Shown here: positions 1 to 64,000 of the stretch, one piece after another
Numbering within the stretch: the stretch's first letter is position 1
How the letters are laid out: the number at the start of each line of letters is the position of its first letter
From: Halorubrum coriense DSM 10284
GTDB lineage: Archaea; Halobacteriota; Halobacteria; Halobacteriales; Haloferacaceae
Direction: 5' to 3'
Assembly: GCF_000337035.1 (NCBI RefSeq)
Contig: NZ_AOJL01000020.1
Coordinates: 16,450 to 80,449 of the forward strand
DNA: 64,000 bases
Notes under the pieces: generated by a model
Databases searched by the model: none
Told to the model about the DNA's origin: nothing
Seen by the model: only the letters and a program-made list of their open reading frames with translations
Made by a program: the position numbers and the translations under genes

Positions 1-1491
1 GAGGGGTTGACGCCTGACGTACTCCGCAATCAGCTTAGTCAGTCCGTCAAGAAGCGCAAATCGAACAATCAGAGTACGATCGTCGACAATCAAAACATCC
101 TCGACGGCGTTGAGCATACGGCCTACACTGAGGCCAAGATCGCCGCCATCGAGGAACTGAACGCTGGTTCGTCTGAGTCCGCGGTCCTGTCCGCCGCCAA
201 CAGCGCGATCGACTCCTACGAGACCACGGTCCGCTCGAACTTCTACAAGTCGTGGAACGAGACTGTCCGCGAACTCGAAGCGATGACTCAAACGGTCATC
301 GCGCACAGCGAAGTCGGCCTTTCGGCCATCACCGACTTCGGTGATCCTCGTTTCGACCTCGCTGGTTCGAGCCCGAACACTTTGAAGGATACCACCCTCA
401 CGATGCCTGACGGCACGGACTTCACCCTGCTTACCCTCAACCACGACACCGGGTGGTCTGACAGCAACGCTGCGTACTCCGTCGTCGAGTACAATCCGAA
501 AGAGGTTGTCACTCAAACGAGCGCGAACACGTACAACACCGTCGACGGCACGGAGTACATGAAGTTCTCCGACTGGAATGCTGTCGAGACTGAGATGAAC
601 ACCACGTTCACCAACGTCCGAAACGGAATTTCGACGTGGGTGACGAACGTCTATGGTGACGTTCAGAGCGGCGCGATCGAGATTTCCGACCTCGTGACGC
701 CGCGTGAACGCGCCGCCATGATGGCCCAGGAGGAAGGCATGAGCCAAGCGATTGCCGACCTCATCGCTCTCAACGTTCCGGTCGATGCCGAGCGTGAGGC
801 GACGATCACCATCCAAGACACCGGGGCGACGCTGCCCGGTACGTTCGCGCTTACGGACTCGTCTGACGGCCCGCTGTCCGCTGGACAGACGTACGACCCG
901 TCGACGTTCTCCGGTGACGTGTACTTCACCGCCGACATGTCGCTCGTTGAGGGTCCGTGGGATGCGATCAACTCCGGTATCGACGGAGGCAGCATCACCA
1001 TTACCTCGGAGCCGTACGAAGGCACCACAATCGAGGTGACGACCGTCGAGTCTGAAACCGTCTCGGTCCCCGCTGCTGACTGGACAGACAACGGCGACGG
1101 GACGTGGTCATACGATGCCTCTGCTGACCTCAAAACCACCATCACCAACGTCGACTCCGCGCGGTTCCACGCAACCGCGACTGAGACGACGTACGACACG
1201 CTCCAACTGAAAGGCGCGTTCACCGTCGACAAGCTGGTCAACAAGCAGTCCGGCGAAGAGGTCTCGTCGACGAGCTTCGACAACTCTGAACCACAGACCG
1301 ATTCGAACTACATCACGCAGGATGAGTGGGACCAGCTCGAACAGCAAAACCAAGAGCTGATCGAGAAGTACGAGAACTCGCAGTCTGGCGGGAGTATCGA
1401 CCTTGGGCAGTTCGACATGTTCGGCATCCCCGGAGAGATTGTCGCCATCGCCGCGGCTGCGCTCGTCGCGCTCGGCGTCCTGAGCAACTGA
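1..1491 (+). CDS. pleolipovirus spike-like envelope protein (VP4-like), 5' partial
   Basis: The frame is open from base 1, so the gene probably starts upstream of the window; the first candidate start inside it is TTG at 7. About 494 residues are visible. There is no N-terminal signal peptide here, although pleolipovirus spikes are exported, which supports truncation by the window edge. The body is Thr/Ser-rich and beta-like. Near the C-terminus a short Gln/Glu-rich heptad-like stretch (around residues 440-460) precedes a glycine/serine linker and one hydrophobic segment ending in VALGVLSN. That is the stalk-plus-anchor layout of HRPV-1 VP4 and HRPV-6 VP5. In the virion such a protein is the membrane-anchored spike for attachment and fusion. 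The next virus gene starts 3 bases after the stop. Confidence 0.78.
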   Translation, partial: EGLTPDVLRNQLSQSVKKRKSNNQSTIVDNQNILDGVEHTAYTEAKIAAIEELNAGSSESAVLSAANSAIDSYETTVRSNFYKSWNETVRELEAMTQTVIAHSEVGLSAITDFGDPRFDLAGSSPNTLKDTTLTMPDGTDFTLLTLNHDTGWSDSNAAYSVVEYNPKEVVTQTSANTYNTVDGTEYMKFSDWNAVETEMNTTFTNVRNGISTWVTNVYGDVQSGAIEISDLVTPRERAAMMAQEEGMSQAIADLIALNVPVDAEREATITIQDTGATLPGTFALTDSSDGPLSAGQTYDPSTFSGDVYFTADMSLVEGPWDAINSGIDGGSITITSEPYEGTTIEVTTVESETVSVPAADWTDNGDGTWSYDASADLKTTITNVDSARFHATATETTYDTLQLKGAFTVDKLVNKQSGEEVSSTSFDNSEPQTDSNYITQDEWDQLEQQNQELIEKYENSQSGGSIDLGQFDMFGIPGEIVAIAAAALVALGVLSN

Positions 1492-1494
1492 CCC

Positions 1495-2028
1495 ATGTTC
1501 TCCCGATTTTTCCTGATCGCGGTCGTGGTAGTGGCCTCACTGTCCGGCGCTGTCGCCGCACAGGATGCCCCGAACGCGACCGCTGAGAACTCGACTGCCG
1601 TCGAACAGGTTGACACCTGTTCCGAAGAAATCACACCGACCCTCCGGCTCTGTTCCGCTGAGTACGTCGACGGCGAAGCCGTGCTACTACTCGACTCCGA
1701 CACTCGCGATCGGGTGACGGTGACTGAGGCGGTCGCGCTCACCGAGTCGCGCGAACTGCGCCGGGACTCGTTCATCGTCGACGGGAAGACCGAGATTCGG
1801 ATGCCTGTTCAACCGTCGAACGGTCGCGCCGGAGTGACGATCGACGACGGGACTACCCTCTACGGCGTACCGCTTCAAACGGCCTCGACCATCGTCGCCG
1901 GTCCGTTCACCGCCAGCGACGCGCAGGCGGCCGGACTCGGCGGCGGCGTCGGTGTCGCCGTTGTGACCATCTTCCTCGTGGCAAAGGTCGTCTACGGCCG
2001 CAGCGAGGAACCTGAGAGGTTAGCATGA
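1495..2028 (+). CDS. small exported membrane protein following the spike gene
   Basis: This 177-residue protein has an N-terminal signal peptide (hydrophobic residues about 5-22, likely cleavage after AVAAQ). Residues about 30-130 form an extracellular domain with two early cysteines, and one membrane segment lies near residues 143-165 before a short charged tail. It begins 3 bases after the spike stop, and its own stop overlaps the next start by 4 bases (ATGA). In pleolipoviruses the position after the spike gene holds a conserved small ORF of unknown function with this kind of topology. The role is therefore positional inference: a possible minor envelope or assembly protein. Confidence 0.7.
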   Translation: MFSRFFLIAVVVVASLSGAVAAQDAPNATAENSTAVEQVDTCSEEITPTLRLCSAEYVDGEAVLLLDSDTRDRVTVTEAVALTESRELRRDSFIVDGKTEIRMPVQPSNGRAGVTIDDGTTLYGVPLQTASTIVAGPFTASDAQAAGLGGGVGVAVVTIFLVAKVVYGRSEEPERLA

Positions 2029-2861
2029 GAGACGCACCAGAGCCCCGACCCGAGCCGCCCCGCCACGTGAAGATACTCGACTGGCTCCACGGCCACGCGC
2101 CGGAACTCGCGGTCGGCGTGATCGCGCTCGTCGGCCTGTCCGCCATCGTCGGCTTCGACCTCGAAGTGCCGCGCTTCTGGTACGTGTTCGGTGTCGCCGC
2201 GGTCGGCCTCTCCCCGCTCGGGTTCCTCGTCGGGAATAAGGTCGTCTCGTGGCTCTACGACCCGGCGTGGATCTACCTGATCGACCTCGACGCTCGCGTA
2301 CTCGAAGGCGGGATCTACCGACTCCCGCTCGAAGACTTTCGCGAACTCGAAATCCTCGATGATGACGAGTTCGTCAATTCGACCTACGACCTCACGCAGC
2401 TCTCGCCGAACCTCTACGTGGGGAAGCAGGTCGACCTCAAAGACATGACCGTCGTCGGCACCTGGCGCGGCACGCTCGACGACCGCGACCTGACTCGCGC
2501 GCTCCGCGCGGTCCACGAGTGCCGCGGCCAGCTCCAGGAAGACGCGCAGCGAGGATTCATCCTCGAAACTTCTGCGTTCGTCGTGGTCCGCCGCGCGACC
2601 CGGAACACGGTTGAGCGTATCGTCGAGCTGTTCGAAGACGGCTCCCTACCCGACTCCGGCGAAGGGATCGATCGAGCCGTCGATCAGGAGCTGAAGGACT
2701 TCGGTCTTGACGCCCGGGACTCCGACCTCTCCGACCTCGTCGACGACGAAGTGATCGACGAGATGGACCACAAGTCGGGATTCGACTTCTCGACGCCCGA
2801 AGACCCCGACACCGAGCGCAACGGACACGCGGAGAAAGCCGAGGTGCGTGCCGATGGGTAA
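2025..2861 (+). CDS. pleolipovirus conserved membrane protein (ORF7-like position)
   Basis: This 278-residue protein has a short cytosolic N-terminus and two closely spaced membrane segments (about residues 26-46 and 49-70). A long soluble acidic domain follows, and the C-terminal tail is rich in Asp and Glu. The start ATG overlaps the previous stop (ATGA, 2025-2028), and the 3' end overlaps the NTPase start, so the block is translationally coupled. Position and architecture match the conserved ORF between the spike and VP8 genes in pleolipoviruses. I recognise no enzymatic motif. The function is unknown and may be assembly or budding at the membrane. Confidence 0.7.
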   Translation: MRDAPEPRPEPPRHVKILDWLHGHAPELAVGVIALVGLSAIVGFDLEVPRFWYVFGVAAVGLSPLGFLVGNKVVSWLYDPAWIYLIDLDARVLEGGIYRLPLEDFRELEILDDDEFVNSTYDLTQLSPNLYVGKQVDLKDMTVVGTWRGTLDDRDLTRALRAVHECRGQLQEDAQRGFILETSAFVVVRRATRNTVERIVELFEDGSLPDSGEGIDRAVDQELKDFGLDARDSDLSDLVDDEVIDEMDHKSGFDFSTPEDPDTERNGHAEKAEVRADG

Positions 2862-3813
2862 CTCCGACGAAGGGATGCTGACCGCGGCGAAGCTCGCCGA
2901 ACAGCTCTCCGGTCGCATCGAGACGGATCGGGACCTCGACCCCCGAGCGGGCGTGATCGGCCCGGACGACATGTCGGCGTCGGTGTTCCTCAACGACCTC
3001 GACCCGGAGGTTGTCCAGGGCTCGCAGCTCCTCGACCTCGTCGACCGGACCCAACAATCGCGGAAGGCCTCCGAGGCGATTCGCTCGGGTAACTCGCTGC
3101 TGCTTTCGCATCTCGTCGGTATCACCGAACAGGACCTCGATGGCTCTGCCCTTCAGCTCCCGCTGCGGCTCGACGACGTGATGACCAATAACGACGCGAC
3201 GGCGTTCATCGGCGGGGCCGGAAACCCTAACACGGGGAAGACGAACCTGATGGCGCTGCTGGCGGAACTCCGCTCGGCGACCGTCGACGATCTCCTCGTG
3301 ATCTCGAACTCGCGCACTTGGCCCCTCACAGACAAGGTGGTCACCAGCGCGCACGACCTTGCTGTGACGTGTATCGAACACCGCGACCGGCCGAAGTTCG
3401 TGTTTATCGACGAAGGATCGACCCACTTCGACGCGCGGACGAACAGCTACGAGGTCGCGGCACAGTTCTCCCCGCTCGCCAAGCGGATGGCGAAGATCAA
3501 CGTCGACGTGTTCGGCACGGTGTTCCACACGGGGAAGGACTGCCACCCGGAGCTGAAGCGGCTGTTCACGACGGCCTACTTCAAACACTCCAAGAAGGAA
3601 GTCGATTTCTTCGCCGACTGGCCCGCTGACGCCGACAAACCAGAGAACCAGCTCTTCGGCGGGACTGTTGAAAACCTCGAACCCGCGACCGCGGAACCGG
3701 ACCCGGACGACGCCGCTCCGTGGAACTGGGACCTCGAACCCGACCTATTCTCACTCGACCTCGGCTGGCCCGATCTCCTCGCCGAGCTGCGCGACCGCGG
3801 ACCAGCAACCTAA
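2854..3813 (+). CDS. pleolipovirus VP8-like NTPase
   Basis: This is a P-loop ATPase-like protein of 319 residues. Residues about 121-130 hold the Walker A motif GNPNTGKT. A hydrophobic strand ending FVFIDEG at about 183-190 is the Walker B. Pleolipovirus VP8 is a conserved putative NTPase, and its role in genome handling or assembly is not established. ATG at 2854 is chosen over GTG at 2848 because GAGGTG at 2841-2846 lies 7 bases before it, a good Shine-Dalgarno spacing for an internal operon gene. It overlaps the previous gene by 8 bases. It is the last gene of the block and runs into a strong hairpin terminator. Confidence 0.8.
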   Translation: MGNSDEGMLTAAKLAEQLSGRIETDRDLDPRAGVIGPDDMSASVFLNDLDPEVVQGSQLLDLVDRTQQSRKASEAIRSGNSLLLSHLVGITEQDLDGSALQLPLRLDDVMTNNDATAFIGGAGNPNTGKTNLMALLAELRSATVDDLLVISNSRTWPLTDKVVTSAHDLAVTCIEHRDRPKFVFIDEGSTHFDARTNSYEVAAQFSPLAKRMAKINVDVFGTVFHTGKDCHPELKRLFTTAYFKHSKKEVDFFADWPADADKPENQLFGGTVENLEPATAEPDPDDAAPWNWDLEPDLFSLDLGWPDLLAELRDRGPAT

Positions 3814-3861
3814 CACGGTGATCTACCCTTCGACCCACCCACCCCTTTCAGTGGGCGGGAG

Positions 3862-3897
3862 CCTGCGCGACCCCTCCTTGTGGGGGGGTCGCGCAGG
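3862..3897. terminator. bidirectional hairpin terminator
   Basis: CCTGCGCGACCCC (3862-3874) pairs perfectly with GGGGTCGCGCAGG (3885-3897) around a 10-base loop, a 13-bp GC-rich stem. A weaker CCAC/GTGG hairpin lies just upstream (3839-3854). The element sits between the convergent NTPase gene and the minus-strand secreted protein gene, so it can stop both transcripts. Confidence 0.75.
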
Positions 3898-4413
3898 TTA
3901 GCCTCTCGACAGATACGCAATTATCGTCAGTAGACCAGCGATAATGGCAACTAGAACCCTTACATTTGACAAGATATTAAAAATCTCAATACTATCTTCT
4001 GATGCGCTGACCGAATATTCATACCCGGTAGAATCGAACATATGTGTTTCGCGGCTATTCATGGCTATAATGTTTAAAGTACGATATCCACTACTGACAA
4101 CCTCTGCTTGTGCCCTAAGAACCACTTCCTCCTGTGGTTCAACAGATTCTGCCTCCCCAATTAGCCCATAAACCTGCCTTTCTGGTAATTTTGCTCCATA
4201 TAGAACTCTCACATCCCCTGGTTCCTCGCCGGTATTACGAATAGTTACTTCAATAACATATTCTGAACCACTTTCTATCCCGTCTTCTGGTAAATTAACA
4301 CTCTCAACGCAAAAGTCCGTGCCGGCTTGTGGATTACAGGTTTCTTGAGCTGTGGCTGTCCCTGCTGCCACCAGTGCCAGAATGACAATCAAGCCTATTG
4401 CTCTCTTATTCAT
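3898..4413 (-). CDS. secreted membrane-anchored protein, AT-rich provirus accessory gene
   Basis: This 171-residue protein has a signal peptide (residues 1-22, ending TATAQ). Two cysteines follow at about 25 and 34, in ETCNPQAGTDFC, and are likely disulfide-bonded. Residues about 38-130 look like a beta-sandwich of the CARDB/NEW3 kind (EVTIRNTGEEPGDVRVLYGA). One membrane helix lies near 150-168. The gene uses AT-rich codons (ATA, TTA, AGA) unlike its neighbours, which marks it as a recent arrival. Its ATG overlaps the stop of the upstream RHH gene by 8 bases, so the two are coupled. The function is unknown; surface display or superinfection exclusion would be guesses. Confidence 0.7.
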   Translation of the reverse strand: MNKRAIGLIVILALVAAGTATAQETCNPQAGTDFCVESVNLPEDGIESGSEYVIEVTIRNTGEEPGDVRVLYGAKLPERQVYGLIGEAESVEPQEEVVLRAQAEVVSSGYRTLNIIAMNSRETHMFDSTGYEYSVSASEDSIEIFNILSNVRVLVAIIAGLLTIIAYLSRG

Positions 4414-4555
4414 TCTCTGAGTTTTCTACTTCCTCAATAAGGTCAGAAATCACATCGTCAAATGAATCACCTGGTTCTTTTCTCATTTGGAGCTTTTTCC
4501 AGGTATCTCGGCTGACCGTAACGGTAGTCTTCTGCTCTCCCATTGTGAGTGACAT
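4406..4555 (-). CDS. small ribbon-helix-helix-like protein (49 aa)
   Basis: Translation of the minus strand from ATG at 4555 gives 49 residues. They begin MSLTMGEQKTTVTVSRDTW and end in an acidic helix around DDVISDLIEEVENSENE. A basic beta strand (TVTVSR) followed by a helix and a second acidic helix is the layout of very short haloarchaeal RHH or VapB-antitoxin-like DNA-binding proteins. A second ATG lies at codon 5 (4543). A TATA-like element at about 4579-4584 is 26 bases upstream, so the mRNA is probably leaderless. The stop TAA overlaps the start of the secreted-protein gene. It may autoregulate this two-gene unit. The usual toxin partner is absent and the second gene is a membrane protein. 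Confidence 0.7.
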   Translation of the reverse strand: MSLTMGEQKTTVTVSRDTWKKLQMRKEPGDSFDDVISDLIEEVENSENE

Positions 4556-4565
4556 TATCACCACG

Positions 4566-4590
4566 TCTCATGACTGTTAGTATCTCATGA
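4566..4590 (-). promoter_or_regulatory. promoter and possible operator of the RHH/secreted-protein operon
   Basis: TCTCATGA occurs twice in direct orientation (4566-4573 and 4583-4590), each carrying the palindrome TCATGA. The repeats flank the TATA-like TAGTAT (4579-4584) that sits 26 bases from the RHH start. This is a plausible RHH autoregulatory site. Confidence 0.45.
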
Positions 4591-4637
4591 AGTCATAGGA
4601 CCATAGATTAATGTTACTGTAGAATGTATTCTCTCGT

Positions 4638-4704
4638 ACGGAAGTAAGCTATCCCAAAGGAACGGACCTCGGTGTTGAGGCACCAGGTCCGCGCGTGCTT
4701 CCGT
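4638..4704. repeat. nested inverted-repeat element, possible structured RNA or replication/recombination site
   Basis: The outer arms ACGGAAG (4638-4644) and CTTCCGT (4698-4704) are complementary. Inside them CGGACCT (4663-4669) pairs with AGGTCCG (4685-4691), and GGTG (4671-4674) pairs with CACC (4681-4684) around a TTGAGG loop. It lies in a non-coding gap of the provirus. I cannot tell whether it acts as RNA or DNA. Confidence 0.4.
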
Positions 4705-4840
4705 GAACTAGCCACGAAAGCCATGTCAGCAAACGCGGCCGGGGGTATTCAATCCCCCCACGACAGGCGTGATCGCGCGACAACCAGCGGCCTCGCTTCG
4801 CTTTACTTTCAGTTTCACTCCCCGTACAAGGATTTCGGCT

Positions 4841-4847
4841 TTTATAT
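4841..4847 (+). promoter_or_regulatory. TATA box of the integration module
   Basis: TTTATAT lies about 26 bases before ATG 4870. It predicts a leaderless transcript and fixes the start of the first zinc-finger ORF there rather than at the upstream in-frame ATGs. Confidence 0.6.
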
Positions 4848-4869
4848 CCCACCACGTCGGCGTGAGGTG

Positions 4870-5124
4870 ATGCCTCCAAGAGAAGTTGTGCGGATTGAAG
4901 ATGACGCTGATCGGTGGCGGTTTCTCTGTCCCCGCGGCCACCGAACGTGGGAACCGACGAATCACCACTTCTGGTGCCAGCTCTGCGCGCGCCACGACGA
5001 CGCCGACGGCGTGTTCCACGAGCTGCGCGACCAGAAGACCGACGCCCTTCTCGCTCGCGACCGGGTCCAGCTGCTCACGGACTCCGGACCGTACGACCAC
5101 GATCTCGACGAGGGCGCGCGATGA
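4870..5124 (+). CDS. small zinc-finger protein 1 of the integration module
   Basis: This 84-residue protein has a putative zinc site. Cys and His occur in FLCPRGH, then FWCQLCARH, giving C-x3-H and C-x2-C-x2-H. The C-terminal half is acidic. ATG 4870 is chosen because a TATA box sits 26 bases upstream; the longer in-frame extension from 4672 would start before the promoter. The stop overlaps the next start (ATGA, 5121-5124). SNJ2-type pleolipoviruses carry small accessory ORFs next to the integrase that influence integration and excision. A recombination directionality or accessory role is inferred from that and from position. No family name can be given with confidence. Confidence 0.65.
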   Translation: MPPREVVRIEDDADRWRFLCPRGHRTWEPTNHHFWCQLCARHDDADGVFHELRDQKTDALLARDRVQLLTDSGPYDHDLDEGAR

Positions 5125-5291
5125 CGACCCTCTACTGCGCCGAGTGCCGGTCCCGGTTCGAACCGGACGACACGCACGTCTGGATCCAAGGCGAGCGGCG
5201 GTCCGTCGACGATCAGAACTCGCTCGAAGACTACGCGATGTGCCCGGACTGCTGGGCCGACCTCACGGAAAACTGGGGTGAGCCGGTTTGA
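5121..5291 (+). CDS. small zinc-finger protein 2 of the integration module
   Basis: This 56-residue acidic protein has two CxxC knuckles, CAEC near the N-terminus (residues 6-9) and CPDC near residue 42, which together can bind one zinc as a ribbon. The ATG overlaps the previous stop (ATGA), and its own TGA overlaps a TTG start of the next ORF (TTGA, 5288-5291). It is too small to be anything but a nucleic-acid or protein adaptor. Location directly before the integrase suggests an accessory role in site-specific recombination. Confidence 0.65.
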   Translation: MTTLYCAECRSRFEPDDTHVWIQGERRSVDDQNSLEDYAMCPDCWADLTENWGEPV

Positions 5292-5464
5292 AGACCAGTT
5301 CCGGCCGTGACCTCACTACCTGTCCGGTCTGTGAATCGCGAATCGAACCCGATCCCCCGGACGGGTTCACCAAGTACGCGCGACAGGTCGCGGGCTACCT
5401 CGACCATTTCGCCGAGAACCACCCGGATCATCCGCTCCTCGAAACTCCGGAGGGCTACCTGTGA
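5288..5464 (+). CDS. small zinc-finger protein 3 of the integration module, TTG start
   Basis: This short ORF encodes 58 residues from TTG 5288 to TGA 5464. The protein begins KTSSGRDLTTCPVCESRIE after the initiator and carries C-P-V-C followed by YLDHFAENH, a C2H2-type zinc-finger pattern. No ATG or GTG exists in frame before the Cys pair, so TTG overlapping the previous stop (TTGA) is the only sensible start. Its TGA overlaps the integrase GTG (GTGA, 5461-5464). The chained overlaps argue for fixed stoichiometry with the integrase. Confidence 0.6.
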   Translation: MKTSSGRDLTTCPVCESRIEPDPPDGFTKYARQVAGYLDHFAENHPDHPLLETPEGYL

Positions 5465-6534
5465 GCCGGGACCGCTCGCGCAATCCCGGCGACCTCGAAC
5501 CGCGCGAGGCTGTGTCTCGGTACCTCCGTCGACGGCGATCTGACTCGACCGACGCCAGCGTCAAGTCGTGGAAGTACCGGCTGAAGCTGTTCGTCGAGTG
5601 GTGCGAGGGTATCGGGATCGAACGCGTCGATGAACTCCGTGGCTACGACATCGATGAGTACTACGAGCTGCGCAGCGGCGCGGTCGCACCGGCGACCCTC
5701 GAAGGGGAGATGTGGACGCTCCAGAAGTTCACCGAGTATCTAGAACAGATCGGAGCTGTCGATGACCTCTCCGACTCGGTTCGGGTCCCCGACCTCGACC
5801 CGTCCGACCGGGCAAACTCGGAGAGTTTATCGACCGAACCGGCACTCGCGCTGCTCGACTACTATCGGGATTCCGACGTTCACCGGGCGACTCGCCAGCA
5901 CACTTTCCTCGAACTCGCGTGGCATACCGGCGCACGGCAGGGCGGCCTCCGGGCGCTCGACGTTCAGGACGTGTACCCCAGCGAGGGGTACGTCGAATTC
6001 CATCACCGCCCGGAGACGAGTACCCCGCTCAAGAACAAACGGCACGGGGAGCGCGCCGTGGCGGTCCCCGACGAGGTCGCGACCGTTCTGCGAGAGTTCC
6101 TCGGGAAGCGGTACGACGTTCACGACGACCACGATCGGCAGCCCTACCTCGCGAGCCGATACGGGCGGCCGACCGAGAACACGATCCGCACTTGGTCGTA
6201 CGTCGCGACGCTCCCGTGTCTTCACTCGGACTGCCCGCACGGAAAGGAGCGCACCAGCTGCGACTACACCGAGATTAAGCACGCGAGCAAGTGCCCTTCG
6301 TCTCGATCTCCGCACCGGATCCGAACGGGTGCGGTGACGTGGATGCTAAACGCGGGGATTCCCCCCGAGGTGGTCGCGCAGCGCGTGAACGCCTCGGTTC
6401 AGACGATTCGCGATCACTACGACTGGGCCACTGAATCCCAGCGGTGGTCGCGCTATCACGACCAGATGGACAGCCGTCGCGAACACCTCCAGAAGCTCGA
6501 CTTCGACGAAGAACTTGATTTCACCACCCAGTAA
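5461..6534 (+). CDS. tyrosine recombinase/integrase, SNJ2-like
   Basis: This is a 357-residue site-specific recombinase that would insert and excise the provirus. Residues about 12-105 form the SAM-like core-binding domain. The catalytic domain follows: Arg159 in TGARQGGLR, Lys191/193 in LKNKRHG, the H-x-x-R box at 285-288 in SPHRIRTGA, and the nucleophile Tyr320 in IRDHYDWA. An unusual insert carries Cys253, Cys258, Cys267 and Cys278 and may bind zinc just before the HxxR box. The GTG start overlaps the upstream stop (GTGA), so expression depends on the three small ORFs. The length and coupling with tiny Zn-binding ORFs resemble the IntSNJ2 family of temperate pleolipoviruses. The gene looks intact. 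Confidence 0.88.
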   Translation: MSRDRSRNPGDLEPREAVSRYLRRRRSDSTDASVKSWKYRLKLFVEWCEGIGIERVDELRGYDIDEYYELRSGAVAPATLEGEMWTLQKFTEYLEQIGAVDDLSDSVRVPDLDPSDRANSESLSTEPALALLDYYRDSDVHRATRQHTFLELAWHTGARQGGLRALDVQDVYPSEGYVEFHHRPETSTPLKNKRHGERAVAVPDEVATVLREFLGKRYDVHDDHDRQPYLASRYGRPTENTIRTWSYVATLPCLHSDCPHGKERTSCDYTEIKHASKCPSSRSPHRIRTGAVTWMLNAGIPPEVVAQRVNASVQTIRDHYDWATESQRWSRYHDQMDSRREHLQKLDFDEELDFTTQ

Positions 6535-6901
6535 GATGAATCGACAGATAGACACCACCGAGCGGGCCGCTCAAGACCCTAGATCGCCGTCGTGCCGGCC
6601 CACTTCTCCCGCATTTCTCGTCGACTACCGGCGCGTATCGGTCTCTCGCGAGACCGCGGTGCTTCCGACGTCGATTTTCGCCGACCCCTCGGGCTCGATA
6701 TCGTTCGGTCGCCTCGTTCCGACACCCCTGCTCACGGGCCGTGACGGAGTGACCGCGGCGACCGAGTCCGGGCTCGCGGCGACGATCTGAAGTGTAAAAT
6801 CCCGAGATAGAACGAGCAAAAGGCGTCCGAACGGACCCTCGACAGCATACACCGGAACAGGGTATTTTTCAGTTTAGAACCCGTCTATATCGGTAGTTGG
6901 A
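6535..6901. other. non-coding junction between provirus and host chromosome
   Basis: This 367-base gap holds no convincing gene. A perfect 7-bp hairpin (CGGTCTC 6639-6645 / GAGACCG 6650-6656, loop TCGC) may terminate the integrase transcript or be part of the attachment region. TTTAGA at 6873-6878 lies 27 bases before the kinase ATG and is its likely TATA element. I looked for a 3' tRNA fragment here and found none. Confidence 0.55.
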
Positions 6902-8350
6902 ATGTCGATCGATAACCCGAACGAAGCCGCTGCTGCGTCGATCGAAGTCTTACATGTCGACGACGATCCCGCGTTTCTCGACCTGACCGGATCGTTCCTA
7001 GAACGGGAACTCGGCAACGTCGAGGTCACCGCGGTAGCCAGCCCGGACGAGGTGCTCGACACGCTCGGCGAAGAGTCCGTCCACTGCGTCGTGAGCGACT
7101 ACGAGATGCCCGGGACGAACGGGCTCGAACTGCTCGACGCGGTCCGCGATCAGTACGCCGACCTCCCCTTCATCCTCTACACGGGGAAGGGCAGCGAGGA
7201 GATCGCTGCGCAGGCGATCAACGCCGGCGTGACCGGGTATCTCCAGAAGGGCGGCCCGGACCAACACCGCCGCCTGGCGAACCGAGTGAAGCACGCCGCG
7301 ACCGAGTACCGCGCCCAGATCGAGTCGGAGCGGTACTCGACGGTCCTCCGGGCGCTCGACTACCCGATCTACGTCGTGAACGCAGACGCGGAGTTCGAGT
7401 ACGTCAACGAGGCCTTCCTCGACCTCGTCGGCTACGACAGGGAGGAGATCATCGGCAGCCCGCCGGGCAAGATCAAGACCGACGAGGGGGTCCAGCGGGC
7501 GAACGACATGCTCGCGACGATCGTCTCCAGCGCGGGGCCGGAGACCCAGCAGTTCCGGGTGAACATCCACACGAAGGACGGCGACACAGTGCCGTGTTAC
7601 GACCACATGGCGGCGCTCCCGTTCGACGACGAGTTCCGCGGGTCCGTGGGGATCCTCCGGGACGCGACGCGCGAACAGCGGCAGCGCGAGGAGCTCGTCA
7701 GGCAGAACGAGCGGCTCGACGAGTTCACCTCCATCGTGTCGCACGACCTCCGAACGCCGCTTCAGAACGCGAAGACGGCGGCGGAAATGGCTCGCAACGA
7801 GGGCGACGCGACGCACTTCGAGACCTTATCGCGGGAACACGAACGGATGGAGCGGATGATCGACGAGCTGCTCACGCTCGCGAAGGAGGGCGAGTCGGTG
7901 TCGGAGACGGAGCGCGTCGACGTCGCCGCGCTCGCCGCGGAGGCTTGGAGCCCGTTCGGGTGTCCGGCCGACACGCTCGACGTGGTCGACGACGAGATCA
8001 CCGTCTCCGGCGACCGCTCCAGGATCCGGCGGCTCCTCGAGAACCTCTTCCGCAACGTCGACGACCACTGCGGGTCCCCCGTGACCGTGACGATCGGCGA
8101 GTCTCCCGACGGGTTCTACGTCGCCGACGACGGGCCGGGGGTCGGCCAGACGGACCGGGAGAACGTGTTCGAGGCGGGGTACACGACCGCCGCGGACGGG
8201 ACCGGGTTCGGGCTGGCCATCGTCAAGCGCATCGCCGACGCTCACGGGTGGGACATCTCGGTCGACGACAGTGCGAGCGGCGGCGTCCGGTTCGACGTGA
8301 CCGTCGATCCGACGGCTCGCGTGACGGACGACGTGCCGGTCTCGCCGTAG
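6902..8350 (+). CDS. REC-PAS-histidine kinase
   Basis: This 482-residue soluble sensor kinase of haloarchaeal type has an N-terminal receiver domain (about 14-130; acidic pair at DDDP, phospho-acceptor Asp66 in VVSDYEMPG, Lys116). A PAS domain (about 145-258) follows, then HisKA with phospho-acceptor His281 in SHDLRTPL, then an HATPase domain. The HATPase has an N-box around Asn384 (NLFRN), G1 DDGPGVG at 409-415 and G2 GTGFGLAI at 433-440. The receiver at the N-terminus suggests it takes part in a multi-step phosphorelay. There are no membrane segments and no adjacent response regulator, so signal and target are unknown. A TATA-like element 27 bases upstream indicates a leaderless mRNA. Confidence 0.9.
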   Translation: MSIDNPNEAAAASIEVLHVDDDPAFLDLTGSFLERELGNVEVTAVASPDEVLDTLGEESVHCVVSDYEMPGTNGLELLDAVRDQYADLPFILYTGKGSEEIAAQAINAGVTGYLQKGGPDQHRRLANRVKHAATEYRAQIESERYSTVLRALDYPIYVVNADAEFEYVNEAFLDLVGYDREEIIGSPPGKIKTDEGVQRANDMLATIVSSAGPETQQFRVNIHTKDGDTVPCYDHMAALPFDDEFRGSVGILRDATREQRQREELVRQNERLDEFTSIVSHDLRTPLQNAKTAAEMARNEGDATHFETLSREHERMERMIDELLTLAKEGESVSETERVDVAALAAEAWSPFGCPADTLDVVDDEITVSGDRSRIRRLLENLFRNVDDHCGSPVTVTIGESPDGFYVADDGPGVGQTDRENVFEAGYTTAADGTGFGLAIVKRIADAHGWDISVDDSASGGVRFDVTVDPTARVTDDVPVSP

Positions 8351-8454
8351 CGTGTCGCGCCGCGGCTTCGGCCGCACCACGCGGGGACCACGCACCGGAC
8401 GGCTCGCCTGCGGACCGACCCGATTCAATAGCCCGCGGCGAGAACTGACCAGCG

Positions 8455-9249
8455 ATGGCAACCGACACCGTCGCGGGCGTCGACTGGGCGGGCGGGGCGT
8501 GGCTCGCGGTCGTGTTCGACGGCGACGAGGGGCCCGAGGCACGCCTCGAATCCGACCTCGAATCGCTGTGGGCCGGGCGCGACTTCGACCGGATTCTGGT
8601 CGACGTGCCGATCGGTCTCCCGGACGACGCGGAGACGCTTACGGAGCGCGAGGCGGTCGACTCGGCGGCGCGCTCCGCGGCCGAGCGCCCGAGCAGCGTG
8701 TTCCCCGTCCCCTCGCGGGGCGCGTGCGAGGCGGCCAGGAACGGCGCTGACTACGAGACCGTGAGCGAGCGGAACCGGGCCGATCTGGACAAGGGGCTCA
8801 GTCGGCAGTCGTACCACATCGCGCCGGCCGTCGGCGAGGTCGACGCGTTCCTCCGGCGGGACGAAGCGGCCAGCGAGCGGGTGATGGAGGCGCACCCGGA
8901 GGTGTGCTTCCGCGGGCTCGCCGGGCGGTCGCTCGAACACTCGAAGACCGGCGTGCCCGGGGTCGGCGAGCGGCTCGACGCGCTCGACGACCACCTCGAC
9001 CGCCCCGACGCCGCGCTCGGTCGGATCTGCCGAGAGCTGTTCGACGCCGCGAATGACGCGCGCGGCGGGACCGCGGCCGACGGCGCAGACGCCACCGTCG
9101 ACGACGCCGTGGACGCGCTCGGACTCGCGGTCGTCGCGCGCCGGCCGGCCGACGAGCTCCGGTTCCTGCCGGGCGACGACTCCGAGCGGCGGGACGCCGA
9201 GGGCGTCCCGATGCGGATGGCGTACTGGAGCCCGGAGCCGCTGGCGTGA
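8455..9249 (+). CDS. DUF429 family protein (predicted RNase H-fold nuclease)
   Basis: This 264-residue protein opens with GVDWAGGAWLAVVFDGD, the beta-hairpin and first acidic residue typical of the DUF429/COG2410 family. RILVDVPIGLPDD gives the second conserved acidic segment. The family is predicted to have an RNase H-like fold, and no reaction is established. ATG 8455 is the first good start after about 100 bases of spacer. It is a single gene, convergent with the SLC13 permease. The function is only as sure as the family assignment. Confidence 0.8.
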   Translation: MATDTVAGVDWAGGAWLAVVFDGDEGPEARLESDLESLWAGRDFDRILVDVPIGLPDDAETLTEREAVDSAARSAAERPSSVFPVPSRGACEAARNGADYETVSERNRADLDKGLSRQSYHIAPAVGEVDAFLRRDEAASERVMEAHPEVCFRGLAGRSLEHSKTGVPGVGERLDALDDHLDRPDAALGRICRELFDAANDARGGTAADGADATVDDAVDALGLAVVARRPADELRFLPGDDSERRDAEGVPMRMAYWSPEPLA

Positions 9250-9360
9250 GCGCGTCGAGGCGCTCGCCGGAGCGACGTTCGACGGAACACTGTTCCACGG
9301 AGCGACCGAACGCGGGTCGACGATCGGCGACGGCCTTCGCGGCGGTCGCGCCGGACCCGC

Positions 9361-11229
9361 TCACACCCCCCAGCCGACCGCGATGCCGACCGTCGCGACG
9401 ACGGCGAGGAGCAGCTGGAGCGGGCCGCCGACCCGGAGGAAGTCGGTGAACCGGTAGCCGCCCGGTCCGTACACCATGAGGTTCGTCTGATAGCCGACGG
9501 GAGTCATAAACGAGGTCGCGGACGCGAACATCACCGCGAGCAGGAAGGCGAACTCGTTGGCCCCGAGCCCCGCGGCGGTCGTGACGCCGACGGGAATCAG
9601 GAGCACCGCGGTCGCCACCGGCGTGATGACGCTCGCCAGCACGCCGGCGATCGCGTACAGGAGGAACATGACGCCGATCGGCGGGAGTACCTCGCCGGTC
9701 GCGACGAGGAACGAGGAGACGAGCGCCGCACCGCCCGTCGATTCCAGGGCGATCCCGAGCGGAATGACCCCGGCCAGTAAGAAGATCACGTTCCACGAGA
9801 CGGCGTCGTAGGCGTCGGCGCTCGTCAGACAGCCGGTTGCGACCATCGCGACGACCTCGGCGAGCGCCGCGATGACGACCGGCAGAACGCCGAGCGCCGC
9901 GAGTCCGACGACGCCGCCGAATATCCCGACCGCGAGCGGCGTCTTCGGCGACAGCGGCGCGACCGACCCGGGGGCCGCGTCGGCCAGCCGGTCGAGCGTC
10001 CCCTCGTCGGCGACGATCAGGTCGCCGGTCTCCGCGAAGTACTGGACCGCGGTGGGAGTCGTCCGCGCGAGGAGGAGGTCGCCCGGCCGCAGCGTCTCCT
10101 CCGTGACCCCGGTACGGATCAGGTCGCCGCCGCGGCGCACGGCCAGCACGCTGGTCTCGTGGAACTCTCGGAGCCCGGTCTCGCCGACCGACTCGCCCGC
10201 GAACGGAGAGTGTTCCGGGACGACCGCCTTCGCGAGGAGCCCGTCGGTGGCCGCGGCCTCGAAGGTGTCCTCGGTCACGTCGCCGGGCTGTCGCCCGAGG
10301 CCCGCCGCCTCGCGGAACCGGTCGACCGCGTCTCGCGGGCCGTGGACGACGACGATGTCTCCGGCCTCGACGATCCTGTCGGAGTGAGCGCCGGCGTACG
10401 CCTCCCCGTCCCGACGCGCCTGAAGCAGTCGGACCTCGCGGTGCGCCTCGCCGACCGCCTCGACGGACTGGCCGACCGCGGCGGAGCCCGTGCGGACGTA
10501 GAGGAACGTGAGGTAGTCTTTGAGGTCGAACTCGACCACCGGATCGGCGTCGACGGGCACGCGGGCGGGGGTGAGCCGCCGCCCGACCGTCAGCAGGTAC
10601 GCGATGCCGACGACGAGCAGGAGGGCCCTGAGCTTGGTGAACTCGAACATCCCGATGCCGTCGCGGCCGTCGATGAGGAGCCGCGCGAAGTCGCCGGCGA
10701 GGATGTTCGTCGCGGTCCCGATGAGGGTGAGGGTACCGCCGAGGATGGCGGCGTACGACAGCGGGAGGAGGAGCTTCGAGGGACTCAGGTTCGCGCCCTC
10801 CGCGAGGTCGGTGATCATGGGGACGAAGACGGCGACGACCGGCGTGTTGTTCACGAACCCGGCGATCGGGCCGGTCGTACAGACGGTCGCGACGAGCGCG
10901 CGGAACTCGCGACCGCCGGTGAACGCCGCCAGCCGGAGGCCGAGGCGCTCCACGAGCCCGGTGCTCTGGACGCCCGCGCTGAGCATGTACATCGCCATGA
11001 CGGTGACCGTCGCGGGGTTCGCGAACCCGGAGATGGCGGCCCGGGAACCGACGCCCGTCCACGGTTCGAGGACGACGAGGGCGGCGACGACGCCCATGGC
11101 GGTGACGTCGTTGGGGACGACCTCGGTGACGAACGCCGTCAGGACGACGAGGATGAGCCCGAACACGACGAGGACGCCCGACGGGTCGGCGGCCGGCATG
11201 CGCGGAGCCACTCGCGTCAGTCGCTTCAC
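9361..11229 (-). CDS. SLC13-family anion permease with RCK_C domains
   Basis: This 622-residue membrane protein has an N-terminal group of about six helices. A central cytosolic region of about 170-190 residues (roughly 200-385) looks like paired TrkA-C/RCK_C regulatory domains. A second hydrophobic block follows, ending at the C-terminus. This is the layout of SLC13 (DASS) permeases that move sulfate, phosphate or dicarboxylates with Na+. Conserved segments include FVNNTPVVAVFVPMI in the first half and SVITPVATAVLLIPVG in the second. The substrate cannot be read from sequence. ATG at 11229 is used; Met11 is an alternative. It is divergent from the VTT gene. Confidence 0.87.
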   Translation of the reverse strand: MKRLTRVAPRMPAADPSGVLVVFGLILVVLTAFVTEVVPNDVTAMGVVAALVVLEPWTGVGSRAAISGFANPATVTVMAMYMLSAGVQSTGLVERLGLRLAAFTGGREFRALVATVCTTGPIAGFVNNTPVVAVFVPMITDLAEGANLSPSKLLLPLSYAAILGGTLTLIGTATNILAGDFARLLIDGRDGIGMFEFTKLRALLLVVGIAYLLTVGRRLTPARVPVDADPVVEFDLKDYLTFLYVRTGSAAVGQSVEAVGEAHREVRLLQARRDGEAYAGAHSDRIVEAGDIVVVHGPRDAVDRFREAAGLGRQPGDVTEDTFEAAATDGLLAKAVVPEHSPFAGESVGETGLREFHETSVLAVRRGGDLIRTGVTEETLRPGDLLLARTTPTAVQYFAETGDLIVADEGTLDRLADAAPGSVAPLSPKTPLAVGIFGGVVGLAALGVLPVVIAALAEVVAMVATGCLTSADAYDAVSWNVIFLLAGVIPLGIALESTGGAALVSSFLVATGEVLPPIGVMFLLYAIAGVLASVITPVATAVLLIPVGVTTAAGLGANEFAFLLAVMFASATSFMTPVGYQTNLMVYGPGGYRFTDFLRVGGPLQLLLAVVATVGIAVGWGV

Positions 11230-11309
11230 TGTTTCCCCGACCGCTGTTCCCGCGCGTGCCCCGAGGCGGTGGTAAGCTTCAAGTCGCTCTGTCGCCCGCT
11301 ACGACACGA

Positions 11310-12011
11310 ATGAAACTCTTCTCCTCGCGGGCAGACCGCCGGCGGGGGATCGCGGCCGCGGTGGGTGTCGCGGTCCTCGCGGTCGGGCTCTACGTCCTCG
11401 TGAGCCGGTACGCGGGCTTCATTACCGACACGCAGGCCCTCCGGACGTGGCTCGACCAGTTCGGGATCTTCGCTCCCATCGTCTTCATCGGCCTCCAGGC
11501 CCTCCAAGTGATCGTCGCCCCGATCCCGGGACAGGTCGTCGCGCTGGTCGCGGGCTACCTCTTCGGCCCGCTCGCCGGGACGGTGTACAGCCTCACGGGC
11601 GTCCTCATCGGCAGCGCGGTCGCCTTCTCGCTCTCGAAGCGGTTCGGGCGCTCCTTCGTGGAGAGGGTCATCCACGAGGACGTGATCGAGCGGTTCGACG
11701 ACTTCGTCGACACCGTGGGCGTCCCCGGCCTGTTCGCGTTCGTCATCATCCCCGGGCTCCCCGACGACGCCATCTGCTTCCTGAGCGGGCTCACCAAGTG
11801 GTCGCTGCCGACGTTCATGGCCGTCATCGCCGTCGGCCGACTACCGGCGTACGTGCTGACGGTGTACGCAGGGGGCGAACTCGCGAGCGGTCGGTTCCTC
11901 TCGGCGATGGCGCTCGTCGCGCTCGTCGTGGCCGCGTCCGCGGTCGGCTACTACAAACAGGACGCGGTGCGCGACCTCGTAGAGCGGTTCGAGCCGCGAC
12001 TCCCCTTCTGA
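11310..12011 (+). CDS. TVP38/TMEM64 (VTT/DedA-like) membrane protein
   Basis: This 233-residue protein has an N-terminal helix and then the VTT core. Conserved stretches are APIPGQVVALVAGYLFGPL and, near residue 150, IIPGLPDDAICFLSGLT with its re-entrant loop prolines and acidic pair. Family members are implicated in lipid scrambling or small-solute transport; the substrate here is unknown. ATG 11310 is chosen over the longer in-frame start at 11256 because the extra residues are not hydrophobic and precede the conserved N-terminal helix. It converges with the GtrA-sulfatase pair. Confidence 0.85.
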   Translation: MKLFSSRADRRRGIAAAVGVAVLAVGLYVLVSRYAGFITDTQALRTWLDQFGIFAPIVFIGLQALQVIVAPIPGQVVALVAGYLFGPLAGTVYSLTGVLIGSAVAFSLSKRFGRSFVERVIHEDVIERFDDFVDTVGVPGLFAFVIIPGLPDDAICFLSGLTKWSLPTFMAVIAVGRLPAYVLTVYAGGELASGRFLSAMALVALVVAASAVGYYKQDAVRDLVERFEPRLPF

Positions 12012-12034
12012 GGGGCCGAACCGAGCGACCCGCC

Positions 12035-12460
12035 TCAGCCCCACGTCCACCGCGCGTCGAGCACGAAGCGGTAGAGGCCGCTGACGAGGATCGCGGCCAC
12101 GTTCGCGATCAGGTACATCACTCCGGCCCACTCGACGAGCGCGGCGAGCACGCCGAGCTGGGTCGGGATCGCGGTGCCGCGGACCAGGTTCGTCTTCAGC
12201 AGTCCGGCGAGGTACTCGGAGACGCCGGTGTTCTGGCTCGCCCGGAACGTCCACGCGTTGTTGAGGACGTACGAGCAGATGATCGTGATCTCGATCGCGA
12301 TCGTCGCGCCGACGATGTAGTTGAGCCCCGCGGTGTCGACGAACAGCCACAGGAGCGCCAGCTGGAGCCCCGCGGTGAGTGCGCCGACGACGACGAACCG
12401 GCGCATCTGGACCGCGATCGGACCGCTGGCGAGGTCGCGGAGGACCGCTCGGATCATCAC
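12035..12460 (-). CDS. GtrA family membrane protein
   Basis: This 141-residue protein has four predicted membrane helices. The GtrA hallmarks are FVVVGALTAGLQLALLWLF early and SYVLNNAWTFR in the middle, with RFVLDARWTW at the end. GtrA proteins are proposed flippases or partners for polyprenyl-linked sugars in envelope glycan assembly. Its ATG overlaps the sulfatase stop by 4 bases (12457-12460), so the two are co-translated and probably act on the same glycan or surface polymer. Confidence 0.87.
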   Translation of the reverse strand: MMIRAVLRDLASGPIAVQMRRFVVVGALTAGLQLALLWLFVDTAGLNYIVGATIAIEITIICSYVLNNAWTFRASQNTGVSEYLAGLLKTNLVRGTAIPTQLGVLAALVEWAGVMYLIANVAAILVSGLYRFVLDARWTWG

Positions 12461-14028
12461 TTGTACCCGAGCGCTTCGAGGCGAGCGTCGAGGTCCTCGT
12501 CGACCTCGTCGTCGCCGCGCTCGGCGGCCGCCGCCTCCGCCGCGTCGCCGCGCTCGCGGAGCAGCTCCGCGTGGGCGTCGACGATCGGTGCGAACCGGTC
12601 GATGGCCGACTGCGCCCGGTCGTCCGGGTCCGTCGCGAGGTTCTCCTGTTGGGTCGGGTCCTCGGGGCGGTGGTACAGCTCCCGCTCGCCGGCGTCGACG
12701 TTCTCGATGAAGGTCCAGTCGTCGTCGCGTACGCTGACGAACAGGTCGCCGTCGGACAGCGACCGCGGGATCGGTTGCTCGGTCACCTCCTCGCCGCGGA
12801 CGGTCACCGAGACGACGGGGTCCGCGGAGCCGGCGGACGCGTCGCCGTCGTCGGTGTCGCTGCGGTCGTCGCCGTCGCCGTCGCTACCGTCGTCGCCGCC
12901 GGAGATCGTCTCCTCGCCGCGGAGCGCCGGCAGGACCGACTCGCCGTGCCACTCCGGCGACGGCTCGACGCCGAGCAGGTCCGCGACCGTGGGCGGAATC
13001 GCGTCGAGCCCCACGTGGCCGTCGACGCGGCCGCCGTCGAGACCGGGCACGTCCGCCACGAAGGGGACGTGGATCAGCTCGTCGTACAGCTTCGGGTAGT
13101 GGGCGAGGTGGCCGTGTTCCTGAAACTCCTCGCCGTGGTCCCCCGCGAGCAGCACCGCGGTGTCGTCGGCGACGCCGGCGGCGTCGAGGCTGTCGAGCAG
13201 CCGCCCGACGCTGGCGTCGACCTGCCGCACCGTCGCCTGATACAGCGTCCGAAGTTCGCGCAGGGTCCGCTCGCCGACTTCGAGACCGAGGCTGGTCCGA
13301 GCGTGCGCGTGGAGCATCTGGTGCGTGCCGACGATGCCGTCCGACACCTCGCGGATGTACCGCGGCGCGGGGACGTACGGCGTGTGGGTGTCCATGTAGT
13401 GGACCCACAGGAAGAACGGCTCGTCGGTGTCGTCGACGAACTCGGTCGCGGCGTCCTCGACGTCGAACATCCGCGAGGCGTCGAGGAACGGGCGGTCGTC
13501 GTTTTCGCCGCGGAGCTTCGACCCCAGCCGGCGGATCGGCGAGGTCGCGAGCTGGATCCACGCCTCCACGGTCGGATGCGCGGCGAGGTACCGGCTGTAG
13601 ACGCTGGAGCCGACGCTCGTGACGAACGGCTCGAACTCGTCGAACCCGTCGGGATACCCCCAGTGGTCGGTGAGGAACCCGTTCGCGGCGTTGAACCCCC
13701 CGGTCGCGATCCCGGCGTCGGAGAGCACCTCCGCGAGCGTCACCGACTCGTCGACGCCGATATCTCCGCTCCGGGAAAACACCGGCTCCGAGGCGAGGAT
13801 CGACGGGAACGAGAAGGGCGTCCAGTTCCCGGTCGCGAACGCGCGGTCGAACACGGTCCCGTCCTCGGCGAGCCCGTCGATCACCGGCGAGCGCCGCTCG
13901 GTGTCGTACGGGGAGACCGCGTCGGCGCGCAGCGAGTCCACCGTCACGAGGACGACGTTGGAGACGGGCGCGTCGTCACTCGACGCGTTCGCGTCCGCCG
14001 CTGAAGGGGTCGACGAGTCGGAGATCAT
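12457..14028 (-). CDS. sulfatase-like alkaline phosphatase superfamily protein
   Basis: This 523-residue protein has no obvious signal peptide. Metal-binding hallmarks are VTVDSLRADAV (Asp31) near the N-terminus and LAGDHGEEFQEHGH in the C-terminal half. At the nucleophile position the segment NWTPFSFPS (68-76) carries Thr70, not the Cys or Ser of the CxPxR motif used for formylglycine. It may therefore be a phospho- or sulfo-transferase or esterase using Thr. A long Asp/Ser/Gly-rich insert lies near residues 375-400. The last residues read LEALGYK, a terminal motif shared with the second sulfatase at 39519. It is coupled to a GtrA protein, pointing to cell-surface glycan modification. Confidence 0.83.
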   Translation of the reverse strand: MISDSSTPSAADANASSDDAPVSNVVLVTVDSLRADAVSPYDTERRSPVIDGLAEDGTVFDRAFATGNWTPFSFPSILASEPVFSRSGDIGVDESVTLAEVLSDAGIATGGFNAANGFLTDHWGYPDGFDEFEPFVTSVGSSVYSRYLAAHPTVEAWIQLATSPIRRLGSKLRGENDDRPFLDASRMFDVEDAATEFVDDTDEPFFLWVHYMDTHTPYVPAPRYIREVSDGIVGTHQMLHAHARTSLGLEVGERTLRELRTLYQATVRQVDASVGRLLDSLDAAGVADDTAVLLAGDHGEEFQEHGHLAHYPKLYDELIHVPFVADVPGLDGGRVDGHVGLDAIPPTVADLLGVEPSPEWHGESVLPALRGEETISGGDDGSDGDGDDRSDTDDGDASAGSADPVVSVTVRGEEVTEQPIPRSLSDGDLFVSVRDDDWTFIENVDAGERELYHRPEDPTQQENLATDPDDRAQSAIDRFAPIVDAHAELLRERGDAAEAAAAERGDDEVDEDLDARLEALGYK

Positions 14029-14187
14029 TGGATACGGTGCGAATCCGCGGAGAACGCGCTCACCGCGGGCGAACTACGGGATCCGCGTATATACCGGGAA
14101 TCGCGGCTGCCAGCGGCTTGAGGATTTCGATCCCCCGCATCGACGGGGGAACGTACCTATTTGACCGAGCCGACGCACGGGATCAGT

Positions 14188-15144
14188 ATGGACGATTCGC
14201 CCACGGGCCGCCCGGTCGACGAGGCGGCGCTGCCGGACCCGATCCCCGACGACGAGATCCCGGAGTCGATCCCCGCCGAGTCCCGGGCGATCGAGACGAA
14301 CGGCGTGCCGCTTCACGTCGTCGAGGCCGGCCCCGAGGACGGGAAGCTCCTGGTCTTGCTCCACGGATTCCCGGAGTTCTGGTACGGCTGGCACGAGGCG
14401 ATCGCCCCCCTCGCGAACGCCGGCTACCGCGTCGTGGTGCCCGACCAGCGCGGTTACAACTGCTCCGCGAAGCCGCCGGCGGTCGGCGACTACCGGATCG
14501 ACGGGCTCGCGCGCGACGTCGTCGGCCTGATCGACGCCTACGACCGGGAGACCGCCGCGGTCGCCGGGCACGACTGGGGCGCGGCGGTGGCGTGGTGGCT
14601 CGCGCTCCACCACGAGGACCGCCTCTCGGAGCTGGTCGCGATCAACGTCCCGCACCCGAGCGTCTTCGAGCGCGCGCTCCGCACCTCGTGGGACCAGCGG
14701 CTCAAGAGCTGGTATATGCTCGCGTTCCAGCTCCCCAAACTGCCCGAGGCGGTCGCCAGCGCGGGGAACTGGCGGCTCGCGACGAACGCGCTGCGCGACA
14801 CGAGCGCGCCCGGCACGTTCACCGACGAGGACCTGCGGCGGTATCGCCGGGCGTGGAACCGCGACGGCGCGTTCGAGGCGATGGTGAACTGGTACCGCGC
14901 CATCGTCCGCGATCGTCCGGAACCGGAACGGACCGAGGTGTCGATTCCGACGCTCGTCATCTGGGGCGCGCAGGACCAGTTCCTCGCGCGCCGACTGGCC
15001 CACGAGAGCGTCGACCGCTGCGCCGACGGTCGCCTGCTCGCGATCGAGGAGGCGAGCCACTGGGTCGTCCACGAACACCCGCACCGCGTCGCCGAGGCGA
15101 TCGCCGACCACGCCGACCCGCTGCCCCCGGGAGCGCGCGAGTGA
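14188..15144 (+). CDS. alpha/beta hydrolase, epoxide hydrolase-like
   Basis: This 318-residue enzyme has the epoxide hydrolase pattern. The oxyanion segment is HGFPEFWYGW (about residue 59), the nucleophile Asp129 sits in GHDWGAAVAWW, and the lid includes WYMLAFQLPKLPE. A late acid lies in LVIWGAQDQFL, and the catalytic His in ASHWVVHEHP near the C-terminus. The likely reaction is hydrolysis of an epoxide or, less likely, a haloalkane. ATG 14188 is preferred to TTG 14161 because a TATA-like CCTATTT (14154-14160) would place the transcription start after 14161. The substrate is unknown. Confidence 0.87.
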   Translation: MDDSPTGRPVDEAALPDPIPDDEIPESIPAESRAIETNGVPLHVVEAGPEDGKLLVLLHGFPEFWYGWHEAIAPLANAGYRVVVPDQRGYNCSAKPPAVGDYRIDGLARDVVGLIDAYDRETAAVAGHDWGAAVAWWLALHHEDRLSELVAINVPHPSVFERALRTSWDQRLKSWYMLAFQLPKLPEAVASAGNWRLATNALRDTSAPGTFTDEDLRRYRRAWNRDGAFEAMVNWYRAIVRDRPEPERTEVSIPTLVIWGAQDQFLARRLAHESVDRCADGRLLAIEEASHWVVHEHPHRVAEAIADHADPLPPGARE

Positions 15145-15264
15145 GTCGGGTCACAGTCGCGATCTACGGGGCAGAACGACACCCCCGGTTCGGCCCATAG
15201 GCCGTTCTGAAGCCCGAACGGACCGCATATCGAATACTGTCCTCGGCTCACCGCCACAAAGATT

Positions 15265-15293
15265 ATATCTGCCCTCCACCAAAGGACAGATAT
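15265..15293 (+). promoter_or_regulatory. inverted repeat spanning TATA and start codon
   Basis: ATATCTG (15265-15271) and CAGATAT (15287-15293) form a 7-bp inverted repeat. The left arm overlaps the TATA box TTATAT and the right arm overlaps the ATG at 15292. The spacing would suit a dimeric repressor. Confidence 0.4.
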
Positions 15294-15570
15294 GAGTAAG
15301 CACTTCGAAGACGCGCGGTACTACCTCGGTCGAGCGGCGGAACACGCGAAGGCGGGCGTCGTCGAGGAGCTAGAGCCGGTCGAAGCGCGGGTGAAAGAGC
15401 TCGTCGGCCGGGAAGACGAGGAACCGGAGCCGGAACCGTCGCGGCTGGACAAGCTCCAAGCGGACCTGAAACGCCTCGAAGAGCGCGCCGAGGGCGAGGC
15501 CCGCGAGGCGGTCGCGTCCGCGCGGAAGCGCGTCGCGGAGTACCGCGGCGAGGACGCCGCGGCGGAGTAG
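15292..15570 (+). CDS. conserved haloarchaeal helical protein (DUF7553-like)
   Basis: This 92-residue acidic protein is almost entirely helical. It begins MSKHFEDARYYLGRAAEHAK and continues with heptad-like Glu/Lys/Arg repeats that suggest a coiled coil. It has no signal or membrane segment. It resembles short haloarchaeal proteins placed in DUF7553; the name is from memory and the function is unknown. The TATA element about 25 bases upstream and the inverted repeat over the start are described separately. Confidence 0.7.
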   Translation: MSKHFEDARYYLGRAAEHAKAGVVEELEPVEARVKELVGREDEEPEPEPSRLDKLQADLKRLEERAEGEAREAVASARKRVAEYRGEDAAAE

Positions 15571-15600
15571 TCGCGTCGCGGAGTAGCCACGCCGCGGTCC

Positions 15601-16128
15601 CTATCGGATCGGCGGCTCCGCTCCGGTCGTCGCGCCGCCGCCGATTCGTTCCGCGGCGGGCACCACCGCGTACTCGATACCCGCTTCTTCGAACAGCGAC
15701 CGCGCGCGCCGGATGCCTCGTTCCGCGTCGACGTCCGTCGCACGGTAGTGCCGGATCGGGTGTCGGATCCACGACGGCTCCCAGTGCGCGTACACGTCTG
15801 TCGTTGAGCGGTCCGGGCCCGCGTACAGCGAGAGGTGAAGCTGGTCGTCGCTGGCGAGCGCACCCTCCGGGTACCACGCCCAACTGGCGACCGTCGTCTC
15901 CGGCGGCATCTCGTAGTCGCGGTACTTCAGCGAGGAGACGAGGTTGCGGACGAACCCGAGCCGATGGAGCTGCGCCTCGACGATCGGATACGGCTCCCGA
16001 AGCGTGAACGCGTACTGCTCGCGGGGCGTCTCCCGCTCGGCGTAGAGGCCGACGAGCGACAGCAGTGCGTGGAGGAGGCTCGCGACGCCTTGGCGGAGGC
16101 GTTCGAGGAAGCGGAGTTCGTGGGTCAC
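15601..16128 (-). CDS. hypothetical haloarchaeal protein
   Basis: This 175-residue protein has a hydrophobic stretch near residues 13-28 (VASLLHALLSLVGLYA). A soluble domain with conserved-looking aromatic motifs follows (ASWAWYPEGALASDDQLHLSLY, AHWEPSWIRHPIRHYR). I do not recognise the family. The single N-terminal helix could anchor it to the membrane. It converges with the DUF7553-like gene, and tRNA-Val lies just upstream on the opposite strand. Confidence 0.6.
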   Translation of the reverse strand: MTHELRFLERLRQGVASLLHALLSLVGLYAERETPREQYAFTLREPYPIVEAQLHRLGFVRNLVSSLKYRDYEMPPETTVASWAWYPEGALASDDQLHLSLYAGPDRSTTDVYAHWEPSWIRHPIRHYRATDVDAERGIRRARSLFEEAGIEYAVVPAAERIGGGATTGAEPPIR

Positions 16129-16211
16129 ACCGAAGGGTGCGGACGGCCCCGAAATGAACCTTCGGCGTAAGGTAACTCTTAAGTCCGGAGGTCGGATACT
16201 CCGAAGCGAGC

Positions 16212-16286
16212 GGGTTGGTGGTCTAGCTAGGTTATGACGGCTCCTTCACACGGAGCAGGCCGGCGGTTCGAATCCGCCCCAACCCA
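16212..16286 (+). tRNA. tRNA-Val(CAC)
   Basis: The acceptor arm GGGTTGG (16212-16218) pairs with CCAACCC (16279-16285), and A16286 is the discriminator base. The anticodon stem GCTCC/GGAGC encloses TTCACAC, giving anticodon CAC at 16247-16249, which reads GUG (Val). The T-arm GGCGGTTCGAATCCGCC is canonical. CCA is not encoded and there is no intron. CTTAAGT about 30 bases upstream is a likely TATA element. No integrase or duplicated tRNA end lies beside it. Confidence 0.96.
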
Positions 16287-16549
16287 CTACGTCAATATAC
16301 GCCCATAGAGGACGGTACACCGACTTCTTCATGCGACTTTCCCGGACCTAGATGTCCTTACCGCAACCGCACAGCAATCGTTCCGGTCCAAATCATCAGA
16401 CGTGACCGAGTTCGTGAATACGGACGAGTGCCAGACTTCTTTGGTCTCTGTCGAAGAACCCGGCCGCCCGCGTTTTCGTCTTCCTGCTCTCGGAGACTCG
16501 TCGGTCTCGGAGTGATGAACGTCCTCCGGATATCGGCACCCACGCGCCG

Positions 16550-17440
16550 CTATATCCCACGCAGCGCTCGCCACTTCGCGGCGGCGAACCCCGCCACGAT
16601 GAACGCGAACCCGGCGACGGTCGCGGGCGTCACTTCCTGCCCGAGTACGAGCCACCCTGCCAGCGCCGCGAACACGGGAATGACGTACTCGATGAAGCTC
16701 ATCTCGATGGGCCCGAGGTCGTTCAGCAACGTGAAGTAGAGCAGGAAGCCGCCGACGCCGGCGACCGCGGAGAGGTACGCGAGTGCGCCGAGCGCGGACG
16801 GGGTCCACGTGGCGGCCGCGAACGACTGGCCGGGCAGCGCGAGCACGGCGACGTGGAGGACGACGGCACCGGTAGCCATCATCCACGCCTGCGTCGAGAG
16901 GAACGGCATCGACGGCGAGCGGCTGTGCGTGACGACCGCGGCGACGGCGAACGCGAGCGCGGACGCAAGCACGAGTGACACACCGAGGACGCTGTCCACG
17001 ATGTTCGCCGGGTCGGGGTCGGCGATAACGATGACGCCGACGAACCCGAGCGCGACGCCGAGCGCGGTGGCGGCGGTGAACTCCTCGTCGGTGGAGGCGA
17101 GGCGCGTGAGCGCGGGCGTCACCACGGGGACGAGCCCCAACAGCACGGCGGCGACACCGCCCGTGACGTACCGCTGGCCGGCGAAGAGGAACGCGTGGTG
17201 CGCGCCGATGATGAGCGCGCCACCGACGAGCACGTAGACGTAGTCGTCCCGAGTTCGCGGGCGGACGTCCGTCCCGGAGACGAACACGGCGGCGAACAGC
17301 AGCGCGGCGGCGACGTCGAAGCGCACGGCCGCGAACGGCACCGCGGGCAGATCGGCCAGGCCGACGTCCGTCGCCATGAACGCCGTTCCCCAGATGGCAC
17401 ACAAGAGCAAGAACCGGCCGGCCGTCCCGTAGCGACTCAT
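16550..17440 (-). CDS. EamA/DMT-superfamily transporter
   Basis: This 296-residue membrane protein has ten predicted helices in two EamA repeats. The first repeat starts FLLLCAIWGTAFMATDVGL and the second begins near LVLASALAFAVAAVV. Typical DMT markers include GLVPVVTPALTRLASTDEEF and the C-terminal EYVIPVFAALAGWLVLGQE. It would export or import a small metabolite such as an amino acid or nucleoside; the substrate is unknown. The 260 bases between it and the tRNA hold nothing I can identify. Confidence 0.87.
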   Translation of the reverse strand: MSRYGTAGRFLLLCAIWGTAFMATDVGLADLPAVPFAAVRFDVAAALLFAAVFVSGTDVRPRTRDDYVYVLVGGALIIGAHHAFLFAGQRYVTGGVAAVLLGLVPVVTPALTRLASTDEEFTAATALGVALGFVGVIVIADPDPANIVDSVLGVSLVLASALAFAVAAVVTHSRSPSMPFLSTQAWMMATGAVVLHVAVLALPGQSFAAATWTPSALGALAYLSAVAGVGGFLLYFTLLNDLGPIEMSFIEYVIPVFAALAGWLVLGQEVTPATVAGFAFIVAGFAAAKWRALRGI

Positions 17441-17662
17441 TCACGGGGAGGTCGCCGGCGACGGCGAAGTATGCGTCGAACCGCCCCGACGCTCTTAGCG
17501 ATCCACCTCCACGTTCTGCGGTCGTTTCGTCGCCCGCGCTCACGTGGTACAAGTGGACCGCACCTCAAGACAAATAAAATTGTATTAGAAAAAGTGAAAT
17601 TTACGGATAGAACGCTGAGAGCCGCATCTGTCGCAAGTATTTCGGATACTGGACAACAAGAC

Positions 17663-17670
17663 TTTATTTA
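17663..17670 (+). promoter_or_regulatory. TATA box of the MarR-like regulator
   Basis: TTTATTTA is centred about 25 bases before ATG 17691, giving a leaderless transcript. The preceding 120 bases are unusually AT-rich for this chromosome. Confidence 0.6.
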
Positions 17671-17690
17671 CGGCTGTTGAAGATCGGCTA

Positions 17691-18494
17691 ATGGGAGACC
17701 CAGCGGGCGGCGGATCGCCGGACGTCCTCGAGAACAAGCGGAACGCGACCCGGTATCAGATACTCGTGGAGATCGCGGCCCGCCAGCCGGCCGTGAGCCA
17801 AGGCGAGATCGCGGACGCGATCGGGGTGACATCGCAGGCCGTCAGCGATTACGTCCGAGACCTCGCCGAGTCCGGATACGTGGAGAAGGGCGGCCGGGGT
17901 CGGTACGAGGTGACGAAGGAGGGCGTCGACTGGCTCATCTCGCGGACGGACGACCTGGAAGCGTACCTCGAACGGGTGAACTCCGATGTCCTCGGGAGCG
18001 TCGAGGTCGACGCCGCGATCGCGCTCGACGACGTCGCGGAGGGGAGCGAGGTCGGACTGGTGATGCGCGACGGCGTCCTCCACGCCAACCCCGCCGGCGG
18101 GACCGCGACCGCGGTCAGCGTCACGAGCGCGGAGAAGGGCGAGGCCGTCGGCGTCGCCGACTTCGAGGGCGTCGTGGACTACGAGACGGGGAGCGTCTCG
18201 GTGTTGCCCGTCCCGACCGTCACCGACGACGACCACCTGAATCCGGACGTGGTCTCGTCGCACGCCCCGGACGAGGGGCTCGTCGCGGTCGCGGGCACGG
18301 AGGCGTACGCGCTCGTCTCGCGGAGCGACACCTCGCCGGACATCCGGTTCGGGACCGCGGAGGGCGTCGCCGAGGCGGGGATGCTCGGCCTCGACGTACT
18401 CCTCGTCGCGGTGACCGACGAGGTACCGCGACACACCTCCAAGCTCCGCGATAGGAACGTCCCGCACCGGGTGCTGGACTCGGACGCGTTTTAA
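17691..18494 (+). CDS. MarR-like winged-helix regulator with C-terminal ligand-type domain
   Basis: This 267-residue protein has a winged helix-turn-helix at residues about 14-72 (YQILVEIAARQPAVSQGEIA, then TSQAVSDYVRDLAESGYVEK and a GRGRYEVT wing). A C-terminal domain of about 180 residues follows, with alternating beta strands, that I associate with haloarchaeal MarR-type regulators (DUF7839). The regulated gene and ligand are unknown. It stands alone, with its own TATA box 25 bases upstream. Confidence 0.78.
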   Translation: MGDPAGGGSPDVLENKRNATRYQILVEIAARQPAVSQGEIADAIGVTSQAVSDYVRDLAESGYVEKGGRGRYEVTKEGVDWLISRTDDLEAYLERVNSDVLGSVEVDAAIALDDVAEGSEVGLVMRDGVLHANPAGGTATAVSVTSAEKGEAVGVADFEGVVDYETGSVSVLPVPTVTDDDHLNPDVVSSHAPDEGLVAVAGTEAYALVSRSDTSPDIRFGTAEGVAEAGMLGLDVLLVAVTDEVPRHTSKLRDRNVPHRVLDSDAF

Positions 18495-18785
18495 TCCCTC
18501 CGCGGGCCGTCGGGTCGGCTCCCCCGGCGGTCGTCGTCGGCGAAGTCGTACCGCGCCGATCGGCGCGTCGGCCGAACCAACGGAACGCGGCGACGGTCGA
18601 CATCTATGGCCTGACCCGCGAGAAGCCGGCGAGCCGGCCGACCGCCACGACGAGCGCGACGGTCCGGTCGCTCGGACGGCCGTCGGCGACGAGGCGACTG
18701 GCACCACGCCGCTGTGACCGCGGCAACTGGTTTTAAATCGGACTGAAAGGCGCTCGAACGCACGAGTCCGCACTCAGGATGGTAG

Positions 18786-19148
18786 TCACTCCCGGGTGAC
18801 GCCGGCGACCGTCACGTACAGGCCGAACGTCGCGATGACCGTCCCGCCGAGCTGCGTACCGGCGGTCGGGAGGAACCCGACGTCCGAGTAGAGCAGCGGC
18901 GCGAGCATGAACCAGCCGCCGAATATCGTCGTCAGGACGGCCGGCGGGAGGCTGGGCGTCCCCGTCGCTCGCAGGAGTTGGAGACTCCGCGCCGCGAAGA
19001 CGACCCCGAGAAGGCCGCTCGAACTGATGCTTCCGGCGAACGCGTTGGACGTCCCGAGCAGCAGCGGCAGGACGGCGACCCCGGCACACGCGACGAGGCA
19101 GACGGCCGTCGACGCCAGCATGAACCGCGACGGTTGGTGTTCGCTCAC
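18786..19148 (-). CDS. small integral membrane protein
   Basis: This 120-residue protein has four hydrophobic segments (about 10-30, 40-60, 68-88 and 96-116). Short loops separate them, including GTSNAFAGSISSSG and PTAGTQLGGT. I do not recognise the family; SPW-repeat-like proteins have a similar size and topology. It is a single gene facing the flavin monooxygenase. The 291 bases on its 3' side hold a TATA-like TTTTAAAT (18730-18737) with no gene behind it. Confidence 0.6.
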   Translation of the reverse strand: MSEHQPSRFMLASTAVCLVACAGVAVLPLLLGTSNAFAGSISSSGLLGVVFAARSLQLLRATGTPSLPPAVLTTIFGGWFMLAPLLYSDVGFLPTAGTQLGGTVIATFGLYVTVAGVTRE

Positions 19149-19307
19149 GTCCGCACGCTCGCGGCCGGGCCAATTAACTCCACTGGCGGGGCCGGACGCG
19201 CCCGCCGAGCAGCGTCGGCCGAAGCGGGCGGGGCGAGGCTCTCCGCGGGAAGGGGCCGTGCGCGGCGAACCCGCAGGCTTTCACCCGTCACGCACGAACG
19301 GACATGC

Positions 19308-20450
19308 GTGTCTCAGGACCAGTCTCGTCCGTCCGCGACCGGGCTCGACGTACTGATCTCCGGCGGATCGATGGGCGGACTCTTCACCGGCATCGCGCTG
19401 GCGCGCTCGGGTCACAACCCGACGATCTACGAGCGGTCGGCGGGAGCGCTCGAAAGCCGCGGCGGCGGGATCGTCGCCCAGGAGAACATCCGCCGATTCC
19501 TCGGCGATCACGACATCGTCGACCCGGAGGCGATCACGACGCGGTCTCGCGAGCGTCGATTCCTCACGGAGAGCGGTGACGTCGAACGCGCCGTCTCCGA
19601 GACGATGGTGTTCACCTCGTGGGACGCGCTCTATCGACAGCTTCGCGACGCCTTTCCCGACGAGCGGTACCGAACCGGGGCGGAGGTCACGGGCGTCTCC
19701 CCCGAGGCGGCCACCGCCGCGGTCGCCGACGAGACGGAGCGGACGGCGGACCTGATCGTCGCCGCCGAGGGCGGTCAGTCGACGACGCGCACGCAACTGT
19801 ATCCCGACGCGGAACCGGAGTTCGCCTCCTACGTCGCGTGGCGCGGCGTCGTCGACGAGGCGGCCCTCTCGGCCGCGTGTGTCGAGGCGTTCGACGGGAC
19901 GTTCACCTTCTATCAGGGGGCCGACCAGCTCATCCTCGCGTACTTCATTCCGGGCGCGGACGGCGAGACCGAGCCGGGCTCGCGTCGGCTCAACTGGGTG
20001 TGGTACGACACCCTAAACGGCCGGGACCGGGAGGCGATATTCACGGACGCGAGCGGCACCGAACGACGGTTCTCCGTCTCACCGGGGCGGTTGCGCGACC
20101 CGGTTCGCCGCCGACAGCGCGAGCGCGCCGAAACGCTCCCGCCGGCGTTCGAGACGCTCGTCGCCGATACGCCGGACCCCTTCGTTCAGGCGATATACGA
20201 CCTGACGGTCCCGGCGATGGTCGCGGATCGGGCGTGTCTCCTCGGCGACGCCGCGTTCGTCGCCCGCCCGCACACGGGGGCCGGGACGGCGAAGGCGGCG
20301 GGCGACGCGACCGCGCTCGCCGACGCCCTCGCGAGTCGCGGCTCGGTCGACGACGCGCTCGCGGCGTGGGATCGGAGGCGCGCCGAGTACGGCAGCGCGC
20401 TCGTCGACCGCGGAAAACAGATGGGAGACGAGCGACTGAATCTGCGCTGA
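19308..20450 (+). CDS. FAD-dependent monooxygenase
   Basis: This 380-residue flavoprotein has a Rossmann motif near the N-terminus (LDVLISGGSMGGLFTGIALA, then a Glu in IYERS). The second FAD motif CLLGDAAFVARPHTGAGTAKA contains the GD pair. This is the pattern of PHBH-type aromatic or substrate hydroxylases that use NAD(P)H and O2. GTG at 19308 is chosen: no ATG lies in frame close to the Rossmann strand, and the longer open frame upstream is GC-rich shadow sequence. The substrate is not predictable; the gene stands alone. Confidence 0.82.
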   Translation: MSQDQSRPSATGLDVLISGGSMGGLFTGIALARSGHNPTIYERSAGALESRGGGIVAQENIRRFLGDHDIVDPEAITTRSRERRFLTESGDVERAVSETMVFTSWDALYRQLRDAFPDERYRTGAEVTGVSPEAATAAVADETERTADLIVAAEGGQSTTRTQLYPDAEPEFASYVAWRGVVDEAALSAACVEAFDGTFTFYQGADQLILAYFIPGADGETEPGSRRLNWVWYDTLNGRDREAIFTDASGTERRFSVSPGRLRDPVRRRQRERAETLPPAFETLVADTPDPFVQAIYDLTVPAMVADRACLLGDAAFVARPHTGAGTAKAAGDATALADALASRGSVDDALAAWDRRRAEYGSALVDRGKQMGDERLNLR

Positions 20451-20521
20451 CCGAGGCGCGGAGCGACCGCGCGAGCGTCGCGCGATCCCGTCTTCGAGCG
20501 AACCGGCGGCCGAACCGGCCG

Positions 20522-20737
20522 TCACCGGTCTCTGAACTCCACCGTGTAGCCGTTGTCGCGGAGCGCGTCGACGAGCTCGTCCCCGCGCTCGATCGTGAAC
20601 TCGTGGAACGAGTTGGTGGGACTGTCCGCCGAGTACAGATCCGAGTCGATGTTGTCCGGGATCTCGTTCTGGTGGGTGTCCTCTTGGACGACGACCGGCT
20701 GACTGGGAACGTGGGAAGAACCGCTATCTTCTGGCAT
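20522..20737 (-). CDS. small hypothetical acidic protein
   Basis: From ATG 20737 this encodes 71 residues. The first 45 are disordered and rich in Ser, Asp and Gln. A compact C-terminal part follows, FTIERGDELVDALRDNGYTVEFRDR, with a beta-helix-beta feel. The longer open frame to 20926 is rejected because an ACTATTC element (TATA-like on the minus strand) sits about 25 bases before 20737. I do not recognise the family. It is convergent with the monooxygenase. Confidence 0.5.
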   Translation of the reverse strand: MPEDSGSSHVPSQPVVVQEDTHQNEIPDNIDSDLYSADSPTNSFHEFTIERGDELVDALRDNGYTVEFRDR

Positions 20738-20974
20738 TTGGACATCGGTTGTTACGACTATTCGGCTATTTGAATTCCGATCTCGGTTCCCGTCGGGACC
20801 GCTGTCGGCGCGAAGGGAGACGCCGAGAGCGGACCGAGGGAGGAAAAGCCGTCCAGAGCCGTCGACGGGAGAGAAACCACCCGACTCGGTACCCGTCGCC
20901 CGACGCCTCTCGTCGGAGCGCACCAACTAACTTATAATCCGGCACGAGGTGAACTCCGGCACGGAGGACCGACA

Positions 20975-22855
20975 GTGGCACAGGAGTTTCTGATCCCGCT
21001 CGTCGCCGGCATCATCGGACTCGGCGTCCTCGCGCAGATCCTCGCCGCCCGGCTTCGGGTTCCGAGCATCATCTTCTTCCTGCTCGTCGGGGTGGTCATC
21101 GGCCGCCCGGGGCTGGGCATCGTGACGAGCGAGAGCTTCGGCGACTCGCTCCCGGCCATCGTCGGGCTCGCGGTCGCGATCATCGTCTTCGAGGGTGCCT
21201 TCCACCTCGAGTTCGAGCGCATTCGGCAGGCCCCCAGAGCCGCGCTGCGCCTCGTCACGGTCGGGGCCGGCATCGCGCTCGTCGGGACCGCGGTGGCCGT
21301 CCGGGTCTTGGAGGGACTCCCCTGGGAGCTCTCGTTCGTGATCGGCGCGCTGCTCGTCGCCACCGGGCCGACGGTCATCTCGCCGATCCTGGAGGTTGTC
21401 CCCGTCCGCGATCAGGTCGCCGCCGTCTTAGAGACCGAGGGGATCGTCAACGACGTGACCGCGGCGATCACGGCCGTCGTGCTCTTCGAGACGGTGAACC
21501 CGACGGTCGCCGGCGAGGGGATAATTCAGGGGTTCGCGCTCCGCCTCGGGGAGGGGCTGCTCGTCGGCCTCGTCGTCGCGGGGGTCCTCTACTATCTGCT
21601 GCGGTACGTCGACCTCTCGCCCGGGGCCGCGCCGCGGAACGCGCGGTTGCTCGCCCTCGCCGGCGCGCTCGCCGCGTACGCGGGGGCGAACCAGCTGGCG
21701 AGCGAGGCCGGCGTCGCCGCCGCCGCCACCGCGGGACTCGCGCTCGGGAACGCGGACATCCCCTACAAGGACGAGATAACCGACTTCAAGGGCGACATCA
21801 CGCTGCTCGTGCTGGCGTTCGTGTTCATCGCGCTCGCCGCGCAGCTCCCCCCGGCGGCGATATTCGACGTCGGGCTGGCGGGGCTCGGCGTGGTCGTCGT
21901 GGTCGCGGTGGTGATCCGGCCGCTGCTCGTGTTCGTCTCGACCGTCGGGGACCGGTTCACCCTCTCCGAGCGACTGTTCATCAGCGCGATCGGTCCCCGC
22001 GGGATCATCCCCGCATCGGTCGCGACGCTGTTCGCCACCGAGCTTCGGACGGCCGCCACGGAGCTCAACGACCCGGCGCTGGCCCAACAGGCGGACCTGC
22101 TGATCGGGACGGTGTTCCTCGTCATCTTCGTGACCGCCCTCGTCCAGGGCGGGCTGGCGCGGTACATCGCGCAGTACCTCAACGTGATACCCATGAGAGT
22201 CATCATCGTCGGAGGCGGACAGGTGGGCCGCGCGCTCGCCGAGCGCCTCGAAGACCGCGGCGAAAACGTCGTCATCGTCGACGAGGACGAGGCGGCGGTC
22301 GAATCGCTCCGCAACGACGGCTTCGCCGCCGTGATCGGCGACGGGACGGACACGGAGGTGTTGCGCAAGTCCGGCGCCGAGAACGCGAAGATCCTCGTCG
22401 CGGCCACCGGGGACGACGACACGAACCTGCTGGTCGCGCAGCTCTCGAAGACGAACTTCGGCGTCGAGAAGATCCTCGCGAAGGCGAACAACTCCGACAA
22501 CGTCGACGCGTTCGAAGACCTCGGTGTGAGTACGATCTCCGCCGCGATGTCGGCCGCGTGGGCCCTCGACAACCAGATCGAGCGGCCGGACCTCGCCCAC
22601 TGGATGACCGACATCGGGGAGACGGGCGACGTCCAGCAGGTGGAAGTCACCAACGAGGAGCTGGTCGGCAAGAGCGTCCGCGAGGTCGGCCCGATGCTGC
22701 CCGACGGCTGCCTCATCGCCGTCCTCAGCGACGGCGACAGCGAGTCGGTCGCGGTGCCGAGCGCGGACACCGTCATCGACCACGGCGATCACGTCACGCT
22801 GCTCGGTCGACGTGAGGCCGTCAGAGACGGTATGTCGTTGGTTCAAGACGACTAA
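20975..22855 (+). CDS. CPA1-type Na+(K+)/H+ antiporter with RCK domains
   Basis: This 626-residue protein has residues 1 to about 400 forming 12-13 helices of a monovalent cation/proton antiporter. They include the unwound-helix region ATGPTVISPILE and the acidic pair in ETEGIVNDVTAA. From Met407 a Rossmann RCK_N (TrkA-N) domain begins, RVIIVGGGQVGRALAERLED with Asp/Glu at the second strand (VIVDEDE), and an RCK_C domain fills the last 80 residues. The RCK part would gate transport by nucleotide binding. In a salt-in archaeon the role is Na+ extrusion or K+ homeostasis. GTG 20975 is the start, with no ATG near the first helix. Confidence 0.88.
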   Translation: MAQEFLIPLVAGIIGLGVLAQILAARLRVPSIIFFLLVGVVIGRPGLGIVTSESFGDSLPAIVGLAVAIIVFEGAFHLEFERIRQAPRAALRLVTVGAGIALVGTAVAVRVLEGLPWELSFVIGALLVATGPTVISPILEVVPVRDQVAAVLETEGIVNDVTAAITAVVLFETVNPTVAGEGIIQGFALRLGEGLLVGLVVAGVLYYLLRYVDLSPGAAPRNARLLALAGALAAYAGANQLASEAGVAAAATAGLALGNADIPYKDEITDFKGDITLLVLAFVFIALAAQLPPAAIFDVGLAGLGVVVVVAVVIRPLLVFVSTVGDRFTLSERLFISAIGPRGIIPASVATLFATELRTAATELNDPALAQQADLLIGTVFLVIFVTALVQGGLARYIAQYLNVIPMRVIIVGGGQVGRALAERLEDRGENVVIVDEDEAAVESLRNDGFAAVIGDGTDTEVLRKSGAENAKILVAATGDDDTNLLVAQLSKTNFGVEKILAKANNSDNVDAFEDLGVSTISAAMSAAWALDNQIERPDLAHWMTDIGETGDVQQVEVTNEELVGKSVREVGPMLPDGCLIAVLSDGDSESVAVPSADTVIDHGDHVTLLGRREAVRDGMSLVQDD

Positions 22856-22891
22856 GCGGACAGGCGGTCCGCCGCCGCGGTCGGCCGCACC

Positions 22892-23626
22892 TCACACCGA
22901 GGAGAAGTACGACTGCCCGAACCGGAGGAGGTCGCGGTCGAACTCCTCCGGGTCGTCGATGCGGAAGTGGAAGAGTCGGTTTCGCATGTCGCCGATCTCG
23001 AGCACCAGCTCGCGGATCACGTCCTGCTCGTCGTCGAAGATCGGCTCGAACTCAGCCCAGTGGATGGAGATGAACTGGGCGTAGTGCGCGTAGCTACAGT
23101 GGTCGACGGACGCCGGCGTCGGCAGCGGGTGGTCCTCGTCGAACGTCGCTGCCAGCTGCTCCGACAGCGCGTCGCCGAACGCCCGCGCGAGGAGTTCGCG
23201 CAGCCGCATCTCGATCGACTCGATCAGCAGGAACGGTTCGAGCATCCGCTTCAACCGCGTCAGGAGGTCGTAGTCGGTCAGGATGTGCCACTCCTCGCCC
23301 CTGTCGACGACGAGGTACGTGTGCTCCGCGAGCGCGTCGAACACCGCGAGGACGGTCTCGTCCTCGCTGACCGCGTGCGCGTCCTCGACCGCCGCCCCGA
23401 CGGAGACCTTGTCCAGCGTCTTGTGGCCCACGTCCAGCTGGTGGAACGCGAGCAGCGTGCGGACGACCGACCGGTAGGTGACGATCCCGACGAGCTCGCC
23501 GTCGCGTTCGACGCCGACCTGCGTGTAGCCGTTGTCGAACATCCGGCGGAGCGCCGATTCGAGCTCGAGGTCGTACCGGACGGTCCGGAGTCGGTTGTCG
23601 ATCGGGAGGTCTGCGATCGTGTACAT
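22892..23626 (-). CDS. CBS-domain protein with C-terminal HEPN-like region
   Basis: From ATG 23626 this encodes 244 residues. Residues 1 to about 115 hold a pair of CBS motifs (YTQVGVERDGELVGIVTYRS and HTYLVVDRGEEWHILTDYDLL), a nucleotide-sensing module. The C-terminal 120 residues are helical and contain MRNRLFHFR near residue 220. That matches the R-N-x3-H core of HEPN domains, which often act as RNases. The Swt1-type HEPN family is a possible match. The longer ORF from 23701 is rejected because MYTIADLP begins the CBS fold. It lies 64 bases downstream of the TetR gene on the same strand. Confidence 0.72.
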   Translation of the reverse strand: MYTIADLPIDNRLRTVRYDLELESALRRMFDNGYTQVGVERDGELVGIVTYRSVVRTLLAFHQLDVGHKTLDKVSVGAAVEDAHAVSEDETVLAVFDALAEHTYLVVDRGEEWHILTDYDLLTRLKRMLEPFLLIESIEMRLRELLARAFGDALSEQLAATFDEDHPLPTPASVDHCSYAHYAQFISIHWAEFEPIFDDEQDVIRELVLEIGDMRNRLFHFRIDDPEEFDRDLLRFGQSYFSSV

Positions 23627-23690
23627 GGATGGCTGTCGGGTCGTCGGGTGGAAAGCTACGCGTTTTCGTGCGGCCGCATCGCCGATTCGC

Positions 23691-24299
23691 TCACGGGTCA
23701 CGCCGGAGCTCGGAGTCGACGTACGAGGCGACGGAGACGCGCGTTGCCGCGGCGGCGCTCCCGCGATCGGTCGTCGCGCGGGCGTACATCGCGCCGTTGA
23801 CCGTCGCGAGGATGTGCTCCGCGACCCGCGACGGGTCGACGTCGCGGAACGCCCCCTCGTCGATGCCGCGCTCGACGATCTCCCGGATGGTGGCCGCCAG
23901 CCGGTCGTCGATCCGCGTGAACTGCTCGCGGAACACCTCGTTCGTCACGGCCTGCGACCGGAGCCCGACCAGCACGGCCTGGAGTTGGCGCTGCTCCTCG
24001 TCGGGCCGGAGCGGGAGGAGCTTCTCGACGACGTGTTCGAGGTCGGCGGTCGGCTCGTCGCCGGTCTCGGTCGCGACCGTCTCTTCGAACCTGTCGACGG
24101 CGAACTCGAGGAACGCGGCCAAGAGGTCGTCTTTGGCGTCGTAGTGGTAGTAGATGGCGGCCTTGGACTTGCCGAGCTCCGCGGCGATCCGGGAGATCGA
24201 CAGCCCGGCGTAGCCGTGTTCGAGCAGCGCCCGGTAGGTCGCCTCCATGATCTCCGCCTCGGCGGCGCTCCAGTCCCGCTCGGGTGCGTCGGGCGCCAT
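23691..24299 (-). CDS. TetR/AcrR family repressor
   Basis: This 202-residue protein has an N-terminal TetR helix-turn-helix: IMEATYRALLEHGYAGLSIS, RIAAELGKSKAAIYYHYDAK, followed by DLLAAFLEF. A helical ligand domain makes up the rest. It starts 2 bases after the stop of the zinc-ribbon membrane gene (24302), so the two form an operon. Two copies of a 16-bp near-palindrome, one before this operon and one before the divergent HalOD1 gene, are the likely operators. It would therefore repress both transcripts, as typical TetR regulators of membrane stress or efflux do. The ligand is unknown. Confidence 0.88.
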   Translation of the reverse strand: MAPDAPERDWSAAEAEIMEATYRALLEHGYAGLSISRIAAELGKSKAAIYYHYDAKDDLLAAFLEFAVDRFEETVATETGDEPTADLEHVVEKLLPLRPDEEQRQLQAVLVGLRSQAVTNEVFREQFTRIDDRLAATIREIVERGIDEGAFRDVDPSRVAEHILATVNGAMYARATTDRGSAAAATRVSVASYVDSELRRDP

Positions 24300-24301
24300 C
24301 G

Positions 24302-24781
24302 TCAGTTCGAGCCCCGCTCGGTCGCCTGCCCGTGATCGGCGGCGTCGACGGCGTCGAGCTCGGTCGTACACCAGTGACAGAACCCGATGTCCGGGTCGAC
24401 CGGCTTTCCGCAGGCGGGGCAGGCCGGCGATCCGTCCGCTTCCGTCGCTCTCGTCGGCTCCGCCGCTTCCGTCGGTCCCGCCGCACCGGTCGCCCGAGCG
24501 CCGTCGGACCGGCGCTCGGCCTTCGCGACGAGGTACGCGTCGAGGACGCTGGCGGCGCTGACGAGGACGACCGGGAGCAGCGAGAACGGGTCGGCGACCG
24601 TTCCCGAACTCACGGCGGACAGCGTCGACTCGGGGACGAACAGGACCGTCGCGGCCAGGGTGGCCGAGAGCCACCCGAGCGCGCGGATCCAGCGCCGGAG
24701 GTACAGGTGACCGAGCCCGGTGGCCACGGTTCCCAACAGGGCGGCGAACAGCGGGTTCTTTCGGAGCGAGACGCGTGCCAT
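24302..24781 (-). CDS. membrane protein with C-terminal zinc ribbon
   Basis: This 159-residue protein has hydrophobic segments at about 11-29, 34-52 and 64-85. A low-complexity Ala/Glu/Thr linker follows, then a zinc ribbon, CPACGKPVDPDIGFCHWC, with two CxxC knuckles. It resembles haloarchaeal DUF7575-type zinc-ribbon membrane proteins; the name is tentative. It is the first gene of the operon with the TetR repressor, and its promoter carries a TetR-like operator. It is probably the regulated function, but the activity is unknown. Confidence 0.72.
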   Translation of the reverse strand: MARVSLRKNPLFAALLGTVATGLGHLYLRRWIRALGWLSATLAATVLFVPESTLSAVSSGTVADPFSLLPVVLVSAASVLDAYLVAKAERRSDGARATGAAGPTEAAEPTRATEADGSPACPACGKPVDPDIGFCHWCTTELDAVDAADHGQATERGSN

Positions 24782-24787
24782 ATCGTA

Positions 24788-24803
24788 TACTGAACGTTCG
24801 GTA
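24788..24803 (-). promoter_or_regulatory. TetR-type operator, copy 1
   Basis: TACTGAACGTTCGGTA is palindromic except at one pair of positions. It lies 7-22 bases before the start codon of the zinc-ribbon gene, between its TATA-like CTTTTA (about 24805-24811) and the gene. The reverse complement is identical to copy 2 at 24975. Confidence 0.75.
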
Positions 24804-24974
24804 GGTAAAAGCGCTTCGCCCGTGTCGTGAATGGCGAGTCGGAGCGGAGCTTCGGGGACTCGGTCGGTCGCGCAAACGTCGCTTGACGGCTCGTTAACGG
24901 CGTCGAACGCGATATACGGACGCCAGCGAGACGCCTTCCCTTTCGGCGGCGACTCCGGGCGAAAGGTTGATACT

Positions 24975-24990
24975 TACCGAACGTTCAGTA
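24975..24990 (+). promoter_or_regulatory. TetR-type operator, copy 2
   Basis: TACCGAACGTTCAGTA is the exact reverse complement of copy 1. It overlaps the end of the TATA-like GATACTTA (24970-24977), about 35 bases before the HalOD1 gene, a position where a bound repressor would block transcription factor access. Confidence 0.75.
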
Positions 24991-25024
24991 GGACTACGGG
25001 CGGACCGACGCCCTCGACCGAACT

Positions 25025-25351
25025 ATGACCCGAGAACCCCGACCCGCCGACGAATCGACGGCACCGTGGCACGACCGCCGGCTCGCTCGCTGGGACGACG
25101 AGTCGTCCCTCTACGAGGCCGTCACCGACGCCGTGTCGAGCGCCACCGGTACGGCGCGCTCGACCGTCGCGTCTCAGTACGACCGAGCGCACGCGATCGC
25201 CCTCAGCCGGCTGTTCGGCGAGACCGAGGGGACGGCGACGCCCTCGACCGGGGTCGTCAAGTTCGTCCTCTCCGAGTGCGTCGTGTCGGTCCACAGCAGC
25301 GGACGGGTCTCGGTCAGTCCCGTCGACGAGACGGCCGCCGCCGACGCCTGA
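25025..25351 (+). CDS. HalOD1 output-domain protein
   Basis: This 108-residue protein has a basic, polar N-terminus. The core SLYEAVTDAVSSATG...GVVKFVLSECVVSVHSSGRVSVSP matches the haloarchaeal output domain 1 (HalOD1), usually the last domain of signalling proteins or a stand-alone protein. It has no membrane segment. A TetR operator copy overlaps its promoter, tying it to the divergent repressor operon. The function within the family is unknown. Confidence 0.78.
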   Translation: MTREPRPADESTAPWHDRRLARWDDESSLYEAVTDAVSSATGTARSTVASQYDRAHAIALSRLFGETEGTATPSTGVVKFVLSECVVSVHSSGRVSVSPVDETAAADA

Positions 25352-25358
25352 CCGGCGG

Positions 25359-25769
25359 CTACGCCACGCCTCGCTCGGCGGCCCCCTCGCGGATCTTCGT
25401 CGCGCGCTTGCGGACCCGATTGATGAGCCGCTGCGTCCGTTCCGGCTTGAACCCGTAGAAGGACGCGATCCAGTTGATGCTCCCGTACGGCTGTGTGTGG
25501 AAGTACGCGGCGAGGGTGTCGCGGCCGGCCTGGATGATCGCCGGCGGGACGCCCTCCTCGCCGACCTTCTCCTCGTCGAAGCCGTTGACGTCGAAGTAGA
25601 CGTCGGCGTACAGCTCGGCCTTCTCGGGGTCGTCGAAGTCGACGCCGCAGTGGTGCGGGGCCTCGAACCGATAGGCGGTCCGGGCGGGGGTGCTGTGCTC
25701 GACGATGCGGACGTGGAGGACGTACTCGCGGTAGACGGTCTCGTCTTCGATTGGTTCGGATCGTGACAT
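25359..25769 (-). CDS. conserved haloarchaeal hypothetical protein
   Basis: This 136-residue acidic cytosolic protein has beta-rich YVLHVRIVEHSTPARTAYRF at the start. HHCGVDFDDPEKAELYADVYFDVNGFDEE lies in the middle and a basic helix INRVRKRATKIREG at the end. I do not recognise the family. ATG 25769 is used; the longer open frame upstream is low-complexity Pro/Arg/His shadow. It lies 85 bases after the cohesin-like gene on the same strand and may be the last gene of that operon. Confidence 0.6.
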   Translation of the reverse strand: MSRSEPIEDETVYREYVLHVRIVEHSTPARTAYRFEAPHHCGVDFDDPEKAELYADVYFDVNGFDEEKVGEEGVPPAIIQAGRDTLAAYFHTQPYGSINWIASFYGFKPERTQRLINRVRKRATKIREGAAERGVA

Positions 25770-25854
25770 GGGTGATGGGTGGGTATCGACCGGAGTCTCC
25801 GGGTGGGGGTGGTCGCCGCGACGACGCGCCGGGTGGGACGGGCGCGGCCGCGCG

Positions 25855-26571
25855 TCAGCCGCGTCGCCTCGCGCCGGCGGCCGCGAAGAGGCCGATAGCG
25901 ACGAGGGCGAGGACCGGTGAGAGCGGCAGGTCGCTCGACGTGGCGTCGGCCCCGCTTCCGTCGGCCGCGGCACCGTCGGCGGACCCGGCGTCGTCGCTCC
26001 CGGCGGACGCGGCGTCGTCGGTCGACGAGGCGTCGTCGCCGGCGACCGTCACCGTTCCCGCCCGCGTGTCGGGGGTGAAGGCGCTCCCGTCGTCCGCGTC
26101 GAACTGCCGGGGCTCGACCGCGAGTCCGGCGTCGCCCGCCCCGACGCCGGCGACGGTGACCGTCGCGAGCGTCACGTCCGTCGCGCCGGGTTCGATGGCT
26201 CCCTCCACGTCGGCGGCTTCGAGGGCGACGCTGCCGCCGTCGTCCCCGATCGCCGGCTCGGTCGTCAGACCGAACCGGTCGGGATAGCTCGCGGACTGAA
26301 TTCGGGCCGTCTCCGGGGCCTCGACCGAGAGTTCGAGGTAGTAGCCAGAGAGGCCGTCCGGCACGCTCGTGAGGACGACATCGACGGTCGTCGTCCCGTC
26401 GGGCGTCGTCGAGGCGTCGCCGACGACGACGGTCGGCCCGTCGGTCTGTGCCGCGGCCGTCCCCGCCGCCGTCGCGCCGAGGAGGGCGAGCGCCGCGAGT
26501 GCCACCGCGACGGCCGCCGTCCGGCCGCGGGTGTCGGTGAACGTCGAAAGTGAACGCGTGGGTCGTGTCAT
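25855..26571 (-). CDS. membrane-anchored cohesin-like surface protein
   Basis: This 238-residue protein has a Sec signal peptide (about 18-40, ending GTAAAQ). A cohesin-like beta domain occupies about 46-175 (PTVVVGDASTTPDGTTTVDV, then GLSGYYLELSVEAPE, ending DTRAGTVTVAG). A 40-residue Ser/Asp/Ala linker follows, and a C-terminal membrane helix ends in RRRG, like archaeal surface anchors. It aligns well with the internal cohesin-like region of the PhoX-like protein upstream (26645-29314), including the PDRFGLT/PDALGLT and DTRAGTV/NARTGVL blocks. A cohesin binds dockerin, and the upstream protein ends in one. It probably holds that enzyme on the cell surface. Confidence 0.78.
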   Translation of the reverse strand: MTRPTRSLSTFTDTRGRTAAVAVALAALALLGATAAGTAAAQTDGPTVVVGDASTTPDGTTTVDVVLTSVPDGLSGYYLELSVEAPETARIQSASYPDRFGLTTEPAIGDDGGSVALEAADVEGAIEPGATDVTLATVTVAGVGAGDAGLAVEPRQFDADDGSAFTPDTRAGTVTVAGDDASSTDDAASAGSDDAGSADGAAADGSGADATSSDLPLSPVLALVAIGLFAAAGARRRG

Positions 26572-26644
26572 GGGTATCGGATGATGAACGTGGGGCGGCG
26601 GCGATGGGACGCCGCAGGTCGGCCGCGGGGCCGACCGAGGGCCC

Positions 26645-29314
26645 TCAGTTGACCTCCTCGTAGAGGTCGACGACGTCGTCGAAGTCGAGCTGCCCGTTCT
26701 CGTTGAAGTCGTACGCCGACTCGTTCAGCCTGACGCTGTCCGACTCGAAGTTGTCGAAGAGGATCTCGATGTCCTCGTAGTCGAGGCGACCGTTCCCGTT
26801 GAGGTCCTCGTAGAGCCCGTCGCCGTCGGGGTCGGTCGGCGCCGCGCCGCCGGTCACCGTCGGCGGGCCGGTGACGAGGACGCCCGTGCGGGCGTTCGCG
26901 TCGATGGCGGTCCCCGCCTCGTCGTCCATCCGGTCGATGTCGACTTCCAGGTCGGCTGTGCCGGTGCCGTCGCCGCGTAGCGTGAGCGTCGCGAGCGGGA
27001 CGTTCCGTCCGCCCGCCTCGACGCTGCGGTCGGTGTCGGCGACGCGGACGGTCGCCGAGGAGCCGTCGTCGCTGACCTCGCTCTCGGTGAGCCCGAGCGC
27101 GTCCGGGAACTCGACGCCGGTGATGGCGGCGACGTCCGGGTCCGAGACGGAGACCGAGACCGCGGCCCCCGAGAAGCCGGTCGGGAGCGCGGACGCCGAG
27201 AGCGCCGCCTCGCCGGTCCGACCGTAGCCGATCGCCAGCGACTCGACGTCGACCTGGACGTTCGGCTGGAAGACATAGAGACCGTCGTTGGGGTACGAGC
27301 GCGAGGGGCCGCCGAAGCCGTCCTCACAGCAGAGGACCCGCCCGTCGCGCATCGCGTACACGTTGTCGATGTTGCGGAGCGCGTCGTCGGCGTCCTCGGG
27401 CCCGTCGGTGAAGTCGGGCCCGGTGATGACCGGTTCGAGCGTCGAGACGTTGTAGTCGGGTTCGAGTTCGGCGCGGTAGACGACGCCCCCGTCGACGCGG
27501 TCCATCTGGACATCGCCGGTCTCGTCGGCGAGGTCGTCGTTGAACTCGGAGATGCCGAAGTAGACGAAGTCGCCGGGGCCGGCGCCGTCGACGCTGTCGA
27601 CGCCCTCGGCCTTGTTGAACTCGATCGACGCGCCGATCTCCTTGGCGGCCGCGCGGGTCTCGAGGAAGGGGACGCGGCGGAGCGCCTCGTCGACGCCGTC
27701 GGGACCGTCCGCCTCGTACTGGGCGGCCCACTCGACTATCTCCTCGTTCGTGATGTAGTTCCGGTTACCGTTCTCGATGACTTCGAGGTCGGCCTCGCGG
27801 ACGGCGTCGCCGTAGGCGACCTCCTGCCCGAGGTCGTCCGCGTCGTACTCGGTGTGCGTCGTGAGGTAGTCGACCTGCGTGACGTCGTCGTACTCGGCGA
27901 CCCAGGACTCGACCTCGCCGTTCGTCGCGCGACCGAGCGGGATCCACTCGACTTCGAGGTTCGTGTCGGCCGGGGAGTTGCGTTCGCCGGCCTCCGCGGC
28001 GTTCGCGGCGTCGTTGGTGATCTTCGGGGCGTAGAGCGTGCCCTCGATGTCGTCGGTGTCGTCGTAGCTCGGGATCGGGTCGGCGGCGACGAACTTGTAG
28101 ATCCCCTTGCTGTCGCCGTCGGAGCAGCCGTACAGCGTCCGTTCGTCGCCCAGGAAGTCCGGCGCCTCCCACGAGGCGCGGCCCGCGACCCAGTACTTCA
28201 TCGGGTCCGGCTCCTCGGCCGTCGGCTCGCGGAAGTCCACGTGGTAGCCGTAGCGGTAGGGGTTCGGGTAGACGTCGCCGATGGGCGTCAGATCGTTGCT
28301 CTCGTCGGCCTGGTCGACCGGGTCGGCGCCGAGGTAGTACGCGAGGAACTCGACGCCGGTCATCGCCCAGTAGCCCTGGATGTACCAGCCGTCGACCTCG
28401 TCGTACTCGTCGACCGCGCTCTGGATCGCCGAGGGGTTCGGCCGGTTCCAGAACTGGCACGCGCCGAGGAGCCCCTCGCCGCTGCCGGCGTCGACGACGT
28501 CGCCGACCGTGTTCGTCAGCGAGACGCGGGGGTGCGCGTAGTTCTCCTCCGAGGAGACCGGGGTCTCCCACGGGCTGAGGTCGCCGTAGCAGTTGATTCG
28601 GGTGCCGCCGAGCTCGCGGAACGCCTCCGTGTTCGGCAGGTTCATCGCGTCCTCGGGGTCGGCGCTCCACTCGCCGTCCGCGTCCTGGCTGATGAAGACC
28701 CGCGAGATGTTCCCGGGGCTGTTCTCCCAGTTGGTGAACAGGTAGCCCTCGGTGCCGTCCTCGTCCGTCGGGACGAACTGGTTACAGTCCGGGTTCGTCG
28801 CCGCGGCCCCGTACTGCGTCCCCGCGAAGTTGCTCTGGGTGATGTCGGTGCCGTCGGGCGTCTGCGTGACGCCGAGCAGCTCGTCGCCGCCGCCGATGGG
28901 TTCGCGGCCCTGAACGAGGACTTCGTACTGGCCGGCGGCCGAGCGGACCCGGCGCTGTTTCTCCTGCGTATCGGGGATACCGACCTCCGGGAAGTCGTCG
29001 TTGTTGCCGTCGAACTCGAAGTTGAAGCCGCTGAAGTAGCCGACCGCCGCCCGGCCGAACGGCTCCGGGTTCGCCGCTTCGGGGTGCTGGAGGCTGTACA
29101 GGAGCGAGCCGTCCTCGAAGACGAACGGGCCCGTCACCTCCGCCCCGAAGGCCGTGGTCGAGAACCGCTTGAGGCCTCCTCGGACGCTGGGCGCGCCGGG
29201 GGTGTCTCCCTCCGGAATTTCGCTCTCACTCGCGCTGGCGACCCCCGCGACGCTCGCGCCGAGGGCGGCAGCAGTTGACGTTGCGATCAGGCTCCGCCGG
29301 TTCAGATCCACCAT
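26645..29314 (-). CDS. Tat-exported PhoX-like (DUF839) protein with cohesin-like and dockerin domains
   Basis: This 889-residue protein has a Tat signal (NRRSLIATSTAAALGA). Residues about 40-670 are a DUF839/PhoX-like region; characterised PhoX enzymes are Ca2+/Fe3+-dependent alkaline phosphatases. Residues about 690-820 form a cohesin-like beta domain. Residues 828-889 form a dockerin with two Ca2+ loops, DLNGNGRLDYED (837-848) and DFNENGQLDFDD (869-880). A membrane-anchored cohesin-like protein is encoded 73 bases downstream, so the enzyme is probably docked at the cell surface and may self-associate. TATA-like elements lie in an AT-rich upstream stretch (29338-29355). Whether it is a phosphatase is unproven. 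Confidence 0.83.
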   Translation of the reverse strand: MVDLNRRSLIATSTAAALGASVAGVASASESEIPEGDTPGAPSVRGGLKRFSTTAFGAEVTGPFVFEDGSLLYSLQHPEAANPEPFGRAAVGYFSGFNFEFDGNNDDFPEVGIPDTQEKQRRVRSAAGQYEVLVQGREPIGGGDELLGVTQTPDGTDITQSNFAGTQYGAAATNPDCNQFVPTDEDGTEGYLFTNWENSPGNISRVFISQDADGEWSADPEDAMNLPNTEAFRELGGTRINCYGDLSPWETPVSSEENYAHPRVSLTNTVGDVVDAGSGEGLLGACQFWNRPNPSAIQSAVDEYDEVDGWYIQGYWAMTGVEFLAYYLGADPVDQADESNDLTPIGDVYPNPYRYGYHVDFREPTAEEPDPMKYWVAGRASWEAPDFLGDERTLYGCSDGDSKGIYKFVAADPIPSYDDTDDIEGTLYAPKITNDAANAAEAGERNSPADTNLEVEWIPLGRATNGEVESWVAEYDDVTQVDYLTTHTEYDADDLGQEVAYGDAVREADLEVIENGNRNYITNEEIVEWAAQYEADGPDGVDEALRRVPFLETRAAAKEIGASIEFNKAEGVDSVDGAGPGDFVYFGISEFNDDLADETGDVQMDRVDGGVVYRAELEPDYNVSTLEPVITGPDFTDGPEDADDALRNIDNVYAMRDGRVLCCEDGFGGPSRSYPNDGLYVFQPNVQVDVESLAIGYGRTGEAALSASALPTGFSGAAVSVSVSDPDVAAITGVEFPDALGLTESEVSDDGSSATVRVADTDRSVEAGGRNVPLATLTLRGDGTGTADLEVDIDRMDDEAGTAIDANARTGVLVTGPPTVTGGAAPTDPDGDGLYEDLNGNGRLDYEDIEILFDNFESDSVRLNESAYDFNENGQLDFDDVVDLYEEVN

Positions 29315-29563
29315 GCAAATTCAGACACCAAGTGTTGTTTAATAATCGTTTATAATAGGTGGACAGAACGGTATACGGTCGGCCCGGGGAACATTTTAGA
29401 TTAGTACTCGAATTTACGGAAATTGAAACGTAAGCGCGGTATATAGCGGTCGGGTCGCGAATATAGGTCACACGTCCGTCGTCCCGCGAGCCGTCAGTCC
29501 GGAGCTGTCGCCCCGCGAAATCCCGAATCGGGCGAAAATCGAGAGAGACGCCGCGACGGCCCC

Positions 29564-29920
29564 TCAGAAGGTGATGACTTCGTAGTCGTCGTCGACGAGC
29601 GACCGAACGCTCGGGTGACCGTCGTACTCGGCGAGGGTGGCCAGCCCGGAGGCGGAGACCGCGTCCGCGACGTCGAACGCGCTCGCACAGTAGTCGCAGA
29701 CCGCCGCGTCGTCGCGGACCGCCTGGTACAGCTCGTGGTAATCGCTCTCCTCGTCTTCCAGTTCCGGGATCCACTGCGTCCCGGCTCCGTCGAAGATGAG
29801 CTTCAGCTCGTCGCCGTCGGTCTCCGCGAACTCCTTGGCCGCCTCCAAGGCGTTCGCGAGGCGACCGTAATCTGCGTGCGACTCGTTCCCGGCGAGGATC
29901 ACGATTGCGGCTTTTGCCAT
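29564..29920 (-). CDS. DsrE/DsrF-like family protein
   Basis: This 118-residue cytosolic protein has the DsrE fold pattern. It starts KAAIVILAGNESHADYGRLA, followed by KLIFDGAGTQWI and a Cys pair in VCDYCASAFDVAD at about residues 74-77. DsrE-like proteins take part in sulfur relay or are of unknown function; the Cys position suits a sulfur-carrying residue. It stands alone. The 200 bases on its 3' side (29340-29560) hold only promoter-like AT-rich sequence for the PhoX-like operon. Confidence 0.78.
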   Translation of the reverse strand: MAKAAIVILAGNESHADYGRLANALEAAKEFAETDGDELKLIFDGAGTQWIPELEDEESDYHELYQAVRDDAAVCDYCASAFDVADAVSASGLATLAEYDGHPSVRSLVDDDYEVITF

Positions 29921-30071
29921 CGTGAATCTCCGTAACTCGCGGCCGTAAAAGACCCGCTCGCGGCTGTGCGTTCGCTACGTCGGACCGATGACCGACCGAG
30001 GGGATGAGGTCGGAGATCTCACTCCGTCGCGCTCCCCGTCCGTGCCGCCGGCACCGTCCCCGCCTCCGCCG

Positions 30072-30812
30072 TCACCAGTCGCGAGACACCGGCGTCTCGC
30101 TCGCGTCGACGGTCGACAGGAGCCACGCCGCGGCGTCGGCGAGCGCGTCGTCGTCGGTGGCGGTCACCTTCAGCCGGTTGTGGTCCGCCTTGCGGTCGGG
30201 GTAACAGCCGACGGCGACGTCGAACCGCTCCATCGCCTCCCGCAGCGCGGGGACGATGTTCGATTCGGGCTCGACCGTGTAGAGGAACCGCGAGCGGCGG
30301 TCGCCGGCGAACTCGTCGGCGACCGCCTCGAACGTCGCTCTCAGCTCGTCCGGGATGCCGGGCATGACGTAGACGTCCTCGACCACGCAGCCGGGCGCGA
30401 GCCCCGCGTCGGTCACGAGCGGGCGGCTCCCCTCGGGGACCGCCGCCTCCGCCTCGACGTCGACGTCGAACTCGCGGTCTGGGACCCGCTCGCGGATCGC
30501 GGCCAGCCGCCGCTCGACGGACTCGCGCGTGAGGTCGGTGGGGACCATCTCGCGATCGAACGCGTCCGCGACGGCCTCCATCGTCACGTCGTCGGGGGTG
30601 CTGCCGATGCCGCCCGTCACGATCACGGCGTCGAAGTCGGCGGCGTACTCCCCGACGCGGTCGGCTATCTCTCCCCTGTCGTCCGGGATCGAGAGGATCC
30701 GTTCCACGGCGACGCCGCGCTCGCTCAGCTCCGCGGCGAGCCAGTTCGCGTTCGTGTTCACCGTGTCGCCCGAGAGCAGTTCGTCTCCGACCGTGATCAG
30801 CGCGACCTCCAT
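30072..30812 (-). CDS. CinA/MoCF_biosynth-domain protein
   Basis: This 246-residue protein is a competence/damage-inducible CinA N-terminal-like protein of the MoeA/MogA fold. It opens VALITVGDELLSGDTVNTN with the ITVGDE-LLxG motif, continues VIVTGGIGSTPDDVTMEAVA (the TGG-G-T-D-D site) and YVMPGIPDELRATFE. Archaeal members are annotated as molybdopterin-binding or nicotinamide-nucleotide-processing proteins. The C-terminal amidase domain of bacterial CinA is absent. The 3' end has no partner gene. Confidence 0.86.
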   Translation of the reverse strand: MEVALITVGDELLSGDTVNTNANWLAAELSERGVAVERILSIPDDRGEIADRVGEYAADFDAVIVTGGIGSTPDDVTMEAVADAFDREMVPTDLTRESVERRLAAIRERVPDREFDVDVEAEAAVPEGSRPLVTDAGLAPGCVVEDVYVMPGIPDELRATFEAVADEFAGDRRSRFLYTVEPESNIVPALREAMERFDVAVGCYPDRKADHNRLKVTATDDDALADAAAWLLSTVDASETPVSRDW

Positions 30813-30928
30813 CGGTGCGCCGTACGGTCGGGCGACGGATGTACGTTTCCCGCCCCGAGCGGGAGTCGAGCTGCGTCCCGGAAGCGACCACCAGAAGGGC
30901 TAATTGTTCGGTTCGTGTATCCCGAGTT

Positions 30929-31912
30929 ATGGCCCTCCACGCGGTCGAAAACGTAGAGAGAGCGTTCGGCGTCACTCGGGAGTTCCTGACGCCAGTCACC
31001 GTGCGTCGCTGGCTGAAGCTCGCGGTCGTCGTGTTCTTCGTCGGGGGCGGCGTCGGCTTCCCGACGGCACAGTTCGGCGCGTCGACGCCGACGGGAGACG
31101 TCGCTCCCGGTGAGGTACCGTCCGCCCTTTCAGTCGACGTGTTGACGCTCGCCGTCGCGGTCGTCGCCGTGTGCCTCCTGCTCCTCGGCGCGTTCGGGCT
31201 GATCGGCGCGATCATGGAGTTCGTGCTGATCGAGTTGCTTCGCACCGGCGAGGTGTCGCTCCGACGCCACTGGCGGAAGCGGTGGCGGCAGGGGCTCCGC
31301 CTGTTCGGGTTTCGGATCGCGATCGGACTCCCGATGATCGCGCTGTTCGCCGGCTGGCTCGCGCTGCTCGTCGTTCCCGTCCTGACCGGACGCGATCCCG
31401 CGTTCTCCGCCACGGCGTTTCTCGTCGGGCTCCCGGTGATGTTCCTCGTCGGCGTCGGGTACGCGTTGGTGTCGGGGTTCACGACCGCGTTCGTCGTGCC
31501 GCTCATGATCCAGTCGGACTCGGGCGTCCTCGCGGCGTGGCGTCGCCTCTGGCCGTCGATCAAGCGTTCGTGGAAACAGTACCTGGCGTACGTCGCGGTC
31601 GGGTTCCTGTTGACGGTCGCGACCGGGGTCGTCGTCTCGGTCGCGGTCGCGCTCGTCGCGCTCGTGCTCCTCGTCCCCGTCCTCGTCGCGGCCGCGGTCG
31701 TCCACGCGACCGTCTCGGTGACGTCGCCGATCGGACTCGCCGTCCTCGTCGCGCTCGCGGCGCTGTTCGGCGTGGCGCTGCTCGTCGTCGGGACGCTCTC
31801 ACAGGTCCCCGTCGTGACGTACCTCCGGTACTACGCGCTGCTCGTGCTCGGCGACGTCGAGGAGTCCTTCGACGTCCTCGCCGATCCGCGACCGTCGGCC
31901 GCGGATCCGTGA
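30929..31912 (+). CDS. DUF7544-type membrane protein
   Basis: This 327-residue protein begins MALHAVENVERAFGVTREFL. It has five to six long hydrophobic segments (about 28-46, 68-95, 130-150, 158-180, 215-245 and 255-280). A Pro/Asp-rich cytosolic tail follows. It resembles haloarchaeal membrane proteins of DUF7544; the function is unknown. ATG 30929 is used because the upstream in-frame residues are Arg-rich shadow sequence. It is divergent from the CinA-like gene. Confidence 0.72.
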   Translation: MALHAVENVERAFGVTREFLTPVTVRRWLKLAVVVFFVGGGVGFPTAQFGASTPTGDVAPGEVPSALSVDVLTLAVAVVAVCLLLLGAFGLIGAIMEFVLIELLRTGEVSLRRHWRKRWRQGLRLFGFRIAIGLPMIALFAGWLALLVVPVLTGRDPAFSATAFLVGLPVMFLVGVGYALVSGFTTAFVVPLMIQSDSGVLAAWRRLWPSIKRSWKQYLAYVAVGFLLTVATGVVVSVAVALVALVLLVPVLVAAAVVHATVSVTSPIGLAVLVALAALFGVALLVVGTLSQVPVVTYLRYYALLVLGDVEESFDVLADPRPSAADP

Positions 31913-31966
31913 CGGGTCCGATCTGCCGACACCAGACCGTAAGCTGCTCCGGACCGAGCGGCGCGC

Positions 31967-32167
31967 ATGAGACGACCGCTCCTCGGCGCAATCGGTGTCC
32001 TCACGGCGCTCGTTCCGGAGCGTCTCGCGGGAGCGTTCGAGGGTCTCGCGGTCGAGGACCCCGCGTCGGTGGCATGGAACGAGCGCCTCACCGACGGCGT
32101 CCGCGCGATCGGCGTCGTGTACGTGCCGCTCGCGCTCTGGGAGCGTCGGCAGCGGAACGGGACGTGA
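31967..32167 (+). CDS. small hydrophobic haloarchaeal protein
   Basis: This 66-residue protein has two hydrophobic segments (3-18 and about 46-60) separated by EGLAVEDPASVAWNERLTDG. It could span the membrane twice. It follows the DUF7544-like gene by 54 bases on the same strand and may be co-transcribed. I do not recognise the family, and the short length leaves some chance that it is not real. Confidence 0.5.
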   Translation: MRRPLLGAIGVLTALVPERLAGAFEGLAVEDPASVAWNERLTDGVRAIGVVYVPLALWERRQRNGT

Positions 32168-32207
32168 CCGAGACATCTCGACGAACGTCTCCGAACAGAC
32201 CGCACGC

Positions 32208-33380
32208 TCAAAACAGCGACTCCAACTCCCCGTCGCTGTCCATCAGCTCCGCGAAGCGGTCCTCGCTCTCGTCGGTGATCTCCCCTTGGTTCCGCTGTGC
32301 CTCGATCGCGACCTGCTGAAGCTCCTTGACTCGCGGAACGTTCGTCACCCCGCCGAGCAGGACGAGCGCCGCGACCGTTCCCCCGCCGCGTCGCGGATAG
32401 TCCCCGCCGCGGACCTCCATCGAGCCGGTCTGTTCTTCGAGCCACTTGCGACCGTGCTCGATACCCTTCCGGTTGAGGTACGCCGGCGGCCCGGCGACGA
32501 CGAGCAGCGCCCGCTCCGTGCCGCTCGCCTCGCAGGGCAGGGTGAGTCGACCGAGCGTCGCCTTCCGGACGAGGCTCGTGACCCGATTGGTGGCCTCCGT
32601 GCTGTCGATCCCGGCGGTCGAATCGTCGCGGAGCCGCGACAGCAACCCCGATCGCTTCGCTTCGTCCACCTCGACGTCGGCGTACCCCAGCGACGAGATG
32701 CCGCCGCCTTTGAGCGTGTTGATGATCTCGGAGGAGTCGACCACGCTCTCGGCGACGTCGCTCCCCTCGGTGATCTCGCCGGCGCTGAACAGCACGCCGA
32801 ACCGCCGGACCAGTTCCCTGTTGATCGCGTCGAACCCTTCCCCGACGGACTCGCCCGAACTGCGCCACGCGTCGTTGTCGAACAACAGGAGGTTGTCCAC
32901 CTCGTCGACGAACGTCTTGAGCGATCGGGCGGCGTTCAGCGTGTAGATCCCGCCTTCGTCGCTCCCGGGCAGAATGCCGAGCCCGTACACGGGTTCGGTG
33001 TAGATCCGCTTGAGGTTCTTCGCGATCACGGGCGCACCGCCAGAACCCGTCCCGCCGCCGAGCCCGGCGACGACGAGGAACGCATCGATCTCGTGGACCG
33101 GGATCGAGTCGAGCGCCCCTTGGATCTCGTCGATGTCCTCCTCGGCCACCGCTGCGCCCAGTTCGTTGTCCGCGCCCACGCCGTGGCCCTTGACCCGCGA
33201 CTGCCCGATCAGGATCCGTCGGTCAGTCGGAAGGCGGTCGATCCCGTCGAGATCCGCTTTCGCCGTGTTGACCGCGATCGCTCCCCGAACGATGTCTGCG
33301 CCCGTCTCCGCGTCGTAGGCAAGGAACTCGTCGACCACCTTCCCACCCGCCTGTCCGACCCCGATCAGTGCGAGTTTCAT
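32208..33380 (-). CDS. cetZ: CetZ tubulin-like protein
   Basis: This 390-residue cytoskeletal GTPase of the FtsZ/tubulin superfamily is found in haloarchaea, where CetZ proteins control cell shape and motility-linked rod development. The nucleotide site has IGVGQAGGKVVDEF at the N-terminus and the tubulin signature GLGGGTGSG at about 106-114. The GTP-contact FDNDAWR lies later. The N-terminus is MKLALIG; the ORF extension of five residues to 33395 is rejected because CetZ proteins start at this strand. No FtsZ-type C-terminal tail motif is seen. It diverges from the penicillin acylase gene with 71 bases between. Confidence 0.93.
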   Translation of the reverse strand: MKLALIGVGQAGGKVVDEFLAYDAETGADIVRGAIAVNTAKADLDGIDRLPTDRRILIGQSRVKGHGVGADNELGAAVAEEDIDEIQGALDSIPVHEIDAFLVVAGLGGGTGSGGAPVIAKNLKRIYTEPVYGLGILPGSDEGGIYTLNAARSLKTFVDEVDNLLLFDNDAWRSSGESVGEGFDAINRELVRRFGVLFSAGEITEGSDVAESVVDSSEIINTLKGGGISSLGYADVEVDEAKRSGLLSRLRDDSTAGIDSTEATNRVTSLVRKATLGRLTLPCEASGTERALLVVAGPPAYLNRKGIEHGRKWLEEQTGSMEVRGGDYPRRGGGTVAALVLLGGVTNVPRVKELQQVAIEAQRNQGEITDESEDRFAELMDSDGELESLF

Positions 33381-33451
33381 GTGAACACACCGCACGTATC
33401 TACGCGGGTCGGACTGATAAAGGTTCGAAGCCCGATCCGATCCAAATTATA

Positions 33452-35911
33452 ATGAGGGATCGCGGCCTCGCTTGGGAGGTGACACGCGACACCACGCGCC
33501 GCGCGGTCCTCGCGAGCGTCCTCGCCGCCGGCAGCGCCGGGCTGGCGGCGAGCGACGCGGCCGACCTCCTCGACTCGTTCGCGCCGCTGTCGGGCGAGGC
33601 GTGGGACGCCGCCGACCGCTCGCTTCCCGAGACCGTCGAGAGCCCGCACGGGGCGGCGACGGTGGCCCGCGACGAGTTCGGCGTCCCGCAGATCGAGGCG
33701 GACGAGGAGCCCGCGGCGTACTTCGCGGTCGGCTACTGTCAGGCGTTCGACCGGCTGTTCGCGATGGACCTCCAGCGGCGAGTGATGCGCGGGCGGCTCT
33801 CGGAGGTGATCGGCGAGGCGACGCTCGACAGCGACGAGTTCAACGTCGCGATGGGGTTCGCCGACGCCGCCGCGGCCACGTGGGACGTCGTCGCGGAGAC
33901 GCGCGCCGGACCCCTCGTCGAGGCGTTCGCGGACGGCGTCAACGCCGCGACCGACGACCTGCCCCTCCCGCTGGAGTTCGATCTGATCGGCTACGAGCCG
34001 GAGCCGTGGACCCCGGTCGACTCGATGCTGATGGAGAAGCAGATCTCGTGGACGCTCACCGGGGACTTCGGCGAACTGCGGCGCGCGCTCGTCGCCGAGC
34101 GACTGGGCGCGGAGCGCGCTGAGACGCTGTTCCCGACGCGGTACGACCACGACGACGCGATCCTCGACGGGACGGAGACGCGGCTGGGCGGGAGCGCCGA
34201 GAACGCTCGCGGTGCGGGCGAGCGCGCGTCGACCGGCGAGCCGCGCGGCTCCGTCGACCCCGTCGACCCGGAACTGGCCGACTGGCTCTCCGGCTTCGAG
34301 TCGCCGACGGGCGTCGGCTCGAACAGCTGGGTCGTCTCCGGCGACCACACCGCGAGCGGGACGCCGACCGTCGCGTACGACCCGCACCTCTCGCTCCAGG
34401 CGCCGCCGCTGTGGTACGAGCAGTCGGTCACGACCCCCGAGCGGTCGGTGCGGGGCGCGACGTTCTCGGGCGTCCCGTTCGTCATCGCGGGCGCGAACGA
34501 CCGCGGCGCGTGGTCGTTCACCAACCTCGGCGCGGACGTGTTGGACTGCTACCAGTACGACGTCGACGACGCGGGCGACCGCTACCGGTACGACGGCGAG
34601 TGGCGGCCCTTCGAGACCGACGAGACCGAGGCGATCCCGGTCGCCGGCGGCGAGGACCGGGAGGTCCGCGTGCGGCGCACCGTCCACGGCCCTCTGATCG
34701 AGCGCGAGACGGAGACGGTCGGCGTCGCGTGGACGGGCCACACCGCGACGCGCACGACGGTCGCCATCGAGGCGTACGGGCGCAGCGAGGGGATCGACGA
34801 CCTCCTCGACGCGACCCGCGACTTCGACCTGCCGACGCAGAACCTCGTGTACGCGGACGCGGACGGCCGGACGCTCTACTTCGCGACCGGCCGGCTCCCG
34901 ATCCGCCGCACCGACGGCGCGGTCGTCGACGGCGACCGGGTCTTCGACGGCTCCGCGGGCGAGGGCGAGTGGAGCGGGTTCGAGCCGTTCGGCGAGTCCT
35001 CGTGGGAGGGGTTCGTCCCCTTCGAAGAGAAGCCGCACGCGATCGACCCCGACGTCCTCTCGACCGCCAACCAGCGCCCGATCGACGACCCGACCCACTA
35101 CGTCGGCGTGAGCTACGCCGCCCCGTACCGCGGGTCACGGATCGCCGACCGGCTCGACGCGGCGACCGACGACGGGGGGTCGACGGACCCCGACTTCCAC
35201 CGCGCCCTCCAGAACGACGTGCGCGACGGGCGCGGCCCGGAACTGGTCCCCGGGCTGGTCGCCGCGGTCCGCGACCGCGACGACCCCGACCCCTCGCTCG
35301 TCGACGCCGCCGACGCCCTCGACGAGTGGGACTACCGGATGCGGCGCGGCTCGCGCGCCGCGCTGCTGTTCGCCCGCTACCTCCCGCACTTCCGCGAGCG
35401 CGTCTTCGGCCCGGCGTTCGCCGCCGCCGACCTCGGCGAGGGGTACTACCCGAGCGACTGGACGCTCGCGCGGCTCCCCGACGACGACCCGCTGTTCGAC
35501 GGGCGGTCGCGGTCCGCCCTCGCGGTGAGGGCCCTCCGCGACGCGCTCGACGAGGTCGGGGCGGAGGGGTGGGAGACGTACGGCGACTACAACACCACGC
35601 GGTCGATGCGCCACCCGCTCGGCGGCGAAGCGCCGTTCCTGAACTACGGGGCGCTACCGGCCGACGGGTCGCCCGCGACCGTGAAGAACTACCGCGTCGA
35701 CTCCGCGGTCGGGTCGAGCTGGCGGATGGTCGTGCGGCCGGGGACCGACGCGACCGCGGTCCTGCCGGGCGGGAACTCCGGCGACTACTTCTCCGAGCAC
35801 TACGACGACCAGCTCCGGCGGTGGCTCGGCAACGACCAGCGGCCGATGCCGCTCGACGCCGGCGGCGAGCCGGCGGTGCGGTTCGAGCCGTCGACGGAGG
35901 GGTCGCAGTGA
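33452..35911 (+). CDS. Tat-exported penicillin acylase family Ntn-hydrolase
   Basis: This 819-residue precursor has TRRAVLASVLAAGSAG at residues 15-30, a twin-arginine signal. The alpha chain follows (HGAATVARDEFGVPQIEADE, then CQAFDRLFAMDLQRR). The autocatalytic cut precedes Ser290, the N-terminal nucleophile of the beta chain, in G-SNSWVVSG. The beta chain contains AYDPHLSLQAPPLWYE, GATFSGVPFVIAGAND and, near the end, NYRVDSAVGSSWRMVV. Members hydrolyse amide bonds in penicillins, N-acyl homoserine lactones or similar amides; the natural substrate here is unknown. ATG 33452 is preferred to the longer frame from 33368. A membrane protein gene overlaps the stop by 4 bases. Confidence 0.88.
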   Translation: MRDRGLAWEVTRDTTRRAVLASVLAAGSAGLAASDAADLLDSFAPLSGEAWDAADRSLPETVESPHGAATVARDEFGVPQIEADEEPAAYFAVGYCQAFDRLFAMDLQRRVMRGRLSEVIGEATLDSDEFNVAMGFADAAAATWDVVAETRAGPLVEAFADGVNAATDDLPLPLEFDLIGYEPEPWTPVDSMLMEKQISWTLTGDFGELRRALVAERLGAERAETLFPTRYDHDDAILDGTETRLGGSAENARGAGERASTGEPRGSVDPVDPELADWLSGFESPTGVGSNSWVVSGDHTASGTPTVAYDPHLSLQAPPLWYEQSVTTPERSVRGATFSGVPFVIAGANDRGAWSFTNLGADVLDCYQYDVDDAGDRYRYDGEWRPFETDETEAIPVAGGEDREVRVRRTVHGPLIERETETVGVAWTGHTATRTTVAIEAYGRSEGIDDLLDATRDFDLPTQNLVYADADGRTLYFATGRLPIRRTDGAVVDGDRVFDGSAGEGEWSGFEPFGESSWEGFVPFEEKPHAIDPDVLSTANQRPIDDPTHYVGVSYAAPYRGSRIADRLDAATDDGGSTDPDFHRALQNDVRDGRGPELVPGLVAAVRDRDDPDPSLVDAADALDEWDYRMRRGSRAALLFARYLPHFRERVFGPAFAAADLGEGYYPSDWTLARLPDDDPLFDGRSRSALAVRALRDALDEVGAEGWETYGDYNTTRSMRHPLGGEAPFLNYGALPADGSPATVKNYRVDSAVGSSWRMVVRPGTDATAVLPGGNSGDYFSEHYDDQLRRWLGNDQRPMPLDAGGEPAVRFEPSTEGSQ

Positions 35912-36282
35912 GCGACTCGCCGTCTCCGACCGACTCGTCGCCTCCAAGCGACTCGCCGTCTCCCCTCGACCGCGTCCGGACGGAGCCGCGACCGCACGCG
36001 GTCGCACTCGTCGCCGCGGTCGGGGTCGGCGTCGCGCTCGCGTTCGTCCACTGGGTCGGGCTGATCGCCGCGGGGGCGCTCGCGTCGGTCGTCGCGCCGA
36101 CGGTCCGCCGCGGGGTCGGCTACGCGCTCGCCGCGGGGGTCGTCGCCCTCGCGGCGTTCGCGGTCGCGCTCGGCCCGGCCGCCGCAGCGGTGCCGGGGAT
36201 GCGCCCGGTCGTCTACGTCGCGGTCGGCGCGGGCCTCGCGCTCCCGCTGTTCGGGTCGCTCGCGCGGGCCGTCGTCACGTGA
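35908..36282 (+). CDS. small membrane protein coupled to penicillin acylase
   Basis: This 124-residue protein begins with a Ser/Pro/Asp-rich tail of about 30 residues. Three to four hydrophobic segments follow (about 33-55, 58-75, 78-95 and 100-122). GTG 35908 overlaps the acylase TGA (GTGA), which makes translation coupled and the start nearly certain. I do not recognise the family. The pairing suggests a membrane partner for the secreted acylase, but nothing in the sequence shows its job. Confidence 0.65.
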   Translation: MSDSPSPTDSSPPSDSPSPLDRVRTEPRPHAVALVAAVGVGVALAFVHWVGLIAAGALASVVAPTVRRGVGYALAAGVVALAAFAVALGPAAAAVPGMRPVVYVAVGAGLALPLFGSLARAVVT

Positions 36283-36304
36283 GCGAGGCGCGGGAAGTCG
36301 GGGC

Positions 36305-36667
36305 CTAGTCCAGCCGCTCCACTTCGGCGGTCTCGTCGGTCTCCACGTCGCCCGTGTTCCGCGTCCCGCTGGGTTCGAACAGCACGATCTCGGCCTCCGG
36401 CTCGGCGACCGGGCGGTGCTCGGTCCCGCGCGGGACGACCGTGAACTCCCCGGCCTCCAACACCGCGTCCGCGGCCTCGCGGAACTCGATCCGGAGCCGC
36501 CCGGCGTGGACGAGGAACAGCTCGTCGGCCGACTCGTGACTGTGCCAGACGAACTCGCCGTCCGCCTTCGCGAGCTTGACCGCCTGCCCGTTACACTCGG
36601 CCGCGAGCCGCGGGGACCACGTCTCGTCGAACGAGTCGAACGCCTCGGTGAAAGAGATCGGCTCCAT
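36305..36667 (-). CDS. cupin domain protein
   Basis: This 120-residue single-domain beta-barrel has cupin motif 1 around GEFVWHSHESADELFLVHAG (His, His, Glu ligands). Motif 2 is around EAGEFTVVPRGTEHRPVAEP (His ligand). The size fits the small cupins that act as metal-binding isomerases, oxygenases or sensors; the reaction is unknown. ATG 36667 is used because the upstream in-frame extension is shadow sequence. It is convergent with the small membrane protein gene. Confidence 0.83.
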   Translation of the reverse strand: MEPISFTEAFDSFDETWSPRLAAECNGQAVKLAKADGEFVWHSHESADELFLVHAGRLRIEFREAADAVLEAGEFTVVPRGTEHRPVAEPEAEIVLFEPSGTRNTGDVETDETAEVERLD

Positions 36668-36844
36668 ACCCCCGGTCGGCGGCGGAACGGTAAAGTCGCT
36701 GTCCACCGGTCCCGACGAGCCGGGGATCGCGGTCGGCCGAGCCACAGCGGAGGTATATATCGCTCCGGAGCGGTTCGGACCGCTCGGGACGGCGGCGGAC
36801 CCCTCATATAAGCGTTTACGGGGGGGCTGAGCGTGTCGCGACGT

Positions 36845-37714
36845 ATGACAGCGACCCACGCGGACGGCGGAAGCGGTCCGGTCCGAGCGGCCAGAGCGGA
36901 GCTCCGAGTCGAGCGGCGGCGGGTCGTCGACGAGCGAGAGGCGTTCCGCGCGTTCAGCGCCCGCGTGTCGTCGATTCCGGACGAGAGCGCGAACGCGGGC
37001 CCGTCGGACCCCGCTGCGGCCGACGGGTTCGCCGGCGTCGGCGGCGCGGTCGGCGGCGCGGTCGGCGGTTCGGGGGGCGGAGCGGCGTCGCCCGGCTCCC
37101 GGCTGGTCGCGGTGCGCGACGCGTACCGCGCCACGGTGATGTCGGTGCCGCACTACGAGACGGAGTACGACGACACCTACGAGCGGAGCGTGGCCGAGGA
37201 GTTCGGCCCGGAGCTCGCCTACGCGCTCACCCGGACGAGCCGTTTCCACGAGGAGTACAAGCGGTCGCTGCTGAGCGCCGCGGAGACCGCGGTCCAAGAG
37301 CGCGAGGCGTTCCTCGATGCCGTGGAATCGGAGATCGAATCGATCGAGCGCGCGGGCTCCCGGCTCGACCCGATCCGGAGCGAGATCGAGGCGATCGAGG
37401 ACGAACTCGGCGCCGCCGGGAGCGAGGGGGGTGCCGAAGCCGAGGTCGAGACACCCGGATTCGGGGCGCTCGACGCCTGCCGGACCCGAACCGAGGCGCT
37501 CACGGACGACTGCGACCGCATCGCAGGGCGCCGCCAGCGGGTGCTTGCCGACCACCGGCGACGGCTCGCGCTCGGCGACGACCTCGACCTACCCGCGTAC
37601 TGCTATCAGACGCTCGACGTCACGTACCCGGTGCTCGCGGCGGTCGGCGCGGTCGGCGACCGGCTGGAGTCGCTCCGGTCCCGGATCGAACGGGCGATGG
37701 CTCGGGGCCGATGA
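36845..37714 (+). CDS. DUF7260-like helical protein
   Basis: This 289-residue soluble protein is dominated by helices with heptad-like spacing (RAELRVERRRVVDEREAFRA; VESEIESIERAGSRL). A Gly/Ala-rich hinge sits at about 60-85. It resembles haloarchaeal DUF7260 proteins of unknown function. The TATA element CATATAAG (36805-36812) puts the transcription start near 36835, so ATG 36845 with a short leader is used; GTG 36833 is the alternative. It is divergent from the cupin gene. Confidence 0.75.
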   Translation: MTATHADGGSGPVRAARAELRVERRRVVDEREAFRAFSARVSSIPDESANAGPSDPAAADGFAGVGGAVGGAVGGSGGGAASPGSRLVAVRDAYRATVMSVPHYETEYDDTYERSVAEEFGPELAYALTRTSRFHEEYKRSLLSAAETAVQEREAFLDAVESEIESIERAGSRLDPIRSEIEAIEDELGAAGSEGGAEAEVETPGFGALDACRTRTEALTDDCDRIAGRRQRVLADHRRRLALGDDLDLPAYCYQTLDVTYPVLAAVGAVGDRLESLRSRIERAMARGR

Positions 37715-37823
37715 CAGAGCCATCGAGGATGGAGCAGCGGTGACATCCGCGGATCAGAGGGCCGTAACCGCCAGAATACGGGCTAGCGTCAGCTTAATGA
37801 TTGTTCACGGTTTATGTTACCAT

Positions 37824-38003
37824 ATGTCATGTAGAATCACGTGTAACGAGTGCGAGCTCGACCAGTGGCTCAACGACTGCGTGACCGCTCACAAGCTGGC
37901 GAAGGAACACGAGGCCCGCTACGCCGACCACTGGATCACGCTTCGGGATCCCCCCGAGGACGACGCCGTCCCCGGGCACGTGCGGCAGTCGGGGTCGGGA
38001 TAG
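37824..38003 (+). CDS. small zinc-finger-like haloarchaeal protein
   Basis: From ATG 37824 this encodes 59 residues. It begins MSCRITCNECELDQWLNDCV, with four Cys in the first 20 residues, then an AHKLAKEHEARYADHW helix with His pairs, so a C2H2-like zinc site is likely. The protein is similar in layout to short haloarchaeal zinc-finger ORFs. A TTAATGA element about 27 bases upstream may be its TATA box. It is isolated between the DUF7260-like and HAD-like genes. Confidence 0.55.
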   Translation: MSCRITCNECELDQWLNDCVTAHKLAKEHEARYADHWITLRDPPEDDAVPGHVRQSGSG

Positions 38004-38142
38004 CCGTGACCGAGACCGCCGACGGTGCGTCGTTCGTCCCCCATGCGAGGGCGAATCGAGTCCGCCGCGGCCACCGGCACGCCCGAATGTCTCATTTCCG
38101 ACCGCGCCGAAGAGTGACAGCCGAACGGTCGAACGGTGACAT

Positions 38143-38664
38143 ATGAAGGACCCGGTGTTCTGCTTCGATAGGGACAAGACGGTGGACGTACGCCCGCCGG
38201 AGCGAGGGCGGGCGGTGCCGCTGACTTGGGTCCAGTACTACGCGCACCGCACGGACCACGATGTCTGGGCGACCGGTAACCCGCGGCTCTGCGGCGAGGC
38301 GGGGATCCCTTCACCGCGTGAGGCTCGGGAGCTGCTCGTCGCGGCCGGTCGGGAGCCGGTTGCGCCGTACGACCGGATGAACGGCGGCCGGATCGACCGG
38401 CTCCGCCTCCTCGATCAACTGTACGCGGAGAGCTACGACCGGGAAGCGCGGTTCGTGGTCGTCGACGACACCGACGTCACCGAGTACACGGACGGTCGGC
38501 CATGGACGTACTACGGCCCGACAGAGTTCGTCGAGGCCGTGGAGGGCGGGGCGTACCCAGAGCCGGACCCCGGAGCGGTTCGCGGGGATTCGTACGGCGA
38601 CCCGGAGCGCGGGGACCGGTTTCGAGCGCAACTGAACAGGTTCGAACGGCGCCTCTCGACGTGA
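38143..38664 (+). CDS. HAD-like protein
   Basis: This 173-residue protein has motif I FDRDKTVDV near residue 8 (D-x-D-x-T with Asp nucleophile and Asp acid). A motif IV-like VVVDDTDVTEY lies near residue 106, as in HAD phosphatases. A motif II or III Ser/Lys is not obvious, so catalysis is not assured. It sits upstream of a ParB-like protein and a sulfatase. It may belong to the same surface-glycan or nucleotide-sugar setting, but this is only proximity. Confidence 0.6.
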   Translation: MKDPVFCFDRDKTVDVRPPERGRAVPLTWVQYYAHRTDHDVWATGNPRLCGEAGIPSPREARELLVAAGREPVAPYDRMNGGRIDRLRLLDQLYAESYDREARFVVVDDTDVTEYTDGRPWTYYGPTEFVEAVEGGAYPEPDPGAVRGDSYGDPERGDRFRAQLNRFERRLST

Positions 38665-38707
38665 GGCGAGTCGCGCGTTCCGCGCGCGGCCCGTCAACGG
38701 ACGTGAG

Positions 38708-38713
38708 TATAAA
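38708..38713 (+). promoter_or_regulatory. TATA box deciding the start of the ParB-like gene
   Basis: TATAAA is centred about 26 bases before ATG 38737. The first in-frame ATG at 38713 overlaps the TATA box itself and cannot be in the transcript, so the real start is 38737. Confidence 0.75.
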
Positions 38714-38736
38714 TGCCGGACCGCCCTGTACCCGGC

Positions 38737-39417
38737 ATGGAGTGGCAAGGGGACCCCCATTCGGACCTTCCATTCGAGGAGTGGAAGCGGACGAAGCGCC
38801 TCCAGCGACCGGCCGAGCCGTTCACCGTGCGGCGGGTGGACCCCGACCGGATTCAACACGTGACCGTCTACACCGACACGGTCGACAAGGCGCAGGACGG
38901 CGAGCGACACCCGGTCTTCACGCCGGCGGACGCTCGGTTCGCCGGCTTCTTTCGGACCGCCGAAGCGGGGGCCGTGCGCCGCGGCGAGTGGGACCGTCGG
39001 TTGCTTCCCTTCGACGAGTACCTTCCGTACGTGGGGCTCCGCCGACACTTCGTCGACGGCGTCGATTGGGAAGACACCCGATACTATCGGAATATCGTCG
39101 ACTGTATCACCGGCGGATCCCCGCTGTGGGGCTGTGAGACCGAGGCGGAGTTCCGCGACCGCTGCGGGGACATCGACCGGCTGTACGACCGCATCGACCG
39201 CGAGGGGTACCGACCAGCAAGCGAACTGCGAGAGGGCAAACTCCGGTACGATGAGATCGCAGTCAACGTCGGGCGCGACGGACACCTCCTGTTCAACGAC
39301 GGTAAGCACCGCCTCTCGGTGGCCAAGCTGTGCGACGTGGACGACGTCCCCGTCCGGGTGATCGTTCGCCACCAGAGGTGGGTCGCGGAGTCGGACCGCG
39401 AGTTCCCGTCGGAGTGA
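38737..39417 (+). CDS. ParB-like fold protein of surface-glycan type cluster
   Basis: This 226-residue protein begins MEWQGDPHSDLPFEEWKRTK. Its C-terminal third carries LLFNDGKHRLSVAKLCDVDDVPVRVIV, the G-K-H-R/L-A pattern of ParB/sulfiredoxin-like nucleotide-binding folds. No helix-turn-helix follows, so it is not a partition protein. Similar proteins occur beside sulfatases and glycosyltransferases in haloarchaea (from memory). Convergent with the sulfatase at 39519. The function is unknown, with a kinase-like or nucleotide-binding role possible. Confidence 0.62.
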   Translation: MEWQGDPHSDLPFEEWKRTKRLQRPAEPFTVRRVDPDRIQHVTVYTDTVDKAQDGERHPVFTPADARFAGFFRTAEAGAVRRGEWDRRLLPFDEYLPYVGLRRHFVDGVDWEDTRYYRNIVDCITGGSPLWGCETEAEFRDRCGDIDRLYDRIDREGYRPASELREGKLRYDEIAVNVGRDGHLLFNDGKHRLSVAKLCDVDDVPVRVIVRHQRWVAESDREFPSE

Positions 39418-39518
39418 CGGTTTCGAGGCCGCAGTCGTAGCCGAGGCGGTCCCCGCGACTCGCGTGCGGGCCGGTATGACGGTCCGGCGGCAGCTATCGA
39501 CCGGCGAACGAGGAGCGG

Positions 39519-40907
39519 TCAGGCGTAGCCGAGCTCCTCCAGCCGCTCTCGGATTTCCGGATCGACGGAGCCGGTCTCGTCGCCGTCGCGGTTATCGGGG
39601 ACCCCTTCGCGGAGCGCGACCAGCTTCTCCTGCGGGGTCTCGGTCGGCGACTCGCCGGTCTCGGTCCACCCCTCGTCGCTCTGGAAGCCGTAGTAGCCGT
39701 CCGCGACCAGCCCCCGGTACTCGACGTCGACAGCGTCGATCGCAGCGGGCGCGTAGCCGCGCTCGAGGAGCGTCTCGCGCCGCATCGACGCGATACCGTT
39801 GTACTCGGTGAGATACGTCGCCCGCCGCTCGCCGTTTGCCGTCCGGAGGTCGCGGCCGCGGCGGTCAGGCTCGGTACCGTCGGCGAGCGCCAGCACGGTG
39901 TGGTAGACGTCGAGCAGCGAGACCGGGGCATCCACGCGCTCGTCCGAGAAGTCCGGGCCGGTGACGACCAGCGGGACGTTCGTCACCTCGGGGTAGAGGC
40001 CGTACCCGTGTTCCCAGACGCCGTGTTCCCCGAACAGTTCGCCGTGGTCGCCGAGCGTGACGACGTAGTCGAACCGCGCCGACAGCGCCTCGAACGTCTC
40101 GCGGTAGACATCGCTTAGATACCGCACGCAGTCATCGTACGCGGCCCGCGCGCGCTCCGGGTCCGGCCCCGCGTGCTCCCGGTCGACGCCGTCCGCCAGC
40201 GCCTCGTCGGGGTCGTCGAACCGGTTGCGAAGCGTCGCCTCAAACGCGGGGCCGAGCTCGTACGTGTCGCCCGACCGATACGACGGAGGGGCGCGGTACG
40301 GTTGGTGCGCCTCCATGAGGTTCGCGAACAGGAACGTCGGCCCCGAGGGGGACAGTGACCGGCTCAGGTCGCGGAACCGACCGGCTCCGTCGTCGCTGTC
40401 GCCCAGCGGGGTCCCCGTGACCGCCTCCGCGAAGCCGAACCGAAGCGACCGTCCGGTGTCGTAGTCGCCGCGCAGCGCCGCGGCCGCTCCGGTCAGATAC
40501 GCCAGTCGCGGGTGTTCGTTCTCCTCCAAGTGTCGGTACCAGTTGAACACCGACGCGGTCGGGTACTTGGTGTCCCGAGTCCCGTCGAACACGTCGAACC
40601 CGCGGTCGTAGCCGTAGGCCGGCGAGACGTTGATATTCGCCGAGAAGGCGCGCGTTCGGTAGCCCGCCGCCGAGAGCTTTTCGGCGAGGGTCCGCTCGGG
40701 CGTCGAGAGCGTCCAGTCAGCGACCGTCACGTCCGCCTCGCTGGGGTACATGCCGGTGAACAGGGAGGCGTGCGCGCCGCCCGTCCAGTGGCTCGTCGAG
40801 TACGCAGCGTCGAACCACGTCCCCGGGAGCCACTCGAACGCCTCCCCGAACGCGTCCGCCCGAACCGTATCCAGCACTACGACGGCGATGTTCGTCACGG
40901 GTGTCAT
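39519..40907 (-). CDS. sulfatase-like alkaline phosphatase superfamily protein
   Basis: From ATG 40907 this encodes 462 residues. The N-terminus has the metal-binding AVVVLDTVRADAF (Asp13), and TSHWTGGAHASLFTG (38-52) places Thr42 at the nucleophile position. FDYVVTLGDHGELFGEHGVWEH is the second metal site. The C-terminus ends ERLEELGYA. No formylglycine-type CxPxR motif is present. A strong minus-strand TATA (40923-40930) is only 19 bases from the ATG but 28 from GTG at codon 4 (40898), so initiation at 40898 is possible. The enzyme probably modifies a surface glycan or lipid head group with sulfate or phosphate. Confidence 0.82.
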   Translation of the reverse strand: MTPVTNIAVVVLDTVRADAFGEAFEWLPGTWFDAAYSTSHWTGGAHASLFTGMYPSEADVTVADWTLSTPERTLAEKLSAAGYRTRAFSANINVSPAYGYDRGFDVFDGTRDTKYPTASVFNWYRHLEENEHPRLAYLTGAAAALRGDYDTGRSLRFGFAEAVTGTPLGDSDDGAGRFRDLSRSLSPSGPTFLFANLMEAHQPYRAPPSYRSGDTYELGPAFEATLRNRFDDPDEALADGVDREHAGPDPERARAAYDDCVRYLSDVYRETFEALSARFDYVVTLGDHGELFGEHGVWEHGYGLYPEVTNVPLVVTGPDFSDERVDAPVSLLDVYHTVLALADGTEPDRRGRDLRTANGERRATYLTEYNGIASMRRETLLERGYAPAAIDAVDVEYRGLVADGYYGFQSDEGWTETGESPTETPQEKLVALREGVPDNRDGDETGSVDPEIRERLEELGYA

Positions 40908-41019
40908 ATCCGACCGGCGCGGATATATATGCCACGTCGGTTTCTCCAGACGTTCCGGACGAACTAGGTGGCTACGGTGCGAATTAGCAACAGCACAGAT
41001 CACATATACGGGGGTACAT

Positions 41020-41028
41020 TTTATTTAA
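41020..41028 (+). promoter_or_regulatory. TATA box of the pterin-type operon
   Basis: TTTATTTAA is centred about 29 bases before GTG 41053. It gives a leaderless transcript for the four-gene operon and supports GTG as the start. Confidence 0.65.
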
Positions 41029-41052
41029 CTCGATCTAGTATAATGGTTAGTA

Positions 41053-41844
41053 GTGATAAATACCAGAGGTACCGTCCGTATTTCAGTCGTTCAGTTAGAC
41101 GAGTACGGACCGTGGACGGTCGAACCGTCGCCGCGACGGGAAACGGACCTACAGGCGCTCCAGGCGCGCCTGTACGCTGACTTCGCCGATTTCGTCGGCC
41201 GCAGCGACGGCTACGCGTTCTTCAATCGGTTCGACAACATGCTCGGCATCGCCAACGGTATCGATGTCGCGGAGTACGAGCGGTTCCAAGAGCGCGTCCG
41301 TAACCAATACCCGATCACCGTCAGCGTCGGCGTCGGAGAGGGAGAAACGCCGGTCCGCGCGGTGGAAGTGGCGAGCCAACAGCTCCAAGACGCGGGGAGC
41401 GCCCAGGACCCCGACCGGCGAGAAGTTCTCAACGCCGGGGACACGAGCGACTCGTCCGGTTACGTCACCGTCGGACACTTCGACATCGTCGACGTGACGG
41501 AGTCGTTTACCGACACGGAACACGCCGCGACGGCGGGAGTCGCGATCCAGCAGTCGATGCTCGCGCTCAAGCAGCGGCTCCTCGCCGAGTACGACAGTGT
41601 CGCCCAGTTCGTCGGCGGAGACAACATGATCGCCGTCTGTCCGCAGTTGAGCGAGGACGTGTTCGGCGACGTCGTCGACCACGTCTACGACCAGACTGGC
41701 ATCGAGTTTCAAGTCGGCATCGGCTCGGGACCGACGGCACACGGAGCGGGCAACCGGGCGAAGGAGGCGCTCGAACACTGTCGAGAGACCGGGACGAGAG
41801 TCCACGAAGCCACGCCGATACAACAGCAGGTGACGGATGACTGA
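41053..41844 (+). CDS. GTP cyclohydrolase III
   Basis: This 263-residue enzyme is of the archaeal GTP cyclohydrolase III (ArfA/GCH IIa) type, which opens GTP to a formylamino-pyrimidine nucleotide. Known uses are riboflavin and F420 synthesis. Conserved blocks are VVQLDEYGPWTVEPSPRRET near the start, FFNRFDNMLGIANG, then FVGGDNMIAVCP and GIGSGPTAHGAGNRAKEALE. The two halves are related in sequence, as expected for the duplicated cyclase-like fold. Translation starts at GTG 41053 under a TATA box. The next gene overlaps it by 8 bases. Being the first gene of an operon with a PTPS-like and a methyltransferase gene is the odd feature. Confidence 0.9.
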   Translation: MINTRGTVRISVVQLDEYGPWTVEPSPRRETDLQALQARLYADFADFVGRSDGYAFFNRFDNMLGIANGIDVAEYERFQERVRNQYPITVSVGVGEGETPVRAVEVASQQLQDAGSAQDPDRREVLNAGDTSDSSGYVTVGHFDIVDVTESFTDTEHAATAGVAIQQSMLALKQRLLAEYDSVAQFVGGDNMIAVCPQLSEDVFGDVVDHVYDQTGIEFQVGIGSGPTAHGAGNRAKEALEHCRETGTRVHEATPIQQQVTDD

Positions 41845-42850
41845 ACGGGCGCTCGTGTTCACCGACGAGCGGGAGGTCAGCATCAAGACGACTGAGACGG
41901 CGGATCCGGCCGCGGACCAGGTGGCCGTCGACGCCCACCTCTCGGCCATCAGCTCGGGGACCGAACTACTGGTCTACCGGGGTCAGGCTCCGTCCGGCAT
42001 CACGGCCGACTCGTCGTTGAAGACGATAAACGGCGACCTCTCGTTCCCGCTTCAGTACGGCTACTCGTTAGTTGGGAGCGTGGTCGACGTCGGAGACGAC
42101 GTCGACGACGCGTGGGTGGACCGGGAGGTCATCGCCTTCCACCCGCACCAGACGCGGTTCAACGCCACGACGGACTGTCTGATCCCCCTGCCGCCGGATC
42201 TCGAACGGCGAGCGGGCGCCCTGTTCCCGTCGGCGGAGACGGCCACGAACTTCCTGCTCGACGGCGCACCGAAGGTCGGCGAAAGGGTAGTTGTGTTCGG
42301 GGCCGGTGTTATCGGCCTCTGTACGATCCGCCTGCTCGCAGAGTTCCCGCTCGACTCGCTGGTCGTCGTCGAACCGCGCGCCTCGCGGCGCGATCTGGCG
42401 CGGGAGTTTGGCGCCGACAAGGTGGTCCCGCCGGGGGAAGCCGACGCCCCGTTCGAGTCCGTCGACGACGACCCCGTGGGCGCTGACCTCGTGTACGAGC
42501 TCTCGGGGCGGCCGGACACGCTCAACGACGCGATAGACGTTGTCGGGTACGACGGCCGGATCGTCGTCGGATCGTGGTACGGGTCCAAGCGGTCGGCACT
42601 CCGGCTCGGGGGGTCGTTTCACCGCGACCGCATCGACGTCATCTCGAGTCAGGTGAGCACGATCGACCCGACGCTGCGCGGTCGGTGGTCGAAGGACCGC
42701 CGCACGGGTACCGCTCTCGACGGTCTGCGGACGATCGATCACGAGGCGCTGATCACCGACGAGATACCCTTCGAGCGGGCTGAAGACGCCTACGAGCGAC
42801 TCGACGATGCGCCCGAAGGGACGGTCCAAGTACTCCTTTCATACGAATAA
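41837..42850 (+). CDS. medium-chain dehydrogenase/reductase
   Basis: This 337-residue protein is NAD(P)-dependent and of MDR fold. The N-terminal GroES-like half has SAISSGTELLVYRGQAP, with an SGTE motif instead of the zinc Cys of typical alcohol dehydrogenases, resembling the BchC-like subgroup. The Rossmann motif is GERVVVFGAGVIGLCTIRLL, followed by VVEPRASRRDLA. A catalytic zinc is therefore doubtful. It overlaps the end of the cyclohydrolase gene by 8 bases and is followed 3 bases later by the PTPS-like gene. A reductive step on a pterin or pyrimidine side chain is plausible but not shown. Confidence 0.85.
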   Translation: MTERALVFTDEREVSIKTTETADPAADQVAVDAHLSAISSGTELLVYRGQAPSGITADSSLKTINGDLSFPLQYGYSLVGSVVDVGDDVDDAWVDREVIAFHPHQTRFNATTDCLIPLPPDLERRAGALFPSAETATNFLLDGAPKVGERVVVFGAGVIGLCTIRLLAEFPLDSLVVVEPRASRRDLAREFGADKVVPPGEADAPFESVDDDPVGADLVYELSGRPDTLNDAIDVVGYDGRIVVGSWYGSKRSALRLGGSFHRDRIDVISSQVSTIDPTLRGRWSKDRRTGTALDGLRTIDHEALITDEIPFERAEDAYERLDDAPEGTVQVLLSYE

Positions 42851-42853
42851 CAC

Positions 42854-43270
42854 ATGCCAGCAAGCAAGAAATCCGATACGTGCGACGGGACGCACGGACT
42901 GATGGTCAAGCGGGAGTTCATCTCACAGCACTACCTGACGGTCCCGGACCCGAAGCCGCCGGAGGGAGACGTCCACAGTCACCGGTTCACCGTGGAGGTC
43001 GAGTTCGCGGCCGACTCGCTGGCCGAGTACGGCTACCTCGTGAATATCAACGAGGTGGAGTCGCTCCTCGACGATATCGAGGCGCGGTACCGCGATACGC
43101 TGCTCAACGACCTCCCGGAGTTCGAGGGGCGGAACCCGAGCGTCGAGCACTTCGCCCGGATCGTCTGTGAGCGGTTCTGTGAGGACCTCGCCGACGACAG
43201 TCCGGACGAGGTCACCGTCCGGATCTGGGAGGACGACCTCGCGTGGGCGAGCTACCGGGCGGCGATATGA
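42854..43270 (+). CDS. 6-pyruvoyl-tetrahydropterin synthase-like protein
   Basis: This 138-residue protein is of the COG0720 (PTPS/QueD) fold. The zinc histidines are visible in FISQHYL and in VHSHRFTVEVEF, and SVEHFARIVCERF holds the later conserved His. The catalytic Cys that normally lies 4 residues before the HxH motif is missing; the stretch reads PPEGDVHSH, with a Glu there. The family acts on dihydroneopterin triphosphate, which GTP cyclohydrolase III does not make. It may therefore use a different compound. It overlaps the methyltransferase gene by 4 bases (ATGA). Confidence 0.85.
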   Translation: MPASKKSDTCDGTHGLMVKREFISQHYLTVPDPKPPEGDVHSHRFTVEVEFAADSLAEYGYLVNINEVESLLDDIEARYRDTLLNDLPEFEGRNPSVEHFARIVCERFCEDLADDSPDEVTVRIWEDDLAWASYRAAI

Positions 43271-44121
43271 AACACGCGCAGATCCGGTATCTAGAGGCCA
43301 AACACAGCGTCGACGAGCGCTCGCGCTCGCGCAGGGTCGCGGACCGGTTGTTCGAGGCGCTCCCGGCGTCACCGACGGTCGGCGAAGCCGGAGCGGGGAC
43401 CGGAGCGGCGGTACCGTGGCTACTCGAGCGGGGGGTGACCGCCGGGTCGTACAGAGGGGTCGACCTGTCACCGACAGTGGTCGCTTACGCGCAGCGGACC
43501 CGGCCGGCCGCGCTCCGGTATCGGGGGTACAGCGCCGTCGACACCGAGAGCGGCGGCACCGTCGGCGACTTCCGGTTCGGGTTCGAGGTGGGCGACGCGC
43601 TCCAGGTCCTCCGGGAGCGAGATCACGACCTCGTCGTCGCCCAGCAGTTCATGGATCTCGTCCCGCTGGAGTCGGCCGTCGACATGCTGACGGCGGCGGC
43701 CGGGGACGGCGGCCTCGTGTACTGTCCGCTGACGTTCGACGGTGTGACCGTCTTCCAGCCGGACCACCCCGCTGACGACGAGATACAGCAGGCCTATCAC
43801 GAGGCGATCGACAACGACGCCGACCGCGAGACGCGCGCGGGGCGACACCTCCTCGAGGAGTTCCGCGACCGGGGCGGGTCGCTGCTCGCCGCCGACGCCT
43901 CCGACGCCATCGTTCGTCCCCGGAACGGCGGGTATCCAGCCGACGAGCGCTACTTCCTGAGCTGCTTGCTCGGGTTCGTCGAGGAGTCGGTACAGCCGGA
44001 GGCGGTTCCGGCAGTCGACGACTGGCTGTCAGTGAGGCGCGACCAGCTGGTGGACGGGCAGCTCTCCTACGTCGGACACAGGTACGACTTTCTGTACAGA
44101 ACGCCGGCTGAAGGGGAGTGA
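43267..44121 (+). CDS. SAM-dependent methyltransferase-like protein
   Basis: This 284-residue protein is of class I type. The AdoMet-binding loop VGEAGAGTGAAVPWLLERG (about residue 38) is followed by an acidic residue in GVDLSPTVVAYAQRT. LVVAQQFMDLVPLES is the likely motif IV region and LVYCPLTFDG a later strand. The ATG overlaps the PTPS-like stop (ATGA), so it is the last of four coupled genes. The methyl acceptor is unknown; a pterin-like product of the operon is the obvious candidate. A 290-base gap with nothing recognisable follows before the TatD gene. Confidence 0.8.
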   Translation: MKHAQIRYLEAKHSVDERSRSRRVADRLFEALPASPTVGEAGAGTGAAVPWLLERGVTAGSYRGVDLSPTVVAYAQRTRPAALRYRGYSAVDTESGGTVGDFRFGFEVGDALQVLRERDHDLVVAQQFMDLVPLESAVDMLTAAAGDGGLVYCPLTFDGVTVFQPDHPADDEIQQAYHEAIDNDADRETRAGRHLLEEFRDRGGSLLAADASDAIVRPRNGGYPADERYFLSCLLGFVEESVQPEAVPAVDDWLSVRRDQLVDGQLSYVGHRYDFLYRTPAEGE

Positions 44122-44411
44122 GACGGCGTTCTCCGGCCGCGTCATCGAGGCGTCTTCGTCGGCCCGTCGGCTGAGGACGCCGGGCGGTTCGGCGGATCGG
44201 GCGCGGGGCGCCGTCCCGGACCCGGTCGGTCCTGCGTTGGTCCCGGCACCGGGCGTCGAGCGGCCACAGCCGCGGGCGTATTGCCCGGCGCCGGAACGAA
44301 GCGCCGACGGTGTCGGGACGGGTCCCGAGCGGGGACCGGCGAAGGCCGCCGGCCACAGTCCCGACCGCGGCAGACCGATCCTTCTAATCGCGGGCGATCG
44401 AACGCCCCCAC

Positions 44412-45269
44412 ATGACCGAGGATCTCGGCACGCCGGTGTTGGACGACCACCTCCACCTCGACCCCCGACACGGGCGCGGGATCGAGGCCGTCGAGGAGTT
44501 CGTCCGGCTCGGCGGCACCCACCTGCTCGTGGTGAACAAGCCCTCGTGGCTGCTGGGCGTCGAGCCGGACGAGCCGGCCGACTTCCGGGCCGTCTTCGAG
44601 GAGACGCTGGAGACGGTGGCGGCCGCGACGGAGGCCCTGCCCGGGCGCGCCTGGCCCGTCCTCGGCGTCCACCCCGGGCTGATAAGCCGGCTCGTCGACG
44701 AGCGCGACTTCGCGCCCGCGGCGGCCCGCGACCTCATGCGCGGCGGGCTGGCGGTCGCGAGCGAGTACGTCGCCGACGGCGACGCGGTCGCGCTGAAGTC
44801 CGGCCGCCCGCACTACGACGTGAGCGACGCGGTCTGGGAGGCGTCGAACGCGGTCACGCGCCGGGCGTTCGAACTGGGCGCGGACGTCGACTGCGCGGTC
44901 CAGCTCCACACCGAGGCCACCGAGGACCTGACCGACCTCGCCGCGGTCGCCGAGGAGTCCGGGCTCGACCCCTCGCGCGTCGTCAAACACTACGCGGCGG
45001 GCGAACTGGCGGGCGTCACCCCGAGCGTGATGAGCGACAAGGAGCGGCTGGAGCGCGCCGCCGCGGCGGGCGAGCCGTTCCTGATGGAGACCGACTTCGT
45101 CGACGACCCGGACCGACCGGGGATGGTGCTGGGGCCGAAGACCGTCCCGCGCCGGGTGCGCTGGCTGCTGGACGAGGGACTCGACGAGGCTGTCCGGCGG
45201 GCGCACGTCGAGACTCCCCGAGCCGTGTACGGGATCGACACCGAAGCGACGCTAGAAAGCGAGCCCTGA
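44412..45269 (+). CDS. TatD-related metal-dependent hydrolase
   Basis: This 285-residue amidohydrolase-fold protein has the HxH metal site at the N-terminus (LDDHLHLDPRHG). VLGVHPGLISRL gives the next His, VQLHTEATEDL and VVKHYAAGE the following ones, and FLMETDFVDDPDRP the late Asp. It belongs to the archaeal COG1099-type TatD relatives. A nuclease or deacetylase activity is possible and the substrate is unknown. It is a single gene with its own upstream spacer. Confidence 0.82.
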   Translation: MTEDLGTPVLDDHLHLDPRHGRGIEAVEEFVRLGGTHLLVVNKPSWLLGVEPDEPADFRAVFEETLETVAAATEALPGRAWPVLGVHPGLISRLVDERDFAPAAARDLMRGGLAVASEYVADGDAVALKSGRPHYDVSDAVWEASNAVTRRAFELGADVDCAVQLHTEATEDLTDLAAVAEESGLDPSRVVKHYAAGELAGVTPSVMSDKERLERAAAAGEPFLMETDFVDDPDRPGMVLGPKTVPRRVRWLLDEGLDEAVRRAHVETPRAVYGIDTEATLESEP

Positions 45270-45354
45270 ATCCGGCGGTTCACGCGAGTGAGGCGCCCTC
45301 TCGGGCGGCGATCGATAGGAAAGGCATTTGAGTTGGCCGGGCGACGTACGGGAC

Positions 45355-45936
45355 ATGACCGACGACGACGCCGTTGAAACGTTCTATACCGACGAACGCT
45401 GGCAGAACTGGCTCGACAGGCTCGCCGAGGAGGACCTCGACCCCGAGAACGAGGACTCGGCGCGGCTCCTCTTGAACCTTCAGGACGACGCGGCCATCGC
45501 GGTGGTGAAGGTGCTCGCGGCGTTCGACGAGGACCGCATCGACGAGGACCGCGCCGTCGAGGAGATCCGCGACATCCGCGAGATCGTCCTCGCCGACGTC
45601 GATTTCGACGACGAGGACAAGGTGATGCTGATCGACGGCGTCCAGACCTCGCTCGTCCCCGTGTTCTACGCGGCCGAGGAGTACGTCGTCGGCGGCGTCG
45701 TCGACGGCGACGTGAGCGAGTTCGTGCGCGCGGCCGCCGAGGCCGAGGAGGGCGAGGACCTCGACGCCGCACTCGGCTACGTCGTTCAGGCCGGGACCCG
45801 CGTCGTCGACGGCGAGGCGCTCGACATCGAACTCGTCGAGGACTTCGAGTACGGCCTCGTCTCGGAGTGGGTCAACGGGCTCGACTCGCTCCAGTCGGCC
45901 ATCGAGGACCCGGAAGTCGTCGAGGAAGAGGACTGA
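45355..45936 (+). CDS. DUF2150 family protein
   Basis: This 193-residue very acidic soluble protein begins MTDDDAVETFYTDERWQNW and continues with a helical domain (DDAAIAVVKVLAAFDEDRID, VQTSLVPVFYAAEEYV). It matches the haloarchaeal DUF2150 family, whose function is unknown. The start is ATG 45355; the nine extra upstream codons in the open frame are rejected because a TATA-like CATTTGAG lies at about 45324-45331. Confidence 0.82.
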   Translation: MTDDDAVETFYTDERWQNWLDRLAEEDLDPENEDSARLLLNLQDDAAIAVVKVLAAFDEDRIDEDRAVEEIRDIREIVLADVDFDDEDKVMLIDGVQTSLVPVFYAAEEYVVGGVVDGDVSEFVRAAAEAEEGEDLDAALGYVVQAGTRVVDGEALDIELVEDFEYGLVSEWVNGLDSLQSAIEDPEVVEEED

Positions 45937-46030
45937 CGGCGTCGGCTGACCCTCCGCGTCCCCGATCCGACCCTCCACTCTCGGTTCGATCGAGGTGAAC
46001 CGTTTTGAGCACGCGCGACGTTCGGACCGT

Positions 46031-46513
46031 ATGGTCTCCCTCGCGGCCGGACTGGCGATCGCGCTGCTCGCCGTCTGGACGGCCAGTTCGTTCGTCCCCC
46101 TCGTGCCGAGCGGCGTCCTCGCGGCGCTGACCGTCGTCGGCTACGCGTACACGACCGGCTTCGCCGAGCCGGGCCTCGCCGTGCTGGTCGCGCTCGTCCT
46201 CGTCTCGCTTCTGGCCTCCGTCGCGGAGTTCGTCTCGGGGATGGTCTCCGGGCGGCTCGGCGGCGCGTCGACGCGGACCGTCGTCGTCGGGACGATCGCG
46301 GGCATCGTCCTCCTCGTTCCGCTCGGCCCGCTCGGGATCGTCGTCGGGCTGGGCGGCACCGTCTTCCTCGCCGCCCTCAACGAACACGACGGCGACGCGC
46401 GCGAGGCCGCTCGACAGGCGGCCTACGCGGTGGTCGGAGCCCTCGCCAGCGCGCTCGTCCAGGCGGTCATCCTCGCCGGCGTCACCGTCGCGTTCGCGCT
46501 GTCGGTCCTCTGA
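46031..46513 (+). CDS. DUF456 family membrane protein
   Basis: This 160-residue protein has four to five hydrophobic segments. The DUF456 signature region is ASVAEFVSGMVSGRLGGAST followed by GIVLLVPLGPLGIVVGLGGTVF. The function is unknown. ATG 46031 is chosen over the longer frame from 45995 because the extra residues are polar shadow. It is convergent with the DUF63 gene, 16 bases away. Confidence 0.82.
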   Translation: MVSLAAGLAIALLAVWTASSFVPLVPSGVLAALTVVGYAYTTGFAEPGLAVLVALVLVSLLASVAEFVSGMVSGRLGGASTRTVVVGTIAGIVLLVPLGPLGIVVGLGGTVFLAALNEHDGDAREAARQAAYAVVGALASALVQAVILAGVTVAFALSVL

Positions 46514-46528
46514 CTCTGGGTCCCGACC

Positions 46529-47338
46529 TCACGCCGCCACGGAGAACAGCAGGAGGTTGTGCGCCGCCGGGCCGAGCCCCATCGCGGCGACGAAGCCTAA
46601 GAGGAGGTACCCCTCCGCCGGCGTCTCCCGGACGTACGCCGCGAACAGCCAGACGACCGCGGTCGCGACGACGAGCTTCACGAGGAGGAACAGCCACCCC
46701 TCGCCCAACACCGGCACCGACGGGAGCCCGCCGAGTTCGAGCAGGATCCGCGACACCGGCGTGCGCTCGCCGAAGCCGAGCTGGGTCGTGCCGACCGCGG
46801 TCGAGACGCCGTCGAGCGCATGCCCGAACACGGCGAGGGCACCGACCCCGCCGGTGACCGCGGCCGCCGGTCGGAAGCGCGTCAGCCCGAGCCAAGCGCC
46901 CCCGGCGATCGGAACGGTGAGCGCGAGCGCCGCCGCCGACCAGCGCGCGCCGACGGGGGAGAGGCCGGTCCCGACCGCGACCGCGACGACGGGGAGCAAG
47001 AGGAGCCCGCCGGCGGCCGCGAGGGTCGCCGGCACCCGGTCCGGGCTGGCGGCGTCGACGGCGAGCCACGCCGCGCCCGCCAGCGACCCGACCGTGAGGT
47101 AGACGGTCGGCGAGCCGGCGAACGGCGAGAGCAGCGGCGGGAGCGCGTCGACGACGTAGAGGACGTGAGCGGCCGAACCGAGCGCCATCCACGGGGCGAG
47201 CGCGAGCACGCGCCGGCCGGTGACGCGCGGGCGTCGCCGGCGGAGCGCGGCGACGACCCCGGCGGTCGCGAGCAGGACGACGAGGAGGTGCGGGAGGGGC
47301 GGCAGGGTCGTGCCCGCCGGGAGGAGGCCGCCGACCAT
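46529..47338 (-). CDS. DUF63 family membrane protein
   Basis: This 269-residue protein has seven to eight hydrophobic segments. DUF63 markers include APWMALGSAAHVLYVVDALPP and FGHALDGVSTAVGTTQLGFGE near residue 170, and the last helix GFVAAMGLGPAAHNLLLF. The function is unknown. The start codon overlaps the UspA stop by one base (TGATG on the minus strand), so the two are an operon. Confidence 0.82.
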   Translation of the reverse strand: MVGGLLPAGTTLPPLPHLLVVLLATAGVVAALRRRRPRVTGRRVLALAPWMALGSAAHVLYVVDALPPLLSPFAGSPTVYLTVGSLAGAAWLAVDAASPDRVPATLAAAGGLLLLPVVAVAVGTGLSPVGARWSAAALALTVPIAGGAWLGLTRFRPAAAVTGGVGALAVFGHALDGVSTAVGTTQLGFGERTPVSRILLELGGLPSVPVLGEGWLFLLVKLVVATAVVWLFAAYVRETPAEGYLLLGFVAAMGLGPAAHNLLLFSVAA

Positions 47339-47787
47339 CAGACGGACAGGACCGGCTGGCTCGCGTACAGCAGGACGTACTCGGCCGCCTTCCCCAGCAC
47401 CTCGCCGGGGTCGCCGGAGACCGGCTCGCGCGGGACGACGATGAAGTCCGACTCCAGCTCCTCGGCGGTGTCGAGGACGACGCTGCCGGGGTGGACGGTC
47501 TTCACCGACGTGGAGAACCCGTACGCGATGGAGTTGCTGTGAGCCACCCCGGCCGCCTCCGCGCGGCGGGCGACGGAGTCGGTGAACGCCTCGGAGTCGT
47601 CGGCCACCTCGCTCTCCTCGACCACGCCGTGGTCGATCGCGCGGACGACCTCCTCGTCTAAGACGTACAGCGCGTGGACGCTCGCCCCGTACTCGCTCGC
47701 GAGCGCGATGGCGTAATCGACCGCCTCGTGTGACTCCTCGCTGCCGTCGACGGGCACGAGGACGAGGTCGATGTCGAGATCGGTCAT
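47338..47787 (-). CDS. universal stress protein (UspA family)
   Basis: This 149-residue protein has the Usp fold. VLVPVDGSEESHEAVDYAIA is the first strand and ATP-site Asp, ALYVLDEEVVRAIDHGVVEE comes next, then ESDFIVVPREPV. The usual G-2x-G-9x-G-S/T motif is weakly kept (VSGDPGEVLGKAAEYVLLYAS). ATG 47787 is used; the open frame begins nine codons earlier. It is the first gene before DUF63, a pairing that may reflect a membrane stress role. Confidence 0.85.
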   Translation of the reverse strand: MTDLDIDLVLVPVDGSEESHEAVDYAIALASEYGASVHALYVLDEEVVRAIDHGVVEESEVADDSEAFTDSVARRAEAAGVAHSNSIAYGFSTSVKTVHPGSVVLDTAEELESDFIVVPREPVSGDPGEVLGKAAEYVLLYASQPVLSV

Positions 47788-47860
47788 ACGCGGGTCGTCG
47801 GCGGGGGAGGTCAAAAAGCCCGCCCCAACGCCGCGGACGGTCCCGACCGAGCCGCGGGCG

Positions 47861-48610
47861 TCAGTCCCGGCCGCGGAACGGATCGAGCGACGGCGTCCAG
47901 TCGTACTCGCGGTACCGGACCCGCGGAGCCGCCTGCGCGTCGATCACGCCGTACCGCCGGAGCCACTCCCTGATCCCCCTCGTCCCGCCGAAGTCGCCGC
48001 GGTACCACAGCATGACCCGCGGGACCCGCGCGGTCCCGTCCGCGACGACCGTCTCGCTCTGCAGGTGCGTCTCGGCGGCGTGGTCGAGTCGCTCGTCGAC
48101 CGTCGCGGGGTCGTAGGCGAAGACGGCCGGGCAGGCGGCGGCCCCGCAGTTGACCGCGAAGTGGATCCGCGGGTCCGGCTCGGCGACGCGGTGGCGGCGG
48201 ACGAACGCGGACGGGAACGGGTCCGGCAGGTAGCCTAGACCGTACTTCCACTTCGAGCGGAGGATTCCGTGTTCGATCTCGTCGAGGCTCAGGTCGGTGC
48301 CGGCGACCGAGACGACCGGCGCGCCGAAGAAGCGGCGTCGGTCCGACAGCCGCGTCGGATCGTCGAGGAGGGCGTCGCCGGTGGCGGCGTTGTAGACGTT
48401 GATCCAGAACGACAGCCGCTCCGGGGCGTCAAGGGCGTCCAGCGCGGCCGGCGGCAGCGCGTCGAGCCGTCGCCGAGCGGCGTCGGCGTCTCCATCGGTC
48501 CGAACGGCGCGGAGGAACCCCCGCGCGGCGTCGACCGGAGCGGGCTCTGCGGCCGCGTCGCTCCGGTCTCCGACGGTCGCCCGCTCGTCGGTCGCGCCGC
48601 GTTCGGCCAT
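47861..48610 (-). CDS. DUF547 family protein
   Basis: This 249-residue protein has an acidic disordered N-terminus of about 25 residues. The DUF547 domain follows: RLSFWINVYNAATGDALLDD, SLDEIEHGILRSKW, IHFAVNCGAAACPAV and YDWTPSLDPF at the end. The conserved Cys in NCGAAACPA is a possible nucleophile of a papain-like fold, as proposed for DUF547. There is no signal peptide. The function is unknown. It is divergent from the redoxin gene. Confidence 0.85.
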   Translation of the reverse strand: MAERGATDERATVGDRSDAAAEPAPVDAARGFLRAVRTDGDADAARRRLDALPPAALDALDAPERLSFWINVYNAATGDALLDDPTRLSDRRRFFGAPVVSVAGTDLSLDEIEHGILRSKWKYGLGYLPDPFPSAFVRRHRVAEPDPRIHFAVNCGAAACPAVFAYDPATVDERLDHAAETHLQSETVVADGTARVPRVMLWYRGDFGGTRGIREWLRRYGVIDAQAAPRVRYREYDWTPSLDPFRGRD

Positions 48611-48711
48611 GGCGTGCGAACGAGGCCCACAGACCTATATGTGGCCCTGTTCCGCGCGCGGCGCGCCACACCGACTCCCAGTTTATCCGACGTGAGCGCG
48701 TAGCGGAGGGT

Positions 48712-49230
48712 ATGAGCGACACCCTGACGTCCGCCGAGGCGGTCCCCGACTTCGAGTTACCCAACGTCGCGGCCGGTCCCGACCCGTTCTCCCTGTCGGC
48801 CGCGGCCGCGGACCCGGACACCGACGCGGTCGTCCTCCTGTTCCAGCGCGACTACCACTGCGGGAACTGCCGCGAGCAGGTCCGGGCGATCGCCGACCGG
48901 TACGACGAGTTCGCGGCCCTGAACGCGACGGTCGTCTCCGTGCTCCCCGAACCGCCGGACCGAGCGCGGTCGTGGCAGGAGTCGTACGACCTGCCGTTCG
49001 CGCTGCTCGCCGATCCCGGAGCGGACGTGAGCGACGCGTACGACCAGCCCGTGCGGTTCGGGATCCTCGGGTCGCTCCACGACCTCGTGGGGCGGATGCC
49101 GGTGGCTTTGGTCCTAGACGTCCGTTCCGGCGAGCCGGTCGTCGCGTACACGTACGAGGGCCGGATGCCCGCCGACCGGCCCGAGGTCGACGACCTGCTG
49201 GCCGAGGTCCGGGCGCTGAGCGGCGACTGA
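48712..49230 (+). CDS. peroxiredoxin-like (AhpC/TSA) protein
   Basis: This 172-residue thioredoxin-fold protein has the redox site in LLFQRDYHCGNCREQ (CGNC). A later strand reads MPVALVLDVRSGEPVVAYTY. It would reduce peroxides or act as a thiol oxidoreductase. The UbiA-family gene begins 3 bases after its stop, so the two are likely co-expressed. Confidence 0.83.
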   Translation: MSDTLTSAEAVPDFELPNVAAGPDPFSLSAAAADPDTDAVVLLFQRDYHCGNCREQVRAIADRYDEFAALNATVVSVLPEPPDRARSWQESYDLPFALLADPGADVSDAYDQPVRFGILGSLHDLVGRMPVALVLDVRSGEPVVAYTYEGRMPADRPEVDDLLAEVRALSGD

Positions 49231-49233
49231 CCG

Positions 49234-50148
49234 ATGGACCGGCGCGTGCTCGTCGCCCTCTGGCGGCTCTCGCGGCCGTCACAGCTCGCGCTGATAGCCC
49301 TCGTGTACGCGTTCGGCGTCGCGATGGCGTACGGCCGCGGCCACGGCGGGGCCACGGGCGCGCTGCGGGTCGGGTTCGGGCTTGCGGCGCTGCTGCCGGT
49401 CGCGGCGAGCGTCCACTACGCGAACGAGTACGCCGACGTCGAGACCGACGCGCTGACGGACCGCACGCCGTTCTCCGGCGGGAGCGGCGCGCTGGTCGAC
49501 ACGGGGCTCCCGCGGGGGCTCGCGCTGCGCGCCGGAGTCGTCGCCGGCGGACTCGGGCTCGCACTCGTCGCGTTCGGCGTCGCGGGCGACCCCGTCCTGT
49601 CTCCGACGGCCGCGGCGCTCCTCGCGGGGATCCTCGTCCTCGGTTGGCAGTACTCGGTCGGGCCGCTGCGGCTCGCGTGGAACGGGCTGGGAGCGCCGAC
49701 GAACGCGCTCCTCGGCGGCGTCGCGCTCCCGCTGTACGGGTTCGCGGTCGTCGCCGGCGCGGTCACGTTCCCCGCCGCGCTCGCGACGCTCCCGTTCGGC
49801 GTCGTGGTGTTCGTGAACCTCTTGGAGACGACGTGGCCCGACCGGCGGGCGGACGCCGCGGTCGGCAAACGGACGCTCGCGACGCGGTGGTCGCCCCGGA
49901 ACCTCCGGGCCGCGTACGGGGTCGGGGGCGCGGTCGCCGCGGTCGCGGCCGTGGCGCTCGCCGGGCGGGTACTCCCGCCGGTCGTGACCGGGGCGACGCT
50001 GCTCCCGCTGATCGGGCTCGTTCCCGGCTACCGGCGCTTCACGCGGCGGGACGAGCCGCTGCCCGCGGTGGCGACGATGGTCGCGCTGGCGGCCGCGACG
50101 ACGGTCGCGTGGGCGCTCGTCGCGGGCGGGATCGCTCCGGGCGCGTAG
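49234..50148 (+). CDS. UbiA family prenyltransferase
   Basis: This 304-residue membrane protein has eight to nine helices. The first Asp-rich site reads HYANEYADVETDALTDRTPF; the second is ETTWPDRRADAAVGKRTLA. This is the 4-hydroxybenzoate/menaquinone prenyltransferase pattern. In haloarchaea members make menaquinone or lipid-linked products, and the substrate is unclear here. It is coupled to the redoxin gene and convergent with the adenine methylase gene. Confidence 0.83.
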   Translation: MDRRVLVALWRLSRPSQLALIALVYAFGVAMAYGRGHGGATGALRVGFGLAALLPVAASVHYANEYADVETDALTDRTPFSGGSGALVDTGLPRGLALRAGVVAGGLGLALVAFGVAGDPVLSPTAAALLAGILVLGWQYSVGPLRLAWNGLGAPTNALLGGVALPLYGFAVVAGAVTFPAALATLPFGVVVFVNLLETTWPDRRADAAVGKRTLATRWSPRNLRAAYGVGGAVAAVAAVALAGRVLPPVVTGATLLPLIGLVPGYRRFTRRDEPLPAVATMVALAAATTVAWALVAGGIAPGA

Positions 50149-50178
50149 CGGACGCGGGAGCGTCGGCTCGCCTCGGCA

Positions 50179-51099
50179 TCAGTACCGGGTGAGCTCCCGT
50201 TGATCGGCCTCCCGGCGCTCGCCGGGCGGGACGTTCGTCGCGACGATCTCGTCGACCGCGTCGCGGCCGTCGGCGTCGCTGTTGATCGCGCGGGTCGCGC
50301 CCTCGCGGTCGACGCGGAAGCCGGCGTCGGCGTACGCGTCGTACATCACGCCGCTGTTCGAGAGCACGACCCACACGCCCGCGTCGTCGAGCTCGCCGGC
50401 GACGTCGAGCAGGCGGCGCTGGTCCTCGCGGTCGAACCCCGACGCGCTGTACTCGTTGAAGTTCGCCGTCGCGCTCATCGGCTCGTACGGGGGATCGAAG
50501 TAGACGAGGTCGCCAGCCTCGGCGGCGTCGAGGACGTACGCGAAGTCGCCCCGCCGGACCTCGGTGTCGTCGAGCAGGTCGCTCGCGCGCCGGATCCGGT
50601 CGCGCTGGACCCAGTCGGGGTCGGCGTACCGACCGATCGGGACGTTGAACCCGCCGTCCGCGTTCTCGCGGTAGAGCCCGTTGTAACACGTCCGGTTGAG
50701 GTAGCACAGCAGCGCCGCCTCCTCCAGCGGGTCGAACTCGCCCTCGTACGGCCGCCGGTTGAACCGCGCGCGCTGCTGGTAGTAGTAGGCGTCCACCTCT
50801 CGCCCCCGCGCCGTCTCCTCGGCATACGGGAGGTCCGGGTCCGGGTCGCCCTCGGGGTCGTCGAACGACGCGAGCCGGGCGATCAGCTCGTCGGGGCGGT
50901 CCCGGACCTGCTCGTAGAAGTTCACGAGCCGCGGGTTCGCGTCGTTGACCGTGGCGCGGGGCGGTTCCAGGTCGAAGAAGACGGCTCCGCCGCCGACGAA
51001 CGGCTCGTGGTACCGGCCGAAGTCGGCCGGGAAGCGGGCGTACAGCTCGTCGAGCAGCTGCCGCTTCCCGCCGGCCCACTTCAGGATCGGTTCGGCCAT
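50179..51099 (-). CDS. DNA adenine methylase (Dam/DpnM-type), orphan
   Basis: This 306-residue N6-adenine methyltransferase has a SAM-binding KWAGGK at residues 7-12 and EPFVGGGAVFFDL, and the catalytic DPPY at 202-205 followed by a conserved NFNEYS segment. This is the D12-class/Dam family that often reads GATC; the target is not read from sequence. There is no restriction endonuclease gene nearby, so it is an orphan modification enzyme that may act in epigenetic or phage-protective marking. ATG 51099 is preferred; the ORF allows an extra N-terminal Met at 51129. Confidence 0.88.
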   Translation of the reverse strand: MAEPILKWAGGKRQLLDELYARFPADFGRYHEPFVGGGAVFFDLEPPRATVNDANPRLVNFYEQVRDRPDELIARLASFDDPEGDPDPDLPYAEETARGREVDAYYYQQRARFNRRPYEGEFDPLEEAALLCYLNRTCYNGLYRENADGGFNVPIGRYADPDWVQRDRIRRASDLLDDTEVRRGDFAYVLDAAEAGDLVYFDPPYEPMSATANFNEYSASGFDREDQRRLLDVAGELDDAGVWVVLSNSGVMYDAYADAGFRVDREGATRAINSDADGRDAVDEIVATNVPPGERREADQRELTRY

Positions 51100-51197
51100 C
51101 GCTATCGGGTGTCGCCCGCGCCCGTTCATAAACGTCTCGGGCCGCGTCCGCGGCGGTCGGTCGCGGGCCCGATCGCGCGCCCGACCGCCCACGCCGG

Positions 51198-51497
51198 TCA
51201 GTCGTCGGAGGGCTCCAACTCCGGCATCGGCAGGTCGGCGACGTGGCCCGCGGCCTCCTCGAAGTTCGGACCGGGCTCGATGGTGCCGGCCTCGCGGTCC
51301 CACTCGATGTAGCCCGCCTCCTCTAGCGCCGGGAGATGCGTCTCGCGGAGTTCGGCCGCGATCTCGTCGGCCCGTCCGCGGACGCGCAGATCCGCGACCG
51401 TCTCCACGGTGCCGTCGGCGAGGCCGGCGAGCACGCGCCTGCGTTCCGGCGATCCGACGACGGTCGCTGAATCGGTAGTGGGGGTGTCGAGTGTCAT
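51198..51497 (-). CDS. DUF7344-like winged-helix protein
   Basis: This 99-residue protein has an N-terminal winged helix (SPERRRVLAGLADGTVETVADL, then RETHLPALEEAGYIEWDREAG). It resembles haloarchaeal DUF7344 DNA-binding domains. The TATA-like TTTTATT on the minus strand (about 51533-51539) lies 36-42 bases upstream of ATG 51497, so a leader of about 12 bases is expected. Its target is unknown, and the adjacent intergenic palindromes are candidate sites. Confidence 0.7.
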   Translation of the reverse strand: MTLDTPTTDSATVVGSPERRRVLAGLADGTVETVADLRVRGRADEIAAELRETHLPALEEAGYIEWDREAGTIEPGPNFEEAAGHVADLPMPELEPSDD

Positions 51498-51865
51498 CGT
51501 GTCTGTCCGTATGTACGGAAGCGGTCGGAGCGGAATAAAAGCACCGGCGAACGCGGCTCTCGCCGGCGGTCGAACACGCCCCTCGCCGGCGGCAGAGCGC
51601 GGCAACCACTCCGGCCGAGCGCGGGGTCTCAACCGGCCTCACGAGCGCGGGACGCGGCTGACACGTTCCGGTGACCGCAGTTTTTGCGGCAGACTGTGCC
51701 GGCAATTCACAGATAGTTGAGAAGTATACCAACGAGTAGCATGGTACACCTTACACCGCATGAACGACCGTTTCGGATGGTTTACGGGCATGTACCATGG
51801 TACCGTTTCTCAAAACCTATTTGGAAAGTGAAAGGTTTTAGTCGTCGGAGGGCGTATCGTGAGAT
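51498..51865. other. divergent intergenic region with palindromes
   Basis: This 368-base gap has no convincing gene. It holds the minus-strand TATA at 51533-51539. CATGGTAC occurs twice, at 51740-51747 and 51796-51803. The second copy is part of the perfect 12-bp palindrome GTACCATGGTAC (51792-51803), a possible operator. GGTTTTAG at about 51833-51840 is a TATA-like element before ATG 51866. The segment is AT-richer than its surroundings. Confidence 0.55.
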
Positions 51866-52153
51866 ATGTACCAAGGCTCCATCACCGCCTCGGAGACGCA
51901 CCGACCGATCGGCTCCGAGTCGCCGCCCGCCGGGCGCTCGCCCCTAGGGACGCTCGTGTTCCTCGCGCTCGTCATCGCCCCGTTCGTCGCGTTCGCGTAC
52001 CCCGTCGCGACCGTCGCGCTGCTGACCGGCACCGTCGCGCTCGCCGTCCTCTCGCGGTCCGTCCTGCGGACCCTGCGCCGGCGCAGCGGTCGCGTCCAGA
52101 CGCTCACGCTCCCCGGGCTGGGGACCGTCGAGTACCGCATCACGACGAACTGA
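51866..52153 (+). CDS. small two-helix membrane protein
   Basis: This 95-residue protein has a polar N-terminal 25 residues and two hydrophobic segments (about 28-46 and 48-63). A basic loop and a short C-terminal beta-like tail LPGLGTVEYRITTN follow. I do not recognise the family. It shares the intergenic region and possibly the palindromic site with the DUF7344-like regulator, and might be its target. Confidence 0.6.
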   Translation: MYQGSITASETHRPIGSESPPAGRSPLGTLVFLALVIAPFVAFAYPVATVALLTGTVALAVLSRSVLRTLRRRSGRVQTLTLPGLGTVEYRITTN

Positions 52154-52255
52154 TCGCTCCGGCCGCGGGCCGGCGGCCCGCTGAACCGCTTTTCGAAAAG
52201 ACTCGTCCTCCCAGCGGCGACGCCGCGATCGGACGCGACGCCGTCTCTCGTTCCC

Positions 52256-53308
52256 TTACAGCCCGTAGGCCACGCGCTCGCCGACATCGAGCCCGTTCGC
52301 GATGGCGGCGTGGAGCCGTCCCTCGCCCGCGACCCAGTCGCCGAGCAGGAACAGTCCCGCGTCGCGCGCCGAGTCGACCGGGCCGCGATCGACGCCTTCG
52401 TCGGGGAGCGCGTAGCGCCACCCCTGATGGTCCGTCCACGCGGGATCGGCCAGCCGCTCGTCGCCGACGATGTCGGCGGCGTGCGCCGCGAGCGCGGCGA
52501 CGTTCTCCGCGGGGTCGTCGTCGTAGTGCTCGGTCGACCACGCGCCGCTCGCTTGGACGACGAGCAGCGTCTCGCCGTCGGGGACGTGTCCGGCCTTACA
52601 CTCCTCGCGCGAGATCCAGCCGACCGGGTGCTCCTTGTCGGTGTTGACGAGCGCGTAGTACGGCACGTCGAGCGCGAACGGATAGCGCAACACCGCGGTC
52701 CAGACGCTGCCGTACGCGACGTCGCCGACCGCCTCGACGAGCGTCTCGCGGAGCGGGTCGTCCCACTCGGCCGTCCGGAGCAGTTCCGTCGTCTGCGGGG
52801 CCGGCGGATTCAGGAGGAGGACGTCGAACGGCCCGTGCGTCTCGCCGTCCGCGTCGTCGAGTTCCCAGCGATCACCGCCGTTCGCGTCGCCGACGCGCCG
52901 GACCGTCTCGACGCGAGTCCGCCGGTGGACGGTCGCGTCGGTGCGACCGAACAGGCGCTTCGCGACTTGGGTGAGCCCCCGCCGGTAGCTCCACTTGTGT
53001 TCGTCGGCGTCGCGGCCCGGGGACACCGTCTCGTCGGCGTCGAAGGTGTACACCGGCTCCGTCACGTCGACGAGCCCCTCGTCGTCGAGCGTCTCGGTGA
53101 TCAGCTCGACGACGCGGTCGTCGTCGCTCTTCAGGTAGTTCGCCCCGTAGTCGTACGTGAGGTCGTCGTGGCGGCGGGTCGCCGCGCGGCCGCAGAGCCC
53201 GCCCGACTTCTCCAGCACGGTCACGTCCGCGTCGGGCACGGTGCCGTCGATGACGAACGCCGCCGCGGCCGCCCCCGCGCCCGCGCCGACGATGCCTACG
53301 TCTGTCAC
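52256..53308 (-). CDS. FAD/NAD(P)-dependent oxidoreductase, amine oxidase/renalase-like
   Basis: This 350-residue flavoprotein has the N-terminal dinucleotide motif VGIVGAGAGAAAAAFVID. The substrate-side VLEKSGGLCGRAATRR is typical of amine oxidase-like and renalase-like enzymes, and the C-terminal FAD motif is LFLLGDWVAGEGRLHAAIANG. GTG 53308 is used because a TATA-like TTAA (about 53333) is about 26 bases upstream; the open frame extends eight codons further. The substrate is unknown. Confidence 0.82.
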   Translation of the reverse strand: MTDVGIVGAGAGAAAAAFVIDGTVPDADVTVLEKSGGLCGRAATRRHDDLTYDYGANYLKSDDDRVVELITETLDDEGLVDVTEPVYTFDADETVSPGRDADEHKWSYRRGLTQVAKRLFGRTDATVHRRTRVETVRRVGDANGGDRWELDDADGETHGPFDVLLLNPPAPQTTELLRTAEWDDPLRETLVEAVGDVAYGSVWTAVLRYPFALDVPYYALVNTDKEHPVGWISREECKAGHVPDGETLLVVQASGAWSTEHYDDDPAENVAALAAHAADIVGDERLADPAWTDHQGWRYALPDEGVDRGPVDSARDAGLFLLGDWVAGEGRLHAAIANGLDVGERVAYGL

Positions 53309-53581
53309 ACCGATCGTTGGGGCCGGGACCACTTAACCGGTCGCGTGCGGCGGCAAGGAGGTGACGCTATCCAGTGACGGCGGCCCGGGGAGCGGGGGCC
53401 GACCGGTCGCCGTCCGGCCCGACGATCGCGGTCGGTCCCTCGCCTCCAACGACGCGTTTTAATCGGTCAGTCCAGAGAGTACCGGTACGAACGCGACCGG
53501 CGCGGCGGGCGGTCCCGGCGTCACGGTCCGAGAGACACGACATGACACCGACCACCACCACGCGATCGACGGACGGGAACG

Positions 53582-54910
53582 ATGGCTGAAGACGGGGCGG
53601 ACGGCGACGCCGCGGCCGGGGAGTCGGCCGGAGAGATGGACTACGCCGCGCGCGCGGCCGAGACCCTCGGCTTCTCGCGCTGGTGGCAGATAGCCGCCGC
53701 GGCCGGGATGATGGCCGCGGTGAGCCCGTACCAGTACGTCTGGTCGTCGATCGAGCAGCCGCTCTCGCAGAGCCTCGACATCGCGCTGCCGGCGCTGGGC
53801 GCGGTGTTCTCCTTTTACGTCGTGTTCCAGTCGCTCTCGCAGTTCCCCGCGGGCAAGTGGCGCGACAGCCGCGGGCCGGGCGCGCTCACCTTCCTCGCCG
53901 CGCTCCTCGCGGGCGGCGGGTACATCGGGCTCGCGTACGCGACGAGCCTCTGGCAGCTGTACCTGCTGTACTCGCTCGGGGCGGTCGGCGTCGGTATCGT
54001 CTACACCGTCGCGGTCAACACCGCGGTCAAGTGGTTCCCGGACCGCACGGGGCTGACGACCGGCGTCGGGACGATGGCGTTCGCGGCCGGGAGCGCCCTC
54101 GTCGTCCCGTACGTGCGCGCGAACGCGACCGTGGCCGCCTACGGCGACGTGCTCCGGAACATCGGGATCGGTATCCTCGTCGTGACCCTCGTGGGCTCGT
54201 TCCTCCTGCGGGACCCGCCGACGGACTGGCTGGACCGCGCGGGCGACGGCGACGACGATGACGGGGGGCTCGCCGCCTCGATCCGCGGGCGGAACTACTC
54301 GACGCGCGAGATGCTCTCGACGTGGCAGTTCTGGCTGCTGTACGCGATGTTCATCGCGATGGCGAGCGCGGACCTCCTCGTCATCGCCAACGTGGTCCGG
54401 TTCGCGGAGAACTTCGGCCTCGCGGCGCTGATCGCGACGCTGTCGGCGACGCTCCTCCCGATCGCTGCGGGGGTCTCGCGGCTGATCCTCGGCGAGGCGA
54501 CCGACCGGTTCGACCGCAAGCGCGTGATGGCCGGCTCGTTCCTCCTCGCCGGGCTGTTCCGGCTCGGCCTCGTGGCCGCCGGCGAGGCGGGCAACGGGGC
54601 CGTCTTCGTCGCGTTCGTTCTCGGCGCGATGTTCTTCTCCTCGCCGCTGTACGTCTTCTTCCCGTCGCTCCTCGCCGACTACTACGGCGCGGCCAACTCC
54701 TCGGGCAACTACGCGGTCCTGTACACCGCGAAGGTCGGCGGCGGCGTCTTCTCCGGCACCGTCGCCGGCTACCTCGTCGCGACCCTCGGGTGGACGCCGA
54801 CGTTCGCCCTCGGCGGCGCGCTGGCGGTCGCCGCGGGGCTGGCGGTGTTCGTCCTCCGGCCGCCGAGCGGCTCCGGACTGCGCTCGACGGACCCGGCGGC
54901 CGCGGACTGA
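53582..54910 (+). CDS. OFA-type MFS transporter
   Basis: This 442-residue protein has twelve predicted helices and a central acidic loop (DRAGDGDDDDGG). The N-terminal half has QYVWSSIEQPLSQSL and RDSRGPGALTFLAALLAGG. This is the loop between helices 2 and 3 used in the oxalate/formate antiporter subfamily. The second half repeats the pattern with DRFDRKRVMAGSF. The substrate may be a carboxylate. It is a single gene, convergent with the methyltransferase pair. Confidence 0.85.
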   Translation: MAEDGADGDAAAGESAGEMDYAARAAETLGFSRWWQIAAAAGMMAAVSPYQYVWSSIEQPLSQSLDIALPALGAVFSFYVVFQSLSQFPAGKWRDSRGPGALTFLAALLAGGGYIGLAYATSLWQLYLLYSLGAVGVGIVYTVAVNTAVKWFPDRTGLTTGVGTMAFAAGSALVVPYVRANATVAAYGDVLRNIGIGILVVTLVGSFLLRDPPTDWLDRAGDGDDDDGGLAASIRGRNYSTREMLSTWQFWLLYAMFIAMASADLLVIANVVRFAENFGLAALIATLSATLLPIAAGVSRLILGEATDRFDRKRVMAGSFLLAGLFRLGLVAAGEAGNGAVFVAFVLGAMFFSSPLYVFFPSLLADYYGAANSSGNYAVLYTAKVGGGVFSGTVAGYLVATLGWTPTFALGGALAVAAGLAVFVLRPPSGSGLRSTDPAAAD

Positions 54911-54943
54911 CCGACGCCGCGGGCGTCTCTCGTTCCGGGCCGG

Positions 54944-55357
54944 CTACGCCCTCGCTCGCGTCGTCCGTCGGACCGCGAGCGACCAGAGCCCGACCGCGAC
55001 GCCGCCGGCCGCGAGCACCGCGTTGACGCCGGCCGGTTCGAGCGAGAACGGAGTGAACGCGGGCGCGATCAGGGCGTGGAGCGCGACGCCCGCCGCGCCG
55101 GCGGCGGCGACCGACCGCGGCCGCCACACCCGCGAGTCGGGGCTCCGCGCCGCCGCGGCGAAGACCCGGTCGCCGGAAGCGACGAGGACGTGGCCGGCGG
55201 CGAAGGCGAGTCCGAGAGCCGCCGACCCGGCGAGGTCGACGGCGACGCTCGTCTCGAAGGCGCGGTACCACAGCACGTGCGCGAGCCGCGCGGCCGCGCC
55301 GAGGGCGACGGCGAGCGAGAGGTCGAAGAGGCCGGCCGCGACGCGCCGAGGGGTCAC
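54944..55357 (-). CDS. small membrane protein coupled to a methyltransferase
   Basis: This 137-residue protein has four hydrophobic segments. GTG 55357 overlaps the methyltransferase stop (GTGA), so it is translated from the same mRNA. I do not recognise the family. The basic residues at the cytosolic loops suggest a normal inner-membrane topology. The role is unknown, with a membrane anchor for the enzyme possible. Confidence 0.6.
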   Translation of the reverse strand: MTPRRVAAGLFDLSLAVALGAAARLAHVLWYRAFETSVAVDLAGSAALGLAFAAGHVLVASGDRVFAAAARSPDSRVWRPRSVAAAGAAGVALHALIAPAFTPFSLEPAGVNAVLAAGGVAVGLWSLAVRRTTRARA

Positions 55358-55962
55358 GGGAGCGTTCCGACGACCGCGAAGAACGGGTCCTCGCCCGGGC
55401 GCTCCGCGATCCGGTCCGCGACCGCGAACCCGCCGGCCGCGAGGTAGCGCTCGACGAGGTCGGCGCGCTCGTCCATCGAGGCGGCCCGCCACGCGCGGAC
55501 GGCCTTCGTCGGGAACATCCGGTTCGAGAAGCTGACGACGAGCGTCCCGCCGGGCGCGAGGACCCGGGCGAACTCCGCGAAGACTGGGCCGGGGTACTGG
55601 AGGTACTGGACCGACAGCGCACAGCAGACCGCGTCGAACGCGTCGTCGGCGAAGGGGAGGGACTGCGCGTCGTTGAGGTCGCGGACGACGTACTCGTCGA
55701 GTCGGTCGTTGGCGGCCAGTTCGGCCTCGTTGAGCCCGTGCCCGACGACCCGGTCGTACTCGGTGTCCGGCAGGTGCGAGACCCAGCTGCTCATCGCGTC
55801 GAGGACCCGGTCGCCGGGGTCGGTCACCGACGCGTACAGCGCGGTCAGCCGGTCGAGGAACGCGTCGTCTGCGTGGGTGACGAACCGCGGGTCGGCGTAG
55901 AACGTCCCGTCGGGGCGGTCGTCCCGCTTGCGCCGGTCGCGGTCCGAGAGGACGGTCGTCAC
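55354..55962 (-). CDS. SAM-dependent methyltransferase (Methyltransf_11-like)
   Basis: This 202-residue cytosolic enzyme has an unusual version of motif I: RVLDAMSSWVSHLPDTEYDR replaces the Gly-rich loop. VVRDLNDAQSLPFADDAFDA and VQYLQYPGPVFAEFARVLAPGG are the later core motifs. That altered loop makes AdoMet binding possible but less certain. GTG 55962 is the only start near the conserved region. It is coupled to a small membrane protein gene by a GTGA overlap. Confidence 0.72.
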   Translation of the reverse strand: MTTVLSDRDRRKRDDRPDGTFYADPRFVTHADDAFLDRLTALYASVTDPGDRVLDAMSSWVSHLPDTEYDRVVGHGLNEAELAANDRLDEYVVRDLNDAQSLPFADDAFDAVCCALSVQYLQYPGPVFAEFARVLAPGGTLVVSFSNRMFPTKAVRAWRAASMDERADLVERYLAAGGFAVADRIAERPGEDPFFAVVGTLP

Positions 55963-56093
55963 GATACCGGAACGAGGGGCGCGGGGAGTAAGAGGCCGTC
56001 GCCGCCGGCTGCCACCACCGGAGGCCCCACCCGGGTCCAGCCGCCGGCGACCGCGCGCCTGCCCCCACCGGACGGCTTTTTTCGGCGAGTGTT

Positions 56094-56107
56094 TTACCAG
56101 CTGGTAA
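56094..56107 (+). promoter_or_regulatory. perfect palindrome before the pirin gene
   Basis: TTACCAGCTGGTAA is a 14-bp perfect palindrome ending in the A of the pirin ATG and following a T-rich TATA-like CTTTTTTC at 56076-56083. A regulator bound here would cover the transcription start. Confidence 0.55.
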
Positions 56108-56871
56108 TGGACACCACCGCCGCGGCCGACCGCGACCTCTTCCCCGCGCCCCGCTCCGAGGTCTTCCGGAATCAGGGGAAGTTCCGCACCCGATTCAATT
56201 TCCCCGGACGGAACCTCCCGGACCACGACGACCACGGGTACGGCCCTCTCTCGACGGTCGTCGAGTCGTTCATGGACCCCGGGACGCTGATCGGAATGCA
56301 CCAGCACCGCGACGAGGAGATCGTCTCGTGGGTGCCGGCGGGCGTGATGCGCCACGACGACCGCGAGGGGAACGAACTCGTCACGGACCCCGAACACCTC
56401 CTCGTGATGAACGCGGGCGAGGGGTTCTGGCACGCCGAGGAGACGCTCGCCGACGACCCGCCGCTGCGGATGCTCCAGATATTCGTCCGCCCGCGGGAGC
56501 TCGGCCTGGAGCCCGGGATCCAGCACGGTCCGCTCCCGACGCCCGAGCCGAACGAGTGGCGTCGCGTGTTCGCGCCGGCGGGCGCGGACCACCCGTTCAC
56601 CGTGCGCAACGCGGTCGACTGCTACGACGTCCGCCTCGACGCGGACGCGAGCGCGACGCTTCCCGAGATCGAGGGACGCGACGCTTACGCGTACGTCTTC
56701 GAGGGGTCTGCCGAGGTCGGCGGGGCGACGTTGTCGGAGACGGAGAGCGTCCTGTGGACCGGCGACGGCGCGTCGCCGACCGTGACCGCGGGCGACGAGG
56801 GCGCGACGGTCGTGGCCTTCCTCGTCGACCCCGACGCGCCGGTGACGCGACAGGGGACGATCGGGCGGTGA
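56107..56871 (+). CDS. pirin family protein
   Basis: This 254-residue bicupin has the N-terminal metal site MHQHRDEEIVSWV...VTDPEHLLVMNAGEGFWHAEE with His and Glu ligands. The C-terminal cupin half is less metal-rich (YDVRLDADASATLPEIEGRD). Pirins act as quercetinase-like or redox-sensing proteins, and the actual role here is not known. ATG 56107 is fixed by the operator-like palindrome and the T-rich TATA-like element before it. Confidence 0.87.
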   Translation: MDTTAAADRDLFPAPRSEVFRNQGKFRTRFNFPGRNLPDHDDHGYGPLSTVVESFMDPGTLIGMHQHRDEEIVSWVPAGVMRHDDREGNELVTDPEHLLVMNAGEGFWHAEETLADDPPLRMLQIFVRPRELGLEPGIQHGPLPTPEPNEWRRVFAPAGADHPFTVRNAVDCYDVRLDADASATLPEIEGRDAYAYVFEGSAEVGGATLSETESVLWTGDGASPTVTAGDEGATVVAFLVDPDAPVTRQGTIGR

Positions 56872-56943
56872 CGCGACGAGAGACGATCGAGCGGTGACGC
56901 CCGGGTCGGAAAGGCTCAACCCCCGGCCCGCCGAACGCGGCGT

Positions 56944-57465
56944 ATGCGCACCCCGCTCGCGGTCGCCGGGCTCGTCGCGCTCGGCGTCTGCCTGATGGCG
57001 AACCCGCTGTTCCTTCCGGTGTCGATCGGCGAGCCCGACCCCGCCTACACGCACACCGTCCGGCCTGTCGGCGAGGGCGCGGTCGCCGGGATCGGCTCGC
57101 CGGCGGCCGGGGCGGCGAACGGTTCCGGCGGCGACGCCGTCGTCGCCTACGCCGACCTCGACCCGGCCGCCCGCGCGGCGTTCGACCGCGCCCGCGACGC
57201 GCCGGAGGGCGGATTCGGCGTCGAGGACCCCGACGAGCGGGTCGACTCGCTCTCGTACCCGGCGGAGCCGACGCTCGGGGACGGGCTGCTGATCGTCGAG
57301 CGCGACGGCGAGCGGTACGAGCTCTGGACCCGGACGGTCGAGCGCGAACCGGACGCCGTCGTCGTCCAGCACGTCCTCGTCCAGCCGATCGCGTTCCTCG
57401 CCGGGTTCCTCGCGGTCGTCGCCGGGGCCGCGGTCGCGCTGCGGGGGCGGCTCGGCGGCGAGTGA
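56944..57465 (+). CDS. conserved haloarchaeal membrane protein
   Basis: This 173-residue protein has an N-terminal hydrophobic segment (6-25) that is a signal or anchor. An extracellular Ala/Gly/Asp-rich domain of about 115 residues follows, then a C-terminal membrane helix (about 148-166). It resembles a DUF7979-like haloarchaeal family, but the name is uncertain. The function is unknown. It is a single gene convergent with the aspartoacylase gene. Confidence 0.65.
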   Translation: MRTPLAVAGLVALGVCLMANPLFLPVSIGEPDPAYTHTVRPVGEGAVAGIGSPAAGAANGSGGDAVVAYADLDPAARAAFDRARDAPEGGFGVEDPDERVDSLSYPAEPTLGDGLLIVERDGERYELWTRTVEREPDAVVVQHVLVQPIAFLAGFLAVVAGAAVALRGRLGGE

Positions 57466-57513
57466 CGAGTCGGGTTCACGGCGGCGAGCGACGGTCTCGC
57501 GTCCGGCGCGACC

Positions 57514-58557
57514 TCACTCCTCGGCCGTCGGCGTCGGCTGCCCGACGGGCCTCGGGGCGTCGCCGGCCTCGATCGCCCGCCGGGTCGGCTCGCCGATCTC
57601 GACGAGGTGACACAGGGGGTTGCCGGGGTAGACCACCGGGTTCTCCAAGAGCCCGATCAGGAGTCCGGTGAAGGGGGCCTCCACCGCGACCGCGTCCTCC
57701 TTGAACGGGTTGGTGATCGTGGCGATGCGGTCGCCCTCGCGGACGAGCGAGCCGCTCTCGAAGTGGGTGTCGACGATGCCGCCGGAGTCGGCGCGCAGCC
57801 ACGTCTTCTCGCCCGCGCCGGCGACGATGGTGCGCCAGCCCGGCCAGCGCACCGTGTCGGTCTCCAAGAGGCCGTACTCCGCGAAGACGGAGCGGACGCC
57901 GGCGAGCGCGTCGTCGATCAGCGGGCGCTGGAACCGGTGGGCCTCGCCCATCTCGATGGTGATCGTGGGGATGCCGGCGTCGGTCGCCTCGCCGCGGAGC
58001 GTGCCGCTCGGGCCGTCGCTGTCGATGACGACCTTGGAGCCGAACGCCAGCGCGAGCCGGTGGACGCGCTCGTCGGTCATGTCGGCGCGGACGTGGAGCA
58101 TGTTCGTCCGGCCGCGCGTGGAGGTGTGGAAGTCGAGCCCGAAGTCGCACGGCGCGATGAAGTTCTCGTAGATCTGGTGGGCCATCCGCTTCGAGCTCGT
58201 GGAGCCGGGCTTACCCGGGAACGACCGGTTCAGGTCGCGGTCGTAGACGGGGAGGTACCGCTGCTGGGCGATGAAGCCGGGGACGTTGAGGACGGGGAGA
58301 CAGACCAGCGTGCCCGCGAGCGCAGAGAGGTCCCACTCGTGGGCGACCTCGCGGACGACCTCGATCCCGTTGAGCTCGTCGCCGTGGGCCGCGGCGGTGA
58401 GGAAGGCGGTCGGCCCGTCGCGCTCGCCGTTGACGATGGTGACCGGGATCCGGACGGGATCGCCGAGGTACGTCTCGCTGATCCCGTAGCGGATGTTCTG
58501 CGTTTCGCCGGGCGGCACCGCCCCGCCGTTGTACGTGAACGCCCGGTCGTCGCTCAT
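57514..58557 (-). CDS. succinylglutamate desuccinylase/aspartoacylase-type deacylase
   Basis: This 347-residue zinc carboxypeptidase-like enzyme has the metal site in AAAHGDELNGIEVVRE (His, Glu). RDLNRSFPGKPGSTSSKRMA binds the substrate carboxylate, FGLDFHTSTRGRTN supplies the second His, and TITIEMGEAH holds the catalytic Glu. It removes an N-acyl or amide-linked amino acid. ATG 58557 is used since a strong TATA (58581-58590) is about 28 bases before it. The gene is divergent from the RimK-retropepsin fusion at 58668, and the pair may add and remove peptide tags such as glutamate. Confidence 0.87.
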   Translation of the reverse strand: MSDDRAFTYNGGAVPPGETQNIRYGISETYLGDPVRIPVTIVNGERDGPTAFLTAAAHGDELNGIEVVREVAHEWDLSALAGTLVCLPVLNVPGFIAQQRYLPVYDRDLNRSFPGKPGSTSSKRMAHQIYENFIAPCDFGLDFHTSTRGRTNMLHVRADMTDERVHRLALAFGSKVVIDSDGPSGTLRGEATDAGIPTITIEMGEAHRFQRPLIDDALAGVRSVFAEYGLLETDTVRWPGWRTIVAGAGEKTWLRADSGGIVDTHFESGSLVREGDRIATITNPFKEDAVAVEAPFTGLLIGLLENPVVYPGNPLCHLVEIGEPTRRAIEAGDAPRPVGQPTPTAEE

Positions 58558-58580
58558 GGCGGACCGGAGCACGGCGGCGG

Positions 58581-58590
58581 GTATATATAT
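58581..58590 (-). promoter_or_regulatory. TATA box of the deacylase gene
   Basis: ATATATATAC on the minus strand is centred about 28 bases upstream of ATG 58557 and rules out the five-codon-longer start at 58572. Confidence 0.65.
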
Positions 58591-58667
58591 GACGACCCGC
58601 GGGCTCGGGGTCCGGACCCGCCGGACCGATCGGGGCGTCTTTTACGTCGGCCCGCGCAGGGACACGT

Positions 58668-60023
58668 ATGAGTTCGGACTCGGTTCGGGTGGGCGTGTTG
58701 TCGCTACACAACAGCAAGGAGACGAAGGCGATCTGTAACGCGGTCGAGGACCTCGGCCACGAGCCCGTGTGGCTCCGCGAGGAGAACGCCGCGGTCAGCG
58801 TCGAGGACGGCGACGTGGCCGTCGAGCCCGCGGTCGACGTGATCGCGAACCGGCTGCTCCTGTCGAACACCGACCAACCCGCGGAGCTGCTCGGGCTGGC
58901 GGCGACGTTCGAGCGCATCCGGCCGATGCTGAACGAGCCGAACGCGGTGCTGGCGTCGATCCACAAGTTCGCCACGGCCGCGACGCTCGCCGACTGGAAC
59001 ATCCGCGTGCCCGACGCGCTGCTCGCGCTGTCGAACGACCGCCTCAACGAGGGCCGCGAGCGGTTCGGCGACGTGGGCGTGTACAAGACCGCGATCGGGA
59101 CCCACGGCGGCGGCACGTGGAAGGTCGACCTCACCGAGCGCGTGAACCCGAAGGTCGGCAACCGGCAGGCGTTCCTCCAGCAGCTCATCGACCGCGACGA
59201 CGAGAAGCACCGCGACCTGCGGGTGTACATCGTCGGCGACGAGATCGTCGGGTCGATGTACCGCTACGCGCCCGAGGGCGACTGGCGGACCAACGTCGCG
59301 CTCGGCGGCGCGGTGGAGGACGCCACCGACGACATGCCCAAAGAGGCCGCCGACACGGCCCTCTACGCGGCCGAGGTGATGGACCTCGACTACGCCGGCG
59401 TCGACCTCGTCGAGGGGTACGACGGCTGGTACGTCCTCGAGGTGAACCCGACGGCCGGGTTCAAGGGCCTGTTCGAGGCGACCGGCACCAGCCCGGCCCC
59501 GCACATCGCGAAGCTGGCGATCGAGACGGTCGGCGGCGAGGTCGACGACGACGCGGTCGAGCGCGTCGCCGCGACGCTCGACGACTCGCGGCCGTCCTGC
59601 GCACCGGCCCCGAAGCCGACCCCCTCCGAGCAGCCCGACATCGGCTACATCGAGGAGGTCGTCGTCACCGGCACCTCCGGCTCGACGCAGGCGCTCGCGA
59701 AGTCGGACACGGGCGCGACCCGGACGAGCATCGACACCCAGCTGGCCGCCGAGATCGGTGCCGGCCCGATCAAGAGCATGACCCGGGTCAAGTCGGGCAG
59801 CGTGAAGGGCGGGAAGGCCCGGCCGGTCGTCGACCTCGTCATCGGCATCGGCGGCAACCAGCACACCGTCACCGCGAGCGTCGAGGACCGCGGGCACATG
59901 GAGTACCCGCTGCTGCTCGGCCGCGACATCCTCACGGACTACCGGGTCGACGTGCGCCGGCGCGCCGACACCGACGAGGCCGAGCGCGACGAGGCGGGCG
60001 AGATCCTCGAAGAGGAGGAGTAA
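58668..60023 (+). CDS. RimK-type ATP-grasp ligase fused to a retropepsin-like (RimB-type) domain
   Basis: This 451-residue protein has residues 1 to about 300 forming a RimK/alpha-L-glutamate ligase ATP-grasp region (VYKTAIGTHGGGTWKVDL, VYIVGDEIVGSMYRYAP and the metal-binding VLEVNPTAGFKGLFE). A linker rich in Pro and Ala follows. Residues about 325-440 are a retropepsin-like domain with D-T-G-A at 347-350 in AKSDTGATRTS and LLLGRDILTDY near the end. Such RimB-type proteins are known as separate genes beside rimK in bacteria; the fusion is the odd point. A TATA-like CTTTTACG (58639-58646) lies 26 bases upstream. The peptide or amide target is unknown. Confidence 0.86.
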   Translation: MSSDSVRVGVLSLHNSKETKAICNAVEDLGHEPVWLREENAAVSVEDGDVAVEPAVDVIANRLLLSNTDQPAELLGLAATFERIRPMLNEPNAVLASIHKFATAATLADWNIRVPDALLALSNDRLNEGRERFGDVGVYKTAIGTHGGGTWKVDLTERVNPKVGNRQAFLQQLIDRDDEKHRDLRVYIVGDEIVGSMYRYAPEGDWRTNVALGGAVEDATDDMPKEAADTALYAAEVMDLDYAGVDLVEGYDGWYVLEVNPTAGFKGLFEATGTSPAPHIAKLAIETVGGEVDDDAVERVAATLDDSRPSCAPAPKPTPSEQPDIGYIEEVVVTGTSGSTQALAKSDTGATRTSIDTQLAAEIGAGPIKSMTRVKSGSVKGGKARPVVDLVIGIGGNQHTVTASVEDRGHMEYPLLLGRDILTDYRVDVRRRADTDEAERDEAGEILEEEE

Positions 60024-60101
60024 ACCGGTCCGAGGCCGCCGAGCCGAGTCTCGCGGCCGTCTGACAAAAGTATAAGAGCGAGGCTGTCGAGGACACGACA
60101 T

Positions 60102-60554
60102 ATGGTGAAGAGTACGGTTCGGTTTCCCGAGCCGGTGGTCGAGGAGATCGAATCGCTCGTCGAGGAGGGGCAGTTCGAGAGCAAGTCGGAGTTCTACCGC
60201 TTCTCCGCCGACTACGTGCTCTCCCGGACGCTCGACGAGTACGACCCGCAGACGATCGACTACGACGCGATCGAAGCGGAGGTGATCCCCGACGCGGAGC
60301 GGGAGCTCGGCGGCGACGCCGACGCGGACGGCCCGCCGTTCTTCGACTCCGTCGCGTTCGTGCGGAAGCTCGCGCTCCGGGGGAACTTCAGCGACGCCGA
60401 GGACTTCATCGACCACCAGTACGTGCCGGGCGACCGCCACGCCGTCCTCTTAGAGGAACTCCTCCGGCTGTATCGCGAGGACGCGACGAGCGACGACCGA
60501 CCGTCGACCGCCGAGCCCGACTCGGAACCCGAGCCGCCGACCCGCAACCGATAG
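60102..60554 (+). CDS. ribbon-helix-helix transcription regulator, long form
   Basis: This 150-residue protein has an N-terminal RHH domain, MVKSTVRFPEPVVEEIESLV, then EEGQFESKSEFYRFSADYVL. It is followed by an acidic helical region and a disordered Asp/Ser/Pro tail. Haloarchaea have CdrS/CdrL-type cell-division RHH proteins with a similar start, and CdrL is the longer form. There is no ftsZ2 next to it here, so that name is not used. GTATAAG (60070-60076) lies 28 bases before the ATG, so the mRNA is leaderless. Confidence 0.75.
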   Translation: MVKSTVRFPEPVVEEIESLVEEGQFESKSEFYRFSADYVLSRTLDEYDPQTIDYDAIEAEVIPDAERELGGDADADGPPFFDSVAFVRKLALRGNFSDAEDFIDHQYVPGDRHAVLLEELLRLYREDATSDDRPSTAEPDSEPEPPTRNR

Positions 60555-60593
60555 CCCGGACCCCCGGACCGCCTCCGCCCGGATCGAGCGCGG

Positions 60594-61232
60594 TCAGGAC
60601 TCGTACTCCGCCCAGACGTACCGCGTCCCGTAGCTCCGGTACGGTCGCCACGCCTCGCCGATCTCCCGCATCTCCGCGCGCGACAGCGACTCGCCGCCGT
60701 TGTAGATTTGCTCGAATCCCCTCCGGACCGCGAGGTCGCCGAGCGGGAGCACGTCCTCGCGCCCGAGCGCGAAGATGAGGTACATCCGGGCGGTCCACGG
60801 GCCGACGCCCGTGATCTCGGTGAGCCGGTCGACGACCGCCTCGTCGCTCGCCTCGGCCAGCCCCTCGCGCGTGAAGTCGCGCTCGTCGTCGCGGAACGCG
60901 GCGGCGACGTTACGCAGGTACTCGACTTTCGTGCCGCTGAGTCCGGCCTCGCGCAGGGCGGCCCGGTCGGCCGCGAGGACGCGGTCCGGGGTCGGGTCGC
61001 CGCCGAGCACGCCCACGAACCGCTCGCGAATGGCCGCCGCGGAGGCGGTCGAGAGCTGCTGGTTCACGATCGAGGTACAGAGCCGCGCGAACTCGTCGTC
61101 CGCGGGCGCGACGTCGAGGGGCCCGTGCCGGTCGATCAGCGTCGCCATCGTCGGGTCCGCGCGCAGCGTCGCCGCGATCGGGTCGGTCGCGTCCGCCGGC
61201 GACTCGGCCGCGTCGTCGACTCCGTCGTCCAT
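60594..61232 (-). CDS. AlkA-type DNA-3-methyladenine glycosylase
   Basis: This 212-residue HhH-GPD glycosylase has the helix-hairpin-helix LTEITGVGPWTARMYL at 137-152 and catalytic Asp166 in LPLGDLAVRRG. IVNQQLSTASAAAIRERF is the typical N-terminal helix pair. It lacks the four-Cys iron-sulfur cluster of endonuclease III. It excises alkylated bases in base excision repair. It is a single gene. Confidence 0.88.
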   Translation of the reverse strand: MDDGVDDAAESPADATDPIAATLRADPTMATLIDRHGPLDVAPADDEFARLCTSIVNQQLSTASAAAIRERFVGVLGGDPTPDRVLAADRAALREAGLSGTKVEYLRNVAAAFRDDERDFTREGLAEASDEAVVDRLTEITGVGPWTARMYLIFALGREDVLPLGDLAVRRGFEQIYNGGESLSRAEMREIGEAWRPYRSYGTRYVWAEYES

Positions 61233-61385
61233 GTCGGAAGCCGGGGACCGCAGGCACGAGTAGGATCCGGTCGCGTCGCCGCCGACGCCCGCCGCTACGA
61301 GCGCCGGACCGCGCCGATAAACTTACGGTGCGTTTTACGTTTGGAAGATGAAAAGGTTCAATCATGACGGTTCCGACTCTCCGGT

Positions 61386-63374
61386 ATGCAGCTCGAAGAC
61401 GTCCAGCGCGTGACGGTGCTCGGAGCCGGAAACATGGGCCACGGCATCGCGGAAGTGGCCGCGCTCGCCGGGTACGACGTGTCCCTCCGCGACATCAACG
61501 AGGAGCTCGTCGAGAAGGGGTACGACCAGATCGAGTGGTCGCTCGGCAAGCTCGCCGAGAAGGACCGGATCGGCGACGACGAGGCGGACGCCGCGCTCGA
61601 CCGCGTCGACGCGTTCGTCGAGCTCGAGGACGCGCTCGACGGCGCCGACGTCGTCGTCGAGGTCGTCCCCGAGAAGATGGCCATCAAGAAGGACGTGTAC
61701 GACGACGTGGTCGAGTACGCGCCCGAGGAGGCCGTCTTCGTCACCAACACCTCCAGCCTCTCCATCACCGAACTGTCGGAGGTCACCGACCGCCCCGAGC
61801 GCTTCTGCGGGATGCACTTCTTCAACCCGCCGGTGCGGATGGACCTCGTCGAGGTCATCTCCGGGGAGCACACGAGCGAGGAGACGCTCGAACTGATCGA
61901 GGGGCTCGCGGCGTCGATGGGGAAGACCCCCGTCCGGGTCCGGAAGGACAGCCCCGGGTTCATCGTCAACCGCATCCTCGTCCCGCTGATGAACGAGGCG
62001 GCGTGGATCGTCGAGTCCGGCGACGCGACGATGGAGGCGGTCGACTCCACGACGAAGTTCGACATGGGCCTGCCGATGGGCTCGTTCGAGCTCGCCGATC
62101 AGGTCGGCATCGACGTGGGCTATCACGTGTTGGAGTACATGCACGAGGTCCTCGGCGACGCCTATCGTCCCTGCCCGCTGCTCGGCGAGAAGGTCGAGGC
62201 GGAGGACCTCGGCAAGAAGACCGGCAAGGGCTTCTACGACTACGAGGACGGCGACGGCGCGCAGATCCCGAGCGACGCGCTCGACTACGACGTGCGCCGC
62301 CGCCTGCTCGCGGTGATGGCCAACGAGACGGCCGGCCTGATCGGCAACGACGTGGCCGACGCCGACGACGTCGACGAGGCGGTCAAGCTCGGGGCCGGCT
62401 TCCCCGACGGGCCGGCGAAGCTCGCGGACGAGGAGGGGCTCGACGCCCTGGTCGAGACGCTCGACGCGCTCGCCGAGGAGACCGGCGAGGCGCGCTACGA
62501 GGCGACCGACTACCTCCGCGAGGCCGCCGAGTCCGGCGGGTTCCGCGGTGACGCCGGAGACGCCGGCGACGCGGAGGGCGGCCCCGCCTTCGACGTGCTG
62601 AACGTCGACGTCGACGCCGACGCGCGAGTCGGGCACGTCGAGATCGACCGTCCGCACCGGATGAACACGATCAGCGGCGACGTGCTCGACGAGCTCGCCG
62701 ACGCGATCGACCTGCTCGACGGCGACGACGAGGTGCGGGCGATCCTGCTCTCCGGGGCGGGCGACCGCGCCTTCTCCGCCGGCGCGGACGTCCAGAGCAT
62801 GGCCGCGGGCGGCGCGGACCCGATCCACGCCGTCGAGCTCTCCCGACAGGGCCAGCAGACGTTCGGCAAGTTCGAGGAGTCGGACAAGCCCGTGATCGCC
62901 GCCATCGACGGCTACTGCCTCGGCGGCGGGATGGAGCTCGCGACGGCGGCGGACATGCGGATCGCCTCCGAGCGCTCCGAGCTCGGCCAGCCGGAGCTCG
63001 ACCTCGGGCTGCTCCCGGGGTGGGGCGGCACGCAGCGGCTCGCGCGGGTCGTCGGCGAGGGGCGCGCGAAGGAGATCATCCTCACCGCCGACCGCTACGA
63101 CGCCGAGACGATGGCCGACTACGGCTTCGTCAACGAGGTCGTGCCGGGCGACGAGCTCGACGACCGGGCGCGGGAGCTCGCCGAGCAGCTCGCCGGCGGC
63201 CCGCCGATCGCCCAGAAGTACACGAAGCGCGCGATCCACGCCGGCCGCACCGACGACGAGGCCGGCCTCGAAGTCGAGGCGATGGGCTTCGGCCACGTGA
63301 TGAACACCGACGACCTCATCGAGGGCGTCACGGCGTTCATGGGCGACGGCGAGCCCGAGTTCGAGGGGAAGTAG
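61386..63374 (+). CDS. fused 3-hydroxyacyl-CoA dehydrogenase/enoyl-CoA hydratase
   Basis: This 662-residue protein has an N-terminal NAD-binding dehydrogenase part (VTVLGAGNMGHGIAEVA at about 9-25). NTSSLSITELSE supplies the catalytic region, MHFFNPPVRMDLVEVI the His and later residues, and KDSPGFIVNRI the tail of the fold. A crotonase part starts near residue 410 with ELADAIDLLDGDDEVRAILL, the oxyanion segment FSAGADVQSM and the catalytic GYCLGGGMELATAADM...GLLPGWGGTQRL. It would carry out two steps of beta-oxidation. The order dehydrogenase-hydratase is the reverse of bacterial FadB and is usual in archaea. Confidence 0.93.
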   Translation: MQLEDVQRVTVLGAGNMGHGIAEVAALAGYDVSLRDINEELVEKGYDQIEWSLGKLAEKDRIGDDEADAALDRVDAFVELEDALDGADVVVEVVPEKMAIKKDVYDDVVEYAPEEAVFVTNTSSLSITELSEVTDRPERFCGMHFFNPPVRMDLVEVISGEHTSEETLELIEGLAASMGKTPVRVRKDSPGFIVNRILVPLMNEAAWIVESGDATMEAVDSTTKFDMGLPMGSFELADQVGIDVGYHVLEYMHEVLGDAYRPCPLLGEKVEAEDLGKKTGKGFYDYEDGDGAQIPSDALDYDVRRRLLAVMANETAGLIGNDVADADDVDEAVKLGAGFPDGPAKLADEEGLDALVETLDALAEETGEARYEATDYLREAAESGGFRGDAGDAGDAEGGPAFDVLNVDVDADARVGHVEIDRPHRMNTISGDVLDELADAIDLLDGDDEVRAILLSGAGDRAFSAGADVQSMAAGGADPIHAVELSRQGQQTFGKFEESDKPVIAAIDGYCLGGGMELATAADMRIASERSELGQPELDLGLLPGWGGTQRLARVVGEGRAKEIILTADRYDAETMADYGFVNEVVPGDELDDRARELAEQLAGGPPIAQKYTKRAIHAGRTDDEAGLEVEAMGFGHVMNTDDLIEGVTAFMGDGEPEFEGK

Positions 63375-63420
63375 GACGCGAGCGGATCCGCCGCGGCGGT
63401 GGGTCCGGTCACCCTGACGA

Positions 63421-63438
63421 CCAGTTGTCTATAACTGG
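63421..63438. terminator. hairpin after the beta-oxidation gene
   Basis: CCAGTT (63421-63426) pairs with AACTGG (63433-63438) around GTCTAT, 46 bases after the stop at 63374. It is a short stem and a weak terminator candidate. Confidence 0.4.
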
Positions 63439-63500
63439 GAGACGCCGGAACGGCGGTGGATGTCGTCAAGACCTCGGCCCCTCGGCCGGACGAGGGTGCG

Positions 63501-63620
63501 TTTTATAAATAGTAGACCGACACGAACGCCGCCGAAGCCCCAGCCACGAGGCGCTGCGTGCCACTAGGGGAATCGACAGTTCGATCCGCGGTCCGGTCGC
63601 GGCGGATCGATTAAAACCGG
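63501..63620 (+). ncRNA. candidate small RNA with own promoter and terminator-like hairpin
   Basis: TTTTATAAAT (63501-63510) is a near-consensus TATA box that has no coding gene at the right distance. About 27 bases on, a transcript would start near 63532. A 9-bp perfect hairpin (TCGATCCGC 63581-63589 / GCGGATCGA 63602-63610) followed by TTAAAA would end it. No open reading frame fits in between. This is an inference from signals only. Confidence 0.4.
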
Positions 63621-63661
63621 TCGTGGCTTCCGAGGACGACGGCCGCCGTTCGGTCCGCGTT

Positions 63662-64000
63662 TCAGACGTAGCCTTCCTCGACGAGCAGTTCGCCGTTGAG
63701 CAGCGACGCCCCGGCCGCGCCGCGGATCGTGTTGTGCGCGAGGCAGTTGTACTTCGCGCCGGCGTCGGTCGTCTGGACGCCGCCGGCGACGATCCCCATC
63801 CCGTCCGCGTAGGTGCGGTCGAGGCGGGGCTGCGGGCGCTCGGGCTCGTCGTCGCCGAACACCTTGATGAGCTGCTCGGGCGAGCTGGGGAGGTCGCCGA
63901 CGCCCTCGAACGAGCGCATCGCCTCGCGGAGGTCCGCCGGCGAGGGGTCCTCGGCGAACTCCGCGAAGACGTTCTCCAAGTGCCCGTCGAGCGTGGGGAT
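63662..64000 (-). CDS. asd: aspartate-semialdehyde dehydrogenase, 3' part
   Basis: The C-terminal 112 residues are visible. The gene reads off the right window edge, so its start is missing. KYNCLAHNTIRGAAGASLLNGELL is the conserved C-terminal block of archaeal ASADH, with Asn, His and Arg residues and a preceding QTTDAGA strand. It reduces aspartyl phosphate to the semialdehyde in lysine, threonine and methionine synthesis. Confidence 0.85.
   Translation of the reverse strand: MPTLDGHLENVFAEFAEDPSPADLREAMRSFEGVGDLPSSPEQLIKVFGDDEPERPQPRLDRTYADGMGIVAGGVQTTDAGAKYNCLAHNTIRGAAGASLLNGELLVEEGYV

Follow-up and report, generated by a model that had tools for sequence, protein, structure and literature searches.

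A PhoX-family enzyme with a cohesin-dockerin tail and its probable membrane-held partner in Halorubrum coriense

A single protein that joins a PhoX-like enzyme to a cohesin and a dockerin, encoded next to a gene for a membrane-held cohesin, raises the question of what docks to what at the surface of a haloarchaeon, and to what end. Such a pair of genes occurs in Halorubrum coriense DSM 10284, in the 64,000-nucleotide stretch of contig NZ_AOJL01000020.1 that we analyzed (the window, whose positions are used throughout); the two genes, their parts and the conserved gene that follows them all lie on the minus strand. We favor the reading, with a probability of about 0.72, that the pair encodes a PhoX-family enzyme docked at the cell surface, where its dockerin would bind the membrane-held cohesin. 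This reading is based on the predicted folds, on the pairing of the genes, on tail and anchor being gained and lost together, on the residues that change once the anchor has gone, and on the recurrence of the tail in other phosphoesterases; physical binding, the binding face, the enzyme activity and chain formation are inferred.

Domains of the two proteins

The phoX-like gene (26645..29314) encodes 889 aa, comprising a Tat-type N-terminus, an enzyme part (residues 1-685), a cohesin (688-820) and a dockerin (827-889). The twin-arginine N-terminus (NRRSLIATSTAAALGASVAGVAS; 29228..29314) carries R6 and R7, both invariant in an alignment of 39 homologues. Membership in the PhoX family, as originally predicted, is upheld by a match to Pfam PhoX (PF05787) well above the curated cut-off (E = 2.8e-13; 50.3 bits, cut-off 24), and a search with the family profile matched the PDB PhoX structures 3zwu/4amf at E = 5e-12. 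Cys179 and Glu273 of 3zwu, which we take to be metal-site residues of PhoX, align together with Asp292 to C242, E383 and D399 of the enzyme part (27260..29314), none of which varies among the 39 aligned homologues. Asp292 is an active-site residue of PhoX (PMC11098088).

The Pseudomonas fluorescens PhoX (3zwu) resembles the haloarchaeal protein in its Pfam family, Tat-type export and metal-site positions, but it has no docking tail, and the order of the propeller segments differs. The N-terminal segment 39-83 of the haloarchaeal enzyme matches the C-terminal segment 514-559 of PhoX (E = 0.008), and 13 of 28 N-terminal pieces match Pfam PhoX by themselves; judging from these alignments, the enzyme seems circularly permuted relative to PhoX. 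This remote homology suggests that the protein acts as a phosphatase. It is unlikely, in our view, that the enzyme part instead has another beta-propeller activity or is a binding protein: the remoteness of the similarity and the rearranged segments would fit such a role, but the Pfam score, the conserved metal-site positions and the presence of the same tail on PhoD, 5'-nucleotidase and GDPD in relatives argue against it. Our literature search, which covered papers outside subscription, found no published study of haloarchaeal cohesins or of haloarchaeal PhoX, including functional ones, and an NCBIfam search returned no model for the enzyme, the anchored cohesin or the 136-aa neighbor described below.

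The original prediction had placed both a cohesin and a two-loop dockerin on the PhoX-like protein, and both were recovered by several routes. Residues 708-813, within the tail cohesin (26855..27253), share 36% identity with the downstream protein in an alignment of 107 aa (E = 2e-14). The dockerin (26648..26836) spans about 60 aa and has, as type I dockerins do, two 12-residue F-hand Ca2+ loops, loop 1 (D837-D848, 26771..26806) and loop 2 (D869-D880, 26675..26710), whose ligands are conserved across homologues. In the H. coriense protein it scores below the cut-off of Pfam Dockerin_1 (E = 0.21, or 0.0055 for the isolated domain), but all 47 dockerin-domain homologues match that family at E <= 1 (best 3.8e-10), and the dockerin profile matches the solved dockerins 1daq, 2mte and 1ohz. 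Neither cohesin of the locus matched Pfam Cohesin (PF00963) in the Pfam search; it is the commonest family among 68 homologous domains, with 9 members matching (best 2.2e-6). Sequence profiles of the cohesin part did not match solved cohesins, and fold comparison was needed. The AlphaFold2 model of the tail has a mean pLDDT of 91.8 and that of the anchored cohesin has 131 residues at pLDDT >= 90. In Foldseek searches with these models, the best 50 PDB matches listed for each cohesin were all cohesins, with predicted folds reaching E = 1.8e-9 and 3e-9 (prob 1.00), so that structure prediction points to the cohesin jelly-roll fold in both. The resemblance of the domains is not due to chance, because dozens of haloarchaeal species share the full-length enzyme-cohesin-dockerin arrangement.

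The downstream gene (25855..26571) encodes 238 aa, with a signal peptide, a cohesin at residues ~45-178, a disordered acidic linker and a hydrophobic C-terminal segment (25858..25932) followed by RRRG. Its cohesin fold, its alignment with the internal cohesin and this C-terminus agree with the earlier description of a membrane-held cohesin. Among its structural matches in the PDB, the Archaeoglobus fulgidus cohesin 2xdh ranks sixth. Nearly all homologous partner cohesins have the hydrophobic segment, and 17 of 52 homologous anchors match the PGF-CTERM signal (TIGR04126); the H. coriense protein does not match this model, and the genome encodes archaeosortase A.

Tail and anchor across homologous loci

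Of the 118 homologous enzymes compared, 68 combine the tail with an adjacent anchored cohesin, eight have the tail alone, 41 have neither, and one is a tail-less paralogue beside a tail and anchor pair; adjacency was judged with a 5-kb limit, and tandem copies in three loci (L107, L115 and L172) were assigned accordingly. The association of tail and anchor over these enzymes has a Fisher p of 7e-24, uncorrected for kinship. A cohesin gene was present at about 45 of 47 tailed loci in a 243-genome sample, and none of the 40 tail-less loci had a cohesin gene of its own. On the tree, tail and anchor each change about nine times, and 5.8 of 7 independent pairs change in the same direction, with none in the opposite one (sign test p ~0.03). 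Tail-less enzymes mostly end directly after the enzyme part, and a few have a membrane tail of their own.

The pair is followed by a conserved 136-aa gene (25359..25769), which has a homologue close to the phoX-like gene at nearly every locus, with or without the cohesin gene. The cohesin gene sits exactly between phoX and this gene, which remains in place where the cohesin gene is absent. We could rule out that the cohesin gene is a feature of any phoX neighborhood, as it occurs at 0 of 41 tail-less loci. The 118-aa gene upstream (29567-29920) is not a conserved neighbor and was dropped as a candidate part of the system.

Where the anchor is missing, the tail diverges more relative to the enzyme, both in the cohesin (2.7-3.2 vs 1.6-1.8) and in the dockerin (2.3 vs 0.7-1.2). 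The tail nevertheless appears to have some use without the anchor, because eight tailed enzymes occur in genomes with no second free cohesin.

Dockerin residues and the partner of the dockerin

Three loop-1 residues are nearly constant in loci that have the adjacent anchored cohesin: N841 (68/68), R843 (67/68) and Y846 (68/68). In an anchor-less clade of seven, Y846 is replaced by D, R, G or H in all seven and R843 by E or D in five, while the Ca2+ ligands and the loop-2 Y/F878 are kept in 7/7; this loop-1 loss, being confined to a single clade, is essentially one event with several different replacements. Halogranum (L162), which lost its anchor recently, retains the loop-1 Y. Anchor-less species are also found in Halalkalicoccus and Halegenticoccus. 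Together with the coupled gene loss, the residue changes argue for a joint function of tail and anchored cohesin. They also bear on another explanation, by which the cohesin-like domain is a beta-sandwich spacer, the dockerin-like end a Ca2+-stabilized cap, and the neighboring gene a duplicate with another role. Weak Pfam scores in H. coriense and a cohesin-part profile that matches no solved cohesin are compatible with it, but we regard it as very improbable given structural matches that are all cohesins among the best 50, the strict pairing and coupled loss of the genes, and a loop-1 change confined to anchor-less genomes.

At one aligned cohesin site, Glu is found in 64/64 members of the anchored class and Arg in 60/68 of the tail class. 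The two cohesins belong to different classes, and therefore anchoring would be the simplest job of the dockerin, with a polymer being optional. Self-assembly might instead come first, with the dockerin binding the cohesin of another PhoX to form chains or dimers, which the anchored cohesin would only cap or tether. In the eight tailed enzymes from genomes without another free cohesin, the Ca2+ loops, the loop-2 Y/F878 and the Arg of the tail cohesin (8/8) are all kept, and the R843 to E/D change in five of the seven anchor-less relatives looks, at the level of sequence, as if a Glu-type socket had been swapped for an Arg-type one. In A. fulgidus, moreover, a single dockerin binds both cohesins. 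The faster divergence of the tail after anchor loss is, however, what would be expected if the anchor were the chief partner, and we consider self-assembly as the primary role to be distinctly below even odds.

In the surface-docking model that we prefer, the small cohesin protein would leave the cytoplasm and stay attached to the membrane through its C-terminal segment, with its cohesin outside the cell. The PhoX-like enzyme, which has no predicted membrane anchor of its own, would be exported folded via Tat, and its Ca2+-loaded C-terminal dockerin would plug into the anchored cohesin, using chiefly its loop-1/helix-1 side (R843, Y846). A further socket could come from the cohesin within the enzyme itself, either for a second PhoX, giving a short chain, or, in relatives, for another tailed enzyme. 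The function of such docking may be to keep released phosphate at the cell surface.

Reuse of the tail and known systems

In other haloarchaea the same tail is found on PhoD, 5'-nucleotidase, GDPD and SNase-domain proteins; this sharing of one tail by several unrelated phosphorus-releasing enzymes is a pattern that goes beyond the original prediction. Given this reuse, a PhoX-type anchor in 12 of the 13 genomes that carry "orphan" tails, and a loop-1 Tyr kept in 18/18 of those tails, tail and anchor may be part of a complex that scavenges phosphorus at the surface. A combination of PhoX with PhoD and 5'-nucleotidase or propeller tails, and a single anchor, occurs in genomes G379 and G266 and in Halorientalis sp. 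LUM.68. More tentatively, and at slightly under even odds, haloarchaea might possess a cellulosome-like multi-enzyme phosphorus complex, in which one membrane-held cohesin would receive the tails of PhoX, PhoD and 5'-nucleotidase, separately anchored GDPD and SNase-domain proteins would be added in some lineages, and the tail cohesins would permit chaining, allowing DNA and other organic phosphates to be broken down at the surface. H. coriense would represent a minimal form with PhoX only. Its genome holds one dockerin and two cohesins in total, and we found in it neither a scaffoldin nor a further dockerin protein, which rules out a degenerate cellulosome; the absence of PhoD likewise rules out a tailed PhoD as partner of its PhoX. 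The "no cellulase" of the original prediction is accurate here, but in other haloarchaea that we retrieved, GH5 enzymes with dockerins occur in scaffoldin-like loci.

Archaeal complexes of this kind had been called poorly described, yet the arrangement is not unprecedented. The closest known system is the noncellulosomal ORF2375/ORF2376 pair of A. fulgidus, whose cohesin structure is 2xdh and for which strong, specific binding was measured (PMC9705933). That pair is also archaeal, with dockerin and cohesin on separate proteins of consecutive ORF numbers, as they are on neighboring genes here; what sets our system apart is its tie to a PhoX enzyme, its Tat export and the PGF-CTERM anchoring seen in relatives. 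On an Archaeoglobaceae contig (L210) a Coh-Doc tail is likewise followed by a Coh gene, but the cargo of that pair is an LVIVD-repeat protein. ANME archaea have surface proteins with dockerins and cohesins, including scaffoldin-like forms, and the cargo commonly found there includes ABC-transporter binding proteins, with no phosphatases among those named (PMC9012536, PMC5244752); three ANME loci (L205, L211 and L221) carry the same Coh-Doc tail and Coh gene. The bacterial cellulosome (type I) uses the same two folds, with an enzyme-borne dockerin and a cell-held cohesin, but differs from the H. coriense genome, with its single dockerin, two cohesins and lack of a scaffoldin.

To our knowledge, nearly all known cases of cohesin-dockerin docking come from the degradation of plant polymers, and the purpose of such docking elsewhere is an open question (PMC5244752). 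Haloarchaea use extracellular DNA chiefly as a source of phosphorus (PMC3929857, PMC8443641). Salt-stable, Ca2+-dependent docking pairs would serve as tools. If the model is correct, a phosphatase that docks to a membrane socket of its own, together with the reuse of its tail on unrelated phosphorus-releasing enzymes, would give archaeal cohesins a concrete, testable role, and would explain how haloarchaea could retain at the cell the phosphate freed from extracellular DNA.

Domain identity of the gene pair and its enzyme

The gene for the 889-aa protein (window 29314-26645, minus strand) encodes, in order, a signal of the twin-arginine type, a PhoX-family enzyme and a beta domain; the C-terminal end of the protein holds two Ca2+ loops of 12 residues each. 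This gene is followed after 73 bp by the gene for the 238-aa protein (26571-25855, minus strand), in which a signal peptide and a single beta (cohesin) domain precede an acidic linker and, at the C-terminus, a hydrophobic segment whose last residues are RRRG, and 85 bp further on by a 136-aa gene of unassigned family (25769-25359, minus strand). The beta domains of the two proteins are 36% identical (E 2e-14), in agreement with the original prediction that the downstream product resembles the internal cohesin of the PhoX-like protein. The closest relatives are from Halorubrum, among them a contig from an uncultured member (89% over its tail) and a genome of the same genus, G219, that matches a contig of Hrr. 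saccharovorum.

The window's own cohesin and dockerin domains stayed below the thresholds in a Pfam search of both proteins, and it is the homologues that settle their identity. All 47 dockerin-domain homologues matched Dockerin_1 at E <= 1 (best 3.8e-10), and the dockerin-domain profile retrieved solved dockerins among EF-hand proteins; Pfam Cohesin was matched by 9/68 cohesin-domain homologues (best 2.2e-6), a higher count than for any other family. AlphaFold2 models were built with natural homologues supplied: the tail model reached a mean pLDDT of 91.8, that of the anchored protein had 131 residues at pLDDT >= 90, and the best 50 PDB matches listed for each model were all cohesins (50/50), A. 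fulgidus 2xdh among them. Both domain assignments are supported.

The enzyme itself belongs to the PhoX family (Pfam PhoX E 2.8e-13, above the cut-off; family profile against solved PhoX, 3zwu and 4amf, E 5e-12) and is a predicted phosphatase. In the alignment, the positions of PhoX Cys179, Glu273 and Asp292 are taken here by C242, E383 and D399, which are conserved in all homologues aligned. Since the match to residues 39-83 lies in the C-terminal segment of PhoX (514-559; E 0.008 when searched alone; 13/28 such N-terminal pieces match Pfam PhoX), the propeller of this family seems to be circularly permuted relative to bacterial PhoX (segment at window 29015-29209, minus strand).

Co-occurrence of tail and anchored cohesin

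The enzyme occurs both with and without the tail among haloarchaea. Loci were taken from many haloarchaeal genomes, those from L143 onward being picked by tail similarity, and were scored with profiles built from the relatives found, whose E-values relate to the fetched ORF set. Among 118 different enzymes, 68 carried the tail next to an anchored cohesin, 41 had neither and 8 had the tail alone; the remaining one is a tail-less paralogue adjoining a tailed pair. In loci from an unselected sample of 243 genomes, the anchored cohesin was found in ~45/47 tailed and 0/40 tail-less loci. All these co-occurrence counts are inflated by kinship. In a phylogeny built from the enzyme columns alone, with the tail excluded, tail and anchor each change about nine times, and 5.8 of 7 independent pairs changed in the same direction, with 0 in the opposite one (p about 0.03).

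A homologue of the 136-aa gene accompanies nearly every locus of all kinds (tail-less 40/41, tail plus anchor 67/67, tail alone 8/8, paralogue 1/1), and the cohesin gene is therefore an optional insert between two constant neighbours. The distance from the enzyme stop to the end of the 136-aa gene, measurable only where its frame is listed downstream on the same strand, is 461-610 bp in anchor-less loci (n=8) and 1211 bp or more with the cohesin gene (n=25). At three loci (L146, L064, L176) tail-less PhoX paralogues adjoin a tailed PhoX/cohesin pair, putatively docked and free forms together. Broken frames were also seen: L107 has a split anchored cohesin, L119 and L181 each have a split PhoX frame, and the anchored cohesin match of genome G220 (L108) contains a stop.

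A hydrophobic segment forms the C-terminus of nearly all partner cohesins, 17/52 match the PGF-CTERM sorting signal, and archaeosortase A is encoded in the window genome. The tail of the window anchored protein gave no match to the PGF model, so its sortase processing is at most putative; an ordinary membrane helix at the C-terminus would be an equally serviceable anchor. In most tail-less enzymes nothing follows the enzyme part and a few have their own glycine-rich membrane tail, suggesting one enzyme in three versions: free, directly anchored and putatively docked.

Dockerin residues and loss of the anchor

Where the anchor is present, loop 1 of the dockerin (D837-D848) is nearly constant at N841 (N, 68/68), R843 (R, 67/68) and Y846 (Y, 68/68), the last being loop position 10, the site of a recognition residue in classical dockerins. 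Seven of the 8 anchor-less tailed enzymes fall in one clade (Halegenticoccus, Halocatena, Halomarina, Halalkalicoccus), and the eighth, from Halogranum, is a separate loss on the tree; a search of genomes for these enzymes (G057, G040, G243-G247) found no cohesin outside the tails. In the clade, Y846 is replaced by D, R, G or H (7/7), R843 by E/D (5/7), position 851, mostly I/L/V, by T/A (7/7) and Y885 by S/R (6/7); all seven (7/7) keep the Ca2+ ligands as well as the aromatic F/Y878 of loop 2. Halogranum still has Y846. Relative to the enzyme, tails diverge faster without an anchor. This pattern, which given kinship amounts to one clear event plus one recent, fits a relaxed constraint on the dockerin face that would bind the anchored cohesin.

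Constant sites separate anchored from tail cohesins, notably one with Glu118 (64/64) in the former and Arg757 (60/68) in the latter; an almost invariant Asp stands three residues further on. Type I dockerins have two symmetric binding faces (PMC12484212). The anchor-less relatives keep the Arg-type tail cohesin (8/8), and the change of R843 to E/D beside it hints at a switch to self-binding.

Known systems and the same tail on other enzymes

Both A. fulgidus cohesins reportedly bind the single dockerin (Voronov-Goldman, 2011). Strong, specific dockerin-cohesin binding was reported for A. fulgidus ORF2375/2376 (PMC9705933), the known pair that the window pair would resemble in its working. ANME archaea have many cohesin/dockerin proteins, but their cargo differs from the PhoX of the window pair (PMC9012536). 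We rejected a cellulosome in the window system; a genome search found PhoX alone as a tailed enzyme there.

On an ANME-2 contig (L205), a subtilisin-like protein (by eye) has the same Coh-Doc tail, and after it comes a short cohesin protein that has a canonical-looking dockerin at its own end and so resembles an adaptor. Other haloarchaeal loci (L128/L213 of Haladaptatus sp. DYF46, L135, L136, L264-L267, L272, L274-L276, L287) are scaffoldin-like: the proteins they encode have 3 to 5 cohesins or more, in some cases together with a dockerin, and lie next to proteins of the GH5 cellulase-family, 3-keto-disaccharide hydrolase/GSDH and malectin kinds that bear dockerins; these are cellulosome-like systems.

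Elsewhere in haloarchaea the Coh-Doc tail is found on PhoD phosphatases (12), 5'-nucleotidases (4), SNase-domain proteins (6), choice-of-anchor-I propellers (3), GDPD (1), GH5 (1) and several unlabelled proteins. The tailed SNase-domain and GDPD proteins come with a cohesin gene of their own; tails on PhoD, choice-of-anchor-I and 3/4 5'-nucleotidase genes are "orphan", with no adjacent anchor gene. Of the 13 genomes with orphan tails, which are not independent of one another, 12 also have a tailed PhoX and an anchored cohesin, against a background of ~19% of sampled genomes. The exception is Natronococcus jeotgali (genome G203, contig C104, L125/L188), where neither a PhoX tail nor a second cohesin was found in the genome beside the tailed PhoD, whose contig stops 391 bp past the gene. 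Orphan dockerins keep the loop-1 Tyr (18/18) and Arg (17/18). In one genome (G266), where PhoX and PhoD are both tailed, the profile finds a single free cohesin, and in another (G348) 3/4 cohesin matches lie within tailed proteins.

DNA is chiefly a phosphorus source for haloarchaea, and a thermonuclease lipoprotein is required for this use in Haloferax (PMC3929857, PMC8443641). A docked phosphorus-scavenging enzyme set in haloarchaea is therefore a fair hypothesis.
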